Under the pieces are notes generated by a model. That model saw nothing but the letters and a program-made list of their open reading frames with translations. It was not told where the DNA came from and did not search any database. A stretch of DNA of 64,000 nt from Gammaproteobacteria bacterium HGW-Gammaproteobacteria-1 (GTDB lineage Bacteria > Pseudomonadota > Gammaproteobacteria > Thiohalomonadales > Thiohalomonadaceae): assembly GCA_002840095.1 (NCBI GenBank), contig PGZL01000008.1, positions 310,001 through 374,000 of the forward strand, given 5' to 3'. A program made the translations under genes and the position numbers. This document shows positions 1 through 64,000 of the stretch, one piece after another; position 1 is the stretch's first letter, and each line of letters begins with the position of its first letter.

Positions 1-1
1 G

Positions 2-154
2 GTGGACGAAAAGGTGGTGAACCCCGAGACCATCATGCCGGCCTTTTACGGCGACCCCGCGCGCTATTACCGGCCCCATCCCGAATTCGCCGCCACCATA
101 CTCACGGCGCAGGAGGTGGAGGACGTGGTGGCCTATCTGGTGACGCTGCAATGA
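2..154 (+). CDS. soxX: SoxX c-type cytochrome, C-terminal fragment (truncated by window start)
   Basis: Partial frame VDEKVVNPETIMPAFYGDPARYYRPHPEFAATILTAQEVEDVVAYLVTLQ* is SoxX-like (METIMPAF/Y motif) and overlaps the soxA start. Confidence 0.8.
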   Translation: MDEKVVNPETIMPAFYGDPARYYRPHPEFAATILTAQEVEDVVAYLVTLQ

Positions 155-909
155 AGCGTGCCGCATACCTGCTGCTGGCGTTGCTGCCGCTGCATGCGGC
201 GGCCTGGGAGCAGCCGGTGTCGGGCTACGCCTACCTGCCGGAGCAGGTGCAGGCGATGCAGGACGATCCCATCGAAAACCCCGGCATGTTCGCGGTGGAC
301 GAAGGCCGCGCGCTGTTCAACACGCCCGGCTACAACGGCAAGTCCTGCGCCTCCTGTCACGGCACCGACGGCATGAAGCTCGAGCCACAGTCCCTGGCGC
401 GCTATCCGGTATACAGCGCCGCACGCAAGGGGCCGCTCACCCTGCAGCAGCGCATCAACGACTGCCGCGAGAATCGCCTCGACGAGTTTCCCCTGCCTTA
501 TGACGACGCGGATCTGGTCCGGTTGGAAACCTTTGTGCGCCACCGCGCCCGCGGCGCGAAGGTGAACGTGGACGTGAGCGGACCGCTGCGGCCGTGGTAC
601 GAGGCGGGCAAGGTCCTGTACCACACCCGCATCGGCCAGCTCGACATGGCCTGCACCCATTGCCACGACCGCTACGTGGATCTGCGCCTGCGCGATCAGG
701 TGCTCAACCAGGGCCACAGCAACGCCTTTCCCGCCCATCGCCTGCTGAGCGGCGACATCTCCAGCCTGCACGGCAAGTTCCGCGACTGTTACGCCACGCT
801 GCGTGCGCTGCCCTTCGAGGTGGGTTCCGATGAATTCATCAGCCTGGAGGTGTATCTCAACGCGCGCGGCAACGGCCTGGCCATCGAGACGCCGGGGATC
901 CGGCGATGA
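151..909 (+). CDS. soxA: SoxA, diheme c-type cytochrome of the thiosulfate-oxidising Sox system
   Basis: Signal peptide, CASCH and CTHCH heme motifs, C-terminal RDCYATLR cysteine-ligand motif, adjacent to soxX. Confidence 0.85.
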   Translation: MKRAAYLLLALLPLHAAAWEQPVSGYAYLPEQVQAMQDDPIENPGMFAVDEGRALFNTPGYNGKSCASCHGTDGMKLEPQSLARYPVYSAARKGPLTLQQRINDCRENRLDEFPLPYDDADLVRLETFVRHRARGAKVNVDVSGPLRPWYEAGKVLYHTRIGQLDMACTHCHDRYVDLRLRDQVLNQGHSNAFPAHRLLSGDISSLHGKFRDCYATLRALPFEVGSDEFISLEVYLNARGNGLAIETPGIRR

Positions 910-1580
910 AGTGGTGGCCCGCCCTGCTGTTGCCGCTTGCGTTGCCGCTGCACGCGGCGGAGCCGACGGCAGAGGAGCTGGAGCGCTGGTTCGAGGACGA
1001 CAGCCGCGCGCAGCCCTACGATTTCGACGTCAACACCGGGGCGCTGGAGTTTCTCGCTGCGCCGCCGCCGGACAAGCGTGTCCCCCATTCGCGCAACAGC
1101 CTGACGCTCAATGCCGGCAGCCTCGACGACGGCTGGGTGGAGCAGGCGCAGTGCCATGAAAATCTCGATCCGGTGCCCCTGGCCGAGGTGGTGTACAGCT
1201 ACCGCGAGATGCGCGACCTGCGCGTGGTGTCAGCCGAGGGCATCGGTCGCGCCTGGGTCGAGGGGCAGTCGGTGCAGATGGAGAACATCGAACGGGGCGC
1301 CGTGCTGTGCGTCGCCGCGGCGGCGCGTCTGTTGCGCCGCGAAGGCGGGGAGTATGTGCTGCGCAACGGGCCGTTCCAGCGCCGCTTCCTCGACGGCTAT
1401 TTTCCGCTGCGCGTCACCCTGACCCTGGACTATCCGGCGCAGCGGTTGCGGGTGGCCAGCATCGATCCGCCCCAGGAGCCGGGCTTCAGCGTGCGGCAGT
1501 CACCCGGCCGCATCGTCCTGGAGGCCCTGTTCGAGGGCAAGCTGTATACCGAGGTGCGTTTCCGCGCCGTGGGAGAGTGA
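906..1580 (+). CDS. Hypothetical secreted protein coupled to soxXA
   Basis: Signal peptide MKWWPALLLPLALPLHAA; ATGA overlap with soxA stop; no recognised domain. Confidence 0.6.
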   Translation: MKWWPALLLPLALPLHAAEPTAEELERWFEDDSRAQPYDFDVNTGALEFLAAPPPDKRVPHSRNSLTLNAGSLDDGWVEQAQCHENLDPVPLAEVVYSYREMRDLRVVSAEGIGRAWVEGQSVQMENIERGAVLCVAAAARLLRREGGEYVLRNGPFQRRFLDGYFPLRVTLTLDYPAQRLRVASIDPPQEPGFSVRQSPGRIVLEALFEGKLYTEVRFRAVGE

Positions 1581-1601
1581 CGGCGCCGACGGCCGTCGTT
1601 T

Positions 1602-2459
1602 TCACTTGGCCCAGCGCTGTTCCTCCACCGCCAGCTGGCGCAGTCCGTGCAGCGCCGTGGCCAGGTGCGGCTCGCGCCGGTCGGTGGGATAGACCACATA
1701 GGCCGGCATGGAGAACAGCGGGCTGCCCTCCACCAGGTAGAGGCGCTCCTGCTGCAGCAGGCGGCGCACGAAACGCAGGGGCAGGTAGGCCGAGCCGCCG
1801 TTGTGCAGCAGGCACTGCATGGCCAGCCAGCCGATGTTGGCGGCGAGGGCCAGGGGCGGAATGTCGGCGTGGTGGGTCGTGAACTGGGCGTGGAATTCCT
1901 GGCCCCAGTCGATGTGGACGTAGCCCGGATCGGGCCAGCCGCGTGCCGGATCGGTGCTCACCAGCAGCAGGGTTTCGTCGAACAGTCGTTCAATTCCCAG
2001 GCCGGGGCGGCTTTCCGGGGTGTACATCACGCCGATGTCGATGCTGCCCTGCACCAGCCCCTGAATCATCTCCTCTTCCATGGCGGTCTCCATGCGCAGC
2101 GAAATGTCCGGCGCCTCCTTGCGCATCCACCCCACCCATTGCGGCAGATAGCCCTCCCACAGGGCAATGCGCGCGGCCAGGGTCAGGCTGCCGCTGAAGC
2201 CGGCGGGCAGGCCGATCTCGTGGCGGGCCTGCTCCAGGGTCTGCACCAGGGTCTTGGCGTGGCGCAGAAAGCGCCTGCCGGCGAGGGTGAGCTCGGCCCC
2301 GCCGCGGCCGCGGCGGAACAGCCGTGCCCCCAGCTGGTTCTCCAGCGCCTGGATGCGGGCGCTCACCGTGGACTGGGTGACGTGCAGGCGGGCGGCGGCG
2401 CCGACGAAATTGCCGGTGGCGGCGACGGCGAGAAAGGTGCGGGCAAATTCGATGTCCAT
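1602..2459 (-). CDS. LysR-family transcriptional regulator
   Basis: N-terminal HTH MDIEFARTFLAVAATGNFVGAAARLHVTQSTVSARIQALENQLGARLF. Confidence 0.9.
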   Translation of the reverse strand: MDIEFARTFLAVAATGNFVGAAARLHVTQSTVSARIQALENQLGARLFRRGRGGAELTLAGRRFLRHAKTLVQTLEQARHEIGLPAGFSGSLTLAARIALWEGYLPQWVGWMRKEAPDISLRMETAMEEEMIQGLVQGSIDIGVMYTPESRPGLGIERLFDETLLLVSTDPARGWPDPGYVHIDWGQEFHAQFTTHHADIPPLALAANIGWLAMQCLLHNGGSAYLPLRFVRRLLQQERLYLVEGSPLFSMPAYVVYPTDRREPHLATALHGLRQLAVEEQRWAK

Positions 2460-2597
2460 GTCGGCCTCTGCTATCGGATATTCAGATATTAACCTGCGGA
2501 AAATATCGTTTGTCCGATTCTAACACCGCCCATACCATGATCCAGCGCAATAACCGACGGCACGGGCCGCCGGGAGGCACCGCGAGGAGGGGGCAGC

Positions 2598-2936
2598 ATG
2601 ATTGCCGACAAAGAGGGCTACACGGTGACGACGGACGAGGAGGGTTACCTGGTGGACCCCGCCCACTGGGACGAGCACGTGGCGCAGCAACTGGCCTGGC
2701 AGGAACAACTGGAGCTGAACGACGAGCACTGGCAGGTGTTCCGCTTCATGCGTGCCTATTACGCGGAGCACCAGATCGCGCCGGACGCCCGTTTCACCAT
2801 CAGATTTCTGGCCGACCAGTTGGGTTACGGCCGCAAGGCGCAGAACCACCTGTTCAAACTGTTTCCCTACGGCTACGTGAAGCAGGCCTGCAAGATTGCC
2901 GGCATGAAGCGCCCACGCGCCTGGAGCACCGGTTGA
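2598..2936 (+). CDS. DsrC/TusE-family protein
   Basis: DsrC/TusE-like sequence (GYLVDPAHWDEHVAQQLA... YGYVKQACKIAGMKRPRAWSTG). Confidence 0.85.
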   Translation: MIADKEGYTVTTDEEGYLVDPAHWDEHVAQQLAWQEQLELNDEHWQVFRFMRAYYAEHQIAPDARFTIRFLADQLGYGRKAQNHLFKLFPYGYVKQACKIAGMKRPRAWSTG

Positions 2937-3697
2937 TGCGGCGCACGGGCGCCGCCGTGCTGGCCCGACTCCTGCTGTGCCTGCGCCAGGACGATCACCC
3001 GGCCAGTCACCGCGAGAAGCTGATCTCGGCCCTGGGCGGCTTCATCGGCATCCTGCTGGTGTTCTGGGTCAGCGCCGGGGTGCTCGACCTGCACGGCACC
3101 GCCCTGGTGGTGGGGTCCATGGGGGCCTCGGCGGTGCTGCTGTTTGCCGTGCCCCACGGCAGCCTGTCGCGGCCCTGGCCGCTGCTGGGCGGGCATCTGC
3201 TGTCCGGCGCCGTGGGCGTGACCTGCGCCCAGTGGCTGGCCGAACCCCTGTTTGCCGCACCGCTGGCGGTGGCCCTGTCCATCGCTCTGATGTACTACCT
3301 GCGCTGCCTGCATCCGCCGGGCGGGGCGACGGCGCTGGTGGCGGTGGTGGGCGGTCCGCAGATCCAGGCCCTGGGCTATGCCTTCCTGCTGGAGCCGGTG
3401 CTGGTGAACGTGCTGGTGATGTTGGCCGCGGCGGTGCTGGTCAATTATCCCTTCCCCTGGCGGCGCTATCCGCGTGCCTTGCTGCCCGCGGCACCCGCCG
3501 CGCCGGTTCCGGAGCGGGCAGGCGAAAAGCTGGTCATCGCCCACAGCGACCTGGTGTATGCCCTGTCGGAACTGGATTCCTATATCGACGTCAGCGAGGA
3601 AGACCTGCTGCAAATCTATGCCCTGGCGGTGCGGCACGCCGTCGAGCCCACGGCGCTGCCGGAGGTGTGCGGCGCCGCGGCCATGGCGCGCTGCTGA
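2936..3697 (+). CDS. HPP-family integral membrane protein
   Basis: Polytopic; HPPGGATAL motif; start overlaps previous stop (TGATG). Confidence 0.8.
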   Translation: MRRTGAAVLARLLLCLRQDDHPASHREKLISALGGFIGILLVFWVSAGVLDLHGTALVVGSMGASAVLLFAVPHGSLSRPWPLLGGHLLSGAVGVTCAQWLAEPLFAAPLAVALSIALMYYLRCLHPPGGATALVAVVGGPQIQALGYAFLLEPVLVNVLVMLAAAVLVNYPFPWRRYPRALLPAAPAAPVPERAGEKLVIAHSDLVYALSELDSYIDVSEEDLLQIYALAVRHAVEPTALPEVCGAAAMARC

Positions 3698-3711
3698 GTC
3701 CGGCGTCCCTG

Positions 3712-4308
3712 TCAGTGCCGCGGCTCCGTGCCGGGTTTGCTCCAGCGGAAGATGCGCATGGGGGGGATGTTGAGCGGCTCCATGTCCACCTCGGCCTCGC
3801 CGAAGATGGGGCGGGCCAGTTCGGCCACGCGGCCGCTCACCTGGTAGGCGACGAAGTGGCCGCCCGGCGCCAGCGCCGCGGCAATGGCGTCGAGGATTTC
3901 ACGGCCGACGGCGGGCGCCACGGTGGAGAAGGGAATGCCGGAGATCACCGCCTGCGGTGCACCGAGATCATAGTGGGCAAGGGTTTCGCGCAGACGCCGG
4001 GCGTCGCCGTGATGGGCGATGAAGCGGTGATCGCCGATGTGGTGCAGCAGGGCGAACAGATCCGGATTCAGCTCGATGCTGAGCAGCCGCGCCTCGGGCG
4101 CCATGGCACGCAGCAGCGCGCGGGTGGTGCCGCCGTTGCCGGGACCAAGCTCAACCACCAGTGAGGCCGTGCCCACGCTGGGATGAGCGGCGATGCGCTG
4201 TTCGAGGAAACGCGAACTGGGCGTGATCGAGCCCAACTGGAGCGGGTGACGGAGAAACTGCTGGAAAAATTCCCAGCGGCCGGGCGCCGCGTCGAGAGTG
4301 GGCTTCAT
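3712..4308 (-). CDS. Class I SAM-dependent methyltransferase (phospholipid N-methyltransferase-like)
   Basis: VVELGPGNGGTTRALL SAM-binding motif; FLRHPLQLGSITPSSRFL N-terminus. Confidence 0.7.
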   Translation of the reverse strand: MKPTLDAAPGRWEFFQQFLRHPLQLGSITPSSRFLEQRIAAHPSVGTASLVVELGPGNGGTTRALLRAMAPEARLLSIELNPDLFALLHHIGDHRFIAHHGDARRLRETLAHYDLGAPQAVISGIPFSTVAPAVGREILDAIAAALAPGGHFVAYQVSGRVAELARPIFGEAEVDMEPLNIPPMRIFRWSKPGTEPRH

Positions 4309-4322
4309 GACGGAAATCTCCC

Positions 4323-5327
4323 TTATTCGCCCTTGGCGCGTGCCGCTTCGGCCAGGCATGTGCCCAGGGCATCGACGCAATCCGGATCGAACGATGTGCC
4401 ACGGTACTGGCGCAGATGGACGTAGCCTTGCTCCGGTGTGATGCTCTGGCGATAGTGGCGGCCGTCGGTGATGGCATCGAAAACATCGGCGACGGCGGTA
4501 ATGCGTCCCGCCAGCGGAATGGCGTCGCCCGCCAGTCCGCCCGGGTAGCCGCTGCCGTCGTAGCGCTCGTGGTGCGTAAGGGCGATCTCGGCGCCCAGCT
4601 GCAACACCTCGGTCCCCCCGTCCTTGAGGATTTCATAACCGATGCGCGGATGCGCGCGCATTACCTTGCGATCGTCGTCGTCATAACGGCTGGGTTTGTG
4701 CAACACCTGATCGGGGATGCCTATCTTGCCGATGTCGTGCAGCGCGGCACCGAAGGCGATATTCCTGCACTGTTGCTGCGGCAGCCCCAACGACGTCGCG
4801 ATGATGCCGGCGATGCGTCCGGTGCGGCGATTGTGGTTGCCGGTGACTTCGTCATGCAGCATGTCGGCGCGCGCCAGCGCCTCCGTCAGCACGGCGTGCT
4901 CCGGCCTGCGCGACGCCAGCCGGCATTGCCGTTTCAGGGTCGAGGTGAGCGCATGCTGCCGGCGGTGCAGTTCCAGCAGCAGGCGGGCGCGTTGCTGCCA
5001 TTCCCACGGCGCGACCGGCCGCTTCAGATATTCACTGGCGCCGACCGCCAGCGCCTGCAATGACTCCAGCGGATGATCGGCGGACACTTCGGTGACGATG
5101 GCAAGATCCCGCTGCTCCCGCCGCAGGGCACCGACGGCGCGCAGCGCGAGCGGTGTATTGTCGGTGCTGACCAGGGCAAGAAAGGGATCACGGCAGCGCG
5201 CCAGATGGGCCAGGCTGCCCAGGTCGGTGGTGTGCTCGGCACAGATGCGGTGATCGAGTGCGCCGATGACGTCGGCGAGGGACGCGCCGCGTTCGCTGCT
5301 GTCGGAGAAAATCAGTACGGGCCACAT
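4323..5327 (-). CDS. HD-GYP domain phosphodiesterase with N-terminal receiver-like domain
   Basis: HDIGKIGIPD and HHERYDGSGYPGGL HD-GYP motifs. Confidence 0.85.
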   Translation of the reverse strand: MWPVLIFSDSSERGASLADVIGALDHRICAEHTTDLGSLAHLARCRDPFLALVSTDNTPLALRAVGALRREQRDLAIVTEVSADHPLESLQALAVGASEYLKRPVAPWEWQQRARLLLELHRRQHALTSTLKRQCRLASRRPEHAVLTEALARADMLHDEVTGNHNRRTGRIAGIIATSLGLPQQQCRNIAFGAALHDIGKIGIPDQVLHKPSRYDDDDRKVMRAHPRIGYEILKDGGTEVLQLGAEIALTHHERYDGSGYPGGLAGDAIPLAGRITAVADVFDAITDGRHYRQSITPEQGYVHLRQYRGTSFDPDCVDALGTCLAEAARAKGE

Positions 5328-5667
5328 TGTTATCCTCCAGCGCAACGGCGCATCTGGTGGATGGGTACAGAAGTATAGACGGAAAAATCCTCTTTTCGTT
5401 TCGCCGCATCCGGTCCGCTGGATGCCCGTCGTACCGGCAACCATGCCATGGGGAACACGTGTAAGGGAATACCGACGCCGTAGGGTCCATGCCTTAGTTT
5501 CGCGCTGGGGCCGACACCTGAGATTGCATGCAATTGACGTCATTTTCGGCGTTCCCGGTTTGACTTCGCCGTAGCCCCGTCCTAGATGTCTAGACACTGT
5601 ACGCCGACGCTTGGCGCGCATCCGCGCTGTCGCTCTCCACCGGAACAACCACACAGGAGTCACCATC

Positions 5668-5928
5668 ATGGTTAGTCGTCGCAAATTCGCCGGCCTCGCG
5701 CTGGCCACCTCCGCTGCCGCTGTGTTCGGTACGGTTTCGGGCCAGGCCATTGCCGGCAGTGAAGGCAAGGTCAAGTGCTGGGGCGTCAACGCCTGCAAGG
5801 GCAAGTCCGACTGCAAGGCGCCGGGCGCAGATTGTCAGGGCAAGAACGATTGCAAGGGCAAGGGCTTCGTGGAAATGTCGCGTCATGCCTGCGAGGCCGT
5901 AGGCGGTTCCGTCCGCAAGGATTCCTGA
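5668..5928 (+). CDS. Bufferin-type (BufA-like) Cys-rich precursor peptide
   Basis: Signal peptide then CWGVNACKGKSDCKAPGADCQGKNDCKGKGF repeated Lys-Gly/Cys motifs; directly upstream of DUF692 and DUF2063 genes. Confidence 0.8.
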   Translation: MVSRRKFAGLALATSAAAVFGTVSGQAIAGSEGKVKCWGVNACKGKSDCKAPGADCQGKNDCKGKGFVEMSRHACEAVGGSVRKDS

Positions 5929-5935
5929 GAGGCGC

Positions 5936-6784
5936 ATGATGGGCACGTACAACAGCCTGCCGGCGGCAGGCTTCGGTCTCGGCCTGCGCCGTCAACACTA
6001 CAGGGACGTAGTGGAGACTCAGCCCAGGGTCGACTGGTTCGAGATCATTTCCGAGAATTACATGGAGGCGGGCGGACGGCCCCGGTATTACCTCGAACAG
6101 GTGCGCGCCCACTATCCCGTCGTGATGCATGGTGTGTCGCTGTCCATCGGCAGCGTCGACCCGCTGAATTACGACTACCTGCACAAGCTGCGCGACCTGG
6201 CTGCCTTCGTTGAGCCGGCGCGGATATCCGATCATCTGTGCTGGACCGGTGTGGATCACACCAATCTGCACGACCTGTTGCCTTTGCCCTATACCGAAGA
6301 GGCCTTGCAACACGTGGCCGGACGGGTGTCGCAGGTGCAGGAGTTTCTCGGCCGCCGCCTGCTGCTGGAAAACGTATCCAGCTACCTGAGCTACGCGGAG
6401 TCGGAGATGACGGAATGGGATTTCCTGGCGGAAGTGGCGACGCGCGCCGACTGTCACATCCTGCTCGACGTCAACAACGTCTATGTCAGTGCGCACAATC
6501 ACGGCTTCGATCCGCGGCGCTACATCAAGGCGATGCCGGCGGCGCGCGTGCAGCAGATCCATCTCGCCGGCCATAGCGTCGCCGGTGCGCACCTGATCGA
6601 TACTCACGACGCGGCCATCGTCGATCCGGTCTGGGATCTGTACGCCTATGCCGTCGGGCAACTGGGAGCGGTGGCGACGATGATCGAGCGCGACGACAAC
6701 ATCCCGCCGCTGGCGGCGCTGGTGCAGGAATTGGCGCTGGCGCGCAGGATCGCCGCCGACGCCTCCCATGAGTGCGTGGCATGA
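5936..6784 (+). CDS. DUF692/MNIO family multinuclear iron enzyme (BufB-like)
   Basis: GFGLGLRRQHYRDV... FEIISENYM... LLLENVSSYL... HLAGH motifs typical of DUF692. Confidence 0.85.
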   Translation: MMGTYNSLPAAGFGLGLRRQHYRDVVETQPRVDWFEIISENYMEAGGRPRYYLEQVRAHYPVVMHGVSLSIGSVDPLNYDYLHKLRDLAAFVEPARISDHLCWTGVDHTNLHDLLPLPYTEEALQHVAGRVSQVQEFLGRRLLLENVSSYLSYAESEMTEWDFLAEVATRADCHILLDVNNVYVSAHNHGFDPRRYIKAMPAARVQQIHLAGHSVAGAHLIDTHDAAIVDPVWDLYAYAVGQLGAVATMIERDDNIPPLAALVQELALARRIAADASHECVA

Positions 6785-7638
6785 GCGCGCTGGCCGGATT
6801 GCAACGCGGCCTGAGCGACTTTCTGCTGCACGGCGGCGACGGGTGTGCTGTCGGCGTTGCCGCGGCGCCGGGGGAAGCCGGAACACGACTCGGCATCTAC
6901 GCCAACGCCTATCGCCTGCGCCTGCATGAAGCGCTGGCCACGGACTACACCCTGCTGGCCGCCTGGCTGGGTGAGGCGCGTTTCGTACAATTGCTGGACG
7001 AGTACATCGCCGCCCATCCCTCGCATCATTTCAATATTCGCTGGTTCGGCTGCCGGATGGCGGAGTTCGTCGCCGGTAGCGCGCCCTGGAGCGACGAACC
7101 GATATTGGCAGACCTGGCCGAGTTCGAGTGGGCGCAGGGCCTGAGTTTCGATGCACCCGACGGGCCCCTGCTGGAGGCTGGTGCGGTTGCCGGCCTGCCT
7201 GCCGTTGCATGGGAAACCTTGCGCATCAGCTTTCATCCCGCCGTACACCGGCGCGATTTCCATTGGAACGTGCACGAGCTGTGGCATGCCTTGCTGGAGG
7301 GCAGGCCGTTGCCGCCGCCGCTGGAGTATGTGGTGCCGGTGCCGTGGCTGTTCTGGCGCCGGGAACGCCGCAGCTACTACACCTCGCTGGATCGCGACGC
7401 GGCACGGGCCCTGGACCTGGCGCTGGACGGCGCGGACTTTCCCGCCGTGTGCATGGCCCTGCGCGCCTGGTGGCCGGACGACGTGGTGCCGGAGCGTGCC
7501 GCATCCCTGCTCAAGAGCTGGGTGAACGAAGGCTTCGTCAGCGGCATCTGCCTCGGTGCGGTGCCGCGCGGCGCGGCACGTTGCGCGGCCGCCTCGTTCC
7601 GTTCCCGTCACAGCGGGGAGTTCGGTCCGGCACGCTGA
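6781..7638 (+). CDS. DUF2063-family putative DNA-binding/partner protein (BufC-like)
   Basis: N-terminal LQRGLSDFLLHG... RLGIYANAYRLRLHEALATDYTLLAAWLG; overlaps end of DUF692 gene. Confidence 0.8.
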   Translation: MSALAGLQRGLSDFLLHGGDGCAVGVAAAPGEAGTRLGIYANAYRLRLHEALATDYTLLAAWLGEARFVQLLDEYIAAHPSHHFNIRWFGCRMAEFVAGSAPWSDEPILADLAEFEWAQGLSFDAPDGPLLEAGAVAGLPAVAWETLRISFHPAVHRRDFHWNVHELWHALLEGRPLPPPLEYVVPVPWLFWRRERRSYYTSLDRDAARALDLALDGADFPAVCMALRAWWPDDVVPERAASLLKSWVNEGFVSGICLGAVPRGAARCAAASFRSRHSGEFGPAR

Positions 7639-7690
7639 ACAGCGGTTCTGCAATGCTGCCCATGGATTCAGAAAAACACTCCGTTGAATT

Positions 7691-7804
7691 CTCGCCAAGA
7701 CGCCAAGCACGCCAAGAAGGAATATGTCGCCACCCTGTGCCACCCCAAGGGCAACCACAACGACCTCGTTTTATGTTTTCTTCGCGCCCTGGCGTCTTGG
7801 CGAG
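7691..7804. repeat. Dispersed inverted repeat, family B copy 1
   Basis: CTCGCCAAGACGCCAAGCACGCCAAGAAGG ... CTGGCGTCTTGGCGAG. Confidence 0.75.
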
Positions 7805-7890
7805 GGCAACAGCGGTTTTCCGTTTGCCTTCATTGCAATCGCGGGAGAAGGTTGGGACACGCTGTGTGGCCTGTATTTCCGCACGGCTAT

Positions 7891-10389
7891 TTAGAGCGTG
7901 CGCAGTACCACCAGTGGGCTGCGCTGCACCACGCGGCGCGTGCCCCAGTAGCCGGCGGCGCCGATGAGCAGCGCGCCGATGGGCGGCAGCAGCAGCCACA
8001 GCGGCCACTTGAACGCGTACTCCAGCTGGAACACCCGCGTATACAGCTGCCAGGCGATGAGTTCGCTGCCGGCGGCGGCGAACACTCCGGCAAGGGCGCC
8101 GAGCAGGGCGTATTCGGCCAGGTGGCCGGCGCGCAGCTGGTAGCGGCTGGCGCCCAGGGTGCGCAACAGAGCGCCTTCATACAGCCGCTCGTCGAGACTG
8201 GCCTGCAAGGCGGCGTAGAGCACCGCGAAGCCGGCCAGCAGCACGAAGATCAGCACGTACTCCACCGCCAGGGTCACCTGCTCCATGATGCGCCGCACCT
8301 GCGCCATCAGCCGCTCCAGATCGATCACCGTCACCGCAGGGAAGTCGCGCGCCATCTGCGCCATGGCGGCGCGCTGCGACGGTGCCGCATACAGGCTGGT
8401 CATCCAGGTGGCCGGTTGCGCATCGAGCACGCCGGGCGGGAAGATGACGAAGAAATTGGGCCGGAAGGAATCCCACTTCACCGTGCGCAGGCTGGCGACC
8501 TGCGCCTCCAGTTCGCTGCCGCCGAAGGTGAACCGCAGGGTGTCGCCGAGGCCCGCGCCGAGACGTTCGGCCAGCTTGGCCTCCAGGGAGATCAGCGGCT
8601 GCCCCGCGTCCTGCGCCGTCCACCAGCGGCCGGCGACGATGGCGTTGTCTTCCTGCAGGGTGTCGCTCCAGGTCAGGTTCAACTCGCGGTTGACCGCGCC
8701 GCCGCCGTCGTCCCCCGGCGCCAGCACCTGCTCCACCGGCACGCCGTTGACCGCGCTGAGCCGGCCGCGCACCAGCGGATAGAGCTGCGCGCTCTCGATG
8801 TTCTGCCGGCGCAGGAATTCCTCGAAGCGCGCCACCTCGTCGGGCAGCACGTTGACCACAAAGTGATTGGGCGCCCGCTCCGGCAGCTGCGACTGCCAGG
8901 TGCTGAGCAGGTCGTTGCGCAGCAGGGCGATGAGCGCCATGGCCATCAGGGTCAGGCCGAAGGCGAGGATCTGGCCGGCGCCGGACCAGGGGCGGCGCCA
9001 CAGGTTGTTGAGGCCGTAGCGCCAGGCGACGCCGGCGCCGTGGCGCAGGCCGCGGCTGGCACGCAACAGCAGCCAGGCCAGCACGGCCAGCAGCAGCAGG
9101 GCCGCCGCCGCGCCGCCGAGCACGCTCAGGGTGAGGGTGGCGCTGCCGGTGTAGCGTCCCATCAGCAGGGTCATCGCCCCCAGCGCGGCGCCGTACACCA
9201 GCCAGGCGCGCAGCGGCAGCGGCGTCAGTTCGCGGCGCAGCACGCGCAGGGCCGGCACCTGGCGCAGGCGCAGGATGGGCGGCAGGGCGAAACCGGCCAG
9301 CACCACCAGGCCGGTGAGCAGCCCCAGCAGGGCCGGCAGCGGTCCCGGCGGCGGCAGGCGCGCCGGCAGCAGTTCCTGCAACAGCAGGAACAGCCCGCCC
9401 TGCGCCGCGGCCCCCAGGACCACGCCGAGGCCGCTGCCGAGGAGGCCGAGCAGCAGCAGTTGCGGCAGGTAGAGGGCGAGGATGTCGCCCTGGCTGGCGC
9501 CGAGGCAGCGCAGCATGGCGCTGACGTCGAAGTGGCGCTCGCTGTAGCGGCGTGCGCCCATGGCGATGGCGACGCCGGCCAGCAGCACGGCGGCGAGGCT
9601 GGCCAGCCCCAGGTAGCGTTCGGCCCGTTCCAGCGCCGCGCCCACCGTGGGCCTGCCCTCGCGCACGTCGATGAGGCGGTGGCTGGGCTCCAGCTGCGGC
9701 GTGAGCCAGGCCTTGTAGCGCACCAGGGCGTCGGCCTCGCCGGCAAACAGATAGTGCAGGGTGACGCGGCTGCCGGGACCGAGGATACCGGCGGCCTCCA
9801 CGTCGGCGCGGCTGATGAGCACGCGCGGCGCCAGGGCGGCGAGGTTGCCGCCGTTGCCCGGCTCGAAGGCGATGAGCCGGGTCACCTTCAGCTCCCGGTC
9901 GCCCAGGCTGAGGCTGTCGCCCACCGCCATGTCGAGCAGGGGCAGCAGGCGCGCCTCCACCCAGGCCTCGCCCGGCGGCGGGCTGCCCTCGGCGTTGCGT
10001 TCCTCGCCGTAGGGCGTGTCGCTGATGCGCAGGGCGCCGCGCAGGGGGTAGTGGGCGCCTACTGCCTTGATGCCGGCGAGCTGCATTCCGGGGCCGTGCA
10101 TCACCATGCTGGGGAAGGTCAGCACCTCGTCCCGGCGCAGGCCCAGGGACTCCGCCTGTGCGATCCAGGCGGCGGCGACGGGGCGGGGGCTTTGCAGGAT
10201 CAGATCGGCGCCGAGCAGTTCCGCCGACTGCCCGGCCATGGCCTGCTGCAGCCGGTCGGTGAAGAAGCCGATGGCCGAGGTGGCGCCCACGGCGATCACC
10301 AGGGCCGCGAACAGGATGCGCAGCTCGCCGGCGCGCCAGTCGCGTAGCAAAAGACGCCAGGCGAGTCGGAATCGGTGGGGCGTGTGCAT
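7891..10389 (-). CDS. FtsX-like ABC transporter permease (YbbP family)
   Basis: ~830 aa, multiple TM segments, divergent to tesA and next to cognate ATPase. Confidence 0.8.
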   Translation of the reverse strand: MHTPHRFRLAWRLLLRDWRAGELRILFAALVIAVGATSAIGFFTDRLQQAMAGQSAELLGADLILQSPRPVAAAWIAQAESLGLRRDEVLTFPSMVMHGPGMQLAGIKAVGAHYPLRGALRISDTPYGEERNAEGSPPPGEAWVEARLLPLLDMAVGDSLSLGDRELKVTRLIAFEPGNGGNLAALAPRVLISRADVEAAGILGPGSRVTLHYLFAGEADALVRYKAWLTPQLEPSHRLIDVREGRPTVGAALERAERYLGLASLAAVLLAGVAIAMGARRYSERHFDVSAMLRCLGASQGDILALYLPQLLLLGLLGSGLGVVLGAAAQGGLFLLLQELLPARLPPPGPLPALLGLLTGLVVLAGFALPPILRLRQVPALRVLRRELTPLPLRAWLVYGAALGAMTLLMGRYTGSATLTLSVLGGAAAALLLLAVLAWLLLRASRGLRHGAGVAWRYGLNNLWRRPWSGAGQILAFGLTLMAMALIALLRNDLLSTWQSQLPERAPNHFVVNVLPDEVARFEEFLRRQNIESAQLYPLVRGRLSAVNGVPVEQVLAPGDDGGGAVNRELNLTWSDTLQEDNAIVAGRWWTAQDAGQPLISLEAKLAERLGAGLGDTLRFTFGGSELEAQVASLRTVKWDSFRPNFFVIFPPGVLDAQPATWMTSLYAAPSQRAAMAQMARDFPAVTVIDLERLMAQVRRIMEQVTLAVEYVLIFVLLAGFAVLYAALQASLDERLYEGALLRTLGASRYQLRAGHLAEYALLGALAGVFAAAGSELIAWQLYTRVFQLEYAFKWPLWLLLPPIGALLIGAAGYWGTRRVVQRSPLVVLRTL

Positions 10390-10408
10390 TACGGAAACCT
10401 CAGTTTTG

Positions 10409-10526
10409 TCGCAGAGACGCGGAGGCGCAGAGCAGGGACATATGCGGCAGGCGCACGGCGCTGTGGCCACGCATCCGGTGGTGCGGCGAATCCACTTGAA
10501 TCACTCCGTTCACTGCGTCTCTGCGT
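10409..10526. repeat. Dispersed inverted repeat, family C copy 1
   Basis: GTCGCAGAGACGCGGAGGCGCAGAG ... ACTGCGTCTCTGCG. Confidence 0.65.
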
Positions 10527-10531
10527 CAAAA

Positions 10532-11218
10532 TCATTGGCTTTGTTCATCCGCCACCACCCGGCCGGCATCGAGGTGCAGGCGGCGGCCGCAGCGCCCGGC
10601 CAGCTTGTCGTCGTGGGTGACCAGGATCAGGGTGGTGCCCTGTTCGGCGTTGAGTTCGAACAGCAGGTCGATGATGCGGCCGCCGGTGCGGGCGTCGAGA
10701 TTGCCGGTGGGTTCGTCGGCGAACAGCACCGCCGGATGGGTGGCGAAGGCGCGGGCGATGGCCACCCGCTGCTGCTCGCCGCCGGACAGTTGCTTGGGAT
10801 AGTGATCGAGGCGCTGCTCCAGGCCGACGCGCTGCATCAGCTGCCCGGCACGGGCGGCGGCATCGGCGTGGCCGGCCAGTTCCAGCGGCAGCATGACGTT
10901 CTCCAGGGCGGTGAGGCCGGGCAGCAGCTGGAAGGTCTGGAACACGAAGCCCACCTTCTGCCCGCGCAGGCGGGCGCGGCCGTCTTCGTCGAGGGCGTTC
11001 AGCTCCTCCCCGGCCAGGGTGATGCGACCGCTGCTGGGTAGATCCAGACCGGCCAGCAGGCCGATGAGGGTGGACTTGCCCGAGCCGGAGACGCCGACGA
11101 TGGCGAGGCTCTCGCCGGCGGCGACGGTGAAGCTGACGTCCTGCAAAATGGTGAGGCTGCCGCCGTGGATGTCGACTTGCTTGCCGACGGCCTCGGCAGT
11201 GACAATGGTTCCCGTCAT
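10532..11218 (-). CDS. ABC transporter ATP-binding protein (YbbA/LolD-like)
   Basis: Walker A GVSGSGKS, signature LSGGEQQRVAIARA, Walker B VLFADEPTGNLD. Confidence 0.9.
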   Translation of the reverse strand: MTGTIVTAEAVGKQVDIHGGSLTILQDVSFTVAAGESLAIVGVSGSGKSTLIGLLAGLDLPSSGRITLAGEELNALDEDGRARLRGQKVGFVFQTFQLLPGLTALENVMLPLELAGHADAAARAGQLMQRVGLEQRLDHYPKQLSGGEQQRVAIARAFATHPAVLFADEPTGNLDARTGGRIIDLLFELNAEQGTTLILVTHDDKLAGRCGRRLHLDAGRVVADEQSQ

Positions 11219-11819
11219 GCGTAATTTCCTTGTTGCCCTGTTGCTGCTCATTGTCGCCTGTAATTCGCAGGCAGGCACGCTGCTGGTGCTGGGCGACAGT
11301 CTCAGCGCCGGTTACGGCCTGGAGCCGGGGCAGGGCTGGGTGGTGTTGTTGCAGCAGCGGCTGGAACAGCACGGCCTGCCGCACCGGGTGGTGAACGCCA
11401 GCATCAGCGGCGAGACCACGGCGGGCGGACTGGTGCGCCTCGCTGCGCTGTTGGACCAGCATCGCCCCGATTGGTTGCTGCTGCAACTGGGGGCCAACGA
11501 CGGCCTGCGCGGCCTGTCGCTGGCGGCCATGCGCGACAACCTCGACAGGATCGTGATGCGGGCCGGGCAGCGCGGGATCAAGGTCGTGCTCATCGGCATG
11601 CAGATCCCGCCCAACTACGGCCGCGTGTATACCGAAGGTTTTTCCACCGTCTACCGCGACCTGGCGGCGAAGTATCGGTTGCCCTTCGTGCCCTTCCTCA
11701 TGGCGCGCGTCGCCCTCGACCCTGAATTGATCCAGCCCGATCAGCTCCATCCCAATGCCGCCGGCCAGCCCCTGCTGCTGGATACGGTGTGGCCGGTGCT
11801 GGAGCCGCTGCTGCGCTAA
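11217..11819 (+). CDS. tesA: Arylesterase / lysophospholipase TesA (GDSL hydrolase)
   Basis: LVLGDSLSAGYGL, GANDGLRG, DQLHPNAAGQ SGNH motifs. Confidence 0.9.
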   Translation: MRNFLVALLLLIVACNSQAGTLLVLGDSLSAGYGLEPGQGWVVLLQQRLEQHGLPHRVVNASISGETTAGGLVRLAALLDQHRPDWLLLQLGANDGLRGLSLAAMRDNLDRIVMRAGQRGIKVVLIGMQIPPNYGRVYTEGFSTVYRDLAAKYRLPFVPFLMARVALDPELIQPDQLHPNAAGQPLLLDTVWPVLEPLLR

Positions 11820-11840
11820 GACAGCACTTCCAGGATTTGT

Positions 11841-11906
11841 CGCAGAGACGCGGAGGCGCAGAGAAAAATTAATTTCGGAATAGCTCTGCGCCTCCGCGTC
11901 TCTGCG
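11841..11906. repeat. Dispersed inverted repeat, family C copy 2 (perfect 23-bp arms)
   Basis: CGCAGAGACGCGGAGGCGCAGAG and exact reverse complement with a 20-nt loop. Confidence 0.9.
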
Positions 11907-11919
11907 GCAGGTTTGCCGT

Positions 11920-13143
11920 TCAGCGCACCCGCGGCGCCGGGTCGCGCAGCACCAGGGGCGGATCGGAGAAGGGCGCCAGGCGCTCGATGAAGTCGACCAG
12001 ATCGAGCATGGGCGAGCCGCGGAAGAAGCGGGTCATGGGGCGGTCCATCCAGATGCGGTCGGCGTAGAGATGGATTTCGTGCGGCTGGTCGCCGACGCCG
12101 TCGCCGTCGCGGTCGAAGCCCTGGTAGTTGTCCCAGGAGTTGCCGCGCCAGTCGTTGGCGCGGGCGCTGGTGGGGGCGCTCACGGCGATGTCCTGCAGGT
12201 TGTGCTCGAAGCGGTTGCCGTGAATGATGTGGCCGCCTTTTTCGCCGTAGAAATACATGGCGACGTCGTTGTAGGCCAGGCGGTTGTTTTTCAGCTCCAG
12301 GATGTTTTCCGGGTGGGTGGGGGAATTGGACTGCACGCCGACGGCGCAGTGCAGGATCTCGTTGTCCTCGGCCACCACGCCGGAACTGTCCTTCACCGCC
12401 AGCCCGGCGCCGGAGGCGCTGCGCAGGTGGCGCATGCGGTTGCCGCGCAGGGTGTTGTCGTCGGAGTAGACCACCACGATGCCGGTGGTGTTGGCGTCGA
12501 TGGTGTTGTCCTCCAGCAGGTTGCCCGGCGCGTACACCAGCTGCATGCCGACGCCGCTGCGGCGGATGTCGTTGCCGATGACGCGGTTGTCCGGGGAGTT
12601 GATGAGCAGGACGTCGCGCACCTCGTGCAGGGTGTTGCCCTCGATGAGGTTGTCGCTGCTGTACCACAGGCGCAGGCCGTCGCCGCGCATGTTCACCTCG
12701 GAGGGCTTGGAGCCGATGCGGTTGCCGCGCACCGTGTTGCGCCGCGCCTGGCGCAGGTGGATGCCAAACAGCGCGTCATCGATGGTGTTGTCCTCGATGA
12801 GGTTGTCGTTGCCCGCCACCAGGATGCCGGCGTCCACCGTATCGTGGGACTCGCCGGAGTGGGTGAGGCGCAGGCCGCGCACCGTGACGTGGTCCGCCGT
12901 CACGCTGAGCACGGTGCCGCGGCCGCCGCCGTCGATGGTGATGCGGCCCTCCCCCTCCAGGGTGAGGGGGCGGCGGATCACCACCGGGCCGGCATAGCTG
13001 CCCGGCGGCGGGCGCAGCACGCCGCCGGGCGGGGTGACGTCGACGAACATCTGCAGGGGCGGCAGGGCATAGCCCGGCGCTGCGGCCAGCAGCCCCGCCA
13101 GCAGTGCGGCGCCGTGCCAGAAGCCTTTCATCATCGGGAACAC
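11920..13143 (-). CDS. NosD-like periplasmic right-handed beta-helix protein
   Basis: Signal peptide; repeated NxIxxN / GNxI motifs; C-terminal NSWDNYQGFDRDGDGVGDQPHEI typical of NosD. Confidence 0.8.
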   Translation of the reverse strand: MFPMMKGFWHGAALLAGLLAAAPGYALPPLQMFVDVTPPGGVLRPPPGSYAGPVVIRRPLTLEGEGRITIDGGGRGTVLSVTADHVTVRGLRLTHSGESHDTVDAGILVAGNDNLIEDNTIDDALFGIHLRQARRNTVRGNRIGSKPSEVNMRGDGLRLWYSSDNLIEGNTLHEVRDVLLINSPDNRVIGNDIRRSGVGMQLVYAPGNLLEDNTIDANTTGIVVVYSDDNTLRGNRMRHLRSASGAGLAVKDSSGVVAEDNEILHCAVGVQSNSPTHPENILELKNNRLAYNDVAMYFYGEKGGHIIHGNRFEHNLQDIAVSAPTSARANDWRGNSWDNYQGFDRDGDGVGDQPHEIHLYADRIWMDRPMTRFFRGSPMLDLVDFIERLAPFSDPPLVLRDPAPRVR

Positions 13144-13383
13144 ATCATCGGCAATCGCATCACATAGTCCCCGGGCCGGGGCAGGGAAATGGTTTTCCGC
13201 CTACTATAACCCCTGGGTCCGGCGCGACTCCTTGATCAAGGACAAAGCCGCGAAGTGCGCTACCGTGCCGTTCTGTGCACCCCGCTGTTGGGGTAGAATC
13301 GGCGCGCCCAAGCAGGAATCAATTCGGCCGCCTCCGGTCCAAGCGGGATACGGCGGGTGGTCGTGGAATCAAGGACTGGTCAT

Positions 13384-13959
13384 ATGCTGGTGAATATCGA
13401 GGACATGTCGGCCGAAGAATTGTTCGAGCTGGCCAACAAGAAGAAACGTGCGGAAGAAGAGGCGGCTCAACGCGCCAAGGCGCAGGAGCGCATCAACGAG
13501 GTGCGCAAGCGCCGCGAGCAGCTGACGCGGGAATACGAGCAGGCCCTGGCCGCCAACGACAAGGAAATGCAGGCGCTGCAGAAGCGGCGCGAGGAGCTGA
13601 TCACCAAGCACCAGGCGGCGCTGGCGGTGATCGACAATACCCTGACCGAACTGGAACTGGATTCGCGCGACCCCGAGCCGCCCCCGGCCCGGAAGGCGGC
13701 GCCCGCACCCGCGCCGGAAAAGCCCGCCCCTGCGCGCCGCGTCGCCGAAAAGTCCGGCGTGCTGGACGAGCTGGGCGACGTGGTCATGGATATCATGAGC
13801 AGCCGCGCCTCCATCAGCGAAAGCCTGCTCAAGGAGCAGCTGCGCTCGCGGGGCCACAGCTCGTCCGAGCTGGGCAAGGTGCTGGAGCAACTGGTGCGTG
13901 ACGGCAAGCTGGTCAGCCGTGGCTACGGCAACTACGCCCCGGCCAAGAAACAACGCTAG
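13384..13959 (+). CDS. Hypothetical coiled-coil protein with C-terminal winged-helix-like segment
   Basis: Charged helical N-terminus; ASISESLLKEQLRSRGHSSSELGKVLEQLVRDGKLVSRGYGNY. Confidence 0.6.
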   Translation: MLVNIEDMSAEELFELANKKKRAEEEAAQRAKAQERINEVRKRREQLTREYEQALAANDKEMQALQKRREELITKHQAALAVIDNTLTELELDSRDPEPPPARKAAPAPAPEKPAPARRVAEKSGVLDELGDVVMDIMSSRASISESLLKEQLRSRGHSSSELGKVLEQLVRDGKLVSRGYGNYAPAKKQR

Positions 13960-14038
13960 AACCTGTTTGATCAGCTGTTTCCGGGGATTGTCCACCTGGA
14001 AATGCCGCAGGCCCGAGACAGGGAACATCGGTTGATTT

Positions 14039-14151
14039 CTCGCCAAGACGCCAAGGCGCGAAGAAGGCATAAAACAGGGGCATCGTTGCGGTTTTTCCCG
14101 GCGGAGGCGGCGCGGAGTTTCTTCTTGGCGCGCTTGGCGTCTTGGCGAGAA
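14039..14151. repeat. Dispersed inverted repeat, family B copy 2
   Basis: CTCGCCAAGACGCCAAGGCGCGAAGAAGG ... CTTCTTGGCGCGCTTGGCGTCTTGGCGAG. Confidence 0.75.
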
Positions 14152-14299
14152 TAACAGCAGTTTCCCGCTTCCTGCGCCTTCTCATCTTCCCTGCCTGCCC
14201 CGTGGTTTGCCGGTTTGCGAGGCGGCTTTCGGGCACCACTCAGAGCCTCCGCCGCGCAGAGGACGGGTGCCGACCCCGTGCCCCCGCGCCTGGCCCTGC

Positions 14300-14737
14300 C
14301 TAGCAGCGGAACAGCTGGCGGGAGAAATCGAAGCTGTGTTCGCGCGTGCCGCCTTCCGGCCGCACGGTGACGGCGAATTTCAACGGCTCGGCGCCGCTGA
14401 CGATGGAAAAGCTGCCGATGTAGTACACGCTCTTGTCGTCCCGCACTTCCCGCATGGTGATGCCGTTGCGCTGCCCCACCAGGGTGACGGCGCCGGCGGT
14501 GATGTCCGCGGCGGCGGAGGAGCCGTCGTCCTTGCGCAGCGCCAGGGTGAGTACGCCGTCGCTGCATCCGGTACGCAGCTTGTAGGCCTGGGCCACCCGC
14601 TGGTCGAGCAGATCGGCGTTGAAGGCGTTGTAGTGGATGGTGTAGCCGTCGAAGCGCTCCGCGTTCTCCGCCCATAGCGGTGCGGCCGTCAGGACCAGTG
14701 CCGCGCCCAGCAGCATGAGTAGCCTTTGCATGATCAA
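14300..14737 (-). CDS. DUF4426-like secreted protein
   Basis: Signal peptide; FDGYTIHYNAFNADLLDQRVAQAYKL. Confidence 0.6.
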   Translation of the reverse strand: MIMQRLLMLLGAALVLTAAPLWAENAERFDGYTIHYNAFNADLLDQRVAQAYKLRTGCSDGVLTLALRKDDGSSAAADITAGAVTLVGQRNGITMREVRDDKSVYYIGSFSIVSGAEPLKFAVTVRPEGGTREHSFDFSRQLFRC

Positions 14738-14775
14738 TCCTCCCTGGTTTTCCGACTCTTCTTCTCAACTATAGC

Positions 14776-15387
14776 TCATTGCCGCACCTCCGCCGGGGTC
14801 GAACCGTTCTTCCCGCCGGGCAGCAGGCGGGCCAGGCGGCCGCTGCGCGCCAGCAGTGTTTCCAGCAGGCGGCGGCTGCGTTCCGCGCCGGCCGAGGTGT
14901 CGTTCAGCCAGTGGATGAAGACGGCGAGATAGATGCCGGTGTGAGCGGTTTCGGCCAGGGCGCGCCGCACGAAGGTGTCCTCGACGCCGGCCGCCTCCCG
15001 CAGCCACTGCACCGTGCGGCTGATGCGCATGACGGCGGGAAACTGGATGTGGATGTGCCCCGGCTCGCACTTGGCGAGGATCATCTCCCGGGTGACGCGG
15101 CGGTGCGGCTGCAGGGCTTGCAGCCAGGCCATGAGGGCGTGTTGCAGGCGCTGTTCCTGCGGCAGGCGCCGGAATTCGTCGCCCGCGGCCGCCTGCAGCA
15201 TGGCGGCATCGGCGCGATCGAACCAGGCGTCGATGAGGGCGTCCTTTTCGCGGAAATGGCGCCGGATGTCCTCCAGGCCGATGCCGGCGGCCTGCGCCAC
15301 CTCGTGCAGCCGTATCGCCTCCCACGAGCGCTGTTCGGCCAGCGCCAGCGCGGTGTTCACGATGTGCTGTTTCAGTTCCTCGTCCAT
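14776..15387 (-). CDS. TetR-family transcriptional regulator
   Basis: N-terminal HTH (ALALAEQRSWEAIRLHEVAQAAGIGLEDIRRHFREKDALI). Confidence 0.75.
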   Translation of the reverse strand: MDEELKQHIVNTALALAEQRSWEAIRLHEVAQAAGIGLEDIRRHFREKDALIDAWFDRADAAMLQAAAGDEFRRLPQEQRLQHALMAWLQALQPHRRVTREMILAKCEPGHIHIQFPAVMRISRTVQWLREAAGVEDTFVRRALAETAHTGIYLAVFIHWLNDTSAGAERSRRLLETLLARSGRLARLLPGGKNGSTPAEVRQ

Positions 15388-15400
15388 GGCGGCACCTCGC

Positions 15401-15796
15401 CTATTTTTTTTCCTCGAACTCCAGCGCCACGGAATTGATGCAGTAGCGCAGGTGGGTCGGGGCCGGGCCGTCCTCGAACACGTGACCGAGATGACTTTCG
15501 CAACGGGCGCAGCGCACCTCGGTGCGTGTCATGCCGTGGCCGCTGTCGGTGTGTGTTTCCAGCGCGCCCTCGATGGGGGCCCAGAAGCTGGGCCAGCCGC
15601 TGCCCGAATCGTATTTCTGCTCGGAACGGAACAGCGGCGCGCCACAGGCGGCGCAGTGGTAAATGCCGTCGTCCTTGTTGTGGTAGAGCTTGCCGGTGAA
15701 GGCGCGCTCGGTGCCCGCCTGGCGCAGCACGCGGTACTGCTCGGCGCTGAGTTGCGCCTGCCATTCGCTGTCGCTTTTGTGGATTTTGTCGCTCAT
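15401..15796 (-). CDS. msrB: Peptide-methionine (R)-S-oxide reductase MsrB
   Basis: [51 protein letters not shown]. Confidence 0.95.
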
Positions 15797-15905
15797 GTCC
15801 GCCTCGCCGTTGCGTCGCTTTCCCCTAGTCTAGGCCAGACCTGGCGCCGGTGCGTGGCATACGTCCCCCGGGCAATTCTGCTATAAGACACAGAAATAGT
15901 GCGGA

Positions 15906-18017
15906 ATGGGGCAGCGCATGCGGGCAGGTCCGGACCAGGCAGTGATGGAGCGGGAACGCGAGATCGGTGCCGTCGCCCAGCGCCTGCATCTGCTCACCGC
16001 GGAACAGGTGCAGGCCGCACTGGCGGCGCGCGCCGCCAAGCCCCTCGATGACGAGCACGATGCCGGCCTGGTCTACGTGGAGGAAGGCCTGCTCAGCCGC
16101 GCCCAGCTCGACTACGTGGAGACCGTGCGCCGTTTCAAATCGGTGCGGGTGAGCGAAAAGCGCTTCGGCGATCTGGTCGTCGTCCGTGGCTGGGCCACGG
16201 CGGAGCAGGTCCATGCCGCCATGGAAGTACAGAAGATGTTGTTCATGCGCGAACACAAGGAGGTGATGATCGGCGAGATGCTGGTGCGCCAGCATGTGAT
16301 CACCGCCGAACAGCGCGACATCCTGTTGCAGGTGCAGCACCGGGCGCGGCAGGAGGAACTGCCGGCCAAGACGCCGCATCCGTCCACGCTGTCTCCCGCG
16401 CAGCCTTCGGTTCCTTCGCCGTCCGCCGCAGCCGCGGACGTGCCCCCGCCGGCTGCTTCGGAGCCGGCGCCGCAGCCCGCCGCACCCGGCGGCTTTTCCA
16501 TCAGCATTGCCGAGAATGCCCTCGCCGCATTCATCACCCTGCACGACGGCGCGCAGCGCCCGGACCCTGACGCCCTGCGGCACGCCCTGCACATGCAGCA
16601 TATCGATCGGGTCGACGAGCCCGCCCTGCTCCAGGCCTGCGCGCCGGATGCGCCGCTGGGGCAGCCCTTGTGCGTGGCGCAGGGCAGTGCGCCGCAGGCG
16701 GGCAGCGATGCCTCCCTCGACTATCTGTTCGAGCTGCATCCGCTCAAGCCAGGGCGCGAGACCGATGACACCATCGACTTCAGGGATCGCGGCGACATTC
16801 CCCAGGTGGCCGAGGGCGCGGTGCTGGCGCGCAAGACGGCGGCGGTGGACGGCGTGCCGGGGCGCGACGTGTACGGCCGCGTGCTCAAGGTCGCCAAGGT
16901 GCGCGACGTGCGCATACAGGCGGGCAACGGTGCGCAGCTGGAGCCGGATCGGTTGACGATCACGGCACAGGTGGCGGGCCACCCGGTACTGACCGCCTCC
17001 GGCATCATCGCAGTGCATCCGGAATTCCGTATCGACGGCGACCTGGGCTACAACACCGGCCACGTGGATTTCGCCGGCCGCGTCATCGTCAGCGGTACGG
17101 TGCAGAACGGGTTCCACGTAAAGTGCGGCGAGCTGATGGCCGGGGAGATCGAGGGCGGGGAGATCGAGGCCAGCGGCGACGTGCTGGTGAGCGGCGGCGT
17201 CATCGGTGCCCGGATCCGCGCCGACGGCGCGGTCAAGGCGAAATACTTCCATACCAGCCATGTGGAGGCGCTGGGCGACGTGATCGTGCAGCGTGAAGTG
17301 GTGGAATCGGCCATCGAGACCAGCGGCGTGTTTCACGGCGAGGCCTGCACCCTGCTGGCGTCCAGTGTCTCGGCCAAGGGCGGCGTCATCGTGCAGGAGG
17401 TCGGTTCCGCCTCGTCGCAACCCTGCCGTCTCACGGTCGGTATCGACGAGCGTGTGCTGCACCAAATCGCACAGCACGAGGCGGATATCGCCGAGCGGGT
17501 ACAGGCGCTGGCGGCCATGGCGGAGGAACAGGCGGCACTGGCGCAGCAGCGCAGCGAACTGGGGCCACGCATCGCCGTCCTGGCCCAGGTGCAGGACAAG
17601 GCGCAGGTGCGCCTGCGCGAACTGGAGCCGTCCGTCCAGGCCGGTGAGGGCAAGGCCCGCGATCTGCACCAGCTGCTGACGCAGCAGGCGGCCAGCACCG
17701 AGGAGGAAATCACTGCCCTGTTCGCGGCGCAGGATGCGGCGGAGTCTGCGCTCGCCGCGTTGCAGGTGCGGCAACATGAAGCGCAGGAACAGGCGGCGGC
17801 ATGGCGGGAGGAAATAGTACGCCTGCGCGAATGGTCCAACGAAACGCCGGGTCGGGCCGAGATCAAGGTACAGAAGACCGCCTGTCAGGGCACGGCGATC
17901 CGCGCGGTGCACAGCGAGCTGCGGCTGGCGGAAGACAAGAAGTGCCTCTGGCTGGAGGAACGCGAAGTGACCGGCGAGGAGGGCGATACCGGCTGGGGCC
18001 TGATGCCCAAGGGGTGA
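15906..18017 (+). CDS. FapA/DUF342-family protein
   Basis: DFRDRGDIPQVAEGAVLARKTAAVDGVPGRDVYGR and beta-helix with GGVIGARIRADGAVKAKYFHTSHVEALGDV. Confidence 0.75.
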   Translation: MGQRMRAGPDQAVMEREREIGAVAQRLHLLTAEQVQAALAARAAKPLDDEHDAGLVYVEEGLLSRAQLDYVETVRRFKSVRVSEKRFGDLVVVRGWATAEQVHAAMEVQKMLFMREHKEVMIGEMLVRQHVITAEQRDILLQVQHRARQEELPAKTPHPSTLSPAQPSVPSPSAAAADVPPPAASEPAPQPAAPGGFSISIAENALAAFITLHDGAQRPDPDALRHALHMQHIDRVDEPALLQACAPDAPLGQPLCVAQGSAPQAGSDASLDYLFELHPLKPGRETDDTIDFRDRGDIPQVAEGAVLARKTAAVDGVPGRDVYGRVLKVAKVRDVRIQAGNGAQLEPDRLTITAQVAGHPVLTASGIIAVHPEFRIDGDLGYNTGHVDFAGRVIVSGTVQNGFHVKCGELMAGEIEGGEIEASGDVLVSGGVIGARIRADGAVKAKYFHTSHVEALGDVIVQREVVESAIETSGVFHGEACTLLASSVSAKGGVIVQEVGSASSQPCRLTVGIDERVLHQIAQHEADIAERVQALAAMAEEQAALAQQRSELGPRIAVLAQVQDKAQVRLRELEPSVQAGEGKARDLHQLLTQQAASTEEEITALFAAQDAAESALAALQVRQHEAQEQAAAWREEIVRLREWSNETPGRAEIKVQKTACQGTAIRAVHSELRLAEDKKCLWLEEREVTGEEGDTGWGLMPKG

Positions 18018-18150
18018 CCGTCCCGGCGATCCGTCGTGCGCGGCATCGCCCAAGTGTGCGACCGCAGTTCAAGGGGCCTGCCGGTGTTTGTTGAAAACGT
18101 TGGTTTGGATTAGATTGATAGGCATTGTCTATGTATGGAAGAAGCCGGCG

Positions 18151-19056
18151 ATGAACCTGCGCGATCTGGAATATCTGGTGGCCCTGGACGAGGAACAGCA
18201 TTTCCACCGTGCCGCCGAGCGCTGCTTCGTCAGCCAGCCGACCCTGAGCGGCCAGATCAAGAAGCTGGAGGAAACCCTCGGCGTGATGCTGGTGGAGCGC
18301 GGCCGCCAGGTGCGCATGACCGAGGCCGGGCGGCTGGTGGCGGCCCAGGCGCGGCGCGTGCTCACCGAGGCGCGTGGGGTGAAGGAGATCGCCACCACCT
18401 TCCGCGACCCCATGGCCGGGCGGCTGCAGCTGGGCGTGATTCCCACCATCGCCCCTTATCTGCTGCCGCTGTTCGTGCCGCGCCTGCACAAGCGCCATCC
18501 GCGCCTGCAACTGTTCCTGCACGAACACCAGACTTCGGTATTGCTGGACAAGCTGCGCAACGGCGATCTCGACCTGCTGCTGCTGGCCCTGCCGGTGGAG
18601 ACCGACGAGTTCGAGGAGATCAATCTGTATCAGGAGCCCTTCCTGCTCAGCGTGCCCACCGGGCATCCCGATCTCGCCAAGGTGAAGGCGGCGGGGCTGG
18701 AGCATCTCCATGGCCAGGAAGTGCTGCTGCTGGCGGAGGGCCACTGCCTGCGCGGCCAGGCGCTGGACGTCTGCCTGCTGGGGGGGGCCAGCGAGTACAG
18801 CGGATTTCGCGGCACCAGCCTGGAGACCGTGCGCCAGATGGTGGCCGAGGGCATCGGCATCACCCTGATGCCGCAGCTGGCCCAAGGCAAGGAAAAGACC
18901 ATCCGCTACATCCCCTTCGCCGACCCGGTGCCGACCCGCCGCATCGGCCTGCTCCACCGCAGCGGCAGTTACCGCACCGAGGCCTTTGCCGCCGTGGCGC
19001 AGGCGGTACGCGAGGCGGTGGCGCCGGTGCTGGGTGAGCGCTGGATTGTGGAGTAG
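18151..19056 (+). CDS. oxyR: OxyR, LysR-family peroxide sensor
   Basis: MNLRDLEYLVALDEEQHFHRAAERCFVSQPTLSGQIKKLEE and GHCLRGQALDVC redox cysteines. Confidence 0.9.
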   Translation: MNLRDLEYLVALDEEQHFHRAAERCFVSQPTLSGQIKKLEETLGVMLVERGRQVRMTEAGRLVAAQARRVLTEARGVKEIATTFRDPMAGRLQLGVIPTIAPYLLPLFVPRLHKRHPRLQLFLHEHQTSVLLDKLRNGDLDLLLLALPVETDEFEEINLYQEPFLLSVPTGHPDLAKVKAAGLEHLHGQEVLLLAEGHCLRGQALDVCLLGGASEYSGFRGTSLETVRQMVAEGIGITLMPQLAQGKEKTIRYIPFADPVPTRRIGLLHRSGSYRTEAFAAVAQAVREAVAPVLGERWIVE

Positions 19057-19069
19057 CCGTAAAGCTCGG

Positions 19070-19169
19070 TCCGCAAATGGACGCAAATCGTTTCGTTGCC
19101 GCTATGGGACGATTTCGGCCCCCATGCAATCACTTATTTCATTTGCGTTTATTCGCGTTCATTTGCGGA
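19070..19169. repeat. Intergenic inverted repeat
   Basis: TCCGCAAATGGACGCAAAT ... ATTTGCGTTTATTCGCGTTCATTTGCGGA; left arm lacks 10 nt relative to right arm. Confidence 0.7.
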
Positions 19170-19224
19170 TCAAGCCTTTGATCTGTCGTGCCCGATGTCG
19201 TTGCGCTGTATCGGGTCTACGATA

Positions 19225-19261
19225 ATAGGAATTGGCTATCAATTTTATAGCAATAAACGAT
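19225..19261 (+). promoter_or_regulatory. OxyR binding site
   Basis: ATAG-N7-CTAT-N7-ATAG-N7-CGAT, 15/16 of the four-tetramer consensus, upstream of rubrerythrin. Confidence 0.85.
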
Positions 19262-19340
19262 TAGAGCTATTTGTTGTGTTTCCGTAACCTTCTCTCCGTG
19301 CCGCAGCCCAGCGGATTCAAACCAACACGGAGAGCAAGAC

Positions 19341-19814
<474 letters not shown>

Positions 19815-19856
19815 GCCTGACGACGAACCCACATTCAATTTTCCAGGAGAAATGAC

Positions 19857-20021
19857 ATGAAAAAGTTCCAGTGCATCGTTTGCGGTTACATCTACGACGA
19901 AGCGGCCGGCGACCCGGCGGAAGGTTTCGCCCCCGGCACCCGCTGGGCCGACATTCCCGACGATTGGGAATGCCCGGAGTGCGGTGTGGCCAAGGCCGAC
20001 TTCGAGATGGTGGAGATTTAA
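19857..20021 (+). CDS. Rubredoxin (54 aa)
   Basis: [54 protein letters not shown]; two CxxCG motifs; below the ORF-track length cutoff. Confidence 0.97.
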
Positions 20022-20030
20022 GACTTTGTC

Positions 20031-20125
20031 GCGGAGACGCAGAGACGCGGAGTTTTCACAGCGGAGAGCCCGCTGCAGAGGTGCGAAGTTCACGGCGTGA
20101 CCTCTGCGCCTCTGCGTCTCCGCGC
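20031..20125. repeat. Dispersed inverted repeat, family C copy 3
   Basis: GCGGAGACGCAGAGACGCGGAG ... CTCTGCGCCTCTGCGTCTCCGCGC. Confidence 0.75.
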
Positions 20126-20179
20126 CGGGGTTTGAATTTATCTGTGCCTTTGCAGTGAAACGATCTACGGGAGAACGAC

Positions 20180-21316
20180 ATGCACCCCATCGTCATCATC
20201 GGTACCGGCCTGGCCGGTTACACCCTGGCGCGCGAATTGCGCAAGCTGGACAGCATCACGCCGCTGGTCATGATCACCGCGGACGACGGCGGCTTCTATT
20301 CCAAGCCGATGCTGTCCAACGCGTTGCTGCGCGGCAAGACACCGGCGCAACTGATCAGCGCCGATGCCGCGAAGATGGCGGCGGACATCAATGCGGTGAT
20401 CAGGGTGCGTACACAGGTGGAGGCCATCGACACAGTCGCGCATACGGTCACGGCGAACGGCGAAACCATTCATTACTCGCGCCTGGTGCTGGCGGTGGGC
20501 GCACGCCCGATCCGTTTGCCGCTGGAGGGCGACGGCGCTGACGACGTGCTGACGGTGAACAGCCTGGATGATTACGCGCGGTTTCATGCGCAAGTGCAGG
20601 GCGCACGGCGCGTGGCGGTCATCGGTCCCGGCCTCATCGGCTGCGAGTTCGCCAACGACCTCGCCGGTGCCGGCCACGCGGTGACTGTCATCGGTCCCGA
20701 TCCCCATCCGCTCGGCCGCCTGTTGCCCGCCGAGGCGGGTAATGCGGTGCGGGATGCCCTGAGTGCGGTCGGCATCCAGTGGCGGCTGGGTACGGTGGTG
20801 TCGCGGGTCGAGCGTGACGGCGGCGCCTATCGGCTGTTGCTGGCCGATGGCAGCGAGGTCCATGCCGACGTGGTGCTGTCCGCCATCGGTTTGCAGGCCG
20901 ACACGCGGCTGGCGCAGCAGGCCGGCCTGACGGTCAATCGCGGTATCGTGGTGAACGGTCAGCTGCGCACCAGCGCGGAGGATACGTATGCCCTGGGGGA
21001 TTGCGCCGAGGTGAACGGCGTCGTATTGCCCTTCGTGCTGCCGCTGATGGAGCAGGCGCGCACCCTGGCGGCGGTGCTGGCCGGACGCGAGGCGGCGGTG
21101 AACTACCCGCCCATGCCGGTGGCGGTGAAGACCCCGGCCTGTCCGGTGGTGGTGGCACCGCCGGCGCCGGGCAGCGGCGGCCAGTGGCAGGTGCAGGCGG
21201 ACGGCGAAGGCGTGCGGGCGGAATTCGTCGACGGCACGCTGTTGCGCGGCTTTGCCCTTACCGGCGCCGCCATCTCCGCCAAGCAGGCACTGGTGAAGCA
21301 ACTGGCGGCGCTGTAA
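20180..21316 (+). CDS. Rubredoxin-NAD(+) reductase-like FAD oxidoreductase
   Basis: IIGTGLAGYTLARELRKLD, VAVIGPGLIGCEFANDL, YALGDCAEVNG; follows rubredoxin. Confidence 0.85.
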   Translation: MHPIVIIGTGLAGYTLARELRKLDSITPLVMITADDGGFYSKPMLSNALLRGKTPAQLISADAAKMAADINAVIRVRTQVEAIDTVAHTVTANGETIHYSRLVLAVGARPIRLPLEGDGADDVLTVNSLDDYARFHAQVQGARRVAVIGPGLIGCEFANDLAGAGHAVTVIGPDPHPLGRLLPAEAGNAVRDALSAVGIQWRLGTVVSRVERDGGAYRLLLADGSEVHADVVLSAIGLQADTRLAQQAGLTVNRGIVVNGQLRTSAEDTYALGDCAEVNGVVLPFVLPLMEQARTLAAVLAGREAAVNYPPMPVAVKTPACPVVVAPPAPGSGGQWQVQADGEGVRAEFVDGTLLRGFALTGAAISAKQALVKQLAAL

Positions 21317-21334
21317 CTGATAACTTCCAACACT

Positions 21335-21480
21335 TGTCGCAGAGGCGCAGAGGCGCAGAGGCGCAGAGACGCGGAGGGATTCGGCTCTGTGGGGCGGGTT
21401 TGCCGCTGGGGTGGCGTAGGCCCCGGGCAACGAGTGTTACAGCCTGGCTTTCCTCTGTGCTCTGCGTCTCTGCGGCAGGT
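21335..21480. repeat. Dispersed inverted repeat, family C copy 4 (left arm with tandem CAGAGGCG units)
   Basis: GTCGCAGAGGCGCAGAGGCGCAGAGGCGCAGAGACGCGGAG ... TCTGCGTCTCTGCGGCAGGT. Confidence 0.7.
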
Positions 21481-21494
21481 GTTAAGTCGTTCTC

Positions 21495-21887
21495 TTATTC
21501 GCAGTCGTTGGACTTGTTGTTGGCCTCGGCAATCCTGCCGGCGAGGGCAAACCACTTCTGCGCCTCGGCCTCGTCGGTCTGCACCCCCAGGCCGCTGACG
21601 TAGATCATGCCCAGCGCATTGGCGGCTTGCAGATGGCGCTGTTCGGCGGCGCGCGCCAGCCATTTCACCGCCTCGGCGCCGTCCTGCGCCACGCCGTCGG
21701 CGCCGGTGCTGTACAGGCTGCCGAGCAGGTATTGCGCGTCGACGTTGCCGTCACGGGCCAACGGCCGCAGCAGCAGCAGGGCGCGGTTGTGATCGCCGGC
21801 GTCGAGGGCCGCAGCGGCGTCATCGATGGCATCGGCGGCGGCCGGACCGGGCAGGGAGATGAGAAGCAGCAGGGCGATGAATCGTTT
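21495..21887 (-). CDS. Sel1-repeat secreted protein
   Basis: Signal peptide; AQYLLGSLYSTGADGVAQDGAEAVKWLARAAEQ Sel1 repeats. Confidence 0.8.
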   Translation of the reverse strand, partial: KRFIALLLLISLPGPAAADAIDDAAAALDAGDHNRALLLLRPLARDGNVDAQYLLGSLYSTGADGVAQDGAEAVKWLARAAEQRHLQAANALGMIYVSGLGVQTDEAEAQKWFALAGRIAEANNKSNDCE

Positions 21888-21952
21888 CATGATGCGCAGT
21901 ATGTTGTGCGGGGTGTTCAAGTCTACCCGATTCGGGTTAACGTCGCCGAATC

Positions 21953-22789
21953 ATGAAGATAGCAGTCCTGTCCGACATACACGGCAACGTGCCGGCACTG
22001 GAGACGGTGCTGGAGGACGTGGCGCGCTGGCGGCCCGACGAGCTCATCGTCAACGGCGATCTGATCAATCGCGGTCCCTACAGCCTGGCCTGTCTGGAGC
22101 TGTTGCAGCGCAGTTTCCCCCGCAGCCGCTTTCTGCGCGGCAATCACGAGGATTTCGTGCTGTCCTGCGGCGAACGGGACGATGACCCGGAGCACCCCAC
22201 CTACGATCTGCGCCGCTTCGCCCACTGGACCTATGCCCAGCTCGGCGCCGCCGTCGCGGACGTGCGGCAGTGGGATAACCACATCGATCTCACCGAGCTG
22301 GACGGTGGTGCGCTGCACATCACCCACGGCTCGCGCCTGGGCAATCGCGACGGCATCTCCGCGCGCACCGAGGAGAGCGAGCTGCCGGCCAAGCTGGGCG
22401 AGCGGCGCGACCTGTTCATCACCTCCCACACCCACAAGCCGCTGTGGCGCCTGTTCGAGGGCACGCTGGTGGTCAACACCGGCTCGGTGGGCGCGCCCTT
22501 CGATGACGACCCGCGCGCCTGCTACGGCCGCTTCACCTTCGACGGCCGGCGCTGGCAGGCCGAGGTGGTGCGCCTGCACTACGATCGGGCACGGGCGGAA
22601 CACGACTTTGTCGCCAGCGGTTTTCTCGAGCAGGGCGGCCCGCTGACCCGGCTGATGCTGGAGGAGCTGCGCCACTCGCGCATGTTCGTCGGGCCGTGGA
22701 TGCGGCAATATCATGAGGCGGTCCTGGCGCAGGAGATCAGCGTCGAGCGGGCCGTCAGGGATTTTCTGGGCACTGTAGGCCGGACATAG
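21953..22789 (+). CDS. Calcineurin-like metallophosphoesterase
   Basis: LSDIHGN, NGDLINRGPYS, GNHEDF, SHTHKP motifs. Confidence 0.85.
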   Translation: MKIAVLSDIHGNVPALETVLEDVARWRPDELIVNGDLINRGPYSLACLELLQRSFPRSRFLRGNHEDFVLSCGERDDDPEHPTYDLRRFAHWTYAQLGAAVADVRQWDNHIDLTELDGGALHITHGSRLGNRDGISARTEESELPAKLGERRDLFITSHTHKPLWRLFEGTLVVNTGSVGAPFDDDPRACYGRFTFDGRRWQAEVVRLHYDRARAEHDFVASGFLEQGGPLTRLMLEELRHSRMFVGPWMRQYHEAVLAQEISVERAVRDFLGTVGRT

Positions 22790-22860
22790 CGCAGCGGTGT
22801 CCGGCAAGGCGCGCCCGCTTTATCGGGCCCACTAGAGATGAAAGACAATGACCGTTTCAA

Positions 22861-22895
22861 AAGTCTCAAGTTACAAGTGGCAAGTTACAAGAAAC
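22861..22895. repeat. Heptanucleotide-periodic array (5 units)
   Basis: AAGTCTC AAGTTAC AAGTGGC AAGTTAC AAGAAAC. Confidence 0.75.
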
Positions 22896-22937
22896 AACCC
22901 GACATTCTTCACTTGTCACTGTCCCTAAGGAGCGTCC

Positions 22938-23456
22938 ATGACAACAGGAGTTAATCAGGCAATCCAGAAGCTGTATGTATTCCTCGCCCGGGCGGTGGAC
23001 CTGTCGGAGAAGATCCAGAACCGCATGCAGGAGCATGCCATGCAGGAAGAGATCGAGGCGCTGTATGCGCAGCGGCAACAGCTGTTTGCGGCGGCGGCGC
23101 CGGAGGTGGCGGCGTGGAACGCAGCGGCGCGGCTCACGCCGGCCGATTCATGGAATGTCTACAAGGCGTTTCTGCTGGCGCTGGAGGAGGAACACATCGC
23201 GCGCCAGTACAAGGCGCAGGACGGCGCGCTGGGCTTCGAGAACATCAGCGAAGTGCACGCCAATCCGTTCCTGTTGCAGGAGGACGGCGTCGACGACAAG
23301 GCGGAGGTGGATGCGATGATCGAACGGCGGCGCCTGGCGCCGGCCGACGTGCTGCAACTGATGGCCCACCTCGGCGCCGATGAACTGCTGGCGCTGATGC
23401 AGCTGGCCAAGCAGCTGAGCGAAGGCAGTATCTGGGAACGCAAATACGATCTGTAG
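22938..23456 (+). CDS. Hypothetical protein
   Basis: 172 aa ORF, codon usage consistent, no recognised domain. Confidence 0.6.
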   Translation: MTTGVNQAIQKLYVFLARAVDLSEKIQNRMQEHAMQEEIEALYAQRQQLFAAAAPEVAAWNAAARLTPADSWNVYKAFLLALEEEHIARQYKAQDGALGFENISEVHANPFLLQEDGVDDKAEVDAMIERRRLAPADVLQLMAHLGADELLALMQLAKQLSEGSIWERKYDL

Positions 23457-23466
23457 GCGCCGGCCG

Positions 23467-23775
23467 TCAGGCGGCCAGGCCGCATACGCCGCCGGGGGCG
23501 ATGTCGCGGAACTCGCTCAGCACCACGCGGTCCAGCAGGGCGGAGAAGGTGGGGGTCTGATGCAGGTCCACCTCGATGCCGTCGAAGGTGTCGGCGATGA
23601 GCTCGCGCAGAACCTGGGATTCGGCGCTGCCCATGCGCAGGTCCTCCACCAGACGGGCTTCATCCACCACCTCGTCCAGATCGGCCTGCAGGGCGTCGGC
23701 CACCACGGCCTTGAGCGCCATGCCCATCAGGTTCTTTACGGATTCCAGCTCGTTGGTACCGGCCTTGATACACAT
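23467..23775 (-). CDS. Acyl carrier protein-like protein
   Basis: VVADALQADLDEVVDEARLVEDLRMGSAESQVLRELIADTFDGIEVDLHQTPTFSALLDRV aligns with ACP helices and Ser position. Confidence 0.5.
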   Translation of the reverse strand: MCIKAGTNELESVKNLMGMALKAVVADALQADLDEVVDEARLVEDLRMGSAESQVLRELIADTFDGIEVDLHQTPTFSALLDRVVLSEFRDIAPGGVCGLAA

Positions 23776-23839
23776 CGCGTAACCTCCATGGGCGCTAAAT
23801 CAGTGAATCCGAATATTAGCGGACACAGATATTGCGGCA

Positions 23840-23853
23840 TTGATATGGATCAA
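23840..23853. promoter_or_regulatory. FNR/ANR box
   Basis: TTGATATGGATCAA, exact TTGAT-N4-ATCAA. Confidence 0.75.
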
Positions 23854-23956
23854 TCAAATACCGAATCGCAATTTGCCGAAAGTGATCCAAGTCAAAAATA
23901 AGCCGCCTGGCGGGGCTATTTTTCCTTTTGGTGGCGGAATTCCGGGTGCAGATCAT

Positions 23957-23979
23957 AAAAAAAGCGGCCGTGGGGCCGC
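23957..23979 (-). terminator. Rho-independent terminator of the Spy/CpxP-like gene
   Basis: Minus strand GCGGCCCCACGGCCGC followed by TTTTTTT. Confidence 0.75.
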
Positions 23980-24046
23980 CGGAAAGGCACCGGGACCACG
24001 GGCCGGGGGCGGCCGCGTGATCGCGGTGCAGGGGGAGTACCGGGGT

Positions 24047-24502
24047 TTACCAGCCGTGACGCGGGCCGTCGCCGAAGCCGCCCATGCCCTGCTGGACCTT
24101 CTCGCGCTGCTGCGGGGTCAGGATGGCCTGGAATTTCTGCCGCGCCTCGGCGCGGGCCACGATCATGTCGGCCATTTGCGCGGCCTGCTTGTCCGCCAGC
24201 TGGCGGATGGTGGCGGTGTCGGCGCCGGCGTCCATGGCGTCACGCAGTTCGCGGCGCGCATCGCGCATGGTATCCATCTGCTTGCGCATGACGTCGCGCT
24301 GCTCCTTGCGCAGGGTGTCGAGCTGGCTGCGTTGCGCATCGGTCAGATCATCCAGCTGCATGACGGCGCGCATGGGATTGGCCCCGTCGCGATCGCAGCC
24401 GCCCATGCCGGGATGGCCGCCGAAGGCGAGGGCGGCGCCGGTGCCGCCGAGCAGCAGGGAACCGGCCAGCAGGGCGACGAGGGTTTTGTTGGAACGCTTC
24501 AT
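24047..24502 (-). CDS. Spy/CpxP-like periplasmic (LTXXQ) protein
   Basis: Signal peptide; LTDAQRSQLDTLRKEQRDVMRKQMD and LTPQQREKV. Confidence 0.75.
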   Translation of the reverse strand: MKRSNKTLVALLAGSLLLGGTGAALAFGGHPGMGGCDRDGANPMRAVMQLDDLTDAQRSQLDTLRKEQRDVMRKQMDTMRDARRELRDAMDAGADTATIRQLADKQAAQMADMIVARAEARQKFQAILTPQQREKVQQGMGGFGDGPRHGW

Positions 24503-24667
24503 GATGTGTCTCCTTGGGTTGGTGGATGGCTGTGGCTACAGCGTGAGCAAACGATAGCCGCGCCCCGCATGCAGTTGGGTTGAGAGACGCGAGGGAGTGC
24601 AAAGAAGTGCAAACCGGGCGGGCAAGATGCTTTCGCTGTGCCCTGCGGGGGAGGACAATTGCTGCAT

Positions 24668-24730
24668 GTAGGGTGCGCACCGCGCACCATGGCAAGCCGG
24701 GTAATGCATCGGTGCGCAGTGCGCACCCTG
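24668..24730. repeat. Intergenic inverted repeat, family A variant
   Basis: GTAGGGTGCGCACCGCGCACC ... GGTGCGCAGTGCGCACCCTG. Confidence 0.65.
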
Positions 24731-24754
24731 TGGTGGCCACATTCAGGAGCAAAG

Positions 24755-25432
24755 ATGCCGCGCATTCTGTTGATCGATGATGACGTAGCCCTGTGCGAGC
24801 TGCTGACCGAGTACCTGGTCGGCGAAGGCTTTACCGTGCAGGCCGTGCACGACGGCACGCAGGGTGAGGCGGCAGCCGTGGCGGAGGATTGGGATGCCGT
24901 CATTCTCGACGTGATGCTGCCGGGGATGAACGGCTTCGACGTGCTGAAGCGCATCAAGCCGAAGACCTCCGCGCCGGTGCTGATGCTCACTGCGCGCGGT
25001 GAGGATACCGATACCGTGCTGGGCCTCGAACTGGGCGCCGACGACTACGTGGCCAAGCCGGCCAGTCCGCGCGTGCTGGTGGCCCGGCTGCGCGCCCTGC
25101 TGCGGCGCCACGGTGATGAAGGTGCGGCGGGTGTGCTGCGCGTCGGCGATCTGACCCTGGACGAAGGCAGCCGCCGCGTCACCGTGGGCGGTGCCGACGT
25201 CGTGCTCACCGGTGCGGAGTTCAATCTGCTGGCCATCCTGGTGCGTCACGCCGGCCACGTGGTGCCGCGCGACGTGCTGGCCGAGGACGGGCTGGGGCGT
25301 GCCTTGCAGGCCTTCGATCGCCGCATCGAAACCCACATGGCGCAGATCCGGCGCAAGCTGGGGCCGCTGCCCGACGGCACCCCCCGCATCCAGACGGTGC
25401 GCGGCTCCGGCTACCAATACGTGTCGCGCTGA
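24755..25432 (+). CDS. OmpR-family response regulator (CpxR-like)
   Basis: LLIDDD, VILDVMLPGMNG, winged-helix C-terminus VRGSGYQYV. Confidence 0.9.
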   Translation: MPRILLIDDDVALCELLTEYLVGEGFTVQAVHDGTQGEAAAVAEDWDAVILDVMLPGMNGFDVLKRIKPKTSAPVLMLTARGEDTDTVLGLELGADDYVAKPASPRVLVARLRALLRRHGDEGAAGVLRVGDLTLDEGSRRVTVGGADVVLTGAEFNLLAILVRHAGHVVPRDVLAEDGLGRALQAFDRRIETHMAQIRRKLGPLPDGTPRIQTVRGSGYQYVSR

Positions 25433-26724
25433 TGAATTCGCTCTTCACCAAGATATTCCTCACCTTCTGGCTCACGGCGGTGCTGCTGGGCGTCAGCATG
25501 ATCGGCGTGTCGCGCCTGCTCGGCGGCGAAGTGATCGCCGAGGCGCAGCGCGATCTGGCCGCACGGGCGGAGACGGCGGCGGCGCTGTGGCGCGAAGGCG
25601 GCGCGGCAGTGACGGCGCGCTGGCTGCACAGCCAGCCGGAAGGCGCCCGCGTGATGCTGGTGAATGCCGTGGGCGAGCCGGTGCTGCGCCAGCGCATGTC
25701 GCGGCGCTCGCTGGAGCACCTGCACGGCGCCATGGAACCGGGCGTGCATCCGACCGGGCCGGGCCACGTGGTCATCGTCGCTGCCTTGCAGGGCGTGGAG
25801 CCGCCGCTCTATCTGCTGCGCGAACTGAATCCGGGACAGCTGCCCCTCATGCCGGTCTGGTTGCGCATCCTGATCGCGGTTGGTGTCACCGGCCTGCTCA
25901 GCTACACCCTGGCGGCGCTGCTCACCCGTCGCCTGCGCCGTCTGCGCCGCGCGGCGCAGGCGCTGGCGGCGGGCGATCTCACCGTGCGCGTCGGCCGTCC
26001 CGGCGGCGACGAAGTGGAGGCCCTGGCCCGCGATTTCGATCAGATGACCGATCACGTGCGCGATCTGCTCGACACGCAAAAGCGTCTGCTGCGTGACGTG
26101 TCGCACGAGCTGCGCTCGCCGCTGGCGCGGCTGCGCATCGCACTGGAACTGGCCGAGCGCAATCGCGACCAGTCGCTGCAACGCATCGGCAAGGAGGCAG
26201 ACGAACTGGAAGCCCTGATTACCGACGTGCTGTCCCTGGCGCGTCTGGAATCGGGACAGTCGGCGCTGGAGCGGCGCGAGGTGGCGCTGCATGAACTGGT
26301 GCAGCAGGTGGTCACCGATGCCGACTTCGAGGCGCAGGCGAAAGAGCGCAGCGTGGACCTCGCAGCGAACGATGCCGTGACGCTGGCCGGCGATCCGGTG
26401 CTGTTGCGCTCCGCCATCGAGAACGTGGTGCGCAACGCGGTACGCCACACCGCGACGCAATCGACGGTGCACGTGGAACTGCATGCCGACAACGGCACGG
26501 CGGTGATCGCCGTGCGCGATCACGGCAGCGGCGTACCGCCGGAAGCCATCGGCCGCATGTTCGAACCCTTCGCCCGCGTCGGCGAGGCGCGTGAGCGCGG
26601 CAGCGGCGGCTACGGCCTCGGCCTTGCCATCACCGGCCGCGCCGTCCAGGCCCATGGCGGCAGCGTTAGCGCCGTCAACCATCCCGAAGGCGGCCTGCTG
26701 GTCACCATCCGCCTGCCGCTGTAA
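25432..26724 (+). CDS. Sensor histidine kinase (CpxA-like)
   Basis: HAMP; DVSHELRSPLARLRIALEL H-box; GSGGYGLGLAI. Confidence 0.9.
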   Translation: MNSLFTKIFLTFWLTAVLLGVSMIGVSRLLGGEVIAEAQRDLAARAETAAALWREGGAAVTARWLHSQPEGARVMLVNAVGEPVLRQRMSRRSLEHLHGAMEPGVHPTGPGHVVIVAALQGVEPPLYLLRELNPGQLPLMPVWLRILIAVGVTGLLSYTLAALLTRRLRRLRRAAQALAAGDLTVRVGRPGGDEVEALARDFDQMTDHVRDLLDTQKRLLRDVSHELRSPLARLRIALELAERNRDQSLQRIGKEADELEALITDVLSLARLESGQSALERREVALHELVQQVVTDADFEAQAKERSVDLAANDAVTLAGDPVLLRSAIENVVRNAVRHTATQSTVHVELHADNGTAVIAVRDHGSGVPPEAIGRMFEPFARVGEARERGSGGYGLGLAITGRAVQAHGGSVSAVNHPEGGLLVTIRLPL

Positions 26725-26938
26725 AGATCCCTGGCGCATATCTCCCTCCCCACATTGTGGGGAGGGCCGGGGAGGGGTATTGCGGTGCCAGGCGCCGCAA
26801 TCGCCCGGCACAGCCAAGCTCCCACAAAATCAATACCCGACCACCTTCCTCTGCCTCAGCGACAGGCATTTCCCCTGCCCATCCCGATTGGTTATGCTCC
26901 AAGGGCACTAAAACAATAAACCACCAAAGGAGAGAACC

Positions 26939-27328
26939 ATGACCCAAAGCAGCGTAACCGTCGCCGACATCGCCATCGTCGGCCTGGGCGAAATCGGCGG
27001 CCGCTTCCTCGACGAAATCCTGCGCCTGCGCGACCGCGGCATCCGTGTGGTCTGTGTCGCGCAGAACTCCGACACTCCGGGCAAGCAGCGCGCCCAGGAC
27101 GCAGGCATTCCGCTCAAGACCGTCGATGAAATCGTCGCCCTCGGCGGCGCCGTCGACGTGATCTTCGACCTCACCGGCCACCCCGAAGTGCGCAAAGACC
27201 TGCGCGCCAAGATGCAGGCCACCGGCAACCGCCACACCATCATCGCCCCGGAAACCATGGCACGCATGTTGTGGGCGGTGATCAGCGACGAACAACTGGG
27301 CGAAGGCCATACCAGCCGGGGTTATTGA
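26939..27328 (+). CDS. Small Rossmann-fold protein
   Basis: IAIVGLGEIGGRFLDEIL nucleotide-binding motif; 129 aa. Confidence 0.6.
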   Translation: MTQSSVTVADIAIVGLGEIGGRFLDEILRLRDRGIRVVCVAQNSDTPGKQRAQDAGIPLKTVDEIVALGGAVDVIFDLTGHPEVRKDLRAKMQATGNRHTIIAPETMARMLWAVISDEQLGEGHTSRGY

Positions 27329-27338
27329 ACCATACTGG

Positions 27339-27356
27339 GCAGGGATGCCCTGCTTT
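27339..27356 (+). terminator. Hairpin terminator
   Basis: GCAGGGATGCCCTGCTTTT after the 27328 stop. Confidence 0.55.
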
Positions 27357-27520
27357 TGCATGCCCCGCCGATGGTGAGTTCCTGTGGGATTTTGGATGCG
27401 GAGCTGGGCAGAGGGTTGGATATATGGTTTCTATATCTGGATATCTAATTGGCACATTTAGAAAGCAGATGTCTAGATATATAAGTTATTTCTAGATATA
27501 GAAATGCAACCGAATTGTAG

Positions 27521-28055
27521 TTAGGGCTTTTTTATGACTGAACAAGAAGAGGAATTCGTTCATTTCGTGTCTTGTCTCACTTGACTAAACAATGCGTGGA
27601 GATTGCTGAAACAAATTCAAACACAGTCAGGAAACCCGCTCATCGGGCCAGCCTTCCGTTTCGCACTTGTCGAGTACTGTAAGCCTTATAAGAAATCGCA
27701 CGGCATCAATAGGAAATTCAATCTTGATACATCGCTAATTCCCAAAGAGCATCTTCCACTGCATGATCGGATCATTAACTCTCGCGATCAAATTCATGCT
27801 CATTCTGATCTCACTGTCATGGACTCCAAACTCTTTGTCCACGAGTCTATGGGGCAACGATATACACCTATCCCGCAGAATAGGATCTATGGAACCGAAG
27901 AGCTCAAGAACCTACCTGAAATTCTTGCGCTTATAGAGGCAACGTTGGACGAAATGTACATTCGGGAGAAATTGCTTGAAAGCGAACTTGTGCCCTAATC
28001 ATACGCTTCACCCGACCAAAAACCGCTTTGCGGTTATCGTCGGGTGAGCTCAGCG
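27521..28055 (+). mobile_element. Integron-type gene cassette
   Basis: Starts G^TTAGGGC; ends with a palindromic attC-like region whose first bases GCCCTAA are the exact complement of TTAGGGC. Confidence 0.6.
27534..27998 (+). pseudogene. Cassette-encoded hypothetical protein (HEPN-like?) interrupted by in-frame TGA
   Basis: Same frame MTEQEEEFVHFVSCLT*LNNAWRLLKQIQTQSGNPLIGPAFRFALVEYC... with TGA at 27582-27584. Confidence 0.55.
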
Positions 28056-28061
28056 TTATGG
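27992..28061 (+). other. attC-like recombination site
   Basis: GCCCTAATCATACGCTTCACCCGACCAAAAACCGCTTTGCGGTTATCGTCGGGTGAGCTCAGCGTTATGG; nested arms ACGCT/AGCGT, TCACCCGAC/GTCGGGTGA, AACCGC/GCGGTT. Confidence 0.6.
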
Positions 28062-28068
28062 AATTACT

Positions 28069-28467
28069 ATGACAAAAATACTTATATTGATGTGTACTGT
28101 TCTTATAGTTTCAACACCTGCATACGCTGATGCTTGGCAAGAAGATCTGAGTTGCGGCAACGCCCAAATACATGTACAGATTTCAGAGCAGGAAAAGGGA
28201 ATTAACATCTGGGACGTCAAAGTCGAAGCTAAATCAAGATTTAGTAAAAAACCTGCCCTCTCGCTTTATTTTGAACAGGTATATTTTAATCATCGGTGTC
28301 AAAAAACTAAGTCCGGTAAAGATTATTACGTGTTTCAAGCCTATTGTTCAGGTTCCGCATGTCATGATAAGGACAGCTGGGGAATTATTGACGACAATGC
28401 AAAGCTCATTCTTTCTCCATACAAAAGCAACAGAAAATGGAAAGAAGAAATCTTGAACACTAATTAG
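28069..28467 (+). CDS. Hypothetical secreted protein, probable second cassette ORF
   Basis: Signal peptide MTKILILMCTVLIVSTPAYA; AT-rich; starts 13 nt after the attC-like cleavage point. Confidence 0.65.
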   Translation: MTKILILMCTVLIVSTPAYADAWQEDLSCGNAQIHVQISEQEKGINIWDVKVEAKSRFSKKPALSLYFEQVYFNHRCQKTKSGKDYYVFQAYCSGSACHDKDSWGIIDDNAKLILSPYKSNRKWKEEILNTN

Positions 28468-28526
28468 CCTTAGGGCCTCATAAGTCATGAGACCAGTGGG
28501 GTCAAGGTAATTTGATATCCAACAAA

Positions 28527-28742
28527 ATGGAAAAATCCAACGACAGGAAACTGCGCCAGTCCGTCGTGGACTTTGCGGTTTCCGCGGTTATATTGGCTGG
28601 CGCATTTCTCCAACTGCGGGAGCACATGCCAATGGTCGCCGGGTCAAGTTTGTCATTGTCGATAGTGATTGTGTCATCACTGGTTGCGGTGTTTGGGCTT
28701 TACCGAATTGTCGCGGGAGTACGCCTGCTTATGGTGCGATAG
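28527..28742 (+). CDS. Small membrane protein
   Basis: Two hydrophobic segments in 71 aa. Confidence 0.5.
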   Translation: MEKSNDRKLRQSVVDFAVSAVILAGAFLQLREHMPMVAGSSLSLSIVIVSSLVAVFGLYRIVAGVRLLMVR

Positions 28743-28792
28743 AACGGTAGGTGGGGCGAGGCATATGCCGCGGGTGAGTTGAGTGAATCAGA

Positions 28793-29080
28793 CTATTCGG
28801 ACGCTGCCTTGATGACGGCCTTGGGATTCTGGGCCACGATCTTGAGCAAAACCCGTGCGGTGCCGCGCGGTGTGCGCAAGCCCTGCTCCCAGTGCCGGAG
28901 GGTGCCCAGGGAGATGCCGAAGGTCGCGCAAAAGCGTTGCTGGCTCATGCCGGTTTTTTCCCGGATGGCTTTCACGTCCAAGGGCTCATGGCGATGTTCC
29001 GCCACGCCGGAGCGTTCGCCCTTGGCATGTGCAATGGCATCGTTCAAACCGTCAGAGATGTCAGTGTAGGCCTTGCTCAT
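28793..29080 (-). CDS. XRE/HigA-type antitoxin
   Basis: HTH MSQQRFCATFGISLGTLRHWEQGLRTPRGTARVLLKIVAQNPKAV. Confidence 0.85.
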   Translation of the reverse strand: MSKAYTDISDGLNDAIAHAKGERSGVAEHRHEPLDVKAIREKTGMSQQRFCATFGISLGTLRHWEQGLRTPRGTARVLLKIVAQNPKAVIKAASE

Positions 29081-29414
29081 TTCTTTGTTTCCAGTATTCC
29101 ACCAAATCCTTGACCGTTTTGGCGAGCATGTTGCGTTCCTCCGCGGAGATGTTCGCCTTTTCATTTTTGCCAAATGCGGCCAGCAGATAGAGCGGCATGT
29201 CGGCGTTGTAGACAAAGTAGATCACGCGTATGCCGCCGCTTTTACCTCCGCCCTGGCGGCCCCAGCGTAACTTCCTGATTCCGCCTGTGCCTTGGAGCAA
29301 CACGCCGGCGTTGGGGTGTTCGGCGAGATAAGCGATCAGGTCAGCGCGTTCCTCCTCCGTGAGCAACGAACTGATCTTCCTTTGGAAAGGCGCTGTTTCC
29401 GCCACCGTGATCAT
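29061..29414 (-). CDS. RelE/HigB-type toxin
   Basis: GGIRKLRWGRQGGGKSGGIRVIYFVYNADMPLYLLAAFGKNEK; overlaps antitoxin start. Confidence 0.85.
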   Translation of the reverse strand: MITVAETAPFQRKISSLLTEEERADLIAYLAEHPNAGVLLQGTGGIRKLRWGRQGGGKSGGIRVIYFVYNADMPLYLLAAFGKNEKANISAEERNMLAKTVKDLVEYWKQRNEQGLH

Positions 29415-29426
29415 GCTCTAAAGCAT

Positions 29427-29443
29427 ATACTCCATTGGAGTAT
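29427..29443. promoter_or_regulatory. Palindromic operator upstream of toxin-antitoxin operon
   Basis: ATACTCCA-T-TGGAGTAT perfect dyad just upstream of the toxin start. Confidence 0.6.
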
Positions 29444-29472
29444 GGTGCAACCCTGGTTCTGATCTAAGCGGT

Positions 29473-29547
29473 GTAGGGTGGATAAGCGGAGCGCATCCAC
29501 CATTCATGGTGGCGATTCGGTGGATGCGCTCCGCTTATCCACCCTAC
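29473..29547. repeat. Long inverted repeat, family A copy 1
   Basis: GTAGGGTGGATAAGCGGAGCGCATCCACC ... GGTGGATGCGCTCCGCTTATCCACCCTAC. Confidence 0.9.
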
Positions 29548-29576
29548 GCACTGGTGACTGTGGCCAACGAGCTGAC

Positions 29577-30071
29577 CTAAATCTCCCCCGCATCCAAGTC
29601 CTCCAGCAGTTCCATCTTTACGTCCTCGAAGCGCACAACGCGCTTCCCCTTGTGATCTTTCATGAACTCCTCGGCTTCGTCCTTGCTGGTGAGGGGCACC
29701 AGTTCATGGCCCATGGGGCCGAGGGTGTCGGAGCCGACGACGTACCAGGCGTTGCGGGCGTCGATGCGGGTGAGGCCGTAGTATTCGGTGACACCGATGG
29801 CCTGGATGTCCTCGGCGCGATGGTCCGGTGCCCATTGCGGCATGTCGAGCAGGTATTTGAACAGGTCCTTGGCGCCGTCGAAATGGTGGGCGTGGCCGTC
29901 CTTGTAGAGCACGGTGGCAACCCATTCCGGATAGAGCGCGACGAACATGCCGCATACCGGGCAGGTATCCTTGGGGCCGGGTTTGGGAAGGTTCAGTTCG
30001 CCGCCGCTGGCGAGGCCGCTGGTCATGACCAGGAGCAGGGTGGCGGCGAGTTTTTGTTTGACGGTGTGCAT
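29577..30071 (-). CDS. NosL-family copper-binding protein
   Basis: Signal sequence; CPVCGMFVALYPEWVATVLYKDGHAHHFDGAKDLFKYLL. Confidence 0.85.
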   Translation of the reverse strand: MHTVKQKLAATLLLVMTSGLASGGELNLPKPGPKDTCPVCGMFVALYPEWVATVLYKDGHAHHFDGAKDLFKYLLDMPQWAPDHRAEDIQAIGVTEYYGLTRIDARNAWYVVGSDTLGPMGHELVPLTSKDEAEEFMKDHKGKRVVRFEDVKMELLEDLDAGEI

Positions 30072-30200
30072 GGTCTGATCTGCTGTCTAGTAGTGGTGTG
30101 GAACCTACGTGTTGCCGTGTTGGTTACGGGTACTTGATCCCCTCACCCCCCCCTCTCCCTGAGGGAGAGGGGGGGGAAGGAGGATGGTGCGTTGTGCGCC

Positions 30201-30824
30201 TTACATCTTGTGCTGCTGTTCCATCATCATCTTCTTGCGGCGCTCGGCGCGGCGCATGCGGATCATGATGGTGTCCTCGGCCATGTTGAGGTAGCTCTGG
30301 CGCAGGGCGGCGTCGAAGTTGCCCAGCTCACCGCCGTTCTCCTTTTGTGCCGCTTTGGCGGCGGCGGAGGAGGCGAAGGCCATCTTGCTGGTCTTGCTCA
30401 TGGTGCCGGGCAGCTTGGAGCCGATGAGGTAGGTGACCTTGTCGACGTTGACCAGCGGCTTGATCTTCTCGCTGGAGCCGAAGTCGGGTGCGTAGATGGC
30501 CTTGGGGCCGCGATCCAGGTTGATGGACAGGCTGAGGGCGGCGCAGTGCAGCGAGCAGGTGCCGTCGACCAGATCGTCTTCGTAGTGCACCAGATGGCGG
30601 CTGTGGTTCCACTTGGTGCGGTCCATGCCGCAGTAGGGGCATTTGGGATATTTGCTGAGCTCATTTTCCAACGGATTGGCGTCGGGTGCGGTCTTGGGAA
30701 TGAACTGCATCGGCGTGCCGTCGCTGTTGGGCATGGCGTCGGCGGTGCGGGTGAAGGTGAGGCCGGCCAGGGTGCCGATGCCCAGTGCCTTGAGTACGTT
30801 TCTACGGGTCAGTTTGTCACTCAT
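30201..30824 (-). CDS. NosL-like protein with twin-arginine-type signal
   Basis: MSDKLTRRNVLKALGIGTLAG; CPYCGMDRTKWNHSRHLVHYEDDLVDGTCSLHCAAL. Confidence 0.8.
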   Translation of the reverse strand: MSDKLTRRNVLKALGIGTLAGLTFTRTADAMPNSDGTPMQFIPKTAPDANPLENELSKYPKCPYCGMDRTKWNHSRHLVHYEDDLVDGTCSLHCAALSLSINLDRGPKAIYAPDFGSSEKIKPLVNVDKVTYLIGSKLPGTMSKTSKMAFASSAAAKAAQKENGGELGNFDAALRQSYLNMAEDTIMIRMRRAERRKKMMMEQQHKM

Positions 30825-30870
30825 GCTTGCTCTCCTTGGTAGTGCTCACGTTGGTCCTGCAAAAAATCCC

Positions 30871-31536
30871 TCAATTGGCCAGGCCGCTCATGACCTGGTA
30901 GAAAACGGCGCCTTCATAGATGGTCCAGGCGCCAAGGACAATTACCGTTAAGCCCGCCAGCCGCTGCGCAATGCCGTGCGCGCGGCAGCCGATGTGAGCG
31001 CTAAGGGCGGTGACCGCGCCCATGGCGGGCAGGGTTCCCAGGCCGAAGCACAGCATCAGCAGCCCCGCCTGCACGGGATCGGCGGTGGCGGTGGCGCGTA
31101 TCGCCACCGAGAACACCAGGCTGCACGGCACCAGGCCGTTGATGATGCCGGCGCCGAACGGCGCAAGCCTTTGCCGCCACGGCGACCGTGCTTCGGGTAG
31201 CGCGTTGCAGCGGCGCGGCGCAAGCCGGGGCAACAGGCCGGCGATGCCGAGGCCGAGGGCAACGATCACCAGGCCGGCCACGATCAGCAGAAGGCCCTGC
31301 ACCTTGCCCAGCGCACCGACCTGCACCAGCACGCGCCCCAATGCCGCACCCATCGCACCGAGCAGCACGTACACGGCGATGCGGCTGCCGTGATAGCCGA
31401 GCAGGGGCAGCGGCCGGCGCCAGTTGTTCTGGTGCGCGGCAAAACCTCCGGCCAGGCCGCTGCACATGCCGAGGCAGTGACCGGCGCCGAGCAGTCCGGT
31501 CATGAAGGCCAGGGCATAGGTGAATTCGCCGCTCAT
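30871..31536 (-). CDS. DsbD_2/TauE-SafE-like integral membrane protein
   Basis: GAGHCLGMCSGLAGGF motif and multiple TM segments. Confidence 0.8.
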   Translation of the reverse strand: MSGEFTYALAFMTGLLGAGHCLGMCSGLAGGFAAHQNNWRRPLPLLGYHGSRIAVYVLLGAMGAALGRVLVQVGALGKVQGLLLIVAGLVIVALGLGIAGLLPRLAPRRCNALPEARSPWRQRLAPFGAGIINGLVPCSLVFSVAIRATATADPVQAGLLMLCFGLGTLPAMGAVTALSAHIGCRAHGIAQRLAGLTVIVLGAWTIYEGAVFYQVMSGLAN

Positions 31537-32027
31537 GGCTTGGCCAGCATCTCGCGCACGATGCGTTCGGTGACGTCGGGCGTGGATTCGCCGAGGATGC
31601 GCGCGTGCAGCTTGCCGTGGCGATCGACGAAGAAGGTAGTGGGCAGGCCCTGCACGCCGTAGTTGCGCGCCACCTCGCCCGAGACATCGAGCAGGGTTTC
31701 GTAGCTGATGCCCAGCTTGCGCACGAAGGCGCCGGCGGTGTCGGCGTCCTGGCGCACGTTCATCGCCAGGATGTTGAAGCCCTCGCCGTGCAGCTGCTGA
31801 TACACCGGTTCCAGCGCGATCATTTCGTCCTTGCAGAACGGACACCAGTCGGCCCAGAAACGGATCGCCACCACCTTGCCGCGGAAGTCGTCGGGGAAGG
31901 TGGCCGTGCCGCCTTCCAGGCGCGGCACGGTAAAGCCCGGCGCGGGAGAGCCGTTGGCCAGCTGCGGCGTATCGCTGCTGCACGCGGCGAGGAGAAGGAT
32001 CAGTACGAATGCGGTGAATGCTTTCAT
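31533..32027 (-). CDS. TlpA/ResA-family thioredoxin-like lipoprotein
   Basis: LLAACSS lipobox; FWADWCPFCKDEM; GLPTTFFVDRHG. Confidence 0.9.
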   Translation of the reverse strand: MKAFTAFVLILLLAACSSDTPQLANGSPAPGFTVPRLEGGTATFPDDFRGKVVAIRFWADWCPFCKDEMIALEPVYQQLHGEGFNILAMNVRQDADTAGAFVRKLGISYETLLDVSGEVARNYGVQGLPTTFFVDRHGKLHARILGESTPDVTERIVREMLAKP

Positions 32028-32070
32028 CGAAGACCTTCGTGCGATGTAAGAAGTGCGGATGCAGCCTCAT

Positions 32071-32151
32071 GTAGGATGGGTAGAGCGCAGCGAAACCCAT
32101 CGTCGTTGGCCAAATCCCATGATGGGTTTCGCTGCGCTCTACCCATCCTAC
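32071..32151. repeat. Long inverted repeat, family A copy 2
   Basis: GTAGGATGGGTAGAGCGCAGCGAAACCCATC ... GATGGGTTTCGCTGCGCTCTACCCATCCTAC. Confidence 0.9.
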
Positions 32152-32190
32152 GGAAACACCGGTAGGAACGAATCTGTTTGCGAATCGCGG

Positions 32191-33198
32191 TCACCACCAC
32201 GTCCCCGCCATGGTCAGGTTGGAGCGGACGATGGCGAAGGTGGCGACGGCGTAGAACAGCACGAAGCCCGCCAGGGCTATCATCGTGTAGCGCCGCGTGT
32301 CGGCGGCGACGGCTGTGCGCAGGCTTTCTATGTTGCGCCACGGCGCCAGGGCGCCAACGCCGAGGGCGAGAGCGGTGGCGGTGAACAGCGGGATGTAGAG
32401 CCAGTAGCCGATGTAGTCGTGGCCGCTTTTCAGGATGCAGAACGGGCAGTGATGATGCGGATGCTCGTACACGTACAGCGCGACGCAGGAGACGATGGCC
32501 ACCAGGGCGACAGGAAAGGCGATGGCGGCGCCGGCGGCGAACAGCGGTGCGGCGCGGCGGCGCCACAGGTAAATGCCGCCGCCGATCAACACCAGCGCGC
32601 CGCTGGTATACAGGGCGAGCATGGCATCGCGCGGCGTGACCGCCGACACCTCGGCCGCCACGCCCTGCGCATCGGGCGAGAACAGGCTGCCGCAGCAGGA
32701 GGTGATCACGTCCGGGTTGAGATTGAGGAAGTATTGCAATTGCACGAAGGCGGCCGTCGCCATCAACGGCAGCAGCACCAGCAGCAGGGCGTACTTGAGG
32801 CGGATCAGCGGATAGTCGTAGCCCTGGTTGTCGAGGCGGTTGAGCAGCAGCCACACGCTGCCGGCGAAGAACACGGCGATCTTGAGCAGCAGTGCCGGCC
32901 AGCCCCAGCCGTTGACGTTTAGCACGCCGGTGGCGCACATGGCGCCCACGAACTGGGTGTGCATGCTCTCGGCGTTGTAGACGAACAGCAGCAGCCCGAT
33001 CACCTCGGCGGCGATGGCGAAGGTGACCAGGGTGGAGATGAGGTAGGTACTGCGCTCCAGGCGCAGTTGCCGTTCGCTGCCGCTGTGGATGTCCCAGTGG
33101 CGCAGCACGCGCACCGCAAACACCGATGCCAACAACAACAATGCCGTCACTACCGCGGAGACGCCGATGAGGGCCAGGATGGCGGGACTGAGCAGCAT
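32191..33198 (-). CDS. Polytopic membrane protein with Cys/His motifs
   Basis: ~8-9 hydrophobic segments; ITSCCGSLF and YEHPHHHCPFCIL motifs. Confidence 0.75.
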   Translation of the reverse strand: MLLSPAILALIGVSAVVTALLLLASVFAVRVLRHWDIHSGSERQLRLERSTYLISTLVTFAIAAEVIGLLLFVYNAESMHTQFVGAMCATGVLNVNGWGWPALLLKIAVFFAGSVWLLLNRLDNQGYDYPLIRLKYALLLVLLPLMATAAFVQLQYFLNLNPDVITSCCGSLFSPDAQGVAAEVSAVTPRDAMLALYTSGALVLIGGGIYLWRRRAAPLFAAGAAIAFPVALVAIVSCVALYVYEHPHHHCPFCILKSGHDYIGYWLYIPLFTATALALGVGALAPWRNIESLRTAVAADTRRYTMIALAGFVLFYAVATFAIVRSNLTMAGTWW

Positions 33199-33199
33199 C

Positions 33200-33874
33200 T
33201 CAGCCTCCCTGCACCTGGCCGTCGCGCAGGGTGACGACGCGGTCCACGCAGGGCGCCTCGGATACCACCGGGTCGTGGCTGGTGAGGATGACGGTGCGGC
33301 CCGCGGCCTTCAGCTCGCCGATGATGGCCATGAATTCCTGCGACAGGCGGGTGTCGAGGTTGGCAGTGGGTTCGTCGGCGATGAGGATCTGCGGACTGTT
33401 GATCAGCGCGCGGCAGATGGCGGTGCGCTGCGCCTCGCCGCCGGACAGCCATTCCACCGGCGAGGCAGCCTTGCCGGCCATGCCGAACTGTTCCAGCAGT
33501 GCCGTGGCGCGCTGTACCAATTCAGGATGGCTCGGCGCCAGCGGATAGGCCGGCAGCATCACGTTGTCCAGTACGGTGAGCCCCGCGATCAGGTTGAAGC
33601 GCTGAAAGATGAAGCCGAAGGTCTCGCGGCGGATGCCGGTGAGGAAGCGTTCCGGCAGGCCGGAGAGATTGCGCTCACCGAGGAGGATGCGCCCGCTGGT
33701 AGGCCGCGACAGGCAGCCGATCATCGACAGCAGTGTGGTCTTGCCCGAGCCGCTCGGCCCGCGCAGCACGGTAACGCGGTTGTCCTCGATGTCGAGACTG
33801 ACGCCACGCACCGCCCAGAACTCGTTGGGCCGGCCCTGGTTGAAGGCCTTGCTGATGTCGTTGAGATTAATCAT
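33200..33874 (-). CDS. ABC transporter ATP-binding protein (LolD/MacB-like)
   Basis: GPSGSGKTTLL, LSGGEAQRTAICRA, ILIADEPTANLD. Confidence 0.9.
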   Translation of the reverse strand: MINLNDISKAFNQGRPNEFWAVRGVSLDIEDNRVTVLRGPSGSGKTTLLSMIGCLSRPTSGRILLGERNLSGLPERFLTGIRRETFGFIFQRFNLIAGLTVLDNVMLPAYPLAPSHPELVQRATALLEQFGMAGKAASPVEWLSGGEAQRTAICRALINSPQILIADEPTANLDTRLSQEFMAIIGELKAAGRTVILTSHDPVVSEAPCVDRVVTLRDGQVQGG

Positions 33875-33894
33875 CGCGATTCAAAGGCCAGGCC

Positions 33895-34013
33895 TGCCGC
33901 GGAGAGGCGCGGAGGATGAGAATGCATATATGGAGTGGAGGCTGCGTCTGGCGATGGCGCTATCCGATAGTGGACTTTGCACAGATATATCTCTGCGTCT
34001 CTGCGTCTCCGCG
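33895..34013. repeat. Dispersed inverted repeat, family C copy 5
   Basis: GCCGCGGAGAGGCGCGGAGG ... CTCTGCGTCTCTGCGTCTCCGCG. Confidence 0.6.
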
Positions 34014-34037
34014 ACAGAAGGTTTTCCAGGTTTTCCA

Positions 34038-35171
34038 TCATCGCATCACCGCGTCGGGGTCGGTGGTGGCGGCGCGCCAGATGGGCACCACGGTGGCCAC
34101 GGTGTAGGGGAATACGGTGAAGAAGAACAGTGTCGCCACCTGCAAGCCGTCGACGAAGGGCTGCGGGCGGAATTGCGGATAGAGCACGGCCCAGCCCTTG
34201 AGCACCGGCGCGAACAGCGCGGCGTCGGCGAAGAACACGTGCACGTAGGCGGCTAGATAGCCGAGCAGGAAGGCACCCAGGGACACCAGCGCGCCCTCCC
34301 AGAACTTCATGCGGATGACGTCGGCGGTCTCCCAGCCGATGGCCTTGAGGATGCCGATTTCGCGCTTCTCTTCCGCCGACAGGCCCGAGGCCTTGTCCCA
34401 GGCGAAGATGACGAAGGCCAGCAGGCTGCCGGTCAGCAGCACGAACACGATGCCCTGACGCCACTGGAACAGGGCGTCGTAGGTGCGCAGAATTTCCTCG
34501 CGCAGGATCGGGCGTGTGTCCGGCAGCAGCACGCTGAGTTTTTCCGCCACCTTGCGCACCTCGCGCGGGTTGCGCACCTCCAGCGCGATATCGGTGTACA
34601 TCCCTGTTTCGATGCCGAAGAAGGCGCGGAAGTCGGCCTCGTTCACCAGCAGCAGATCGGCGCTCACCAGTTCGGCGTCGGCGGCCAGCACCGCGGCGAC
34701 GCGGAAGGAGAAGGTGCTGCCGCCGCCGGACCGGAAGGAAAGGAAATCGCCGGGCCCCAGGCCGCGGGTGCGGGCGATGCCGGCACCGACGATCATCTCG
34801 CCGCCGGCGATCTCGCGAGTGCGCGGCACCATCAACGTGTAATTGGCCTGCACCGCCGGATCGTAGAAGTAGCCCCACAGCCGGCCGTACTTGGCCGCCA
34901 CGCCGCGCAGTGTGCCGATACGCTCCAGGTAGGCGGCGGGAATCAGGTCATGCCGTCCTGCCACCATGCGCTGCACCACCACTTCCGGCGCCTCCTGCAA
35001 CAGCAGTCCCGCCTCTTGCCGCAGCGCCTGGCTGAACAGCATCACCGAGGCGAGCAGGAACACGATCAGCGTGTAGACGCCGAGCAGGCCGAGATTCTTG
35101 CCCTTGCGCCGGCCGAGGGAGGCGAGGGTGAAGTCGATGAGATAGCGCTGGCGGCGGAGGAAGTGGCTCAT
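34038..35171 (-). CDS. FtsX-like ABC transporter permease
   Basis: TM segments; SAEEKREIGILKAIGWETADVIRMKFWEGALVSLGAF. Confidence 0.85.
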   Translation of the reverse strand: MSHFLRRQRYLIDFTLASLGRRKGKNLGLLGVYTLIVFLLASVMLFSQALRQEAGLLLQEAPEVVVQRMVAGRHDLIPAAYLERIGTLRGVAAKYGRLWGYFYDPAVQANYTLMVPRTREIAGGEMIVGAGIARTRGLGPGDFLSFRSGGGSTFSFRVAAVLAADAELVSADLLLVNEADFRAFFGIETGMYTDIALEVRNPREVRKVAEKLSVLLPDTRPILREEILRTYDALFQWRQGIVFVLLTGSLLAFVIFAWDKASGLSAEEKREIGILKAIGWETADVIRMKFWEGALVSLGAFLLGYLAAYVHVFFADAALFAPVLKGWAVLYPQFRPQPFVDGLQVATLFFFTVFPYTVATVVPIWRAATTDPDAVMR

Positions 35172-35494
35172 GGCCGCCTCAGGCGCTGCGGCGGCGGCAC
35201 CAGCGAGCCGCTGGGGAAGTGGTCCAGGGCCAGGGGATGATCCTGGAAGGCGGTGTGGCGGTCGGCCTGGCTCAGGTGGCGGGTGTAGCGCGCCTCGGTG
35301 AACAGGGCGAGGTCGGTCAGGCCCAGTTCCGCCACCAGCCCGCGCGGGCCGGCCAGGTCGGCGGCGTTGCCGCGCCGGGCGGCGTCCAGCACGGTGGCGG
35401 CAAACAGCAGCAGGCCCATGCCGAGCAGCAGGAGGGGGAGGGTGCCGGCGCGCCGGGGGCGCGGTGGTCTGGCGGTGGGGGATGAGCCTTGCAT
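35168..35494 (-). CDS. Small single-TM protein, first gene of NosL/ABC operon
   Basis: TLPLLLLGMGLLLFAATVL TM; stop overlaps permease start. Confidence 0.6.
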   Translation of the reverse strand: MQGSSPTARPPRPRRAGTLPLLLLGMGLLLFAATVLDAARRGNAADLAGPRGLVAELGLTDLALFTEARYTRHLSQADRHTAFQDHPLALDHFPSGSLVPPPQRLRRP

Positions 35495-35523
35495 GAAGGA
35501 TCGGCGATGTGGGCGTGAGAGGC

Positions 35524-35565
35524 AGTTTAGGCGCGGACGGACGGCGCGGCATTGACGGTTATCAA
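35524..35565 (-). promoter_or_regulatory. FNR-type class II promoter
   Basis: Minus strand TTGATAACCGTCAA (35552-35565) and TAAACT -10 (35524-35529); predicted start ~35517 puts the box centre at -41.5. Confidence 0.65.
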
Positions 35566-35723
35566 TGTGCCAGAGATAAATATTTAGTCAATACAATAGG
35601 TTGCGCCATTTGACGCAGGGGTGTTGCGTGGCTGCAACACTGAGGAGGATGCAGGAGAGAATCGTATTCGCGACCTTGCCGTGTAGAGGCAGACAATCGC
35701 GAATACGATTCGCTCCTACGGGG

Positions 35724-36314
35724 TCAGGCGAGGTCTTCCACCAGCGAGGCGCGCACGTTCTCCGGCAGCGGCGCGGCGGCGTGGCTGTAGGCGGGGTGGT
35801 CGATGCCGAGGGCGATGGGGGCCCCCTGCTTGGCGTCGGTGACCATGGCGGGGGTGAGCTCGAAGCGCAGGAAGTGTACCGAGGAGGTCTTGCTGGCGTT
35901 TTCCCGCTCCAGGTCCTCGTCGGCGACGGCGTAGACCTTGCTGTGGTCCTCCACCCGTATCCACACCTTGTCCTCGACGCCGATGAGCCGGGCCAGTTCG
36001 CGCGCCCGTTCCTCCGGGTCTTCGTATTCCATCATGAAGGTGGCCTTCCAGTTGCTGCCGTCGGGGATCAGCGGATTGTAGGCCGCCAGTTCTTCCATGA
36101 TGCCGGCGGCTTCATAGATGCGTTCGGCGCGCAGCATCTCCTGCACCTGGTAGTGCATGGTGAGGCGGTCCTCGAAATGGAAGCTGGCGTGGGGGCCGAC
36201 CTGGGCGCGGCGGTCGCGCTTGTGCTCCATCACCCGGGCGCGGAACTCCGGGCGGATCTCGGCATATTTTTCCAGCGAGTACAGGTCTTCGCGTTTGAGT
36301 TTTTGCGCGCTCAT
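35724..36314 (-). CDS. DUF3501-like protein
   Basis: MSAQKLKREDLYSLEKYAEIRPEFRARVMEHKRDRRAQVGPHASFHFEDRLTMHYQVQEML. Confidence 0.65.
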   Translation of the reverse strand: MSAQKLKREDLYSLEKYAEIRPEFRARVMEHKRDRRAQVGPHASFHFEDRLTMHYQVQEMLRAERIYEAAGIMEELAAYNPLIPDGSNWKATFMMEYEDPEERARELARLIGVEDKVWIRVEDHSKVYAVADEDLERENASKTSSVHFLRFELTPAMVTDAKQGAPIALGIDHPAYSHAAAPLPENVRASLVEDLA

Positions 36315-36330
36315 CTCGGGTCTCTTCGTC

Positions 36331-36636
36331 CTAGTCCTTGGCCGCGTGCTCCAGGCCGACGATGGGCTGGTCGGTGAACAGGTAGTCGCGCAGATGTTTG
36401 TCGAAGGCCGGGTCGTGGCGGCGGATCCATTCCAGCACCATGGCGGCGTGTTCCTTTTCCTCGTCGCGGTTGTGGGCGAGGATGGCCTTCAGTTCCTGAT
36501 CGGTGCAGGCGTCGACACGCTGCTGGTACCAGTCCACCGCCTCCAGTTCCTCCATCAGGGACAGGATGGCGCGGTGCATTTCGCGGGTGGTGCCGCTCAG
36601 CTCTTCTATGGGTTCGTGGTAGCTCTCGTGGGCCAT
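36331..36636 (-). CDS. EncFtn-like (encapsulated ferritin family) protein
   Basis: EELEAVDWYQQRVDACTDQELKAILAHNRDEEKEHAAMVLEWIRRHDPAFDKHLRDYLFT. Confidence 0.8.
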   Translation of the reverse strand: MAHESYHEPIEELSGTTREMHRAILSLMEELEAVDWYQQRVDACTDQELKAILAHNRDEEKEHAAMVLEWIRRHDPAFDKHLRDYLFTDQPIVGLEHAAKD

Positions 36637-36645
36637 GGCAGCCTC

Positions 36646-37992
36646 CTATAGTCCGTAGGCGATACGCAGCAGCGTCATGGGATGCTCCGGCTTGCGCCCG
36701 TCCTGCAGGCCGTTTTCGATTTGGTGGCCGGCCATGGGGCAGTCGCTGGCGTAGTGATCGCAATCGGCGTCCCCCACCCTCTTCACCACCGGGCCGCAAA
36801 TCTTCATGGAGATGTCGTGGTACTCGCTCTTCACCGCGTAGGTACCGTCGTGGCCGGAACAGCGTTCGATCACGTCGAGGGTGGTATCCGGCACCAGGGT
36901 CAGAATATCCCGCGTCTTGAGGCCGATGTTCTGCACGCGCTGGTGACAGGGTACATGGTAGCTCACCTTGCCCAGCGGCCGGGTGAACGCGGTGTTGAGC
37001 CGGCCCTCCCTGTGGCGCAGGGCGAGGTATTCGAAGGGGTCGAAGATGTGCTGCTTCACCTTCTGCACGCCGGCATCCTCCGGGAACATCAGCGGCAGCT
37101 CCTGCTTGTACATCAGCACGCAGGACGGCACCGGCGCGACGATGTCACAACCGGCCTCGATGGCGGCGAGCAGCACCGGGACGTTGGCGTTCTTGGCCCG
37201 CTCCACCGCCTCCAGGTCACCCAGTTCCAGCTTGGGCATGCCGCAGCACTGTTCCTTCTCCACCAGCGTCATCTCGATGCCGTTGTGCTCGAACACCTTG
37301 AACAGGTCTTCGGCGATGTGCGGCTCGTTGCGGTTGCCGTAACAGGTGGCGAACAGCGCGACGCGGCCGGTGGTGCGGCCCGCCGGCACGGGGTTGCTCA
37401 CGGTGCTGCGATGGCCGGCGAGGCGCTTGCGCGCGGTGCTGCTGTGGTAGTCGGGCAGGATGGCCTTGGGGTGCACGCCGAGGACGAATTGCAGGCCCTG
37501 ACGGAAAAGGCCGATTTTGTTTACGGCGTTGACCACCGGGGCGAGGCCGGGTGCACCGGCGAGGGCGCCGACCGCATCGGTGGAGGTGAGGATCTTGTCG
37601 CGGGCCTTGAATCCGCCCTGGCGGAACTTCACTGCCTTGGCGCGCAGCATGGTGTGGGGGAAGTCCAGGTTCCACTCGTGCGGCGGCACGTAGGGGCATT
37701 TGGTCATGTAGCACAGATCGCACAGGTAGCAGTTGTCCACCACCTTCCAGTAATCCTGCTTGTTCACGCCGTCCACTTCCATGGACTCGGAGTTGTCCAC
37801 CAGATCGAACAGGGTGGGAAAGGAGTTGCACAGGCTGATGCAGCGGCGGCAGCCGTGGCAGATGTCGAAGATGCGTTCCAGTTCGGCGAACAGCAGGCCC
37901 TGGTCGTAGAAATCGGGATTGCGCCAGTCCAGCGGATGGCGGGTGGGGGCTCCCAGGCTTCCTTCGCGGTGGATCTCCGTGGGTGCGGACAT
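36646..37992 (-). CDS. GlpC/HdrD-like Fe-S oxidoreductase
   Basis: [15 protein letters not shown] and [17 protein letters not shown] ferredoxin motifs; CCG-type motifs ([30 protein letters not shown]). Confidence 0.85.
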
Positions 37993-38010
37993 GTTTCCTC
38001 CCGAGTTTCA

Positions 38011-38137
38011 CCGCCGAGACGCAGAGCACGCGGAGAACAGCCGGGAAGCCGGCGGTGCCGGACTATGAGCCGCTCAAATCGCGTTGTCGCAATACTCGCA
38101 GTTCGGTTTTCTCTGCGTTCTCTGCGCCTCTGCGGCG
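38011..38137. repeat. Dispersed inverted repeat, family C copy 6
   Basis: CCGCCGAGACGCAGAGCACGCGGAG ... CTCTGCGTTCTCTGCGCCTCTGCGGCG. Confidence 0.65.
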
Positions 38138-38156
38138 AGGCTTTTGTCAGACGGCC

Positions 38157-38579
38157 TTACTGTCCGAGGGTGTCCAGGGCCTTCTGGAAGCGGTTGGCGT
38201 GGGAGCGCTCCGCCTTGGCCAGGGTTTCGAACCAGTCGGCGATTTCGTCGAAGCCTTCCGTGCGGGCGGTCTTGGCCATGCCCGGATACATGTCGGTGTA
38301 CTCGTGGGTTTCGCCCGCGATGGCCGTCTTCAGGTTGTCGCCGGTGGGGCCGAAGGGGAGGCCGGTGGCAGGGTCGCCGCACTGTTCCAGGTATTCCAGG
38401 TGGCCGTGGGCATGGCCGGTTTCGCCTTCCGCGGTGGAGCGGAACACGGCGGCCACGTCGTTGTAGCCCTCCACGTCGGCCTTGGCGGCGAAATAGAGGT
38501 AGCGGCGATTGGCCTGGGATTCTCCCGCGAAAGCCTCTTTCAGGCTGGTTTCGGTCTTGCTGCCTTTCAGGTTTGCCAT
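38157..38579 (-). CDS. Rubrerythrin family protein
   Basis: [45 protein letters not shown]. Confidence 0.9.
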
Positions 38580-38623
38580 GGAAAAACCTCCTTATTGTGG
38601 TACGGCGTACAGCGGGACACTGT

Positions 38624-38666
38624 TTAGATTCAGTCTAAGCGTCAAGAGAACTTAGACCATGTCTAA
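38624..38666. promoter_or_regulatory. Tandem dyad operators upstream of rubrerythrin
   Basis: TTAGA-TTCAG-TCTAA (38624-38638) and TTAGAC-CAT-GTCTAA (38652-38666). Confidence 0.6.
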
Positions 38667-38805
38667 AACGCTGTCAAATACCTCATGATTTTTATGGTTC
38701 TCTGCCGGGCCGGTGGGAGGAGCCCGCAGGAAATGTAAGGGTAGTACATAAAAGCAGTTTCGAGTTTCGGGTTTGAAGTTGTGAACCGAAGGCGATGTAC
38801 GACAG

Positions 38806-38886
38806 GTAGGATGGGTAGAGCGCAGCGAAACCCATCATGTCGATGGCACTGCTGCGATGGGTTTCGCTGCGCTCTACCCATCCTAC
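38806..38886. repeat. Long inverted repeat, family A copy 3
   Basis: GTAGGATGGGTAGAGCGCAGCGAAACCCATC ... GATGGGTTTCGCTGCGCTCTACCCATCCTAC. Confidence 0.9.
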
Positions 38887-38950
38887 ATATGAGGAAATAA
38901 GTTCCGAGTTCCGGCGTTGTAGATTTCAAAAAGTCACGACACGATATTGC

Positions 38951-39112
38951 CGAAACTCGAAACTCGAAACTCGAAACTCGAAACTCGAAACTCGAAACTC
39001 GAAACTCGAAACTCGAAACTCGAAACTCGAAACTCGAAACTCGAACTCGAAACTCGAAACTCGAAACTCGAAACTCGAAACTCGAAACTCGAAACTCGAA
39101 ACTCGAAACTCG
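38951..39112. repeat. Heptanucleotide tandem repeat (CGAAACT)n
   Basis: 13 perfect CGAAACT units, one 6-nt unit CGAACT at 39042, 9 more perfect units, then CG. Confidence 0.97.
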
Positions 39113-39114
39113 TC

Positions 39115-39684
39115 TTACTGCTTGATCCCCTCCACCGACAGGTCCAGGTACACGGTGCGGGCGGCCGGGCCGAGGTCGTAGTTGATGCCGAAGTCCTTCA
39201 ACACCAGCTTGGTGGTGCCGAAGAAGCCGCGGCGCACGCCGCCCCAGGGATCGGGACCGGTGCCGACGTGTTCGACGTCGATGCTCACCGGCTGGGTGAC
39301 GCCGTGCAGGGTGAGCTTGCCCTTGAGCGTGCCCTTGCCTGCGCCCTTGTCCTCGTAAGCAGTGCTGACGAACTTGGCGTTGGGGAATTTGCCGGTGTCG
39401 AGGAAGTCGTCGCTGCGCAGGTGCTTGTCGCGTTCGGCGTTGTTGGAATCGATGCTGGCGGTGCGGATGTTCACCGCTACCTTGGCGGCGGCCGGATTTT
39501 TCTCGTCGTAACTGAAGGTGCCGTCGAAGTCGTTGAAGCGGCCGTACAGCCAGGAAAAGCCCAGATGGCTGATGCGGAACTGGATGAAGGCGTGGGCGTT
39601 CTTGCTGTCGATGACGTAGTCGTCTGCGTGCACCGGCGCGGCGGCGCCCAGTATCAGCAGCAGCAGTGGGATTAATTTCTTCAT
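39115..39684 (-). CDS. YceI-family periplasmic protein
   Basis: Signal peptide; YVIDSKNAHAFIQFRISHLGFSWLYGRFNDFDGTFSYD. Confidence 0.9.
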   Translation of the reverse strand: MKKLIPLLLLILGAAAPVHADDYVIDSKNAHAFIQFRISHLGFSWLYGRFNDFDGTFSYDEKNPAAAKVAVNIRTASIDSNNAERDKHLRSDDFLDTGKFPNAKFVSTAYEDKGAGKGTLKGKLTLHGVTQPVSIDVEHVGTGPDPWGGVRRGFFGTTKLVLKDFGINYDLGPAARTVYLDLSVEGIKQ

Positions 39685-39721
39685 GGCGTAGCTCCTTCGT
39701 GTCGTTGGGGAAGTCGGGTTC

Positions 39722-39805
39722 GATTCAAAATTCAAGGTTCAAGGTTCAAGATTCAGGGTTCAGGGTTCAGGGTTCAGGGTTCAGGGTTCAGGGTTCAGGG
39801 TTCAG
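39722..39805. repeat. Heptanucleotide tandem repeat (GGTTCAG/GGTTCAA)n
   Basis: 12 consecutive 7-nt units from GATTCAA to GGTTCAG. Confidence 0.95.
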
Positions 39806-39818
39806 GGTTTAGAAAATC

Positions 39819-40376
39819 CTAGCGGCCGAGCATGCGTTTCAGCGTGCGGTCGCGATCGATGAAGTGGTGCTTCAGGGCGCCGGCGATGTGCAGCGCCACC
39901 AGCGTCATCAGGAACATGGCCAGGTACAGGTGAACGGTGCCGGCCAGGTCTTCCTGCTGCGGCAGCGAGGTGAGGGTGGCGGGCACGCTGAACAGGCCGA
40001 ACACCTCGACGGCGCGGCCGTCGGCGGTGGGGATGAGATAGCCGGCCAGCATGATTGCGAACAGCATGATGTACAGCCACAGGTGCACCGCATGGGCGAC
40101 GGCCCGCTCCATGAGGCCGTGGCTGGGCAGCGGCGCTGGCGGCGGATTGCGCAGGCGCCAGAGCAGGCGTGCGACCATCACCAGGAACAGCAGGACGCCG
40201 ATGCTCTTGTGCAGCGCCGGCGCGCGGTGATACCAGGGATCGTAGTAGGTGAGGCCGGTCATCCACAGGCCGAGGCCGAACATGCCGAACACTGCCAGCG
40301 CCACCAGCCAGTGCAGCAGGATGGCGATCAGGCCGTAACGTTCCGTGTCATTGCGCAGTTGCATGATTTTCTCCAT
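39819..40376 (-). CDS. Cytochrome b561
   Basis: Four TM segments; RYGLIAILLHWLVALAVFGMFGLG; HKSIGVLLF. Confidence 0.85.
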   Translation of the reverse strand: MEKIMQLRNDTERYGLIAILLHWLVALAVFGMFGLGLWMTGLTYYDPWYHRAPALHKSIGVLLFLVMVARLLWRLRNPPPAPLPSHGLMERAVAHAVHLWLYIMLFAIMLAGYLIPTADGRAVEVFGLFSVPATLTSLPQQEDLAGTVHLYLAMFLMTLVALHIAGALKHHFIDRDRTLKRMLGR

Positions 40377-40432
40377 AAATACGGGTACAGGATGAACGAG
40401 ATTTTTCCTGTCGCAGGTTTCTTTTCATCACT

Positions 40433-41281
40433 TCAAAACCGCCCGGCGCGATAGTCGTTGTAGGCCTGGCGCACCTCGGCCTCGGTATTCATCACGAACG
40501 GTCCGCCGCGGGCCACCGGCTCGCCCAGGGGCCGGCCGCTGACCAGCAAAAGGCGACTGTCGTCGTCCGCCTCGATGCGCACCTGCGCGCCGGGGCCGAG
40601 TACGGCCAGGGAAAAGGCTTCGATGCTCTGGCCCTGGATGTGCACGCGTCCTTCGAATACGAAGACAAAGACGTTGCGCTCTGCCGCCAGCGCCTCCTCG
40701 AATGCCGTGCCGGCGGGCAGGGTGACGTCGAAGTAGCTCACCGGCGTGATCAGTTCGCGCACCGGCCCCTGGGTGCCCGAGGCGGTGGTGCCGGCCACCA
40801 CGCGCACCTCGACGCCGCCTTCGCGCCGTTCCACCGGTATCGCCGCCACGCCGAATTCCTGGTAGCGCGGCGCCATCATCTTGTCCGCGGCGGGCAGGTT
40901 GACCCACAGCTGGAAGCCGGCCAGCAGGCCGTCTTCCTGTTCCGGCATCTCGGAATGGACGATGCCGCGCCCGGCGGTCATCCATTGCACGCCGCCGTGT
41001 TCGATCACGCCGCTGTGGCCGGCGTTGTCGCCGTGGCGCATGCGGCCGTGCAGGAGATAGGTGACGGTTTCGAAGCCGCGATGGGGATGGGGCGGGAAGC
41101 CACCGATGTAGTCGTCCGGATCGTCGGAGCGGAACTCGTCCAGCAGCAGGAAGGGATCGAGCATGGGCAGCGCCGGCCCGCCGATGACCCGGGTCAGGCG
41201 CACGCCGTCGCCGTCGGCGGTTTCGTGGCCGCGCACCAGCTGGGCGACCGGGCGTATGGAATTGGCGACTTTCTGGTCCAT
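40433..41281 (-). CDS. Pirin family protein
   Basis: PHPHRGFETVTYLLHGRMRHGDNAGHSGVIEHGGVQWMTAGRGIVHSEMP. Confidence 0.95.
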   Translation of the reverse strand: MDQKVANSIRPVAQLVRGHETADGDGVRLTRVIGGPALPMLDPFLLLDEFRSDDPDDYIGGFPPHPHRGFETVTYLLHGRMRHGDNAGHSGVIEHGGVQWMTAGRGIVHSEMPEQEDGLLAGFQLWVNLPAADKMMAPRYQEFGVAAIPVERREGGVEVRVVAGTTASGTQGPVRELITPVSYFDVTLPAGTAFEEALAAERNVFVFVFEGRVHIQGQSIEAFSLAVLGPGAQVRIEADDDSRLLLVSGRPLGEPVARGGPFVMNTEAEVRQAYNDYRAGRF

Positions 41282-41394
41282 GGCAGACTCCTCAGGAAAA
41301 GCATTTGTGTATTGCATGGTTGAAACAAGTTTAGGGTTGCCGAATCAGGAATAAAGGCGATAATCGGCAAAATACTGTTGCGTATACGAGAACA

Positions 41395-42303
41395 ATGGAC
41401 CGCTTCGAGACCCTGCAAACCTTTGTCGCCGTGGTGGAGGCCGGAAGCTTCAGTGCCGCCGCCGGGCGACTGGGGCGCGCCAAGTCGGCGGTGAGCCGGC
41501 ATGTGGCGGAGCTGGAGGGTCACCTCGGCGCCCAGCTGCTCAACCGCACCACCCGCCGCCTGTCGCTCACCGAGACCGGGCGCGAATTCTACGAACGGGC
41601 GCAACGCATACTGGCCGATCTGGAAGAGGCGGAGCTGTCGGTGGCGGCGGAGCAGACCGCCCTGCGCGGCCGGCTGCGGCTGGCCGCGCCGCTGTCCTTC
41701 GGCGTGCTGCACCTGGCGCCGGCCCTGAATGCATTTCTCGCCGACCACCCCGAGCTGGTGCTCGACCTGGACCTGGACGACCGCCGCGTCAACCTGGTGG
41801 AGGAGGGCTTCGACCTGGCGCTGCGCATCGGCGAGCTGGCCGATTCCACCCTGGTGGCGCGGCCGCTGGCGCCGATCCGCATGCAGCTGTGCGCCAGCCC
41901 CGCCTATCTGCGTCGTCACGGCACGCCGCAGACGCCGCAGGACCTGGCGTTCCATGCCGGCCTGGTGTACGGCAATATTCCCGAGGCGCAGCAGTGGCGT
42001 TTCATCGATGCCGGCGGCAGGACGCACAGCGTCAAGGTGCCGGCCCGCCTGCGCGCCAACAACGGCGACGTACTGTTGCAGGCGGCGCTGGACGGCCTCG
42101 GCATCTGCGTCAGTCCCACCTTTCTCGCCGGCCGCGCCCTGGCCGCGGGCGAGCTGTTGCCGCTGCTGCCCGGCTACGCCGCGCCGGGTACCACGGCCTA
42201 TGCCGTCTACCCCTCGCGCCGCCATCAGTCGCAGCGGGTGCGGATGCTGATCGACTATCTGGCACAGCGCTTCGGCGATGCGCCGTATTGGGATCGCGCC
42301 TGA
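41395..42303 (+). CDS. LysR-family transcriptional regulator
   Basis: MDRFETLQTFVAVVEAGSFSAAAGRLGRAKSAVSRHVAELEGHLGAQLLNRTTR; divergent from pirin gene. Confidence 0.9.
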   Translation: MDRFETLQTFVAVVEAGSFSAAAGRLGRAKSAVSRHVAELEGHLGAQLLNRTTRRLSLTETGREFYERAQRILADLEEAELSVAAEQTALRGRLRLAAPLSFGVLHLAPALNAFLADHPELVLDLDLDDRRVNLVEEGFDLALRIGELADSTLVARPLAPIRMQLCASPAYLRRHGTPQTPQDLAFHAGLVYGNIPEAQQWRFIDAGGRTHSVKVPARLRANNGDVLLQAALDGLGICVSPTFLAGRALAAGELLPLLPGYAAPGTTAYAVYPSRRHQSQRVRMLIDYLAQRFGDAPYWDRA

Positions 42304-42317
42304 TGCAAAAAGAACGG

Positions 42318-42432
42318 TCTCTCGCCAAGACGCCAAGGCGCCAAGAAAGGCAACACGACGTAGGCGTGCATCCGGTATCCGGACAGAAAGGATTGGTCGG
42401 GATTCCCTTGGCGTGCTTGGCGTCTTGGCGAG
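42318..42432. repeat. Dispersed inverted repeat, family B copy 3
   Basis: CTCTCGCCAAGACGCCAAGGCGCCAAGAAAGG ... CCCTTGGCGTGCTTGGCGTCTTGGCGAG. Confidence 0.75.
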
Positions 42433-42468
42433 ATCCATTGTTTGGCGCCTCACCCAGTGGTGCGCGCA

Positions 42469-44529
42469 ATGATTAGGCAGCGGCAGCTGTGGGTGCTGGC
42501 CGGCACGCGCGCCTGGGCGCGCGAGGCGGCGCAGCGCTATGCCTCCGACCAGATGCTGTGGCTGGGCGAGCCGCCGCCCGGCGTGCCCGGCGGCCCGGCG
42601 CGGGAGGCGCACAAATGGCTGGGACGCGAGCTGGACCTGCTGGTCGTCGACGCCTGGGCCGGGTTCGACGTGGAGGCCTTCGGCGCCGCCGCCGGTGCAC
42701 TGCGCGGCGGCGGCCTGCTGCTGTTGCTGACGCCGCCGCTCACCGAGTGGCCGCACTATGCCGACCCGGAATACGCGCGCATCGCCGTGCATCCGTTTAC
42801 GCCGGAACAGGTCAGCGGACGTTTTCTCGCCCGCTTCGTGCGCCTGCTGCGGCAGCATGGGGTGGCTGTGCTGGGCGAGGGTGACGCACTGCCGTCGTGG
42901 CAGCCGGTACCTGCGGTACACCCGGCCGACTGGTGCACGGCGGAGCAGCAGGCGGCACTGGAAACGATCACCCAGATGGCGCAGGCCGCGGCGCCCGCGC
43001 CCGTGGTGCTCACCTCCGATCGCGGCCGCGGCAAGTCGGCGGTGCTGGGCATGGTCGCGGCGCGGTTGCTCGCCGCCGGCGTGCAACGCATCGTGGTGAC
43101 GGCGCCGCGGCTGGCGGCGGTCGATACCCTGTTCGAGCATGCCGCGCGCGGTCTGCCGCAGGCGGAGGTCAGCCGCGGCAGCGTTGCATTCCCCACCGGG
43201 GTCACCCTGCAATTCATCGCGCCCGATGAACTGGTGCACGCACTGCCGCCTGTCGATCTGCTGCTGGTGGACGAGGCGGCGGCGATCCCCACGCCCTTGC
43301 TGGAGCGCCTGTTGGTGCACTATCCGCGCATCGTCTTCGCCACCACCCTGCACGGCTACGAGGGCACCGGCCGCGGCTTCGCGGTGCGCTTCCAGCAGGT
43401 GCTGGACGGCCGCGCGCCGGGCTGGACCGCGGTGCGCCTGAGCGAGCCCATACGCTGGGCGGCGGACGATGCGCTGGAGCGTTTCGTGTTCCGCGCCCTG
43501 CTGCTCGATGCCGCGGCGGCGGAGGATGCGGCGGTGCGCGATGCGACGGCGGAGGACTGCCGCATCGAACGGGTGGAGCGCGACGCGCTGCTCGCCGACG
43601 AGGCGACCCTGCAGCAGCTGTTCGGCCTGCTGGTCCTGGCCCACTACCGCACCAGCCCCCTCGATCTGCGCCATCTGCTGGACGGCCCCAACGTCAGCGT
43701 GTGGCTGATGCGCCGGCAGGGACAGGTGGCGGCCGCCGCCCTGACGGTACGCGAGGGCGGCTTCGACGCCGCGCTGGCGCAGGAGATCTATCAGGGGCGG
43801 CGCCGCCCGCGCGGCCATCTCATCCCCCAGTCACTGGCGCTGCACAGCGGTTACGTCGAGGCGCCGCGCCTGCGCGGCGAACGCATCATGCGCATCGCCG
43901 TGCACCCCGCGGCGCAACAGCGCGGCCTGGGTACACGCCTGCTGCACGCACTCATCGAACAGGCGCGCAGCGACGGCCTCGATTTCATCGGCTCCAGTTT
44001 CGGCGCGACCGCGCCGCTGCTCGCCTTCTGGCGCCGGGCGCAGTTGCTGCCGCTGCGATTGGGGCTGACGCGCGAGGCGAGCAGCGGTGCGCATTCGGTG
44101 ATCGTGCTGCGACCGTTGTCGGCGCCGGGCCGCGCCCTGTACGACGCCGTGCGCGCGCGCTTTCTGGCCCACCTGCCGGCGTTGCTCGGTGACGGCATGG
44201 AGGAAGTGGATACGGACGTGGCGGCGGCCCTGCTGGCGGAGTCCGTGGCGGACGACAGCAGTGAGCTGGATGCGCAGGACCGGCGCGACGTGGAGAGTTT
44301 CGTGCGCGGCTGGCGCGGTTATGAAGTGTGCCAGGTGGCGCTGCGCAAACGGGTGGCCGCCATGGCGGATACCGCACCCCTCTCCGCCGTGCAGCGTGAG
44401 CTGCTGCTGGCCAAGGTCGTGCGGCGGCAATCCTGGGAGCAGATCGTCGCCGCTTTTGGATACAACGGGCGGGCCCAGGCCCTCGCCGCGCTGCGCGAGG
44501 CGGTGGCGGGTTTGGACGCCGCCGCCTAA
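42469..44529 (+). CDS. tmcA: tRNA(Met) cytidine acetyltransferase TmcA
   Basis: DRGRGKSAVLG Walker A, LLLVDEAAAIPTPLL, ATTLHGYEGTGRGF, GNAT motif RIAVHPAAQQRGLGTRLL. Confidence 0.9.
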   Translation: MIRQRQLWVLAGTRAWAREAAQRYASDQMLWLGEPPPGVPGGPAREAHKWLGRELDLLVVDAWAGFDVEAFGAAAGALRGGGLLLLLTPPLTEWPHYADPEYARIAVHPFTPEQVSGRFLARFVRLLRQHGVAVLGEGDALPSWQPVPAVHPADWCTAEQQAALETITQMAQAAAPAPVVLTSDRGRGKSAVLGMVAARLLAAGVQRIVVTAPRLAAVDTLFEHAARGLPQAEVSRGSVAFPTGVTLQFIAPDELVHALPPVDLLLVDEAAAIPTPLLERLLVHYPRIVFATTLHGYEGTGRGFAVRFQQVLDGRAPGWTAVRLSEPIRWAADDALERFVFRALLLDAAAAEDAAVRDATAEDCRIERVERDALLADEATLQQLFGLLVLAHYRTSPLDLRHLLDGPNVSVWLMRRQGQVAAAALTVREGGFDAALAQEIYQGRRRPRGHLIPQSLALHSGYVEAPRLRGERIMRIAVHPAAQQRGLGTRLLHALIEQARSDGLDFIGSSFGATAPLLAFWRRAQLLPLRLGLTREASSGAHSVIVLRPLSAPGRALYDAVRARFLAHLPALLGDGMEEVDTDVAAALLAESVADDSSELDAQDRRDVESFVRGWRGYEVCQVALRKRVAAMADTAPLSAVQRELLLAKVVRRQSWEQIVAAFGYNGRAQALAALREAVAGLDAAA

Positions 44530-44537
44530 GGCACCGC

Positions 44538-46727
44538 CTACAGCAGCGGTTCGACCCGCGGCTGTGCCGCGGCGGCGGCGTCGATGGCGGGGTGGCAGAC
44601 GAACAGCTGCTGCGGCGCCACGTCGTGCTGCGTCACCAGCGCAGCCTTCACCGCCTCGGCGCGTTCATGCGCCAGGTTCTCCAGCAGTGCGGTCATGGCG
44701 GCCTCGTCCAGCGGCGGTTTGCCCTTGGGTGGCTGCGGCCGATCCGCCGCAGTGGCGTAGCCGCACAGCCGCAATTGCAGTTTGGGCCGCTGCTGGAACA
44801 GTCCGCCGATCTTTTCCAGGTAGGCCTGCTGCGGCGGGTCCAGGACGGCGGAGCCGGGGAGGAAGATGAAGGGTTCCAGTTTGATGTTGCCCGCGCCGTC
44901 GGCCAGCGAGGCGAGGGTGAGCAGGCCGCCGAAGGGTTGCAGCAGCAGCTTCAGGTAGCTCACGGTCGCCAGCCTCATGGTCTTGGCCAGCGCGGTGTTG
45001 ATGGCATCGGAAATATCGAAGGACGGGTCGTGCAGATTGCCGCTGATGGGCAGTTTCAAGGCGATGTTGTCGTCCTTGTCCTTGAGCATGTAAAGGGCGG
45101 TGTCCAGCGGGATTTTCAGCTGCTCGTTGAAGTGCGCCATTTTTTCCGGGTCGGTCTGTTCCACCGTCAGCTTGTGGATGCGCAAATCGTTGTTTCCCTC
45201 CAGCATGTCGTCGGTGATGGCGAGCCGCATGGTTGCGCCCAGCTGCCCGCTGCTCAGGTTGTAGCCCAGGTAGCGTATGGTGTAGGGCGTCAGGTGCGGC
45301 AGGTCCAGGGCCTGCAATTCGCTGTGCAGTTTCAGGTTGACCCGTGCGGCGAAGGGCAGCACCTCGCCGCGCAGTTCCAGAGCCGTGTACCTGCCGGCGC
45401 GGCCGGTGAGATGGAAGGACGCGGCCTTGCCGGGGGCGCGATTGTCGATGCCGGTGATCTCCGCCGCGGTAATGTGCAGGGTTTCGCGGTAGGCCGGCTT
45501 GACCGATTGATCGATAAATTCCACGGCGTTGTCGCCGCCGAGGACGATGCGCCCGATGTGCAGCGCGGGCGGTGCAGTTTGGTCCTTCGCCGCAGGTGAC
45601 GTGTCGCCCGCCGCCGGCAGCCGCAGCTGTCCCCCGGCGTCGCGACGCAAGGCCAGCTGCACGCCGTTCAATGCCAGTTCGGCGACACCGATATCGTTGT
45701 TGCCACGCAGGGCGATGCCGTCGATGCGGGCGCCGGCCAGGGTCAGCAGCGCCTGCTCCTCTCCGGCATCGCCTGCGGTGACGCGGTCCAGCGTGGCGCT
45801 GCCGTTGACCTCCAACGCCGCGACCGCCCCCTGGTGCAGGGTCAGGTCCACGTCGCCGTCCCACTGCGCGCCCTTGCCGGTGACCCGCCAGGGCGGCTGC
45901 ACCAGCGCCAGCTCGCCGATGCCGACGCTGCCCTTTTGCGTCAGCCGCTGTTCCACCGCATCGCCGCGATAGCTGAAATCGCTGGCCACGGTGAGTCGCG
46001 CATCGACGGCGGGAATGCCTTCCGGCGCCAGGGCCAGGAACGGCGCCACGGCCAGTGCCTGCAGGGTCAGGCGCGCCTGCGCGGCGATGACGGCGGCAAG
46101 AGGCGTGGCAGTCGCTTGGAGTTTGAAGTCGCTGCCGTTGAGCTTGCCCGCCAGGTGCAGCTCCGTCGCCTGCTGCGGCAACCAGGTGTGGAAGTCGTGC
46201 AGGTCCAGCGCCGCGACGTCGAGCGAGGTGTCGAGCGCAGGTAAGGTCAGCGTAAAGACGGCATCCTCCATGTGCGCGTGTTGCAGGCCGACGCCCCAGT
46301 CCGGTCCCGGCGCAGCGGGTGCGGGTTGCGCCGGCGGCGCCAGGGCGATACCGCCGATGCGCCAGCTGCCGCCGTCCTGCTGTGCCACGGTCAGGCGCAC
46401 GCCGCGCAGTTCCAGTTCCCGAACGCGCACCCGGCGTTCCCACAGCGGCCCCCAGTCCAGCCGCAGCCGCAGTTGCTCGACGCTAAGGGCGTCGCCGCAG
46501 TACAGGCCGCGCAGCCGGAAATCCAGGATGAATGGATTGAAGTCGACGTCGGTGATGCGTGCTTCATGCAGCCCCTGCTGGTGCAACGCATATTCGAGGC
46601 CGAGGCGGATCCCCTGCGGCAGCAGCGCGAGCAAGGCCGCCGCGGCGATGACGCCGCCGAGGACGCGGCGCAGCCAGCGGGGGAACCGGTGGCGATGGAC
46701 CTTGGCGTCAGCGGGAGCGGCGTTCAT
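44538..46727 (-). CDS. DUF748 (AsmA-like) protein
   Basis: N-terminal TM; LEYALHQQGLHEARITDVDFNPFILDFRL; long beta-rich body. Confidence 0.75.
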   Translation of the reverse strand: MNAAPADAKVHRHRFPRWLRRVLGGVIAAAALLALLPQGIRLGLEYALHQQGLHEARITDVDFNPFILDFRLRGLYCGDALSVEQLRLRLDWGPLWERRVRVRELELRGVRLTVAQQDGGSWRIGGIALAPPAQPAPAAPGPDWGVGLQHAHMEDAVFTLTLPALDTSLDVAALDLHDFHTWLPQQATELHLAGKLNGSDFKLQATATPLAAVIAAQARLTLQALAVAPFLALAPEGIPAVDARLTVASDFSYRGDAVEQRLTQKGSVGIGELALVQPPWRVTGKGAQWDGDVDLTLHQGAVAALEVNGSATLDRVTAGDAGEEQALLTLAGARIDGIALRGNNDIGVAELALNGVQLALRRDAGGQLRLPAAGDTSPAAKDQTAPPALHIGRIVLGGDNAVEFIDQSVKPAYRETLHITAAEITGIDNRAPGKAASFHLTGRAGRYTALELRGEVLPFAARVNLKLHSELQALDLPHLTPYTIRYLGYNLSSGQLGATMRLAITDDMLEGNNDLRIHKLTVEQTDPEKMAHFNEQLKIPLDTALYMLKDKDDNIALKLPISGNLHDPSFDISDAINTALAKTMRLATVSYLKLLLQPFGGLLTLASLADGAGNIKLEPFIFLPGSAVLDPPQQAYLEKIGGLFQQRPKLQLRLCGYATAADRPQPPKGKPPLDEAAMTALLENLAHERAEAVKAALVTQHDVAPQQLFVCHPAIDAAAAAQPRVEPLL

Positions 46728-46901
46728 GGCGGCGGTTTCGTTCAGCTCGGTGCGGGCGGGCAGGGGACGCGGGCCGCAAGGTTTGGGCCTGTCCCTGTAG
46801 CTGGGTATAGCCGGGGCGGCCGATTCCGGCAAGTGCGTCTGCCCCGATGGCGGCGGCCTGGGATACAATGGCCGCTTTTCCAGGCACGGGAGCCGGATTT
46901 C

Positions 46902-47747
46902 GTGAAACTGAGCGCCGAACAGTTCCGCCATTGGGACAACAAGTGCATCACCCTGCTGGGCATGTCCGGCGTGGGCAAGACGCGCATCTCCACCCTGCTG
47001 CGCGGCGGCAACTGGTTCCACTACTCGGCGGACTACCGCATCGGCACGCGCTACCTGGACGAGGCGATCCTCGACAACATCAAGCAGCAGGCCATGCAGG
47101 TGCCGTTCCTGCGCGACCTGCTGCGTTCGGATTCCATCTATATCCGCAACAACATCACCGTCGATCACCTCAAACCGGTGTCCACCTTCATGGGCAAGCT
47201 GGGCAATCCCGAGCTGGGCGGCCTGTCGCTGACTGAATTCAAGCGTCGCCAGGAACTGCATCGCGTGGCCGAGGTGGCCACCTTCCGTGACGTGCCCGAG
47301 TTCATCCACAAGGCGCAGTCGCTGTACGGCTACCAGCACTTCATCAACGACGCCGGCGGCTCGCTGTGCGAACTGGACGAGCCGGGCCTGCTGGAACAGC
47401 TGGCCGAGCACACCCTGTTCATCTACATCCAGGCCTCGGCCGATGACGAGCGCGAACTGATCCGCCGCGCGGAAAACGATCCCAAGCCGCTGTATTACCG
47501 CGAGGCCTTCCTCGACGAGCAGCTGGCCATCTACATGGGCGAGCGCGGGCTGGACTATGTCGCGCTGATCGAGCCGGACGATTTCGTGCGCTGGGTCTTC
47601 TCGCGCCTGTTTCGCGCACGCGTGCCGCGCTACGAGACCATCGCGCAGATGTACGGCTACACCGTCACCACAGCCGAGCTGTCGCAGGTGCGGACCGAGG
47701 CCGACTTCCTTGGCCTGATCGAGCGCGCCATCGAGCGCCGGAGCTGA
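46902..47747 (+). CDS. P-loop ATPase (GTG start)
   Basis: LLGMSGVGKTRISTLL Walker A; upstream of metA. Confidence 0.65.
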   Translation: MKLSAEQFRHWDNKCITLLGMSGVGKTRISTLLRGGNWFHYSADYRIGTRYLDEAILDNIKQQAMQVPFLRDLLRSDSIYIRNNITVDHLKPVSTFMGKLGNPELGGLSLTEFKRRQELHRVAEVATFRDVPEFIHKAQSLYGYQHFINDAGGSLCELDEPGLLEQLAEHTLFIYIQASADDERELIRRAENDPKPLYYREAFLDEQLAIYMGERGLDYVALIEPDDFVRWVFSRLFRARVPRYETIAQMYGYTVTTAELSQVRTEADFLGLIERAIERRS

Positions 47748-47756
47748 AAACCGATT

Positions 47757-47853
47757 TGCCGCTGAGACGCAGAGGCGCGGAGAAGTCAGTCGTCGGGTTA
47801 CCCTGCGCTAACCCGACCTACAAAAACTCTGCGCCTCCGCGTCTCTGCGGCAG
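47757..47853. repeat. Dispersed inverted repeat, family C copy 7, with a nested second inverted repeat
   Basis: GCCGCTGAGACGCAGAGGCGCGGAG ... CTCTGCGCCTCCGCGTCTCTGCGGC; inner CGTCGGGTTA...TAACCCGAC. Confidence 0.75.
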
Positions 47854-47880
47854 GTTTTGGAATCTATAAGGAAACACGCC

Positions 47881-48954
47881 ATGCCGCTGGTTGCCCACAC
47901 CGATCTCCCCACCTTCGAGCGCATGAAGCAGGAAGGGCAGAACGTGCTGCCGCGCGACTATGCCCTGCAACAGGACATCCGCGAGCTGCACGTCGGCCTG
48001 CTCAACATGATGCCGGATGCCGCGCTGGAGGCCACCGAGCGCCAGTTCTTCCGCCTGGTGGGCGAGAGCAACCAGATCGCGCAGTTCTATCTGCACCCGT
48101 TCACGCTCAAGGAACTGAAGCGCGGCGAGAAGGGGCAGGAACACGTCGACAGGTATTACGAGACCTTCGAGCAGGTGAAGGCGCAGGGGCTGGACGCGCT
48201 GATCATCACCGGCGCCAACGTGCACGGCAGCGAGCTGTCGGAGCAACCGTTCTGGCAGCCCCTGATTGAGGTCATCGACTGGGCCCACGACAACGTCACC
48301 TCGACCCTGTGCTCCTGCCTCACCACCCATGCGGTGATGGAATTCCGTTACGGCCAGAAGCGCCGCCACCTCGGTTTCAAACGCTGGGGCGTGTATTCCC
48401 ATCGCGTGATGGATCGCCACCACCCGCTGGTGGTCGGGGTCAACACGCGCTTCGACGTGCCCCATTCCCGCTTCAACCAAATCGACCGCGAACAGTTCGA
48501 GGCGGTGGGCTGCCGCGTGCTGGTGGAAAGCGCGCAGGCCGGGGTGCACCTGGCGGTCAGCCCCGACCTGTTCCGCCTAGTGTTCTTCCAGGGCCATCCC
48601 GAGTACGACGCCATTTCGCTGCTGAAGGAATACAAGCGCGAGGTGCTGCACTACGTTCACGGCGATCGCGTCGACTATCCGCCCTTCGTGCAGAACTATT
48701 TCACCCGCCAGATCGAGGCCATCCTCGGCGAGTACCGCGAACAGGTCATCGCCGCGCAGGCGAGCGGCGCGCCGGTGCCGGAAATGCCGGAGGCGCTGGT
48801 GGCGGCGCAGCTGGACAACACCTGGCACGACTCCGCCGAGGCGGTGCTGAACAACTGGATCGGCATGGTCTACCAGCTGACCCATCACGATCGCCGCCTG
48901 CAATTCAAGACCGGCGTCAACCCGGAAGATCCGCTCGGCCTGCGCCGTCCCTAG
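47881..48954 (+). CDS. metA: Homoserine O-acyltransferase (MetA/HTS-type)
   Basis: LHVGLLNMMPDAALEATERQFFRL, STLCSCLTTHAVMEFRYG, FFQGHPEYD. Confidence 0.9.
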   Translation: MPLVAHTDLPTFERMKQEGQNVLPRDYALQQDIRELHVGLLNMMPDAALEATERQFFRLVGESNQIAQFYLHPFTLKELKRGEKGQEHVDRYYETFEQVKAQGLDALIITGANVHGSELSEQPFWQPLIEVIDWAHDNVTSTLCSCLTTHAVMEFRYGQKRRHLGFKRWGVYSHRVMDRHHPLVVGVNTRFDVPHSRFNQIDREQFEAVGCRVLVESAQAGVHLAVSPDLFRLVFFQGHPEYDAISLLKEYKREVLHYVHGDRVDYPPFVQNYFTRQIEAILGEYREQVIAAQASGAPVPEMPEALVAAQLDNTWHDSAEAVLNNWIGMVYQLTHHDRRLQFKTGVNPEDPLGLRRP

Positions 48955-49105
48955 TCCCGCTGCCGCCCCGCGCGCCGAGTCTCCTCGCGCGCCTGCCTGA
49001 ACCCCACCCCTTCATCCCGGGTATGCTTGATACCGACGCCGCCCTTGCGGGCGGGCCCGTCGTCGCCCATTGCAAAATCCTATGGCGCCTTGCCCCGATG
49101 CAGGC

Positions 49106-49118
49106 GAATTGCAATTTG
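49106..49118. promoter_or_regulatory. Candidate upstream activator element
   Basis: GAATTGCAATTTG, identical to 55183-55195; upstream of sigma-54 promoter match. Confidence 0.4.
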
Positions 49119-49178
49119 TCATGGCGGCGGCGCGGGCGCTATATCGCTAAGCGTTTGATATGGGGACGAAAACCATGG

Positions 49179-49194
49179 TGGCATACAAACTGCA
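49179..49194 (+). promoter_or_regulatory. Sigma-54 promoter
   Basis: TGGCATACAAACTGCA; GG-N10-GC spacing; 70 nt upstream of the TusA-like start. Confidence 0.65.
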
Positions 49195-49263
49195 AATATC
49201 AGGACGTCAAACCGTTCCGGCGGGGCGAGTACGTGATGCGGCTCTGGCGGGAGGCCTTGCGCA

Positions 49264-49581
49264 ATGTCTTGGCTAAAGAATTTCTGGCGCGGACGCAAGG
49301 TTTCCATCACCCAGGACAGGCATTGGGTCGAACTGCCGGGGGTGGGCATGGTGCAGGTGGCGCGTAGCGTGGACTGTCTGGGCGCCGTGTGTCCACGCCC
49401 GCAGCTATTGACCATGCAGATGGTGGAGGAATTGGCGGAGGGGGAGGTGTTTGAGCTGATCTCCGACAACCCGACCTCGGTAGAGACCATTCCGTCTCTG
49501 GTCATGGTGCTGTGCAGCAGCCATTTGGCGACCGTGCGCGATGCGGAAGGCTGGAGGATCTACATCCGCAAGGGCATGTGA
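49264..49581 (+). CDS. TusA-family sulfurtransferase-like protein
   Basis: VARSVDCLGAVCPRPQLLTMQMVEELAEGEVFELISDNPTSVETIP. Confidence 0.85.
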   Translation: MSWLKNFWRGRKVSITQDRHWVELPGVGMVQVARSVDCLGAVCPRPQLLTMQMVEELAEGEVFELISDNPTSVETIPSLVMVLCSSHLATVRDAEGWRIYIRKGM

Positions 49582-49626
49582 GGCGGGACTCAACAAATCT
49601 ATCAAAAAACGGCCGGTGGAAAACAT

Positions 49627-51084
49627 ATGAGCAATGAAGGCAGCGCGGTTGATGTGGTGATGAAGCGGGAAGGCTGGTTGGCGCAAGCGGGCAACCGCTA
49701 TGCGGCGGGGATCATGGGGCTGATATTGCTGGGCTCGCTGTGGGCACTGTCCATCGATACGCGCTACGTCTACCTGCTGGTGTATGTGTGGTTCGGCATG
49801 GTGTACGGCATGTTCCTGCAATACGGCCGTTTCTGCATGGCAGCGGCAGTACGCGATCTGTTCGCCGTCGGCGTACCGCGCATGGCAGTGGGCATGATGA
49901 TTGCGGTGGCGCTGTACTCCCTCATCGCCGCCACCGTGACGGTAGGCGGGTTTTCCACCTTCCATTCCAATGCGCTGGGTTGGCACATCGTGCTGGGCGG
50001 CCTGATTTTCGGTTTCGGCATCGTATTCACCGGCGGCTGCGCGTCGGGTTCGCTGTACAAGGCGGGCGAGGGCAATGTCGGCTCGATGCTGGTGATCGTC
50101 GCCATTTCGTTCTCCCAGGCCATCTTCGTCAGCGCCGGCACCTGGTTCGACGGCCTGCTGCCCAGCGCGTGGATCGAGTCCGCGGCCGCCAAGGACATGC
50201 CGGCGGAACTGTCGGTAACGCAGGGCTGGTTCGATATCTTCACGGCAGGTTATGTCTGGGATCTGAAGGGCGCGACGCTGGCCCAGATACTGGGCACCAC
50301 CAACCCGTTCGTGTCCAGCTACCTGGTCAATACGCTGCTCGTCACCCTGCTGCCGACGCTGGCGATCCTGGTGCTGCTGTATGCCGTCTATTACAAGAAG
50401 GGCTACCTGCGCCGCGCCAAGATCAGCGCGCCGGCACTGGGTGATCACGCGCGTGGCATGTGGTCGATGTTCACCTCGTCGAAGAACACCGCCATCGCCG
50501 GCATCGGTCTCGGCATTTTTGCCGGCCTGCAGATGTGGGTCACCGGCGCGCTGCGGGAGCACTACCAGATCTACAACTTCGGTGAGCTGCTGTCCGCCAT
50601 GGGGCATACCGACGGCCTGTCCATCCAGGAGACGGTGTTCGATCCGGGCTACTGGTACATCACCACCCAGGAGGCGCAGTGGGGCGGATGGATACTGGAG
50701 AAGCTGGGCGTCAACATGACGGACAACATCTTCTTCGGCCTGGACAACGGCCTGCCCAATCCCCTGCTCAACGCGCCTGGTTTCATGTCCATCGGCATCA
50801 TCCTCGGTGCGGCGATGCTGGCGCTGAGCCGGCGGGAATTCAAGTGGAAGCTCCCGAGCATGGAAACCGCCGTGTTTGCCCTGGTGGGCGGCACCCTGAT
50901 GGGCCTGGGTGCCCGCATCGGCATGGGCTGCAACATCGGCGCGTTCTTCGCCACGGTAACCAACGGCGACCCCAGCGGCTGGGTGTACCTGTTCGGCATG
51001 ACCATCGGCGGCTATCTGGGCGTAAAGGCATTCAACATGTGGATAGAACGACGCTCTTCGCAACAGGACGAATGCGAGCTTTAA
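49627..51084 (+). CDS. YeeE/YedE-family sulfur transport membrane protein
   Basis: GFGIVFTGGCASGSLYKAGEG and GLGARIGMGCNIGAFFATVTNGD; polytopic. Confidence 0.9.
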   Translation: MSNEGSAVDVVMKREGWLAQAGNRYAAGIMGLILLGSLWALSIDTRYVYLLVYVWFGMVYGMFLQYGRFCMAAAVRDLFAVGVPRMAVGMMIAVALYSLIAATVTVGGFSTFHSNALGWHIVLGGLIFGFGIVFTGGCASGSLYKAGEGNVGSMLVIVAISFSQAIFVSAGTWFDGLLPSAWIESAAAKDMPAELSVTQGWFDIFTAGYVWDLKGATLAQILGTTNPFVSSYLVNTLLVTLLPTLAILVLLYAVYYKKGYLRRAKISAPALGDHARGMWSMFTSSKNTAIAGIGLGIFAGLQMWVTGALREHYQIYNFGELLSAMGHTDGLSIQETVFDPGYWYITTQEAQWGGWILEKLGVNMTDNIFFGLDNGLPNPLLNAPGFMSIGIILGAAMLALSRREFKWKLPSMETAVFALVGGTLMGLGARIGMGCNIGAFFATVTNGDPSGWVYLFGMTIGGYLGVKAFNMWIERRSSQQDECEL

Positions 51085-51120
51085 CTACAACTCCAATTAG
51101 AGAGACGAAAGGAGCACATC

Positions 51121-51372
51121 ATGGCAGTCAAATTCGAACAGACCGGTGACGGCGAATACAAACTCGATGTATGCGGCTACAGCTGCCCCCATCCGCAGGT
51201 CTATACCAAGAAGGCGCTGCAAAAAATGGCGTCCGGCGACGTGCTGACCCTGGTGTTCGACAACCCCTCTTCCGGCGAATCCATCATTGCCATGTGCGAC
51301 AACGAGGGCAATGACCTGTACGAGCGCAGCAACGACGGCGGCATGTCCATCTGGAAGATAAGGAAGGCCTGA
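51121..51372 (+). CDS. TusA-family sulfurtransferase-like protein
   Basis: LDVCGYSCPHPQVYTKKALQKMASGDVLTLVFDNPSSGESI. Confidence 0.85.
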   Translation: MAVKFEQTGDGEYKLDVCGYSCPHPQVYTKKALQKMASGDVLTLVFDNPSSGESIIAMCDNEGNDLYERSNDGGMSIWKIRKA

Positions 51373-51375
51373 TCG

Positions 51376-51681
51376 ATGAGACTCGGCGTGGTTGTAACCG
51401 ATGATTCCTATGCGGCCCAGGCGATCGGCGTGTTGCAGGCGGCGGTGAAGCGGGGCTGGGAAACGCGCTGTTTTCTGACCGATACCGGTGTGCGCCTGCT
51501 CAACAATTCGCAATTCGCCAGCCTGGCACTGTCCGGCAGCGTGGCGACCTCGTTGTGCGAGCTGAGTGTCGAGCGTTACGAGGGCATAGACGTCGCCCCC
51601 ATCGCCGACAAGGTGGTGGTGGGTGGGCAATACCAGGATGCGGAGCTGGTAAAAAACTCCGACCAGGTGCTGGTGTTCTGA
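51376..51681 (+). CDS. DsrE-like protein
   Basis: MRLGVVVTDDSYAAQAIGVLQAAVKRGWETRCFLTDTGVRLL. Confidence 0.65.
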   Translation: MRLGVVVTDDSYAAQAIGVLQAAVKRGWETRCFLTDTGVRLLNNSQFASLALSGSVATSLCELSVERYEGIDVAPIADKVVVGGQYQDAELVKNSDQVLVF

Positions 51682-51692
51682 GGGGGAAAGAC

Positions 51693-51953
51693 GTGGCAGA
51701 TGGAGACAAGAACATCCTGGTGGTGGCCCGCTATCGCAAGACCGAAGCCTTGCGCATGGCCAGCGGCCTGACCTTGCTGGACGACCCGGTGCGGGTGCTG
51801 GTGTGCGGCGAGCTGGAGCCCAGCGACGAGCTGGATATCCAGCTGGAGTCACTGGATTTCGCCGACGTGCCGCTGGAGCGGGTGGCCGACGGTGCCGTGC
51901 CCGCCGCACTGGCCAATGCCGTAACCCAGGCAGACGTGGTGTACATCATATGA
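51693..51953 (+). CDS. Small DsrE/F-like protein (GTG start)
   Basis: VADGDKNILVVARYRKTEALRMASGLTLLDDPVRVLVCGE; coupled to neighbours. Confidence 0.5.
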   Translation: MADGDKNILVVARYRKTEALRMASGLTLLDDPVRVLVCGELEPSDELDIQLESLDFADVPLERVADGAVPAALANAVTQADVVYII

Positions 51954-52132
51954 GTAGCGAAAAAACCATTTTGCTGTTGACGCCCTCCGCGGCGGAACAG
52001 ACGCAGACAGAGGCGCTGGCGGCGACGCTGGCGGCCCAGGGCCGCAGGGTCGAACAGTTGATGATCGAAGGGAACTATGAGCGGGTGCTGGATGCCCTGG
52101 CCGGCGCGGTTGTGCCGGTGGTGGTCAAGTAA
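51950..52132 (+). CDS. 60-aa hypothetical protein
   Basis: ATGA overlap with previous stop; MSSEKTILLLTPSAAEQTQTEALAATLAAQGRRVEQLMIEGNYERVLDALAGAVVPVVVK. Confidence 0.5.
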   Translation: MSSEKTILLLTPSAAEQTQTEALAATLAAQGRRVEQLMIEGNYERVLDALAGAVVPVVVK

Positions 52133-52269
52133 CGCCCGCCGTCGGCGGTTGCAAAATAAAAGCGATGCGTTCCGCAGGAGGGATTGTGCAATCGCGCGTA
52201 ACCGGCCCGGATGCCGTGATAACCGTGTAACTCACTGAAATAGAAGACAAGTGAAGAATGAAAGCCAGT

Positions 52270-52285
52270 TGGTACGCAAGTTGCT
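52270..52285 (+). promoter_or_regulatory. Sigma-54 promoter
   Basis: TGGTACGCAAGTTGCT vs TGGCACG-N4-TTGCW (one mismatch). Confidence 0.8.
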
Positions 52286-52379
52286 CAAGGAACAGGTGTG
52301 GTGGATGCCTTTGATGCAGCAGCCTGCGCGGCTGGGGCCGAATCCCGATAACAAATGCTCGATGTGGAGGAGAAGGGAT

Positions 52380-53882
52380 ATGGAAAAACGTATGTTCAAG
52401 TTGCCAATGACGGCGGGCGGCAAATTGCTCGCAGCCGCGTGGGTGGCAATGATGCTGGCAGGCTGTGTGGGGTCCGAGGACACCTCGTCCGCGGCATCAC
52501 AGATTACCGTGAATTCCGCGGCGGGTATCGCCCAGGAGTCCGCCGTCAATTACGACGACAATGAAAACGGCCTCGTTTCCGGCGCAACCCTGAAACGCTG
52601 GAAGGACGACTGGACCAATGAGCGGCCCGCCGGCATCACCGGCAAGCTGGTGATCCTCCAGGTGTCCGCCGGCCCCGCCGGTTCCGAATACATCCTGCCC
52701 GACGGCGTCAACGTGTTCACTTACCTGGCGCCTTCCGCCGAATGGACGCAGACCCGCTCCAACGGCGTGATCACCACCCAGAGCATGGTGCTGGACGGAC
52801 CGGGGGTCGATGCGTTGCTCAAACTCTACAATATCGATCCCACGGCAGACATGATCGTCTGCGCGCAAGGCACCGGCAGTACCGGCAATGCCATGGCGCA
52901 GGGTCGCTGCTGGTATACGCTGCGCTACTGGGGTGTGGACAAGGCGCATCTCTCCGTCCTCAACGGCGGCAACCAGTGGCTCAACGGCAGCAGCATGGCC
53001 GGTGGTGATTTCGCCGCCGCCCCCAGCGCCGCGGACGGCAGCGAACCCAATACCGGGACGGTGTCGGTGCGCGATCTTCCGGTGGACAACACCGCCCTGC
53101 AAGCCACCATGCAGGACATGCTGGCCATATTGCCCGGCAGTGACAGCAACGTGACCGGCGACGGCGTGCTGATCTGGGATGCACGCAGCCTGCGCCAGTT
53201 CGCCGCGGGCGAGAAGGCCGAGTTCGGCGAGGACACCGATCCTGACACCGCCGGCACCCAGGCTTGCGCCACCGCCTACTGTGACGTCACCAATACGGCC
53301 AACTACATGGGCACGTTCCAGAACAGCGGCTCGCGCCAGGGACATCCGCGCGGCACCTTGCAGCTTCAGTACACCCGCCTGCTGAATTCCGCAGAGGGGT
53401 ATCGCTATCGCGACAAGAGCGAGCTGGAGAACCTGCTCAACGGCGGCACCGATGCCGACGGCCTCGGTTTCGTGGACGCCACCTACCAACTGGTCGGCAG
53501 CGGCAATGCCTATCGGCCGGGTGACACCATCTACACCTATTGCGAAACCACGTTCCGCGCCATGATCACCGGTGTCGCGAGCGCCATCATCCTGGGCAAG
53601 CCGACGCGCTTCTACGACGGCGCCATGGTCGAGTGGAATTCGCTGTCTCATCTGCAGGACAACACCGGCAACTACATTCTGCCGACGGACTCGCCCTGGC
53701 GCAGCGATACCAAGTCGTTCTACCGTCCGGCGCTCAGTGCAGGCACGGTGGCGACACGCACTATTGATGATGCGTATGCCCGCAATGCGCTGTCTATCGT
53801 GGTCGAAGACCGCGCCTACAAGATCGGCGGTTCCGGCGGCGGCGGCGGCAGCCTGTTGCCGAGCAATCCTTGTGGTGGATGA
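52380..53882 (+). CDS. Rhodanese-like lipoprotein
   Basis: MMLAGC lipobox; IYTYCETTFRAMI rhodanese active-site loop; Gly-rich C-terminus. Confidence 0.8.
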   Translation: MEKRMFKLPMTAGGKLLAAAWVAMMLAGCVGSEDTSSAASQITVNSAAGIAQESAVNYDDNENGLVSGATLKRWKDDWTNERPAGITGKLVILQVSAGPAGSEYILPDGVNVFTYLAPSAEWTQTRSNGVITTQSMVLDGPGVDALLKLYNIDPTADMIVCAQGTGSTGNAMAQGRCWYTLRYWGVDKAHLSVLNGGNQWLNGSSMAGGDFAAAPSAADGSEPNTGTVSVRDLPVDNTALQATMQDMLAILPGSDSNVTGDGVLIWDARSLRQFAAGEKAEFGEDTDPDTAGTQACATAYCDVTNTANYMGTFQNSGSRQGHPRGTLQLQYTRLLNSAEGYRYRDKSELENLLNGGTDADGLGFVDATYQLVGSGNAYRPGDTIYTYCETTFRAMITGVASAIILGKPTRFYDGAMVEWNSLSHLQDNTGNYILPTDSPWRSDTKSFYRPALSAGTVATRTIDDAYARNALSIVVEDRAYKIGGSGGGGGSLLPSNPCGG

Positions 53883-53904
53883 TGTAACTTAGATCATCCG
53901 TGTT

Positions 53905-53930
53905 GGCCCACGGCTTGCCGTGGGCCTTTT
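53905..53930 (+). terminator. Rho-independent terminator
   Basis: GGCCCACGGC-TT-GCCGTGGGCC-TTTT. Confidence 0.8.
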
Positions 53931-53957
53931 CTATTTTCCCGATTGGCTGACTGATAG

Positions 53958-55184
53958 ATGCGGCGAGCTAGTGGTCTGACACGCGGCGTGCTGACGGTAC
54001 TGGTGTTGTGGCTGGCAGGCTGCACGCAGGAGCAATCGTCCGGCACGGTGCCTGATGACATAGAGCGCTTTCTGGAGCGGCACTGGCAGCAGCCCCTGCC
54101 GGCGCAGGGGACGCTGCCGGCGGACTATACCGCCATCGAGGCGGCGCTTGGTCCCCAGGCCTGTGCCCAATGCCACGAAGCGCAATGGGAGCAATGGCGC
54201 GGCAGTCTGCACAGCCACACCATGGGCGCGGGAATTCAGTGGCAGTTGCACCTGATGGATCAGGAGCAGGGCAACCGATGCCTGCGCTGTCATGCCCCCC
54301 TGGCCGAGCAAAAGGCGCTGGTCGCCCTGCAGCAGGGCTGGCCGGGCGTGCCGAAGTCGCCGCCGCCGGAGCATGTGCCGCCGGACCTCGCCGATCAGGG
54401 GCTGGTGTGTGCGGCCTGCCATGTGCGGAATCATCAGCGTTTTGGCCCGCCGGCCAACAAACCTGTGCCAGAGCCTGTGCCGCACGGTGGCTTCGTAGCC
54501 TCAGCCGCGTTCGAGGACAGCCGTTTCTGTGCCACCTGTCACCAGTTCGCTGCGGACGGTCCGCGCGTCAACGGCAAGTTGCAGGAGGATACCTATGCCC
54601 AGTGGCAGGCGAGTCCCCAGGCGGCGCAGCAGAGTTGCCAGTCGTGCCACATGCCGGACCGCAGACACCTGTTCCGCGGCGTGCACGATCGGGACATGGT
54701 GTTGCAGGCCCTGCAGGTCTCGCTGGACGTACAGCCGGGCGCGCGGCCCGGGGAATTCCAGGCCCGGGCCGTCATGCGCAATACCGGCGCCGGTCACCAC
54801 TTTCCCACCTACATGGTGCCCAAGGTCGATGTCGTTTTGCAGCTGGTGAACGCAGCCGGCGGCGCGCGCCGCACCCTGGCACACCGGGTGATCGGCTGGG
54901 GCGTGGATGTGGCGTTGTCGCAGGAATTGTTCGACACGCGCATCCCCGCCGGTGGCGAGCTGGTGGTGGAGCAGGCGTTCAGTTCTCCCGGCGCGGGCGA
55001 GTGGGAGGTGGAGCTGCGGCTGGATGTGGCGCCACGCGAGCATTACGAGCGCATGTTCCAGGACAGCCTGCGCCACGCCGATGTTCTGGCGCCGGAGGTG
55101 CTGGCCTTGCTCAGGCAGGCCTTGGCCGAAGCCAAAGCCACCCGCTATGAGGCCTTGCGCCTGGCCACCAGGCTGCCCCGGTGA
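53958..55184 (+). CDS. Penta-heme c-type cytochrome lipoprotein
   Basis: LAGC lipobox; five CxxCH motifs CAQCH, CLRCH, CAACH, CATCH, CQSCH. Confidence 0.85.
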   Translation: MRRASGLTRGVLTVLVLWLAGCTQEQSSGTVPDDIERFLERHWQQPLPAQGTLPADYTAIEAALGPQACAQCHEAQWEQWRGSLHSHTMGAGIQWQLHLMDQEQGNRCLRCHAPLAEQKALVALQQGWPGVPKSPPPEHVPPDLADQGLVCAACHVRNHQRFGPPANKPVPEPVPHGGFVASAAFEDSRFCATCHQFAADGPRVNGKLQEDTYAQWQASPQAAQQSCQSCHMPDRRHLFRGVHDRDMVLQALQVSLDVQPGARPGEFQARAVMRNTGAGHHFPTYMVPKVDVVLQLVNAAGGARRTLAHRVIGWGVDVALSQELFDTRIPAGGELVVEQAFSSPGAGEWEVELRLDVAPREHYERMFQDSLRHADVLAPEVLALLRQALAEAKATRYEALRLATRLPR

Positions 55185-55195
55185 ATTGCAATTTG
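55183..55195. promoter_or_regulatory. Candidate upstream activator element
   Basis: GAATTGCAATTTG, identical to 49106-49118. Confidence 0.4.
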
Positions 55196-55284
55196 AGACA
55201 GGCGGGCCGCCCCGCTCGATCATGCAATGGCCGCCGGCACCGTGTCTTGGCACTAATTGTTTGAAACCAAAGGCGATTTCAAAG

Positions 55285-55300
55285 TGGCATGTGCTGTGCT
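55285..55300 (+). promoter_or_regulatory. Sigma-54 promoter
   Basis: TGGCATGTGCTGTGCT; GG-N10-GC; 37 nt upstream of 55337. Confidence 0.7.
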
Positions 55301-55336
55301 TAAGAGTATGTCAGATACACACGGGGGCCATGCCCG

Positions 55337-55594
55337 ATGAATGCATCACCTTGGTTTGCCGGCGGGCTGGTGGGATTGCTGCTGTTGCAGCTGGCGACCG
55401 GCGTTGCCGCAGGGGAAGCGGGGCGCGACGCGCTGCCTTCGATTGAGGGCGGCACCGAGGCCGTGACCGACAAGAAGCCGAAGTTGAAGTACCGGCGTGG
55501 TCCGACCTGCATGTGTGTGAAGGGCACCAGTGAAGAAGAAATTCGCCAGGCCGAGGAAAAGCGGCGGGCGGAGCGGGACGGTGAACGGCAATAG
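55337..55594 (+). CDS. Small secreted CxC-motif protein
   Basis: Signal peptide; YRRGPTCMCVKGTSEEEIRQAEEKRRAERDGERQ. Confidence 0.55.
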   Translation: MNASPWFAGGLVGLLLLQLATGVAAGEAGRDALPSIEGGTEAVTDKKPKLKYRRGPTCMCVKGTSEEEIRQAEEKRRAERDGERQ

Positions 55595-55684
55595 GTTCCC
55601 GCACCGCCCGCGGCAACCCGGTGGGCACGACGACAAATGTTAATGCCGGTACGGCAGGCACCACAGGAGAGGAGGAGTTCAGTG

Positions 55685-56194
55685 ATGGTAAGAAAAATCA
55701 TGGCCAGGGCCTTGCGACAGATGACCAGGGCGGTGTTTGTCATGGGTGTGCTGACATTCGGTACGGCGCTGACGGTCATGCTGTCCACGGGACAGGATGA
55801 CGGCCGGGTCGCGGTGACGGCGGACGCGGGCTGGGGCAGCGAGGCGCTGGCCGGGCGGCAGGACGGGGTGGCGCGCCTGTCGCCGATTCCGCTGGCCAAC
55901 GCCTGCGGCATGGGCGCATCGAGCTGCTTCAAGTGCCACAACGGCAAGCGCGCAGTCGCCGCCACCATGGACAGCGCCACCGCGCCGTGGCACACGCAGC
56001 ACAAGACCGTGAACAATTCCTGCGTCGGCTGCCACCGCGGCAATCCGCGCGTGATGAAGCAGGATGTCTCGCACAAGAACCTGCTGGGCGATCCCCGCAC
56101 GGATACCGCCGCGGCCTGCGCCGGCTGCCATTCCGGTGCCGATATGAACGAACTTAACAAGAACTACATGTCTCTGGTTGGGGGAGGTAAATAA
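55685..56194 (+). CDS. Tri-heme c-type cytochrome
   Basis: N-terminal hydrophobic segment; CFKCH, CVGCH, CAGCH. Confidence 0.8.
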   Translation: MVRKIMARALRQMTRAVFVMGVLTFGTALTVMLSTGQDDGRVAVTADAGWGSEALAGRQDGVARLSPIPLANACGMGASSCFKCHNGKRAVAATMDSATAPWHTQHKTVNNSCVGCHRGNPRVMKQDVSHKNLLGDPRTDTAAACAGCHSGADMNELNKNYMSLVGGGK

Positions 56195-56195
56195 T

Positions 56196-57392
56196 ATGAA
56201 AAAGTACAATGCAGGCGAACTCGGAAGTGCGAAATTGACCAGGCTGGTACGCAACGCGCTGCTGGCGGGCGGGCTCTCGTGCGCCATCATCCCGGGCCTG
56301 GCTGCGGCGGGACCGACCATCCAGTATGGCGAGGAAGGCTACGTGACCTTCAGCTATGCGCTGCAAATGTGGATGCAGAACTCCGACTACAGCTCGGCCA
56401 GCCACAGCGGCAGTTCCTTCGATACCTTCCTGCGTCGCAATCGCCTCACCTTCATGGGCCAATACAACGACCAGATCGGTTTTTATGCCCAGCTGGAGGC
56501 CGGCAACGACAGCAAGGACGGCAACGACGAGCGCGGCGTCTACTACCGCGATGCCTACGTAACGCTCGATTATTCCGACGCGATGCGTTTCATCGCCGGC
56601 CGCTTCAAGAACACCTTCTCGCGTGAAAACCTGGAGGCCTGTCTCGAACCGCTGACGCTCGACCGCTCGATCATCGCCTACACGCCGTTCGGCGGCAGCC
56701 GCGATACGGGCGTGGTCATGTGGGGCAATCTGGCCGACGCCAGGTTCCAGTACCGGGTGATGGTGGCGGACGGGCGCGAAAGCGACGACGTCGCGAAGGA
56801 CTCGCCGCGCATCACCACCCGACTGCACTACTCCGCGTTCGAGCCGGAATATGACTACGGCTACCTGGGTACCTACCTGGGCACCCGCAAGGTGCTCACC
56901 ATCGGTGTCGCCTACGACTACCAGGCCGATGTCGCCTATGCCAATTCGACCCTGCGCCAGGACGCCAAGGACTACACCGGTACGACGGTCGATATCTTCT
57001 ATGAACAGCCCACGGCCAGCGGAACCTACACCCTGTCGGCGGCCTACTTCGACTACGACGTCGGCGACGCGATCAACTGGGACCCGGACGCGACCCTGCC
57101 GATCACGACGCAGCTGGAAGCGAACTACGTCAAGGGCGGCTATCTCCTGCCCGGCAAGCTCGGCATCGGCCGGCTGCAACTGTTCGCCCGCCACGACACG
57201 GCGAAATACAACGTCACCGGCAGCTTCCTCGATTCGAAGACCACGGCGGTGGGCGCCAACTACTATATCGACGGCCAGAAGGTGAAGGTGACCCTGGAGC
57301 ACGCCATGGTCAAGTTCGATACCGAACACCCGACGGACCACACGCGCCAGAACAATGCGCAAACCACCCTGGGTTTGCAGGTGATTTTCTAA
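56196..57392 (+). CDS. Outer-membrane porin
   Basis: Signal peptide; alternating beta pattern (RNRLTFMGQYNDQIGFYAQLEAGND... YYIDGQKVKVTLEHAMVKF); terminal Phe. Confidence 0.8.
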   Translation: MKKYNAGELGSAKLTRLVRNALLAGGLSCAIIPGLAAAGPTIQYGEEGYVTFSYALQMWMQNSDYSSASHSGSSFDTFLRRNRLTFMGQYNDQIGFYAQLEAGNDSKDGNDERGVYYRDAYVTLDYSDAMRFIAGRFKNTFSRENLEACLEPLTLDRSIIAYTPFGGSRDTGVVMWGNLADARFQYRVMVADGRESDDVAKDSPRITTRLHYSAFEPEYDYGYLGTYLGTRKVLTIGVAYDYQADVAYANSTLRQDAKDYTGTTVDIFYEQPTASGTYTLSAAYFDYDVGDAINWDPDATLPITTQLEANYVKGGYLLPGKLGIGRLQLFARHDTAKYNVTGSFLDSKTTAVGANYYIDGQKVKVTLEHAMVKFDTEHPTDHTRQNNAQTTLGLQVIF

Positions 57393-57450
57393 ACCCGGGA
57401 GTCCTGCCCTGCCGGATTGCTGCATCGGAATCTCCTGGTGTACTTGCGCA

Positions 57451-57485
57451 ACGCGTGGCAGAAGTCGCTGCCACGCGTTTTTTTT
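57451..57485 (+). terminator. Rho-independent terminator
   Basis: ACGCGTGGCAG-AAGTCG-CTGCCACGCGT then a T8 tract. Confidence 0.9.
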
Positions 57486-57576
57486 GGCCGCTGCCGCAGC
57501 GGGCTGACACAGGGAGCGCCGGTGCTGTTATCTTATTAGTCCGTGTCGACATGTTGCATTGGAGACATTCTCCGGA

Positions 57577-58923
57577 ATGAGCGAGATAGTTGCAGTCTCT
57601 GCGGCCTGGGCGGCGATCGGTGCCGCGGGCGTGTTGCTGTTCCTGCTGCTGCTGTATGGGGTCAACAGAATCTATCTGCGGCGACTCCAGCGCAGGATAC
57701 TCGACGCGCGCGGCGGCACCCTGGAACCGGTCGGCCGGTTGCCGTGGGCGCCCTTGCTGGTGCGCCGGGTGATCGACGACTACGACCAGACGATTACACG
57801 TCTGCGGTCGATGTTTCACACGGTGGAAGAATGCCAATCGCGCGTCCTGACCGAGCGCAACAAAATCAACGCCATCCTGCAAAGTCTGCCCGGCGTGCTG
57901 CTCAATGTCGCGGACGACCTGACCATCGCCACGGTCAACCGTCAGGCCGAAGACGTGTTCGGCATGGGGGCCGAACGAATGAAGGGTGTGAATCTGTTCG
58001 ATCTGATCACGCTCAACGAACATGACCGCGCCATCATGCGCGATGCATTTCTCTACAAGCAGCCGATCCGGAACCAGGAAATCACCCTCACTTTCGACGG
58101 CAGGAAGCGCTGGTATTCGTTGAATCTGGGATTCTTTACCGAACACGAGTCCGATATGGGTGCGATTATTACCCTGCTCGACATCAGTGAATACCGGGAG
58201 CTGCAGGACACGGTGGCAAACCGTGAGAAACTGGTGGCCATGGGACAGCTGGCGGCCGGCGTCGCCCACGAGCTCAACACGCCTTTGGGCAACATTCTGG
58301 GTTATGCGCAGCTGATCGAAGCCCAGCCCGCCAATGAGGCGAAGGTGGCCGAGTATGCCGCCGTCGTGTCCGGCGAGACCAAGCGCTGTTCACGCATCGT
58401 GCAGGATCTGCTCAACTACGCCCGCAAGGAGCAATGCAGCGGTGAAACCTGCGACATCGCCCAGTTGCTGAACGAGGTCATCGAGACGTTCATCAACTGC
58501 CGCATGCGCCGCTACGGCATCGAAGTCGTGATGCAGCTGCCGCCGGAGCCGCTGGTGGTGGAAGGCGATTGCGGCCAGCTGGATATCGTGTTCACCAATC
58601 TGCTGCAAAATGCCATCCATGCCCTGGAAGGTGTTGTCCGGCCGGTGATCACCGTGCGCGCCGCCGTGGAAGAGTCGCGCTACGTTCACGTCAGTATCGA
58701 GGACAACGGGCCGGGCGTGCCGCAGGAAATTCGCAGCCGCGTGTTCGACCCGTTCTTCACCACCAAGGAGGTCGGCTCCGGTACCGGTCTCGGCCTGTCG
58801 ATTTCCCAGGCCATGCTGGCGAAGCGGGGCGGCGGCATACGGTATGACGGCGACTATGCGGGCGGGGCGCGCTTCGTGGTGTCGCTGCCGGCAGTGAATC
58901 TGAAGAGAACGGGAAATGGCTGA
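57577..58923 (+). CDS. PAS-domain sensor histidine kinase
   Basis: MGQLAAGVAHELNTPLGNILGYAQ H-box; GTGLGLSISQ. Confidence 0.9.
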   Translation: MSEIVAVSAAWAAIGAAGVLLFLLLLYGVNRIYLRRLQRRILDARGGTLEPVGRLPWAPLLVRRVIDDYDQTITRLRSMFHTVEECQSRVLTERNKINAILQSLPGVLLNVADDLTIATVNRQAEDVFGMGAERMKGVNLFDLITLNEHDRAIMRDAFLYKQPIRNQEITLTFDGRKRWYSLNLGFFTEHESDMGAIITLLDISEYRELQDTVANREKLVAMGQLAAGVAHELNTPLGNILGYAQLIEAQPANEAKVAEYAAVVSGETKRCSRIVQDLLNYARKEQCSGETCDIAQLLNEVIETFINCRMRRYGIEVVMQLPPEPLVVEGDCGQLDIVFTNLLQNAIHALEGVVRPVITVRAAVEESRYVHVSIEDNGPGVPQEIRSRVFDPFFTTKEVGSGTGLGLSISQAMLAKRGGGIRYDGDYAGGARFVVSLPAVNLKRTGNG

Positions 58924-60325
58924 CGAAATCAATATCGACATGCAGAAAGCGGGGGCCGCCCGCTCCGGGTCCGTGATCCTGGTGGTGGAAGACGACCGGA
59001 ACATGCGTGAGCTCATTGCCAATGTTCTCGCCGACATGCAGCCGGACGCGGAGATCGTCTGCGTGGAGAACGCGCACCTGGCGATGGAGTACGTGGAGAA
59101 CAACCCGGTGAGCGTCGTCGTTACCGACCTGCGCATGCCGGGCGGCGACGGCATCGACGTCTTGACCTTTGTGCGCGAGCGCAGCCCCAGCACGCAGGTG
59201 GTGCTGGTGACGGGCTATGCCACCGTCGAATCCGCGGTCGACGCGCTGAAGCAGGGGGCGTTCGACTATTTGCGCAAGCCGTTTGAAACCGTGGAGTTGC
59301 GCTGTACCGTGGAACGCGCCCTGCAGCATCATCTGCTCAGCACCGAGAACGTGCGCCTGCGCCAGCAGCAGCGCGTGTTGTCCGAGAAGGGCGACCTGAT
59401 CGGCGAGTCCCAGGCGATCGTCAAGGTGCGCAAGCTCATCGACGCGGCATCGGCCTATGATTGCAGCGTGCTGGTCACCGGCGAAAGCGGCTGCGGCAAG
59501 GAGCTGGTGGCGCGACAGGTGCACATGCAGAGTGCGCGCCGGGACAAACCCTTTGTCGCGATCAATTGCGCGGCCATTCCCGAGAACCTCATCGAAAGCG
59601 AACTGTTCGGCTACAAGAAAGGCGCCTTCACCGGGGCGGAGCGCAACAAGAGCGGCCTGTTCGAGGCGGCCAACGGCGGAACTTTGTTCCTCGACGAAGT
59701 CAACAATGCCAGCCTGGCCCTGCAGGCGAAACTGCTGCGCGTTCTGCAGGACGGCAGCTTCTACGCCATGGGCGACACCACGCCGTGCAACGTCGATGTA
59801 CGGGTCATCGCCGCCACCAACAAATCGATCCCAGCCCTGATCGCCAAATCGGAATTCCGCGAGGACCTCTACTATCGCCTGATCGTGATGGAAATCGGCA
59901 TGCCGGCGCTGCGCGAGCGCCGCGACGACATACCGCTGCTCACTTACTATTTCCTCAACAAGTACGCGACGCGACTGAGCAAGCCGGTCAAGGGCATGGA
60001 TACCGAGGTACTCGGCGTGCTGCTGCGCCACGACTGGCCGGGCAACGTGCGTGAGCTGGAAAACGTCGTGCAGCGCATGCTGATCCTCACCGAGGGTGAA
60101 AAGATCCGCGAAGAGGTATTGCCCCAGCACCTGACCGAGAAACGCGCCGCGCCGGGCAAGTCGCTGGATTTCCTGCCGCCGCAAAGCCTGGAGGAAATCG
60201 AGGCGTACTTCATCCGCAAGACCCTGCGCGAAACCCAGGGGGACCGCGCCCTGGCGGCGGAGATCCTCGGTATCGACAAATCCACCCTGTGGCGCAAGAT
60301 CAAGCGCTATAACCTCGACGTCTGA
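58916..60325 (+). CDS. NtrC-family sigma-54-dependent response regulator
   Basis: Receiver LVVEDDRNM; GESGCGKELVARQ; GAFTGA; C-terminal Fis-type HTH. Confidence 0.95.
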   Translation: MADEINIDMQKAGAARSGSVILVVEDDRNMRELIANVLADMQPDAEIVCVENAHLAMEYVENNPVSVVVTDLRMPGGDGIDVLTFVRERSPSTQVVLVTGYATVESAVDALKQGAFDYLRKPFETVELRCTVERALQHHLLSTENVRLRQQQRVLSEKGDLIGESQAIVKVRKLIDAASAYDCSVLVTGESGCGKELVARQVHMQSARRDKPFVAINCAAIPENLIESELFGYKKGAFTGAERNKSGLFEAANGGTLFLDEVNNASLALQAKLLRVLQDGSFYAMGDTTPCNVDVRVIAATNKSIPALIAKSEFREDLYYRLIVMEIGMPALRERRDDIPLLTYYFLNKYATRLSKPVKGMDTEVLGVLLRHDWPGNVRELENVVQRMLILTEGEKIREEVLPQHLTEKRAAPGKSLDFLPPQSLEEIEAYFIRKTLRETQGDRALAAEILGIDKSTLWRKIKRYNLDV

Positions 60326-60346
60326 CGGGCCGGGCGCCGGCTGTTT

Positions 60347-61768
60347 CTATAGCCGCGGTGCCGGATCCTTGATTGCGGCGTAGGCGGCCAGCGCCCGTTC
60401 GCGGCTGGCCTTCAAGTCCACCCGCGGCGGCGGATAGCGCGCCGGCGGCTGCGGCGCGTTCCACGGCTGTTGCACGTATTTGTCCGGCACAGCCGCCAGC
60501 TCCGGCAGCCAGCGCCGCACGTAGTCCCCCTGCGGATCGAATTTCTCCCCCTGCGTCACCGGATTGAAGATGCGGAAATAGGGCGCGGCATCGGCGCCGC
60601 AGCCGGCCACCCATTGCCAGCCCAGAGTGTTGTTGGCCAGATCCGCATCCACCAGGGTGTCGCTGAACCAGCGCGCGCCCTCCTGCCAGGGGATGAGCAG
60701 GTTCTTGCTGAGCAAGGAGGCGGCGATCATGCGCACGCGGTTGTGCATCCAGCCGGTGTGCCACAGCTCGCGCATGCCGGCGTCGACGATGGGAATGCCG
60801 GTGGCGCCGCGCTGCCAGGCGGCGAGGTCGGCGCCGTAGTCGCTGCGCCAGGGGAAGTGCGCGTAGCGCGCGTCGAGCGGTTCGTGCGCCGTATGCGGGT
60901 AGTGGTACAGCAGGTGGTGGGCGAACTCGCGCCAGACCAATTGGCGCAGCCAGCCTTCCGCATCCTGCAGCAGGCCGGCGTCGCGCCGCGTCGCCGTGCA
61001 GTGTTCCACCGCCGTCATCAGGCGGCGCGGACTGATTTCACCGAAATGAAGGTGCGGCGACAGGCGTGAGGTGCCGGCATGATCGGGGCGATCCCGTTCG
61101 CGGCCATAACCGGAAAGTGCCTCGTCGAGAAAGGCGGCGAGGCGGGCGTGGGCGCCGTTTTCGCCCGGCTGCCAGTGCGTACGCAGTCCTTGGTCCCATG
61201 GCACCCGCGGCAGCAGCGCCAGGGCATCGAGGGCGTTGCCGTGCAGTGCCGCGGGCAGCGGCGGCAGGGCAGAGGGCGCCGCCGTCAGGGCGAGATCGAA
61301 GCCGCGCTTGCGGGCGGCGTTCCAATACGCGGTGAACACGCGGTAGGGCGTGGCGTCGGCCTTGAGCACTTGCCAGGGTTCATTGAGCAGGGCGGCGTTG
61401 CTGTCGGCTACGGCAATGCCGTCGTTGCGCAGCGCATCTTTGACAATGCGATCCTGGGCGACGGCCGCCGGTTCGTAGCGGCGGTTCCAGTACACCTGAC
61501 GGGCGCCGGTGGCCTTGATGAGTTCGCGCAATACCTCCAGCGGCGGCCCCTGCCGCAGCAGCAGGCGCGAACCGCGGCGGCGCAGATCGGCGTCCAGTGC
61601 CGCGAGGCTGTGGTGCAGCCACCAGCGCGAGGCCGCGCCTTCGCCGGGGTCTTCCGGCATGTCGACGTACAGCGGGATCACCTTTTCGCTATGGGCGAGC
61701 GCGGCATTCAGCGCCGGGTTGTCGGTCAGGCGCAGATCACGGCGGAACCAGAGCAGGGCGGTGGTCAT
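60347..61768 (-). CDS. phrB: Deoxyribodipyrimidine photolyase
   Basis: ALLWFRRDLRLTDNPAL; LHFGEISPR; WREFAHHLLYHYP; GWMHNRVRM. Confidence 0.95.
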   Translation of the reverse strand: MTTALLWFRRDLRLTDNPALNAALAHSEKVIPLYVDMPEDPGEGAASRWWLHHSLAALDADLRRRGSRLLLRQGPPLEVLRELIKATGARQVYWNRRYEPAAVAQDRIVKDALRNDGIAVADSNAALLNEPWQVLKADATPYRVFTAYWNAARKRGFDLALTAAPSALPPLPAALHGNALDALALLPRVPWDQGLRTHWQPGENGAHARLAAFLDEALSGYGRERDRPDHAGTSRLSPHLHFGEISPRRLMTAVEHCTATRRDAGLLQDAEGWLRQLVWREFAHHLLYHYPHTAHEPLDARYAHFPWRSDYGADLAAWQRGATGIPIVDAGMRELWHTGWMHNRVRMIAASLLSKNLLIPWQEGARWFSDTLVDADLANNTLGWQWVAGCGADAAPYFRIFNPVTQGEKFDPQGDYVRRWLPELAAVPDKYVQQPWNAPQPPARYPPPRVDLKASRERALAAYAAIKDPAPRL

Positions 61769-61830
61769 GATGCGATCAGCATACCTGAAGCGGGGGTGTG
61801 CACCTTGCGGAGATCGGGGGCGCACAAAAC

Positions 61831-61854
61831 AAAACCCCGCAGCTGCGGGGTTTT
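61831..61854 (-). terminator. Rho-independent terminator (symmetrical)
   Basis: AAAACCCCGCAGCTGCGGGGTTTT. Confidence 0.85.
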
Positions 61855-61876
61855 GTTCACGGCAGCAAGGCTGTCA

Positions 61877-62086
61877 TTAGCCCTTGTAGTATTCCAGCGG
61901 CTTCACACCGCTGGCCACGGTCAGTTCCGCCATGCGCTTCTTGTACTTCTCCATGAAGCTGCCCGGCGGCGGGTTGCTGTATTCGCGGTAGCTGAAGCCG
62001 TGTTTGTTGACGTGGGCCAGGTAGTCGGCCTCCAGCTGGATCATTTCCTTCTTGATGGCGTCGATATTTCCGCTCATGGTAGACAC
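61877..62086 (-). CDS. Small conserved hypothetical protein
   Basis: 69 aa followed by terminator. Confidence 0.6.
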   Translation of the reverse strand: MSTMSGNIDAIKKEMIQLEADYLAHVNKHGFSYREYSNPPPGSFMEKYKKRMAELTVASGVKPLEYYKG

Positions 62087-62184
62087 GCTCCGTCAGTGCA
62101 TACGAATCACGAAATTGGGATGTATCTTCGGCGCGCCGACGGGCGTGCCGCGCGCAAATAGTGTGTGCAAAGGAAAATTACCGG

Positions 62185-63069
62185 TCAATACCGTCCCGGC
62201 CTGCGCGCCACCTGTTCCAACTGCCAGGCGGCGGGATCGGCGGCCGCCTCCAGCCGGGCCTGCAATTCCACACTCATCAAGGGGAAAAAGTCGAAGCCGG
62301 TAAGTTCCTCCACACGATCGATGCTGGTGACGAACTGATCCAGCGGCTCCGTCCCGCGCACCGTCTGCGGCACCAGCAACGCCAGCAGCAGCGGCTCGTC
62401 CCGGGGGCCTGCGGCGGGGGCCGCGTAAATCTTGAAATACGCATCGGGCAGTTCCACCCGCGCCGCGCCGGGCAGGCGCTGGATGTCGGCATCGAATACG
62501 GGGCCGGTGAGCACCCACAGTTCGCCGTGGCGCGGGGCGAACACGTCGGCCTCGACCTCCTCCAGCCGCTGCCACACTTTCTGGTTGAGATTGGGCCGCT
62601 GCGGCGTGATGTTGGTCATCAGGAAGGTGTCCTGCTGCGCCTGCGCGCCATACAGGCGCGAGATGGCGTAGTTGGGTGCCAGGTGGCCGCGGTCATAGCC
62701 GCTGCCGCTGTAGTCGTCGTGGCCGACGGAATTGAGCGCGCGCCAGTCGCGGCTGAAGCGCTGCGGGCGGCGCAGGCGCGGCGCGTCGGCGGGGATGGCG
62801 CGCAGCCGGTACTGCACCCACAGCGGGTTGCCGCGCAGATCGGACCAACCGACCAGGAAGCCGTCGTTGCGCAACACGCGGGTCCAGGTCACCGGCTGCC
62901 AGTTATGTGCCGCGGGCAGGCCCTGCCAGGTCATGGCCGGGCGGGCGTACAGCACTTCGTAAGCGTAATCGCCGACGGCGAGCACCGCCGCAAGCAGCAG
63001 CAGCAGGGGATGGCGTCGCAGCAGCGTGAGCAGCGGGGCGAGACGGAGGGGGGGACGGCGGCGTGCCAT
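62185..63069 (-). CDS. DNA/RNA non-specific endonuclease (NucA type)
   Basis: DDYSGSGYDRGHLAPNYAISR (DRGH) and FLMTNITPQRPNLN. Confidence 0.9.
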   Translation of the reverse strand: MARRRPPLRLAPLLTLLRRHPLLLLLAAVLAVGDYAYEVLYARPAMTWQGLPAAHNWQPVTWTRVLRNDGFLVGWSDLRGNPLWVQYRLRAIPADAPRLRRPQRFSRDWRALNSVGHDDYSGSGYDRGHLAPNYAISRLYGAQAQQDTFLMTNITPQRPNLNQKVWQRLEEVEADVFAPRHGELWVLTGPVFDADIQRLPGAARVELPDAYFKIYAAPAAGPRDEPLLLALLVPQTVRGTEPLDQFVTSIDRVEELTGFDFFPLMSVELQARLEAAADPAAWQLEQVARRPGRY

Positions 63070-63164
63070 GGAAACTCCTGGTAAATGCAGGCGGGCATTA
63101 TACGCGGCCTAGGCGCGCGCGGACCGAGTGCTTATGATGAGGGCCTATAACGGGGGATAGGCCA

Positions 63165-63416
63165 ATGTCCGATTACGAGTTCGAACAGCAGGGCCCGCTG
63201 CCGGCCGATTTGCGGGAGGAGTATGCGGTAATTTATGCGCCGCGGCGCCAGCGTCAGCGCTATCCTGAAAATACGGTGCAGGTGGTGGCGACGGAGCAGG
63301 AGGCGCTGGCCGGGGCCGATGGTGCGAAGAACCTGTATGCGGCGCGTGTATGCGGGCCGTTCCGCTCCTCCGAGGGCTTCAAGCTTTTTTATTTGGTGCG
63401 CTGGTTGGGAGAGTAA
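63165..63416 (+). CDS. Hypothetical protein
   Basis: 83 aa; ends next to tpm start. Confidence 0.6.
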   Translation: MSDYEFEQQGPLPADLREEYAVIYAPRRQRQRYPENTVQVVATEQEALAGADGAKNLYAARVCGPFRSSEGFKLFYLVRWLGE

Positions 63417-63420
63417 GGGA

Positions 63421-64000
63421 ATGAAGGCGGAATTCTGGCTGGAGCGCTGGCAGCGCAAGGAAATCGGTTTCCATCAGGACGAAATCAACGTCCATCTGCA
63501 GGAGTACTGGAACGGGCTGCAACTGCCGGCGGGCGGCGAGGTGTTCGTGCCGCTGTGCGGCAAGAGCCGCGACATGCTGTGGCTGCGCGCCCAGGGCCAT
63601 CGCGTGCTCGGCGTCGAACTCAGCCCGCTGGCGGTGGAAGACTTCTTTCTGGAAAACGAACTGAAGCCGCAGGTGCGCAGCGCCGGTGCCTTCGACTGCT
63701 GGAGCTGCGACGGCGTATCGATTCTGTGCGGCGACTTCTTCGATCTGGAGGCCGCCGACCTGAAGGCCGTGGCCGGCGTTTACGATCGCGCCTCGCTGGT
63801 GGCGCTGCCGCAGGAGATGCGGCAGCGCTACGCGCAGCACCTGCAACGCATCCTGCCGGCGGGCACGCCGACGCTGCTGGTAAGCATGGACTACGCGCAG
63901 CAGGAGATGGGCGGACCGCCCTTTGCGGTGAGCGAGGCGGAGGTATCCAGTCTCTATGGCGCCCATTACGCCATCGAGCGGCTCTACACGCTGGACGTGC
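63421..64000 (+). CDS. tpm: Thiopurine S-methyltransferase (truncated by window end)
   Basis: FWLERWQRKEIGFHQDEINVHL, FVPLCGKSRDMLWL. Confidence 0.9.
   Translation, partial: MKAEFWLERWQRKEIGFHQDEINVHLQEYWNGLQLPAGGEVFVPLCGKSRDMLWLRAQGHRVLGVELSPLAVEDFFLENELKPQVRSAGAFDCWSCDGVSILCGDFFDLEAADLKAVAGVYDRASLVALPQEMRQRYAQHLQRILPAGTPTLLVSMDYAQQEMGGPPFAVSEAEVSSLYGAHYAIERLYTLDV

Follow-up and report, generated by a model that had tools for sequence, protein, structure and literature searches.

Introduction

Among the closest described systems is the OxyR regulon of E. coli and Pseudomonas aeruginosa, where a LysR-type OxyR carrying C199 and C208 goes together with four operator blocks at an 11-bp period, for which the consensus ATAG-N7-CTAT-N7-ATAG-N7-CTAT is used (PMC5720770). 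In Desulfovibrio vulgaris (perR-rbr-rdl) and Geobacter (perR-rbr-roo), a peroxide sensor gene lies beside the rubrerythrin/rubredoxin operon, with this sensor being the Fur-family repressor PerR (PMC545781). Sulerythrin, ferriperoxin, and the aerobic-type lineage are rubrerythrins with a single ferritin-like domain and no rubredoxin domain; the last is the lineage of PMC5114695, which ties rbr to no regulator and leaves OxyR unmentioned. Finally, the NorW and Rbx_binding rubredoxin reductases combine a Pyr_redox_2 domain with PF18113.

The locus described here, part of a 64-kb stretch of DNA that we call the window, shares traits with all of these systems. It has the same four blocks, 11-bp period, and C199/C208-bearing OxyR as the E. 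coli and P. aeruginosa regulon, and katG (plus a peroxiredoxin in one congener) is likewise among the predicted targets in its genus; however, the target adjoining oxyR is here a rubrerythrin–rubredoxin–reductase operon, which, to our knowledge, E. coli does not possess. As in Desulfovibrio and Geobacter, a peroxide sensor gene stands beside the rubrerythrin operon, but the sensor is OxyR, with an unrelated operator. The rubrerythrin also has a single ferritin-like domain, like sulerythrin and ferriperoxin, whereas rubredoxin and reductase are here separate genes of the operon, and the presumed partner of the reductase is rubredoxin rather than the flavorubredoxin of NorW. From the sequence and its conservation, we consider it highly probable that OxyR regulates the rbr-rd-reductase operon through the operator between oxyR and rbr (Table 1), and induction of the operon by H2O2 is very likely.

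Table 1. Features of the oxyR-rbr region, numbered from the first letter of the window.
Feature	Position	Strand	Basis or remarks
Weaker OxyR-like site upstream of oxyR	18096..18132	-	4 mismatches, 24.8 bits
oxyR, LysR-type H2O2 sensor, 301 aa, C199 and C208 present	18151..19056	+	Domains, equivalog score, cysteines
OxyR operator, four blocks ATAG-N7-CTAT-N7-ATAG-N7-CGAT (predicted)	19225..19261	+	15/16 consensus match and conservation
-35, TTAGAG, abutting operator block 4	19261..19266	+	Presumed; TTRGA positionally conserved in relatives
-10, TAACCT, weak, 18 nt after -35	19285..19290	+	Presumed; TANNAT position conserved in relatives
5' leader hairpin	19292..19334	+	CTCTCCGTG (19292-19300) pairs with CACGGAGAG (19326-19334)
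rbr, rubrerythrin without rubredoxin domain, 157 aa	19341..19814	+	Family search, candidate di-iron ligands
rd, rubredoxin, 54 aa, two CxxC	19857..20021	+	PF00301
Rubredoxin reductase homologue, 378 aa, Pyr_redox_2 and C-terminal Rbx_binding PF18113	20180..21316	+	

The Predicted Operator and Its Regulator

The operator reads ATAGGAATTGGCTATCAATTTTATAGCAATAAACGAT, with the blocks ATAG, CTAT, ATAG, and CGAT set at 11-bp spacing by the spacers GAATTGG, CAATTTT, and CAATAAA, and the sole mismatch among the 16 block positions is the CGAT of block 4 in place of CTAT. The 15/16 match claimed in the preliminary description is exact, and the placement it gave is equally correct, the gene order being oxyR, site, rbr, rd, and reductase. 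With up to three mismatches allowed, the 64-kb window holds one match against a shuffle mean of 0.01, and no other match with at most one mismatch occurs in the 4.2-Mb genome; a reversed control pattern gave one genome match at up to three mismatches. A weight matrix trained on sites of other genera only, its own genus being left out, gives the operator 39.6 bits and the top rank in the window, with the next unrelated window match at 3.5; the reverse-complement reading of the same operator (8.6 bits) was set aside.

The regulator contains both the LysR helix-turn-helix domain PF00126 and the LysR substrate-binding domain PF03466, passes the NCBIfam OxyR equivalog PRK11151 (336.7 bits against a cut-off of 329), and carries its redox cysteines at positions 199 and 208. 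By these marks, the gene adjoining the operator is a true OxyR, and it is the single OxyR of the genome, the next LysR protein being only 28% identical. In the tree it groups with E. coli OxyR (99/95), but on long branches, and we do not press this grouping. The weaker site upstream of oxyR corresponds in place to a site of 39.1 bits in the congener G001, where a peroxiredoxin gene and oxyR diverge from it; the window neighbor is now a different gene, and the site is probably autoregulatory for oxyR.

The rbr-rd-Reductase Operon

The rubrerythrin belongs to the broad family PF02915 (57.1 bits against 22.8), with E19, E52/H55, E82/E85, and E115/H119 as candidate di-iron ligands and sulerythrin as its nearest solved relative. 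It is not a classical two-domain rubrerythrin, since it scores 60.5 against 200 bits for NCBIfam RuberyRbr and has no C-terminal rubredoxin domain. The rubredoxin scores 83.9 bits with PF00301, its cysteines being C6, C9, C39, and C42, and the reductase, with PF07992 and PF18113 (96.1 bits), is a pyridine nucleotide flavoprotein with a rubredoxin-binding C-terminus that falls below the NCBIfam NorW equivalog cut-off (343.6 against 392 bits). The complete chain that had been proposed is thus present at the gene level; its labels “NADH” and “peroxide reductase” would follow from family membership, and a rubrerythrin-type peroxidase chain is what these genes most naturally suggest.

It might be argued that the operator serves rbr and rd only and that the reductase is transcribed separately, given that a 158-nt gap containing a 23-nt inverted repeat lies ahead of the reductase gene, which could therefore have a promoter of its own. 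We regard this as unlikely, because the reductase is found downstream in 66 of 69 relatives (rubredoxin follows rbr in all 81 loci), and because the gap yielded no promoter-like match and only one terminator-like match, not beyond chance, against 1.9 expected. Within the reductase gene itself, position 20247 gave a promoter-like match at chance level, which was set aside.

In the operon region, the two intergenic gaps are filled by imperfect inverted repeats of the dispersed-repeat type, at 20030-20124 (23-nt arms) and 19061-19178 (28-nt arms). Similar GCAGAGACGC repeats occur elsewhere in the window, and the congener G003 (L002) has one adjoining its operator.

Promoter, Leader, and Proposed Mechanism

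When the loci are aligned on the site, their consensus runs on as AACAATC-ATTRGA and then shows TANNAT at the distance of a -10 element, so block 4 abuts the -35 element. The promoter in the window is weak, as expected where an activator is needed. OxyR acts as both activator and repressor in some bacteria, and the operator touches the -35 element, so a real OxyR operator at which reduced OxyR mainly represses rbr, with derepression in place of activation, might be considered; however, this arrangement, in which four blocks adjoin the -35 element of a weak promoter, is classical for an activator, and the -10 element here is weak, which makes this second reading quite improbable and activation by OxyR more likely than repression.

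In the activation mechanism that we propose, OxyR would sit on the four ATAG/CTAT blocks of the rbr promoter, H2O2 would oxidize C199 and C208 to a disulfide, and oxidized OxyR would recruit RNA polymerase to the weak promoter. Electrons would then pass from NAD(P)H through the flavoprotein reductase and rubredoxin to rubrerythrin and H2O2, and peroxide would be removed by this chain without O2 release. The sequences themselves show the site, how it is conserved and set in register with the promoter, the OxyR cysteines, and the order of the genes; we infer OxyR binding, activation, co-transcription past the rd-reductase repeat, the coenzyme, and the peroxidase activity.

The 5' leader may add a further layer of control. 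CACGGAGAG contains the rbr Shine–Dalgarno sequence, while CTCTCCGTG is the presumed 5' end of the mRNA, and the leader folds at -19.7 kcal/mol (z -3.6); no known RNA family was found in it. Similar pairings with other letters occur in loci of several other lineages (TGACCTCC/GGAGGTCA, ATTCGCTCC/GGAGCGAAT, and GATGATCTCC/GGAGATCATC), and a leader hairpin is significant (p<0.05) in 13 of the 48 loci without a divergent oxyR, where shuffles lead one to expect about 2, these loci being partly related. In the divergent loci, it is significant in only 3 of 36, which is not an excess. These data are suggestive of a hairpin that hides the rbr ribosome-binding site.

Conservation in the Genus and across Beta- and Gammaproteobacteria

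Three of the four other genomes of the genus have the operon with the site before rbr (1–2 mismatches), and the fourth, which is 84% complete, has no close rbr. Across the four genus sites, 14 of the 16 block positions are invariant against 8 of the 21 spacer positions, and in G003 the blocks are kept even though a dispersed repeat has apparently taken the place of the sequence upstream of the site.

Scanning of genome contigs turned up 80 loci that encode a close rubrerythrin. With the genus loci counted in, 77 loci have enough upstream sequence, and in 54 of them rbr has an OxyR-type gene as its immediate neighbor. An OxyR-type gene is co-directional with rbr, as in the window, in 23 loci and divergent in 36, and C199 and C208 are present in all 59 rbr-linked regulators. 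Of the 23 co-directional loci, 21 carry a site of at most four mismatches 105–133 bp before rbr, against 0.2 expected, and a site with the same mismatch limit precedes rbr in 14 of the 25 loci without an adjacent oxyR, against 0.1 expected; the operator is thus kept ahead of orthologous promoters, and this conservation, in the genus and in beta- and gammaproteobacteria at large, supports the predicted control of the rbr operon by OxyR that had been claimed for this site. An accidental or relic match, with rbr under another control such as a PerR-type regulator like that of deltaproteobacteria, would agree with the PerR control predicted for rbr in Desulfovibrio and Geobacter (PMC545781) and with the Fur/PerR-type palindromes of the second rubrerythrin of the window, but it is hardly credible given blocks conserved while spacers drift, the same register in nearly all co-directional loci, the linkage to oxyR, and an oxyR-rbr intergenic sequence in which no 7-1-7 palindrome was seen by eye. 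The rbr-linked OxyRs are spread over several OxyR lineages, so the oxyR-rbr pairing probably arose more than once.

Proposed Retargeting of Operators in the Divergent Loci

When ATAG/CTAT blocks were sought in the 36 divergent loci, they appeared little above chance, and these loci were re-anchored on the -35 element instead of on ATAG. Anchored on the promoter, they keep the 11-bp layout but have other letters in the blocks. For comparison, in class A the recognition helix SQPTLS goes with ATAG-N7-CTAT (AG..CT in 20 of 22); in class B, (T/G)QSTLS goes with ATCG-N7-CGAT or AGAT (CG in block 1 in 21 of 28); and in class C, SQPALS goes with ATTT-N7-AAAT (TT..AA in 6 of 8). Class B is hosted by Burkholderiales, Polynucleobacter, and Chromatiaceae MAGs, and class C by the Gallionella group; both divergent classes keep the register to the -35 and have C199/C208 intact. 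The changed-helix regulators and the ATCG/CGAT or ATTT/AAAT blocks co-occur in loci L055 and L066-L124.

In the tree, class B forms one clade and class C falls within the classical OxyR clade, so there have been few independent operator switches. More than one OxyR-like protein was found in 5 of 14 sampled genomes, and several of these genomes include a classical OxyR; since some genomes keep a classical OxyR elsewhere, the retargeted ones would be rbr-linked sensors insulated from the main regulon. We give an even chance to the full picture, in which the rbr operon was put under OxyR-type sensors several times, including two divergently encoded lineages with retargeted operators insulated from the main OxyR regulon, together with a leader hairpin hiding the ribosome-binding site.

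Other Predicted OxyR Targets and the Second Rubrerythrin

No monofunctional catalase (PF00199) was found in the genus, and katG is present. Before katG, OxyR-like sites score 30.2 bits in G001 and 25.4 bits in G002, and degenerate ones occupy the same place in G003 (12.2 bits) and the source genome (1.2 bits), so katG also seems to be an OxyR target in the genus, with a strong site in two congeners and a weak one in the source genome. The earlier statement that OxyR would control more than catalase-type genes therefore holds. A peroxiredoxin is preceded by an OxyR-like site in one congener (G001). Four genus members retain an OxyR-like site ahead of a DUF2061-DUF4250 operon, at 39.0–47.4 bits, and most DUF2061 loci of other gammaproteobacterial families have one at the same distance, which makes DUF2061(-DUF4250), of uncharacterized function, a candidate OxyR target. 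These sites stand about 90–130 bp before the gene (L162-L173), and those of the genus are in L032, L036, L039, and L045.

A second rubrerythrin, of the aerobic type, is encoded at 38133-38579 on the reverse strand beside a presumed rubrerythrin-associated Fe-S oxidoreductase gene, as read from the sequence, and it appears to be the typical aerobic-type cluster of PMC5114695. Two TTAGACNNNRTCTAA palindromes (7-1-7, Fur/PerR type) precede it, and the same palindrome lies ahead of relatives in 10 other loci, so each of the two rubrerythrins of the window may respond to a peroxide sensor of its own. In the same region, tandem repeats of about 9 bp (CGAAACTCG) form a long run at 38950-39113, and a further GGTTCAGGGTTCA run starts near 39740.

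Concluding Remarks

An OxyR regulon is of a known kind, while rbr as a conserved OxyR neighbor and target in beta- and gammaproteobacteria seems little documented. Described rubrerythrins are, in the literature covered, tied to anaerobes and PerR; OxyR control of a rubrerythrin–rubredoxin–reductase operon, including the betaproteobacterial oxyR-rbr, was not found in the open-licence literature, which is weak evidence of novelty. The retargeting of operator and helix in the divergent OxyR lineages is the novel part, and this co-variation offers a natural test of what sets OxyR DNA specificity. The conserved site before DUF2061 would place an uncharacterized membrane protein in the peroxide response. 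A predicted OxyR-controlled, O2-free peroxidase operon in a genome that has no monofunctional catalase shows how the removal of peroxide could be divided between katG and rubrerythrin in proteobacteria.
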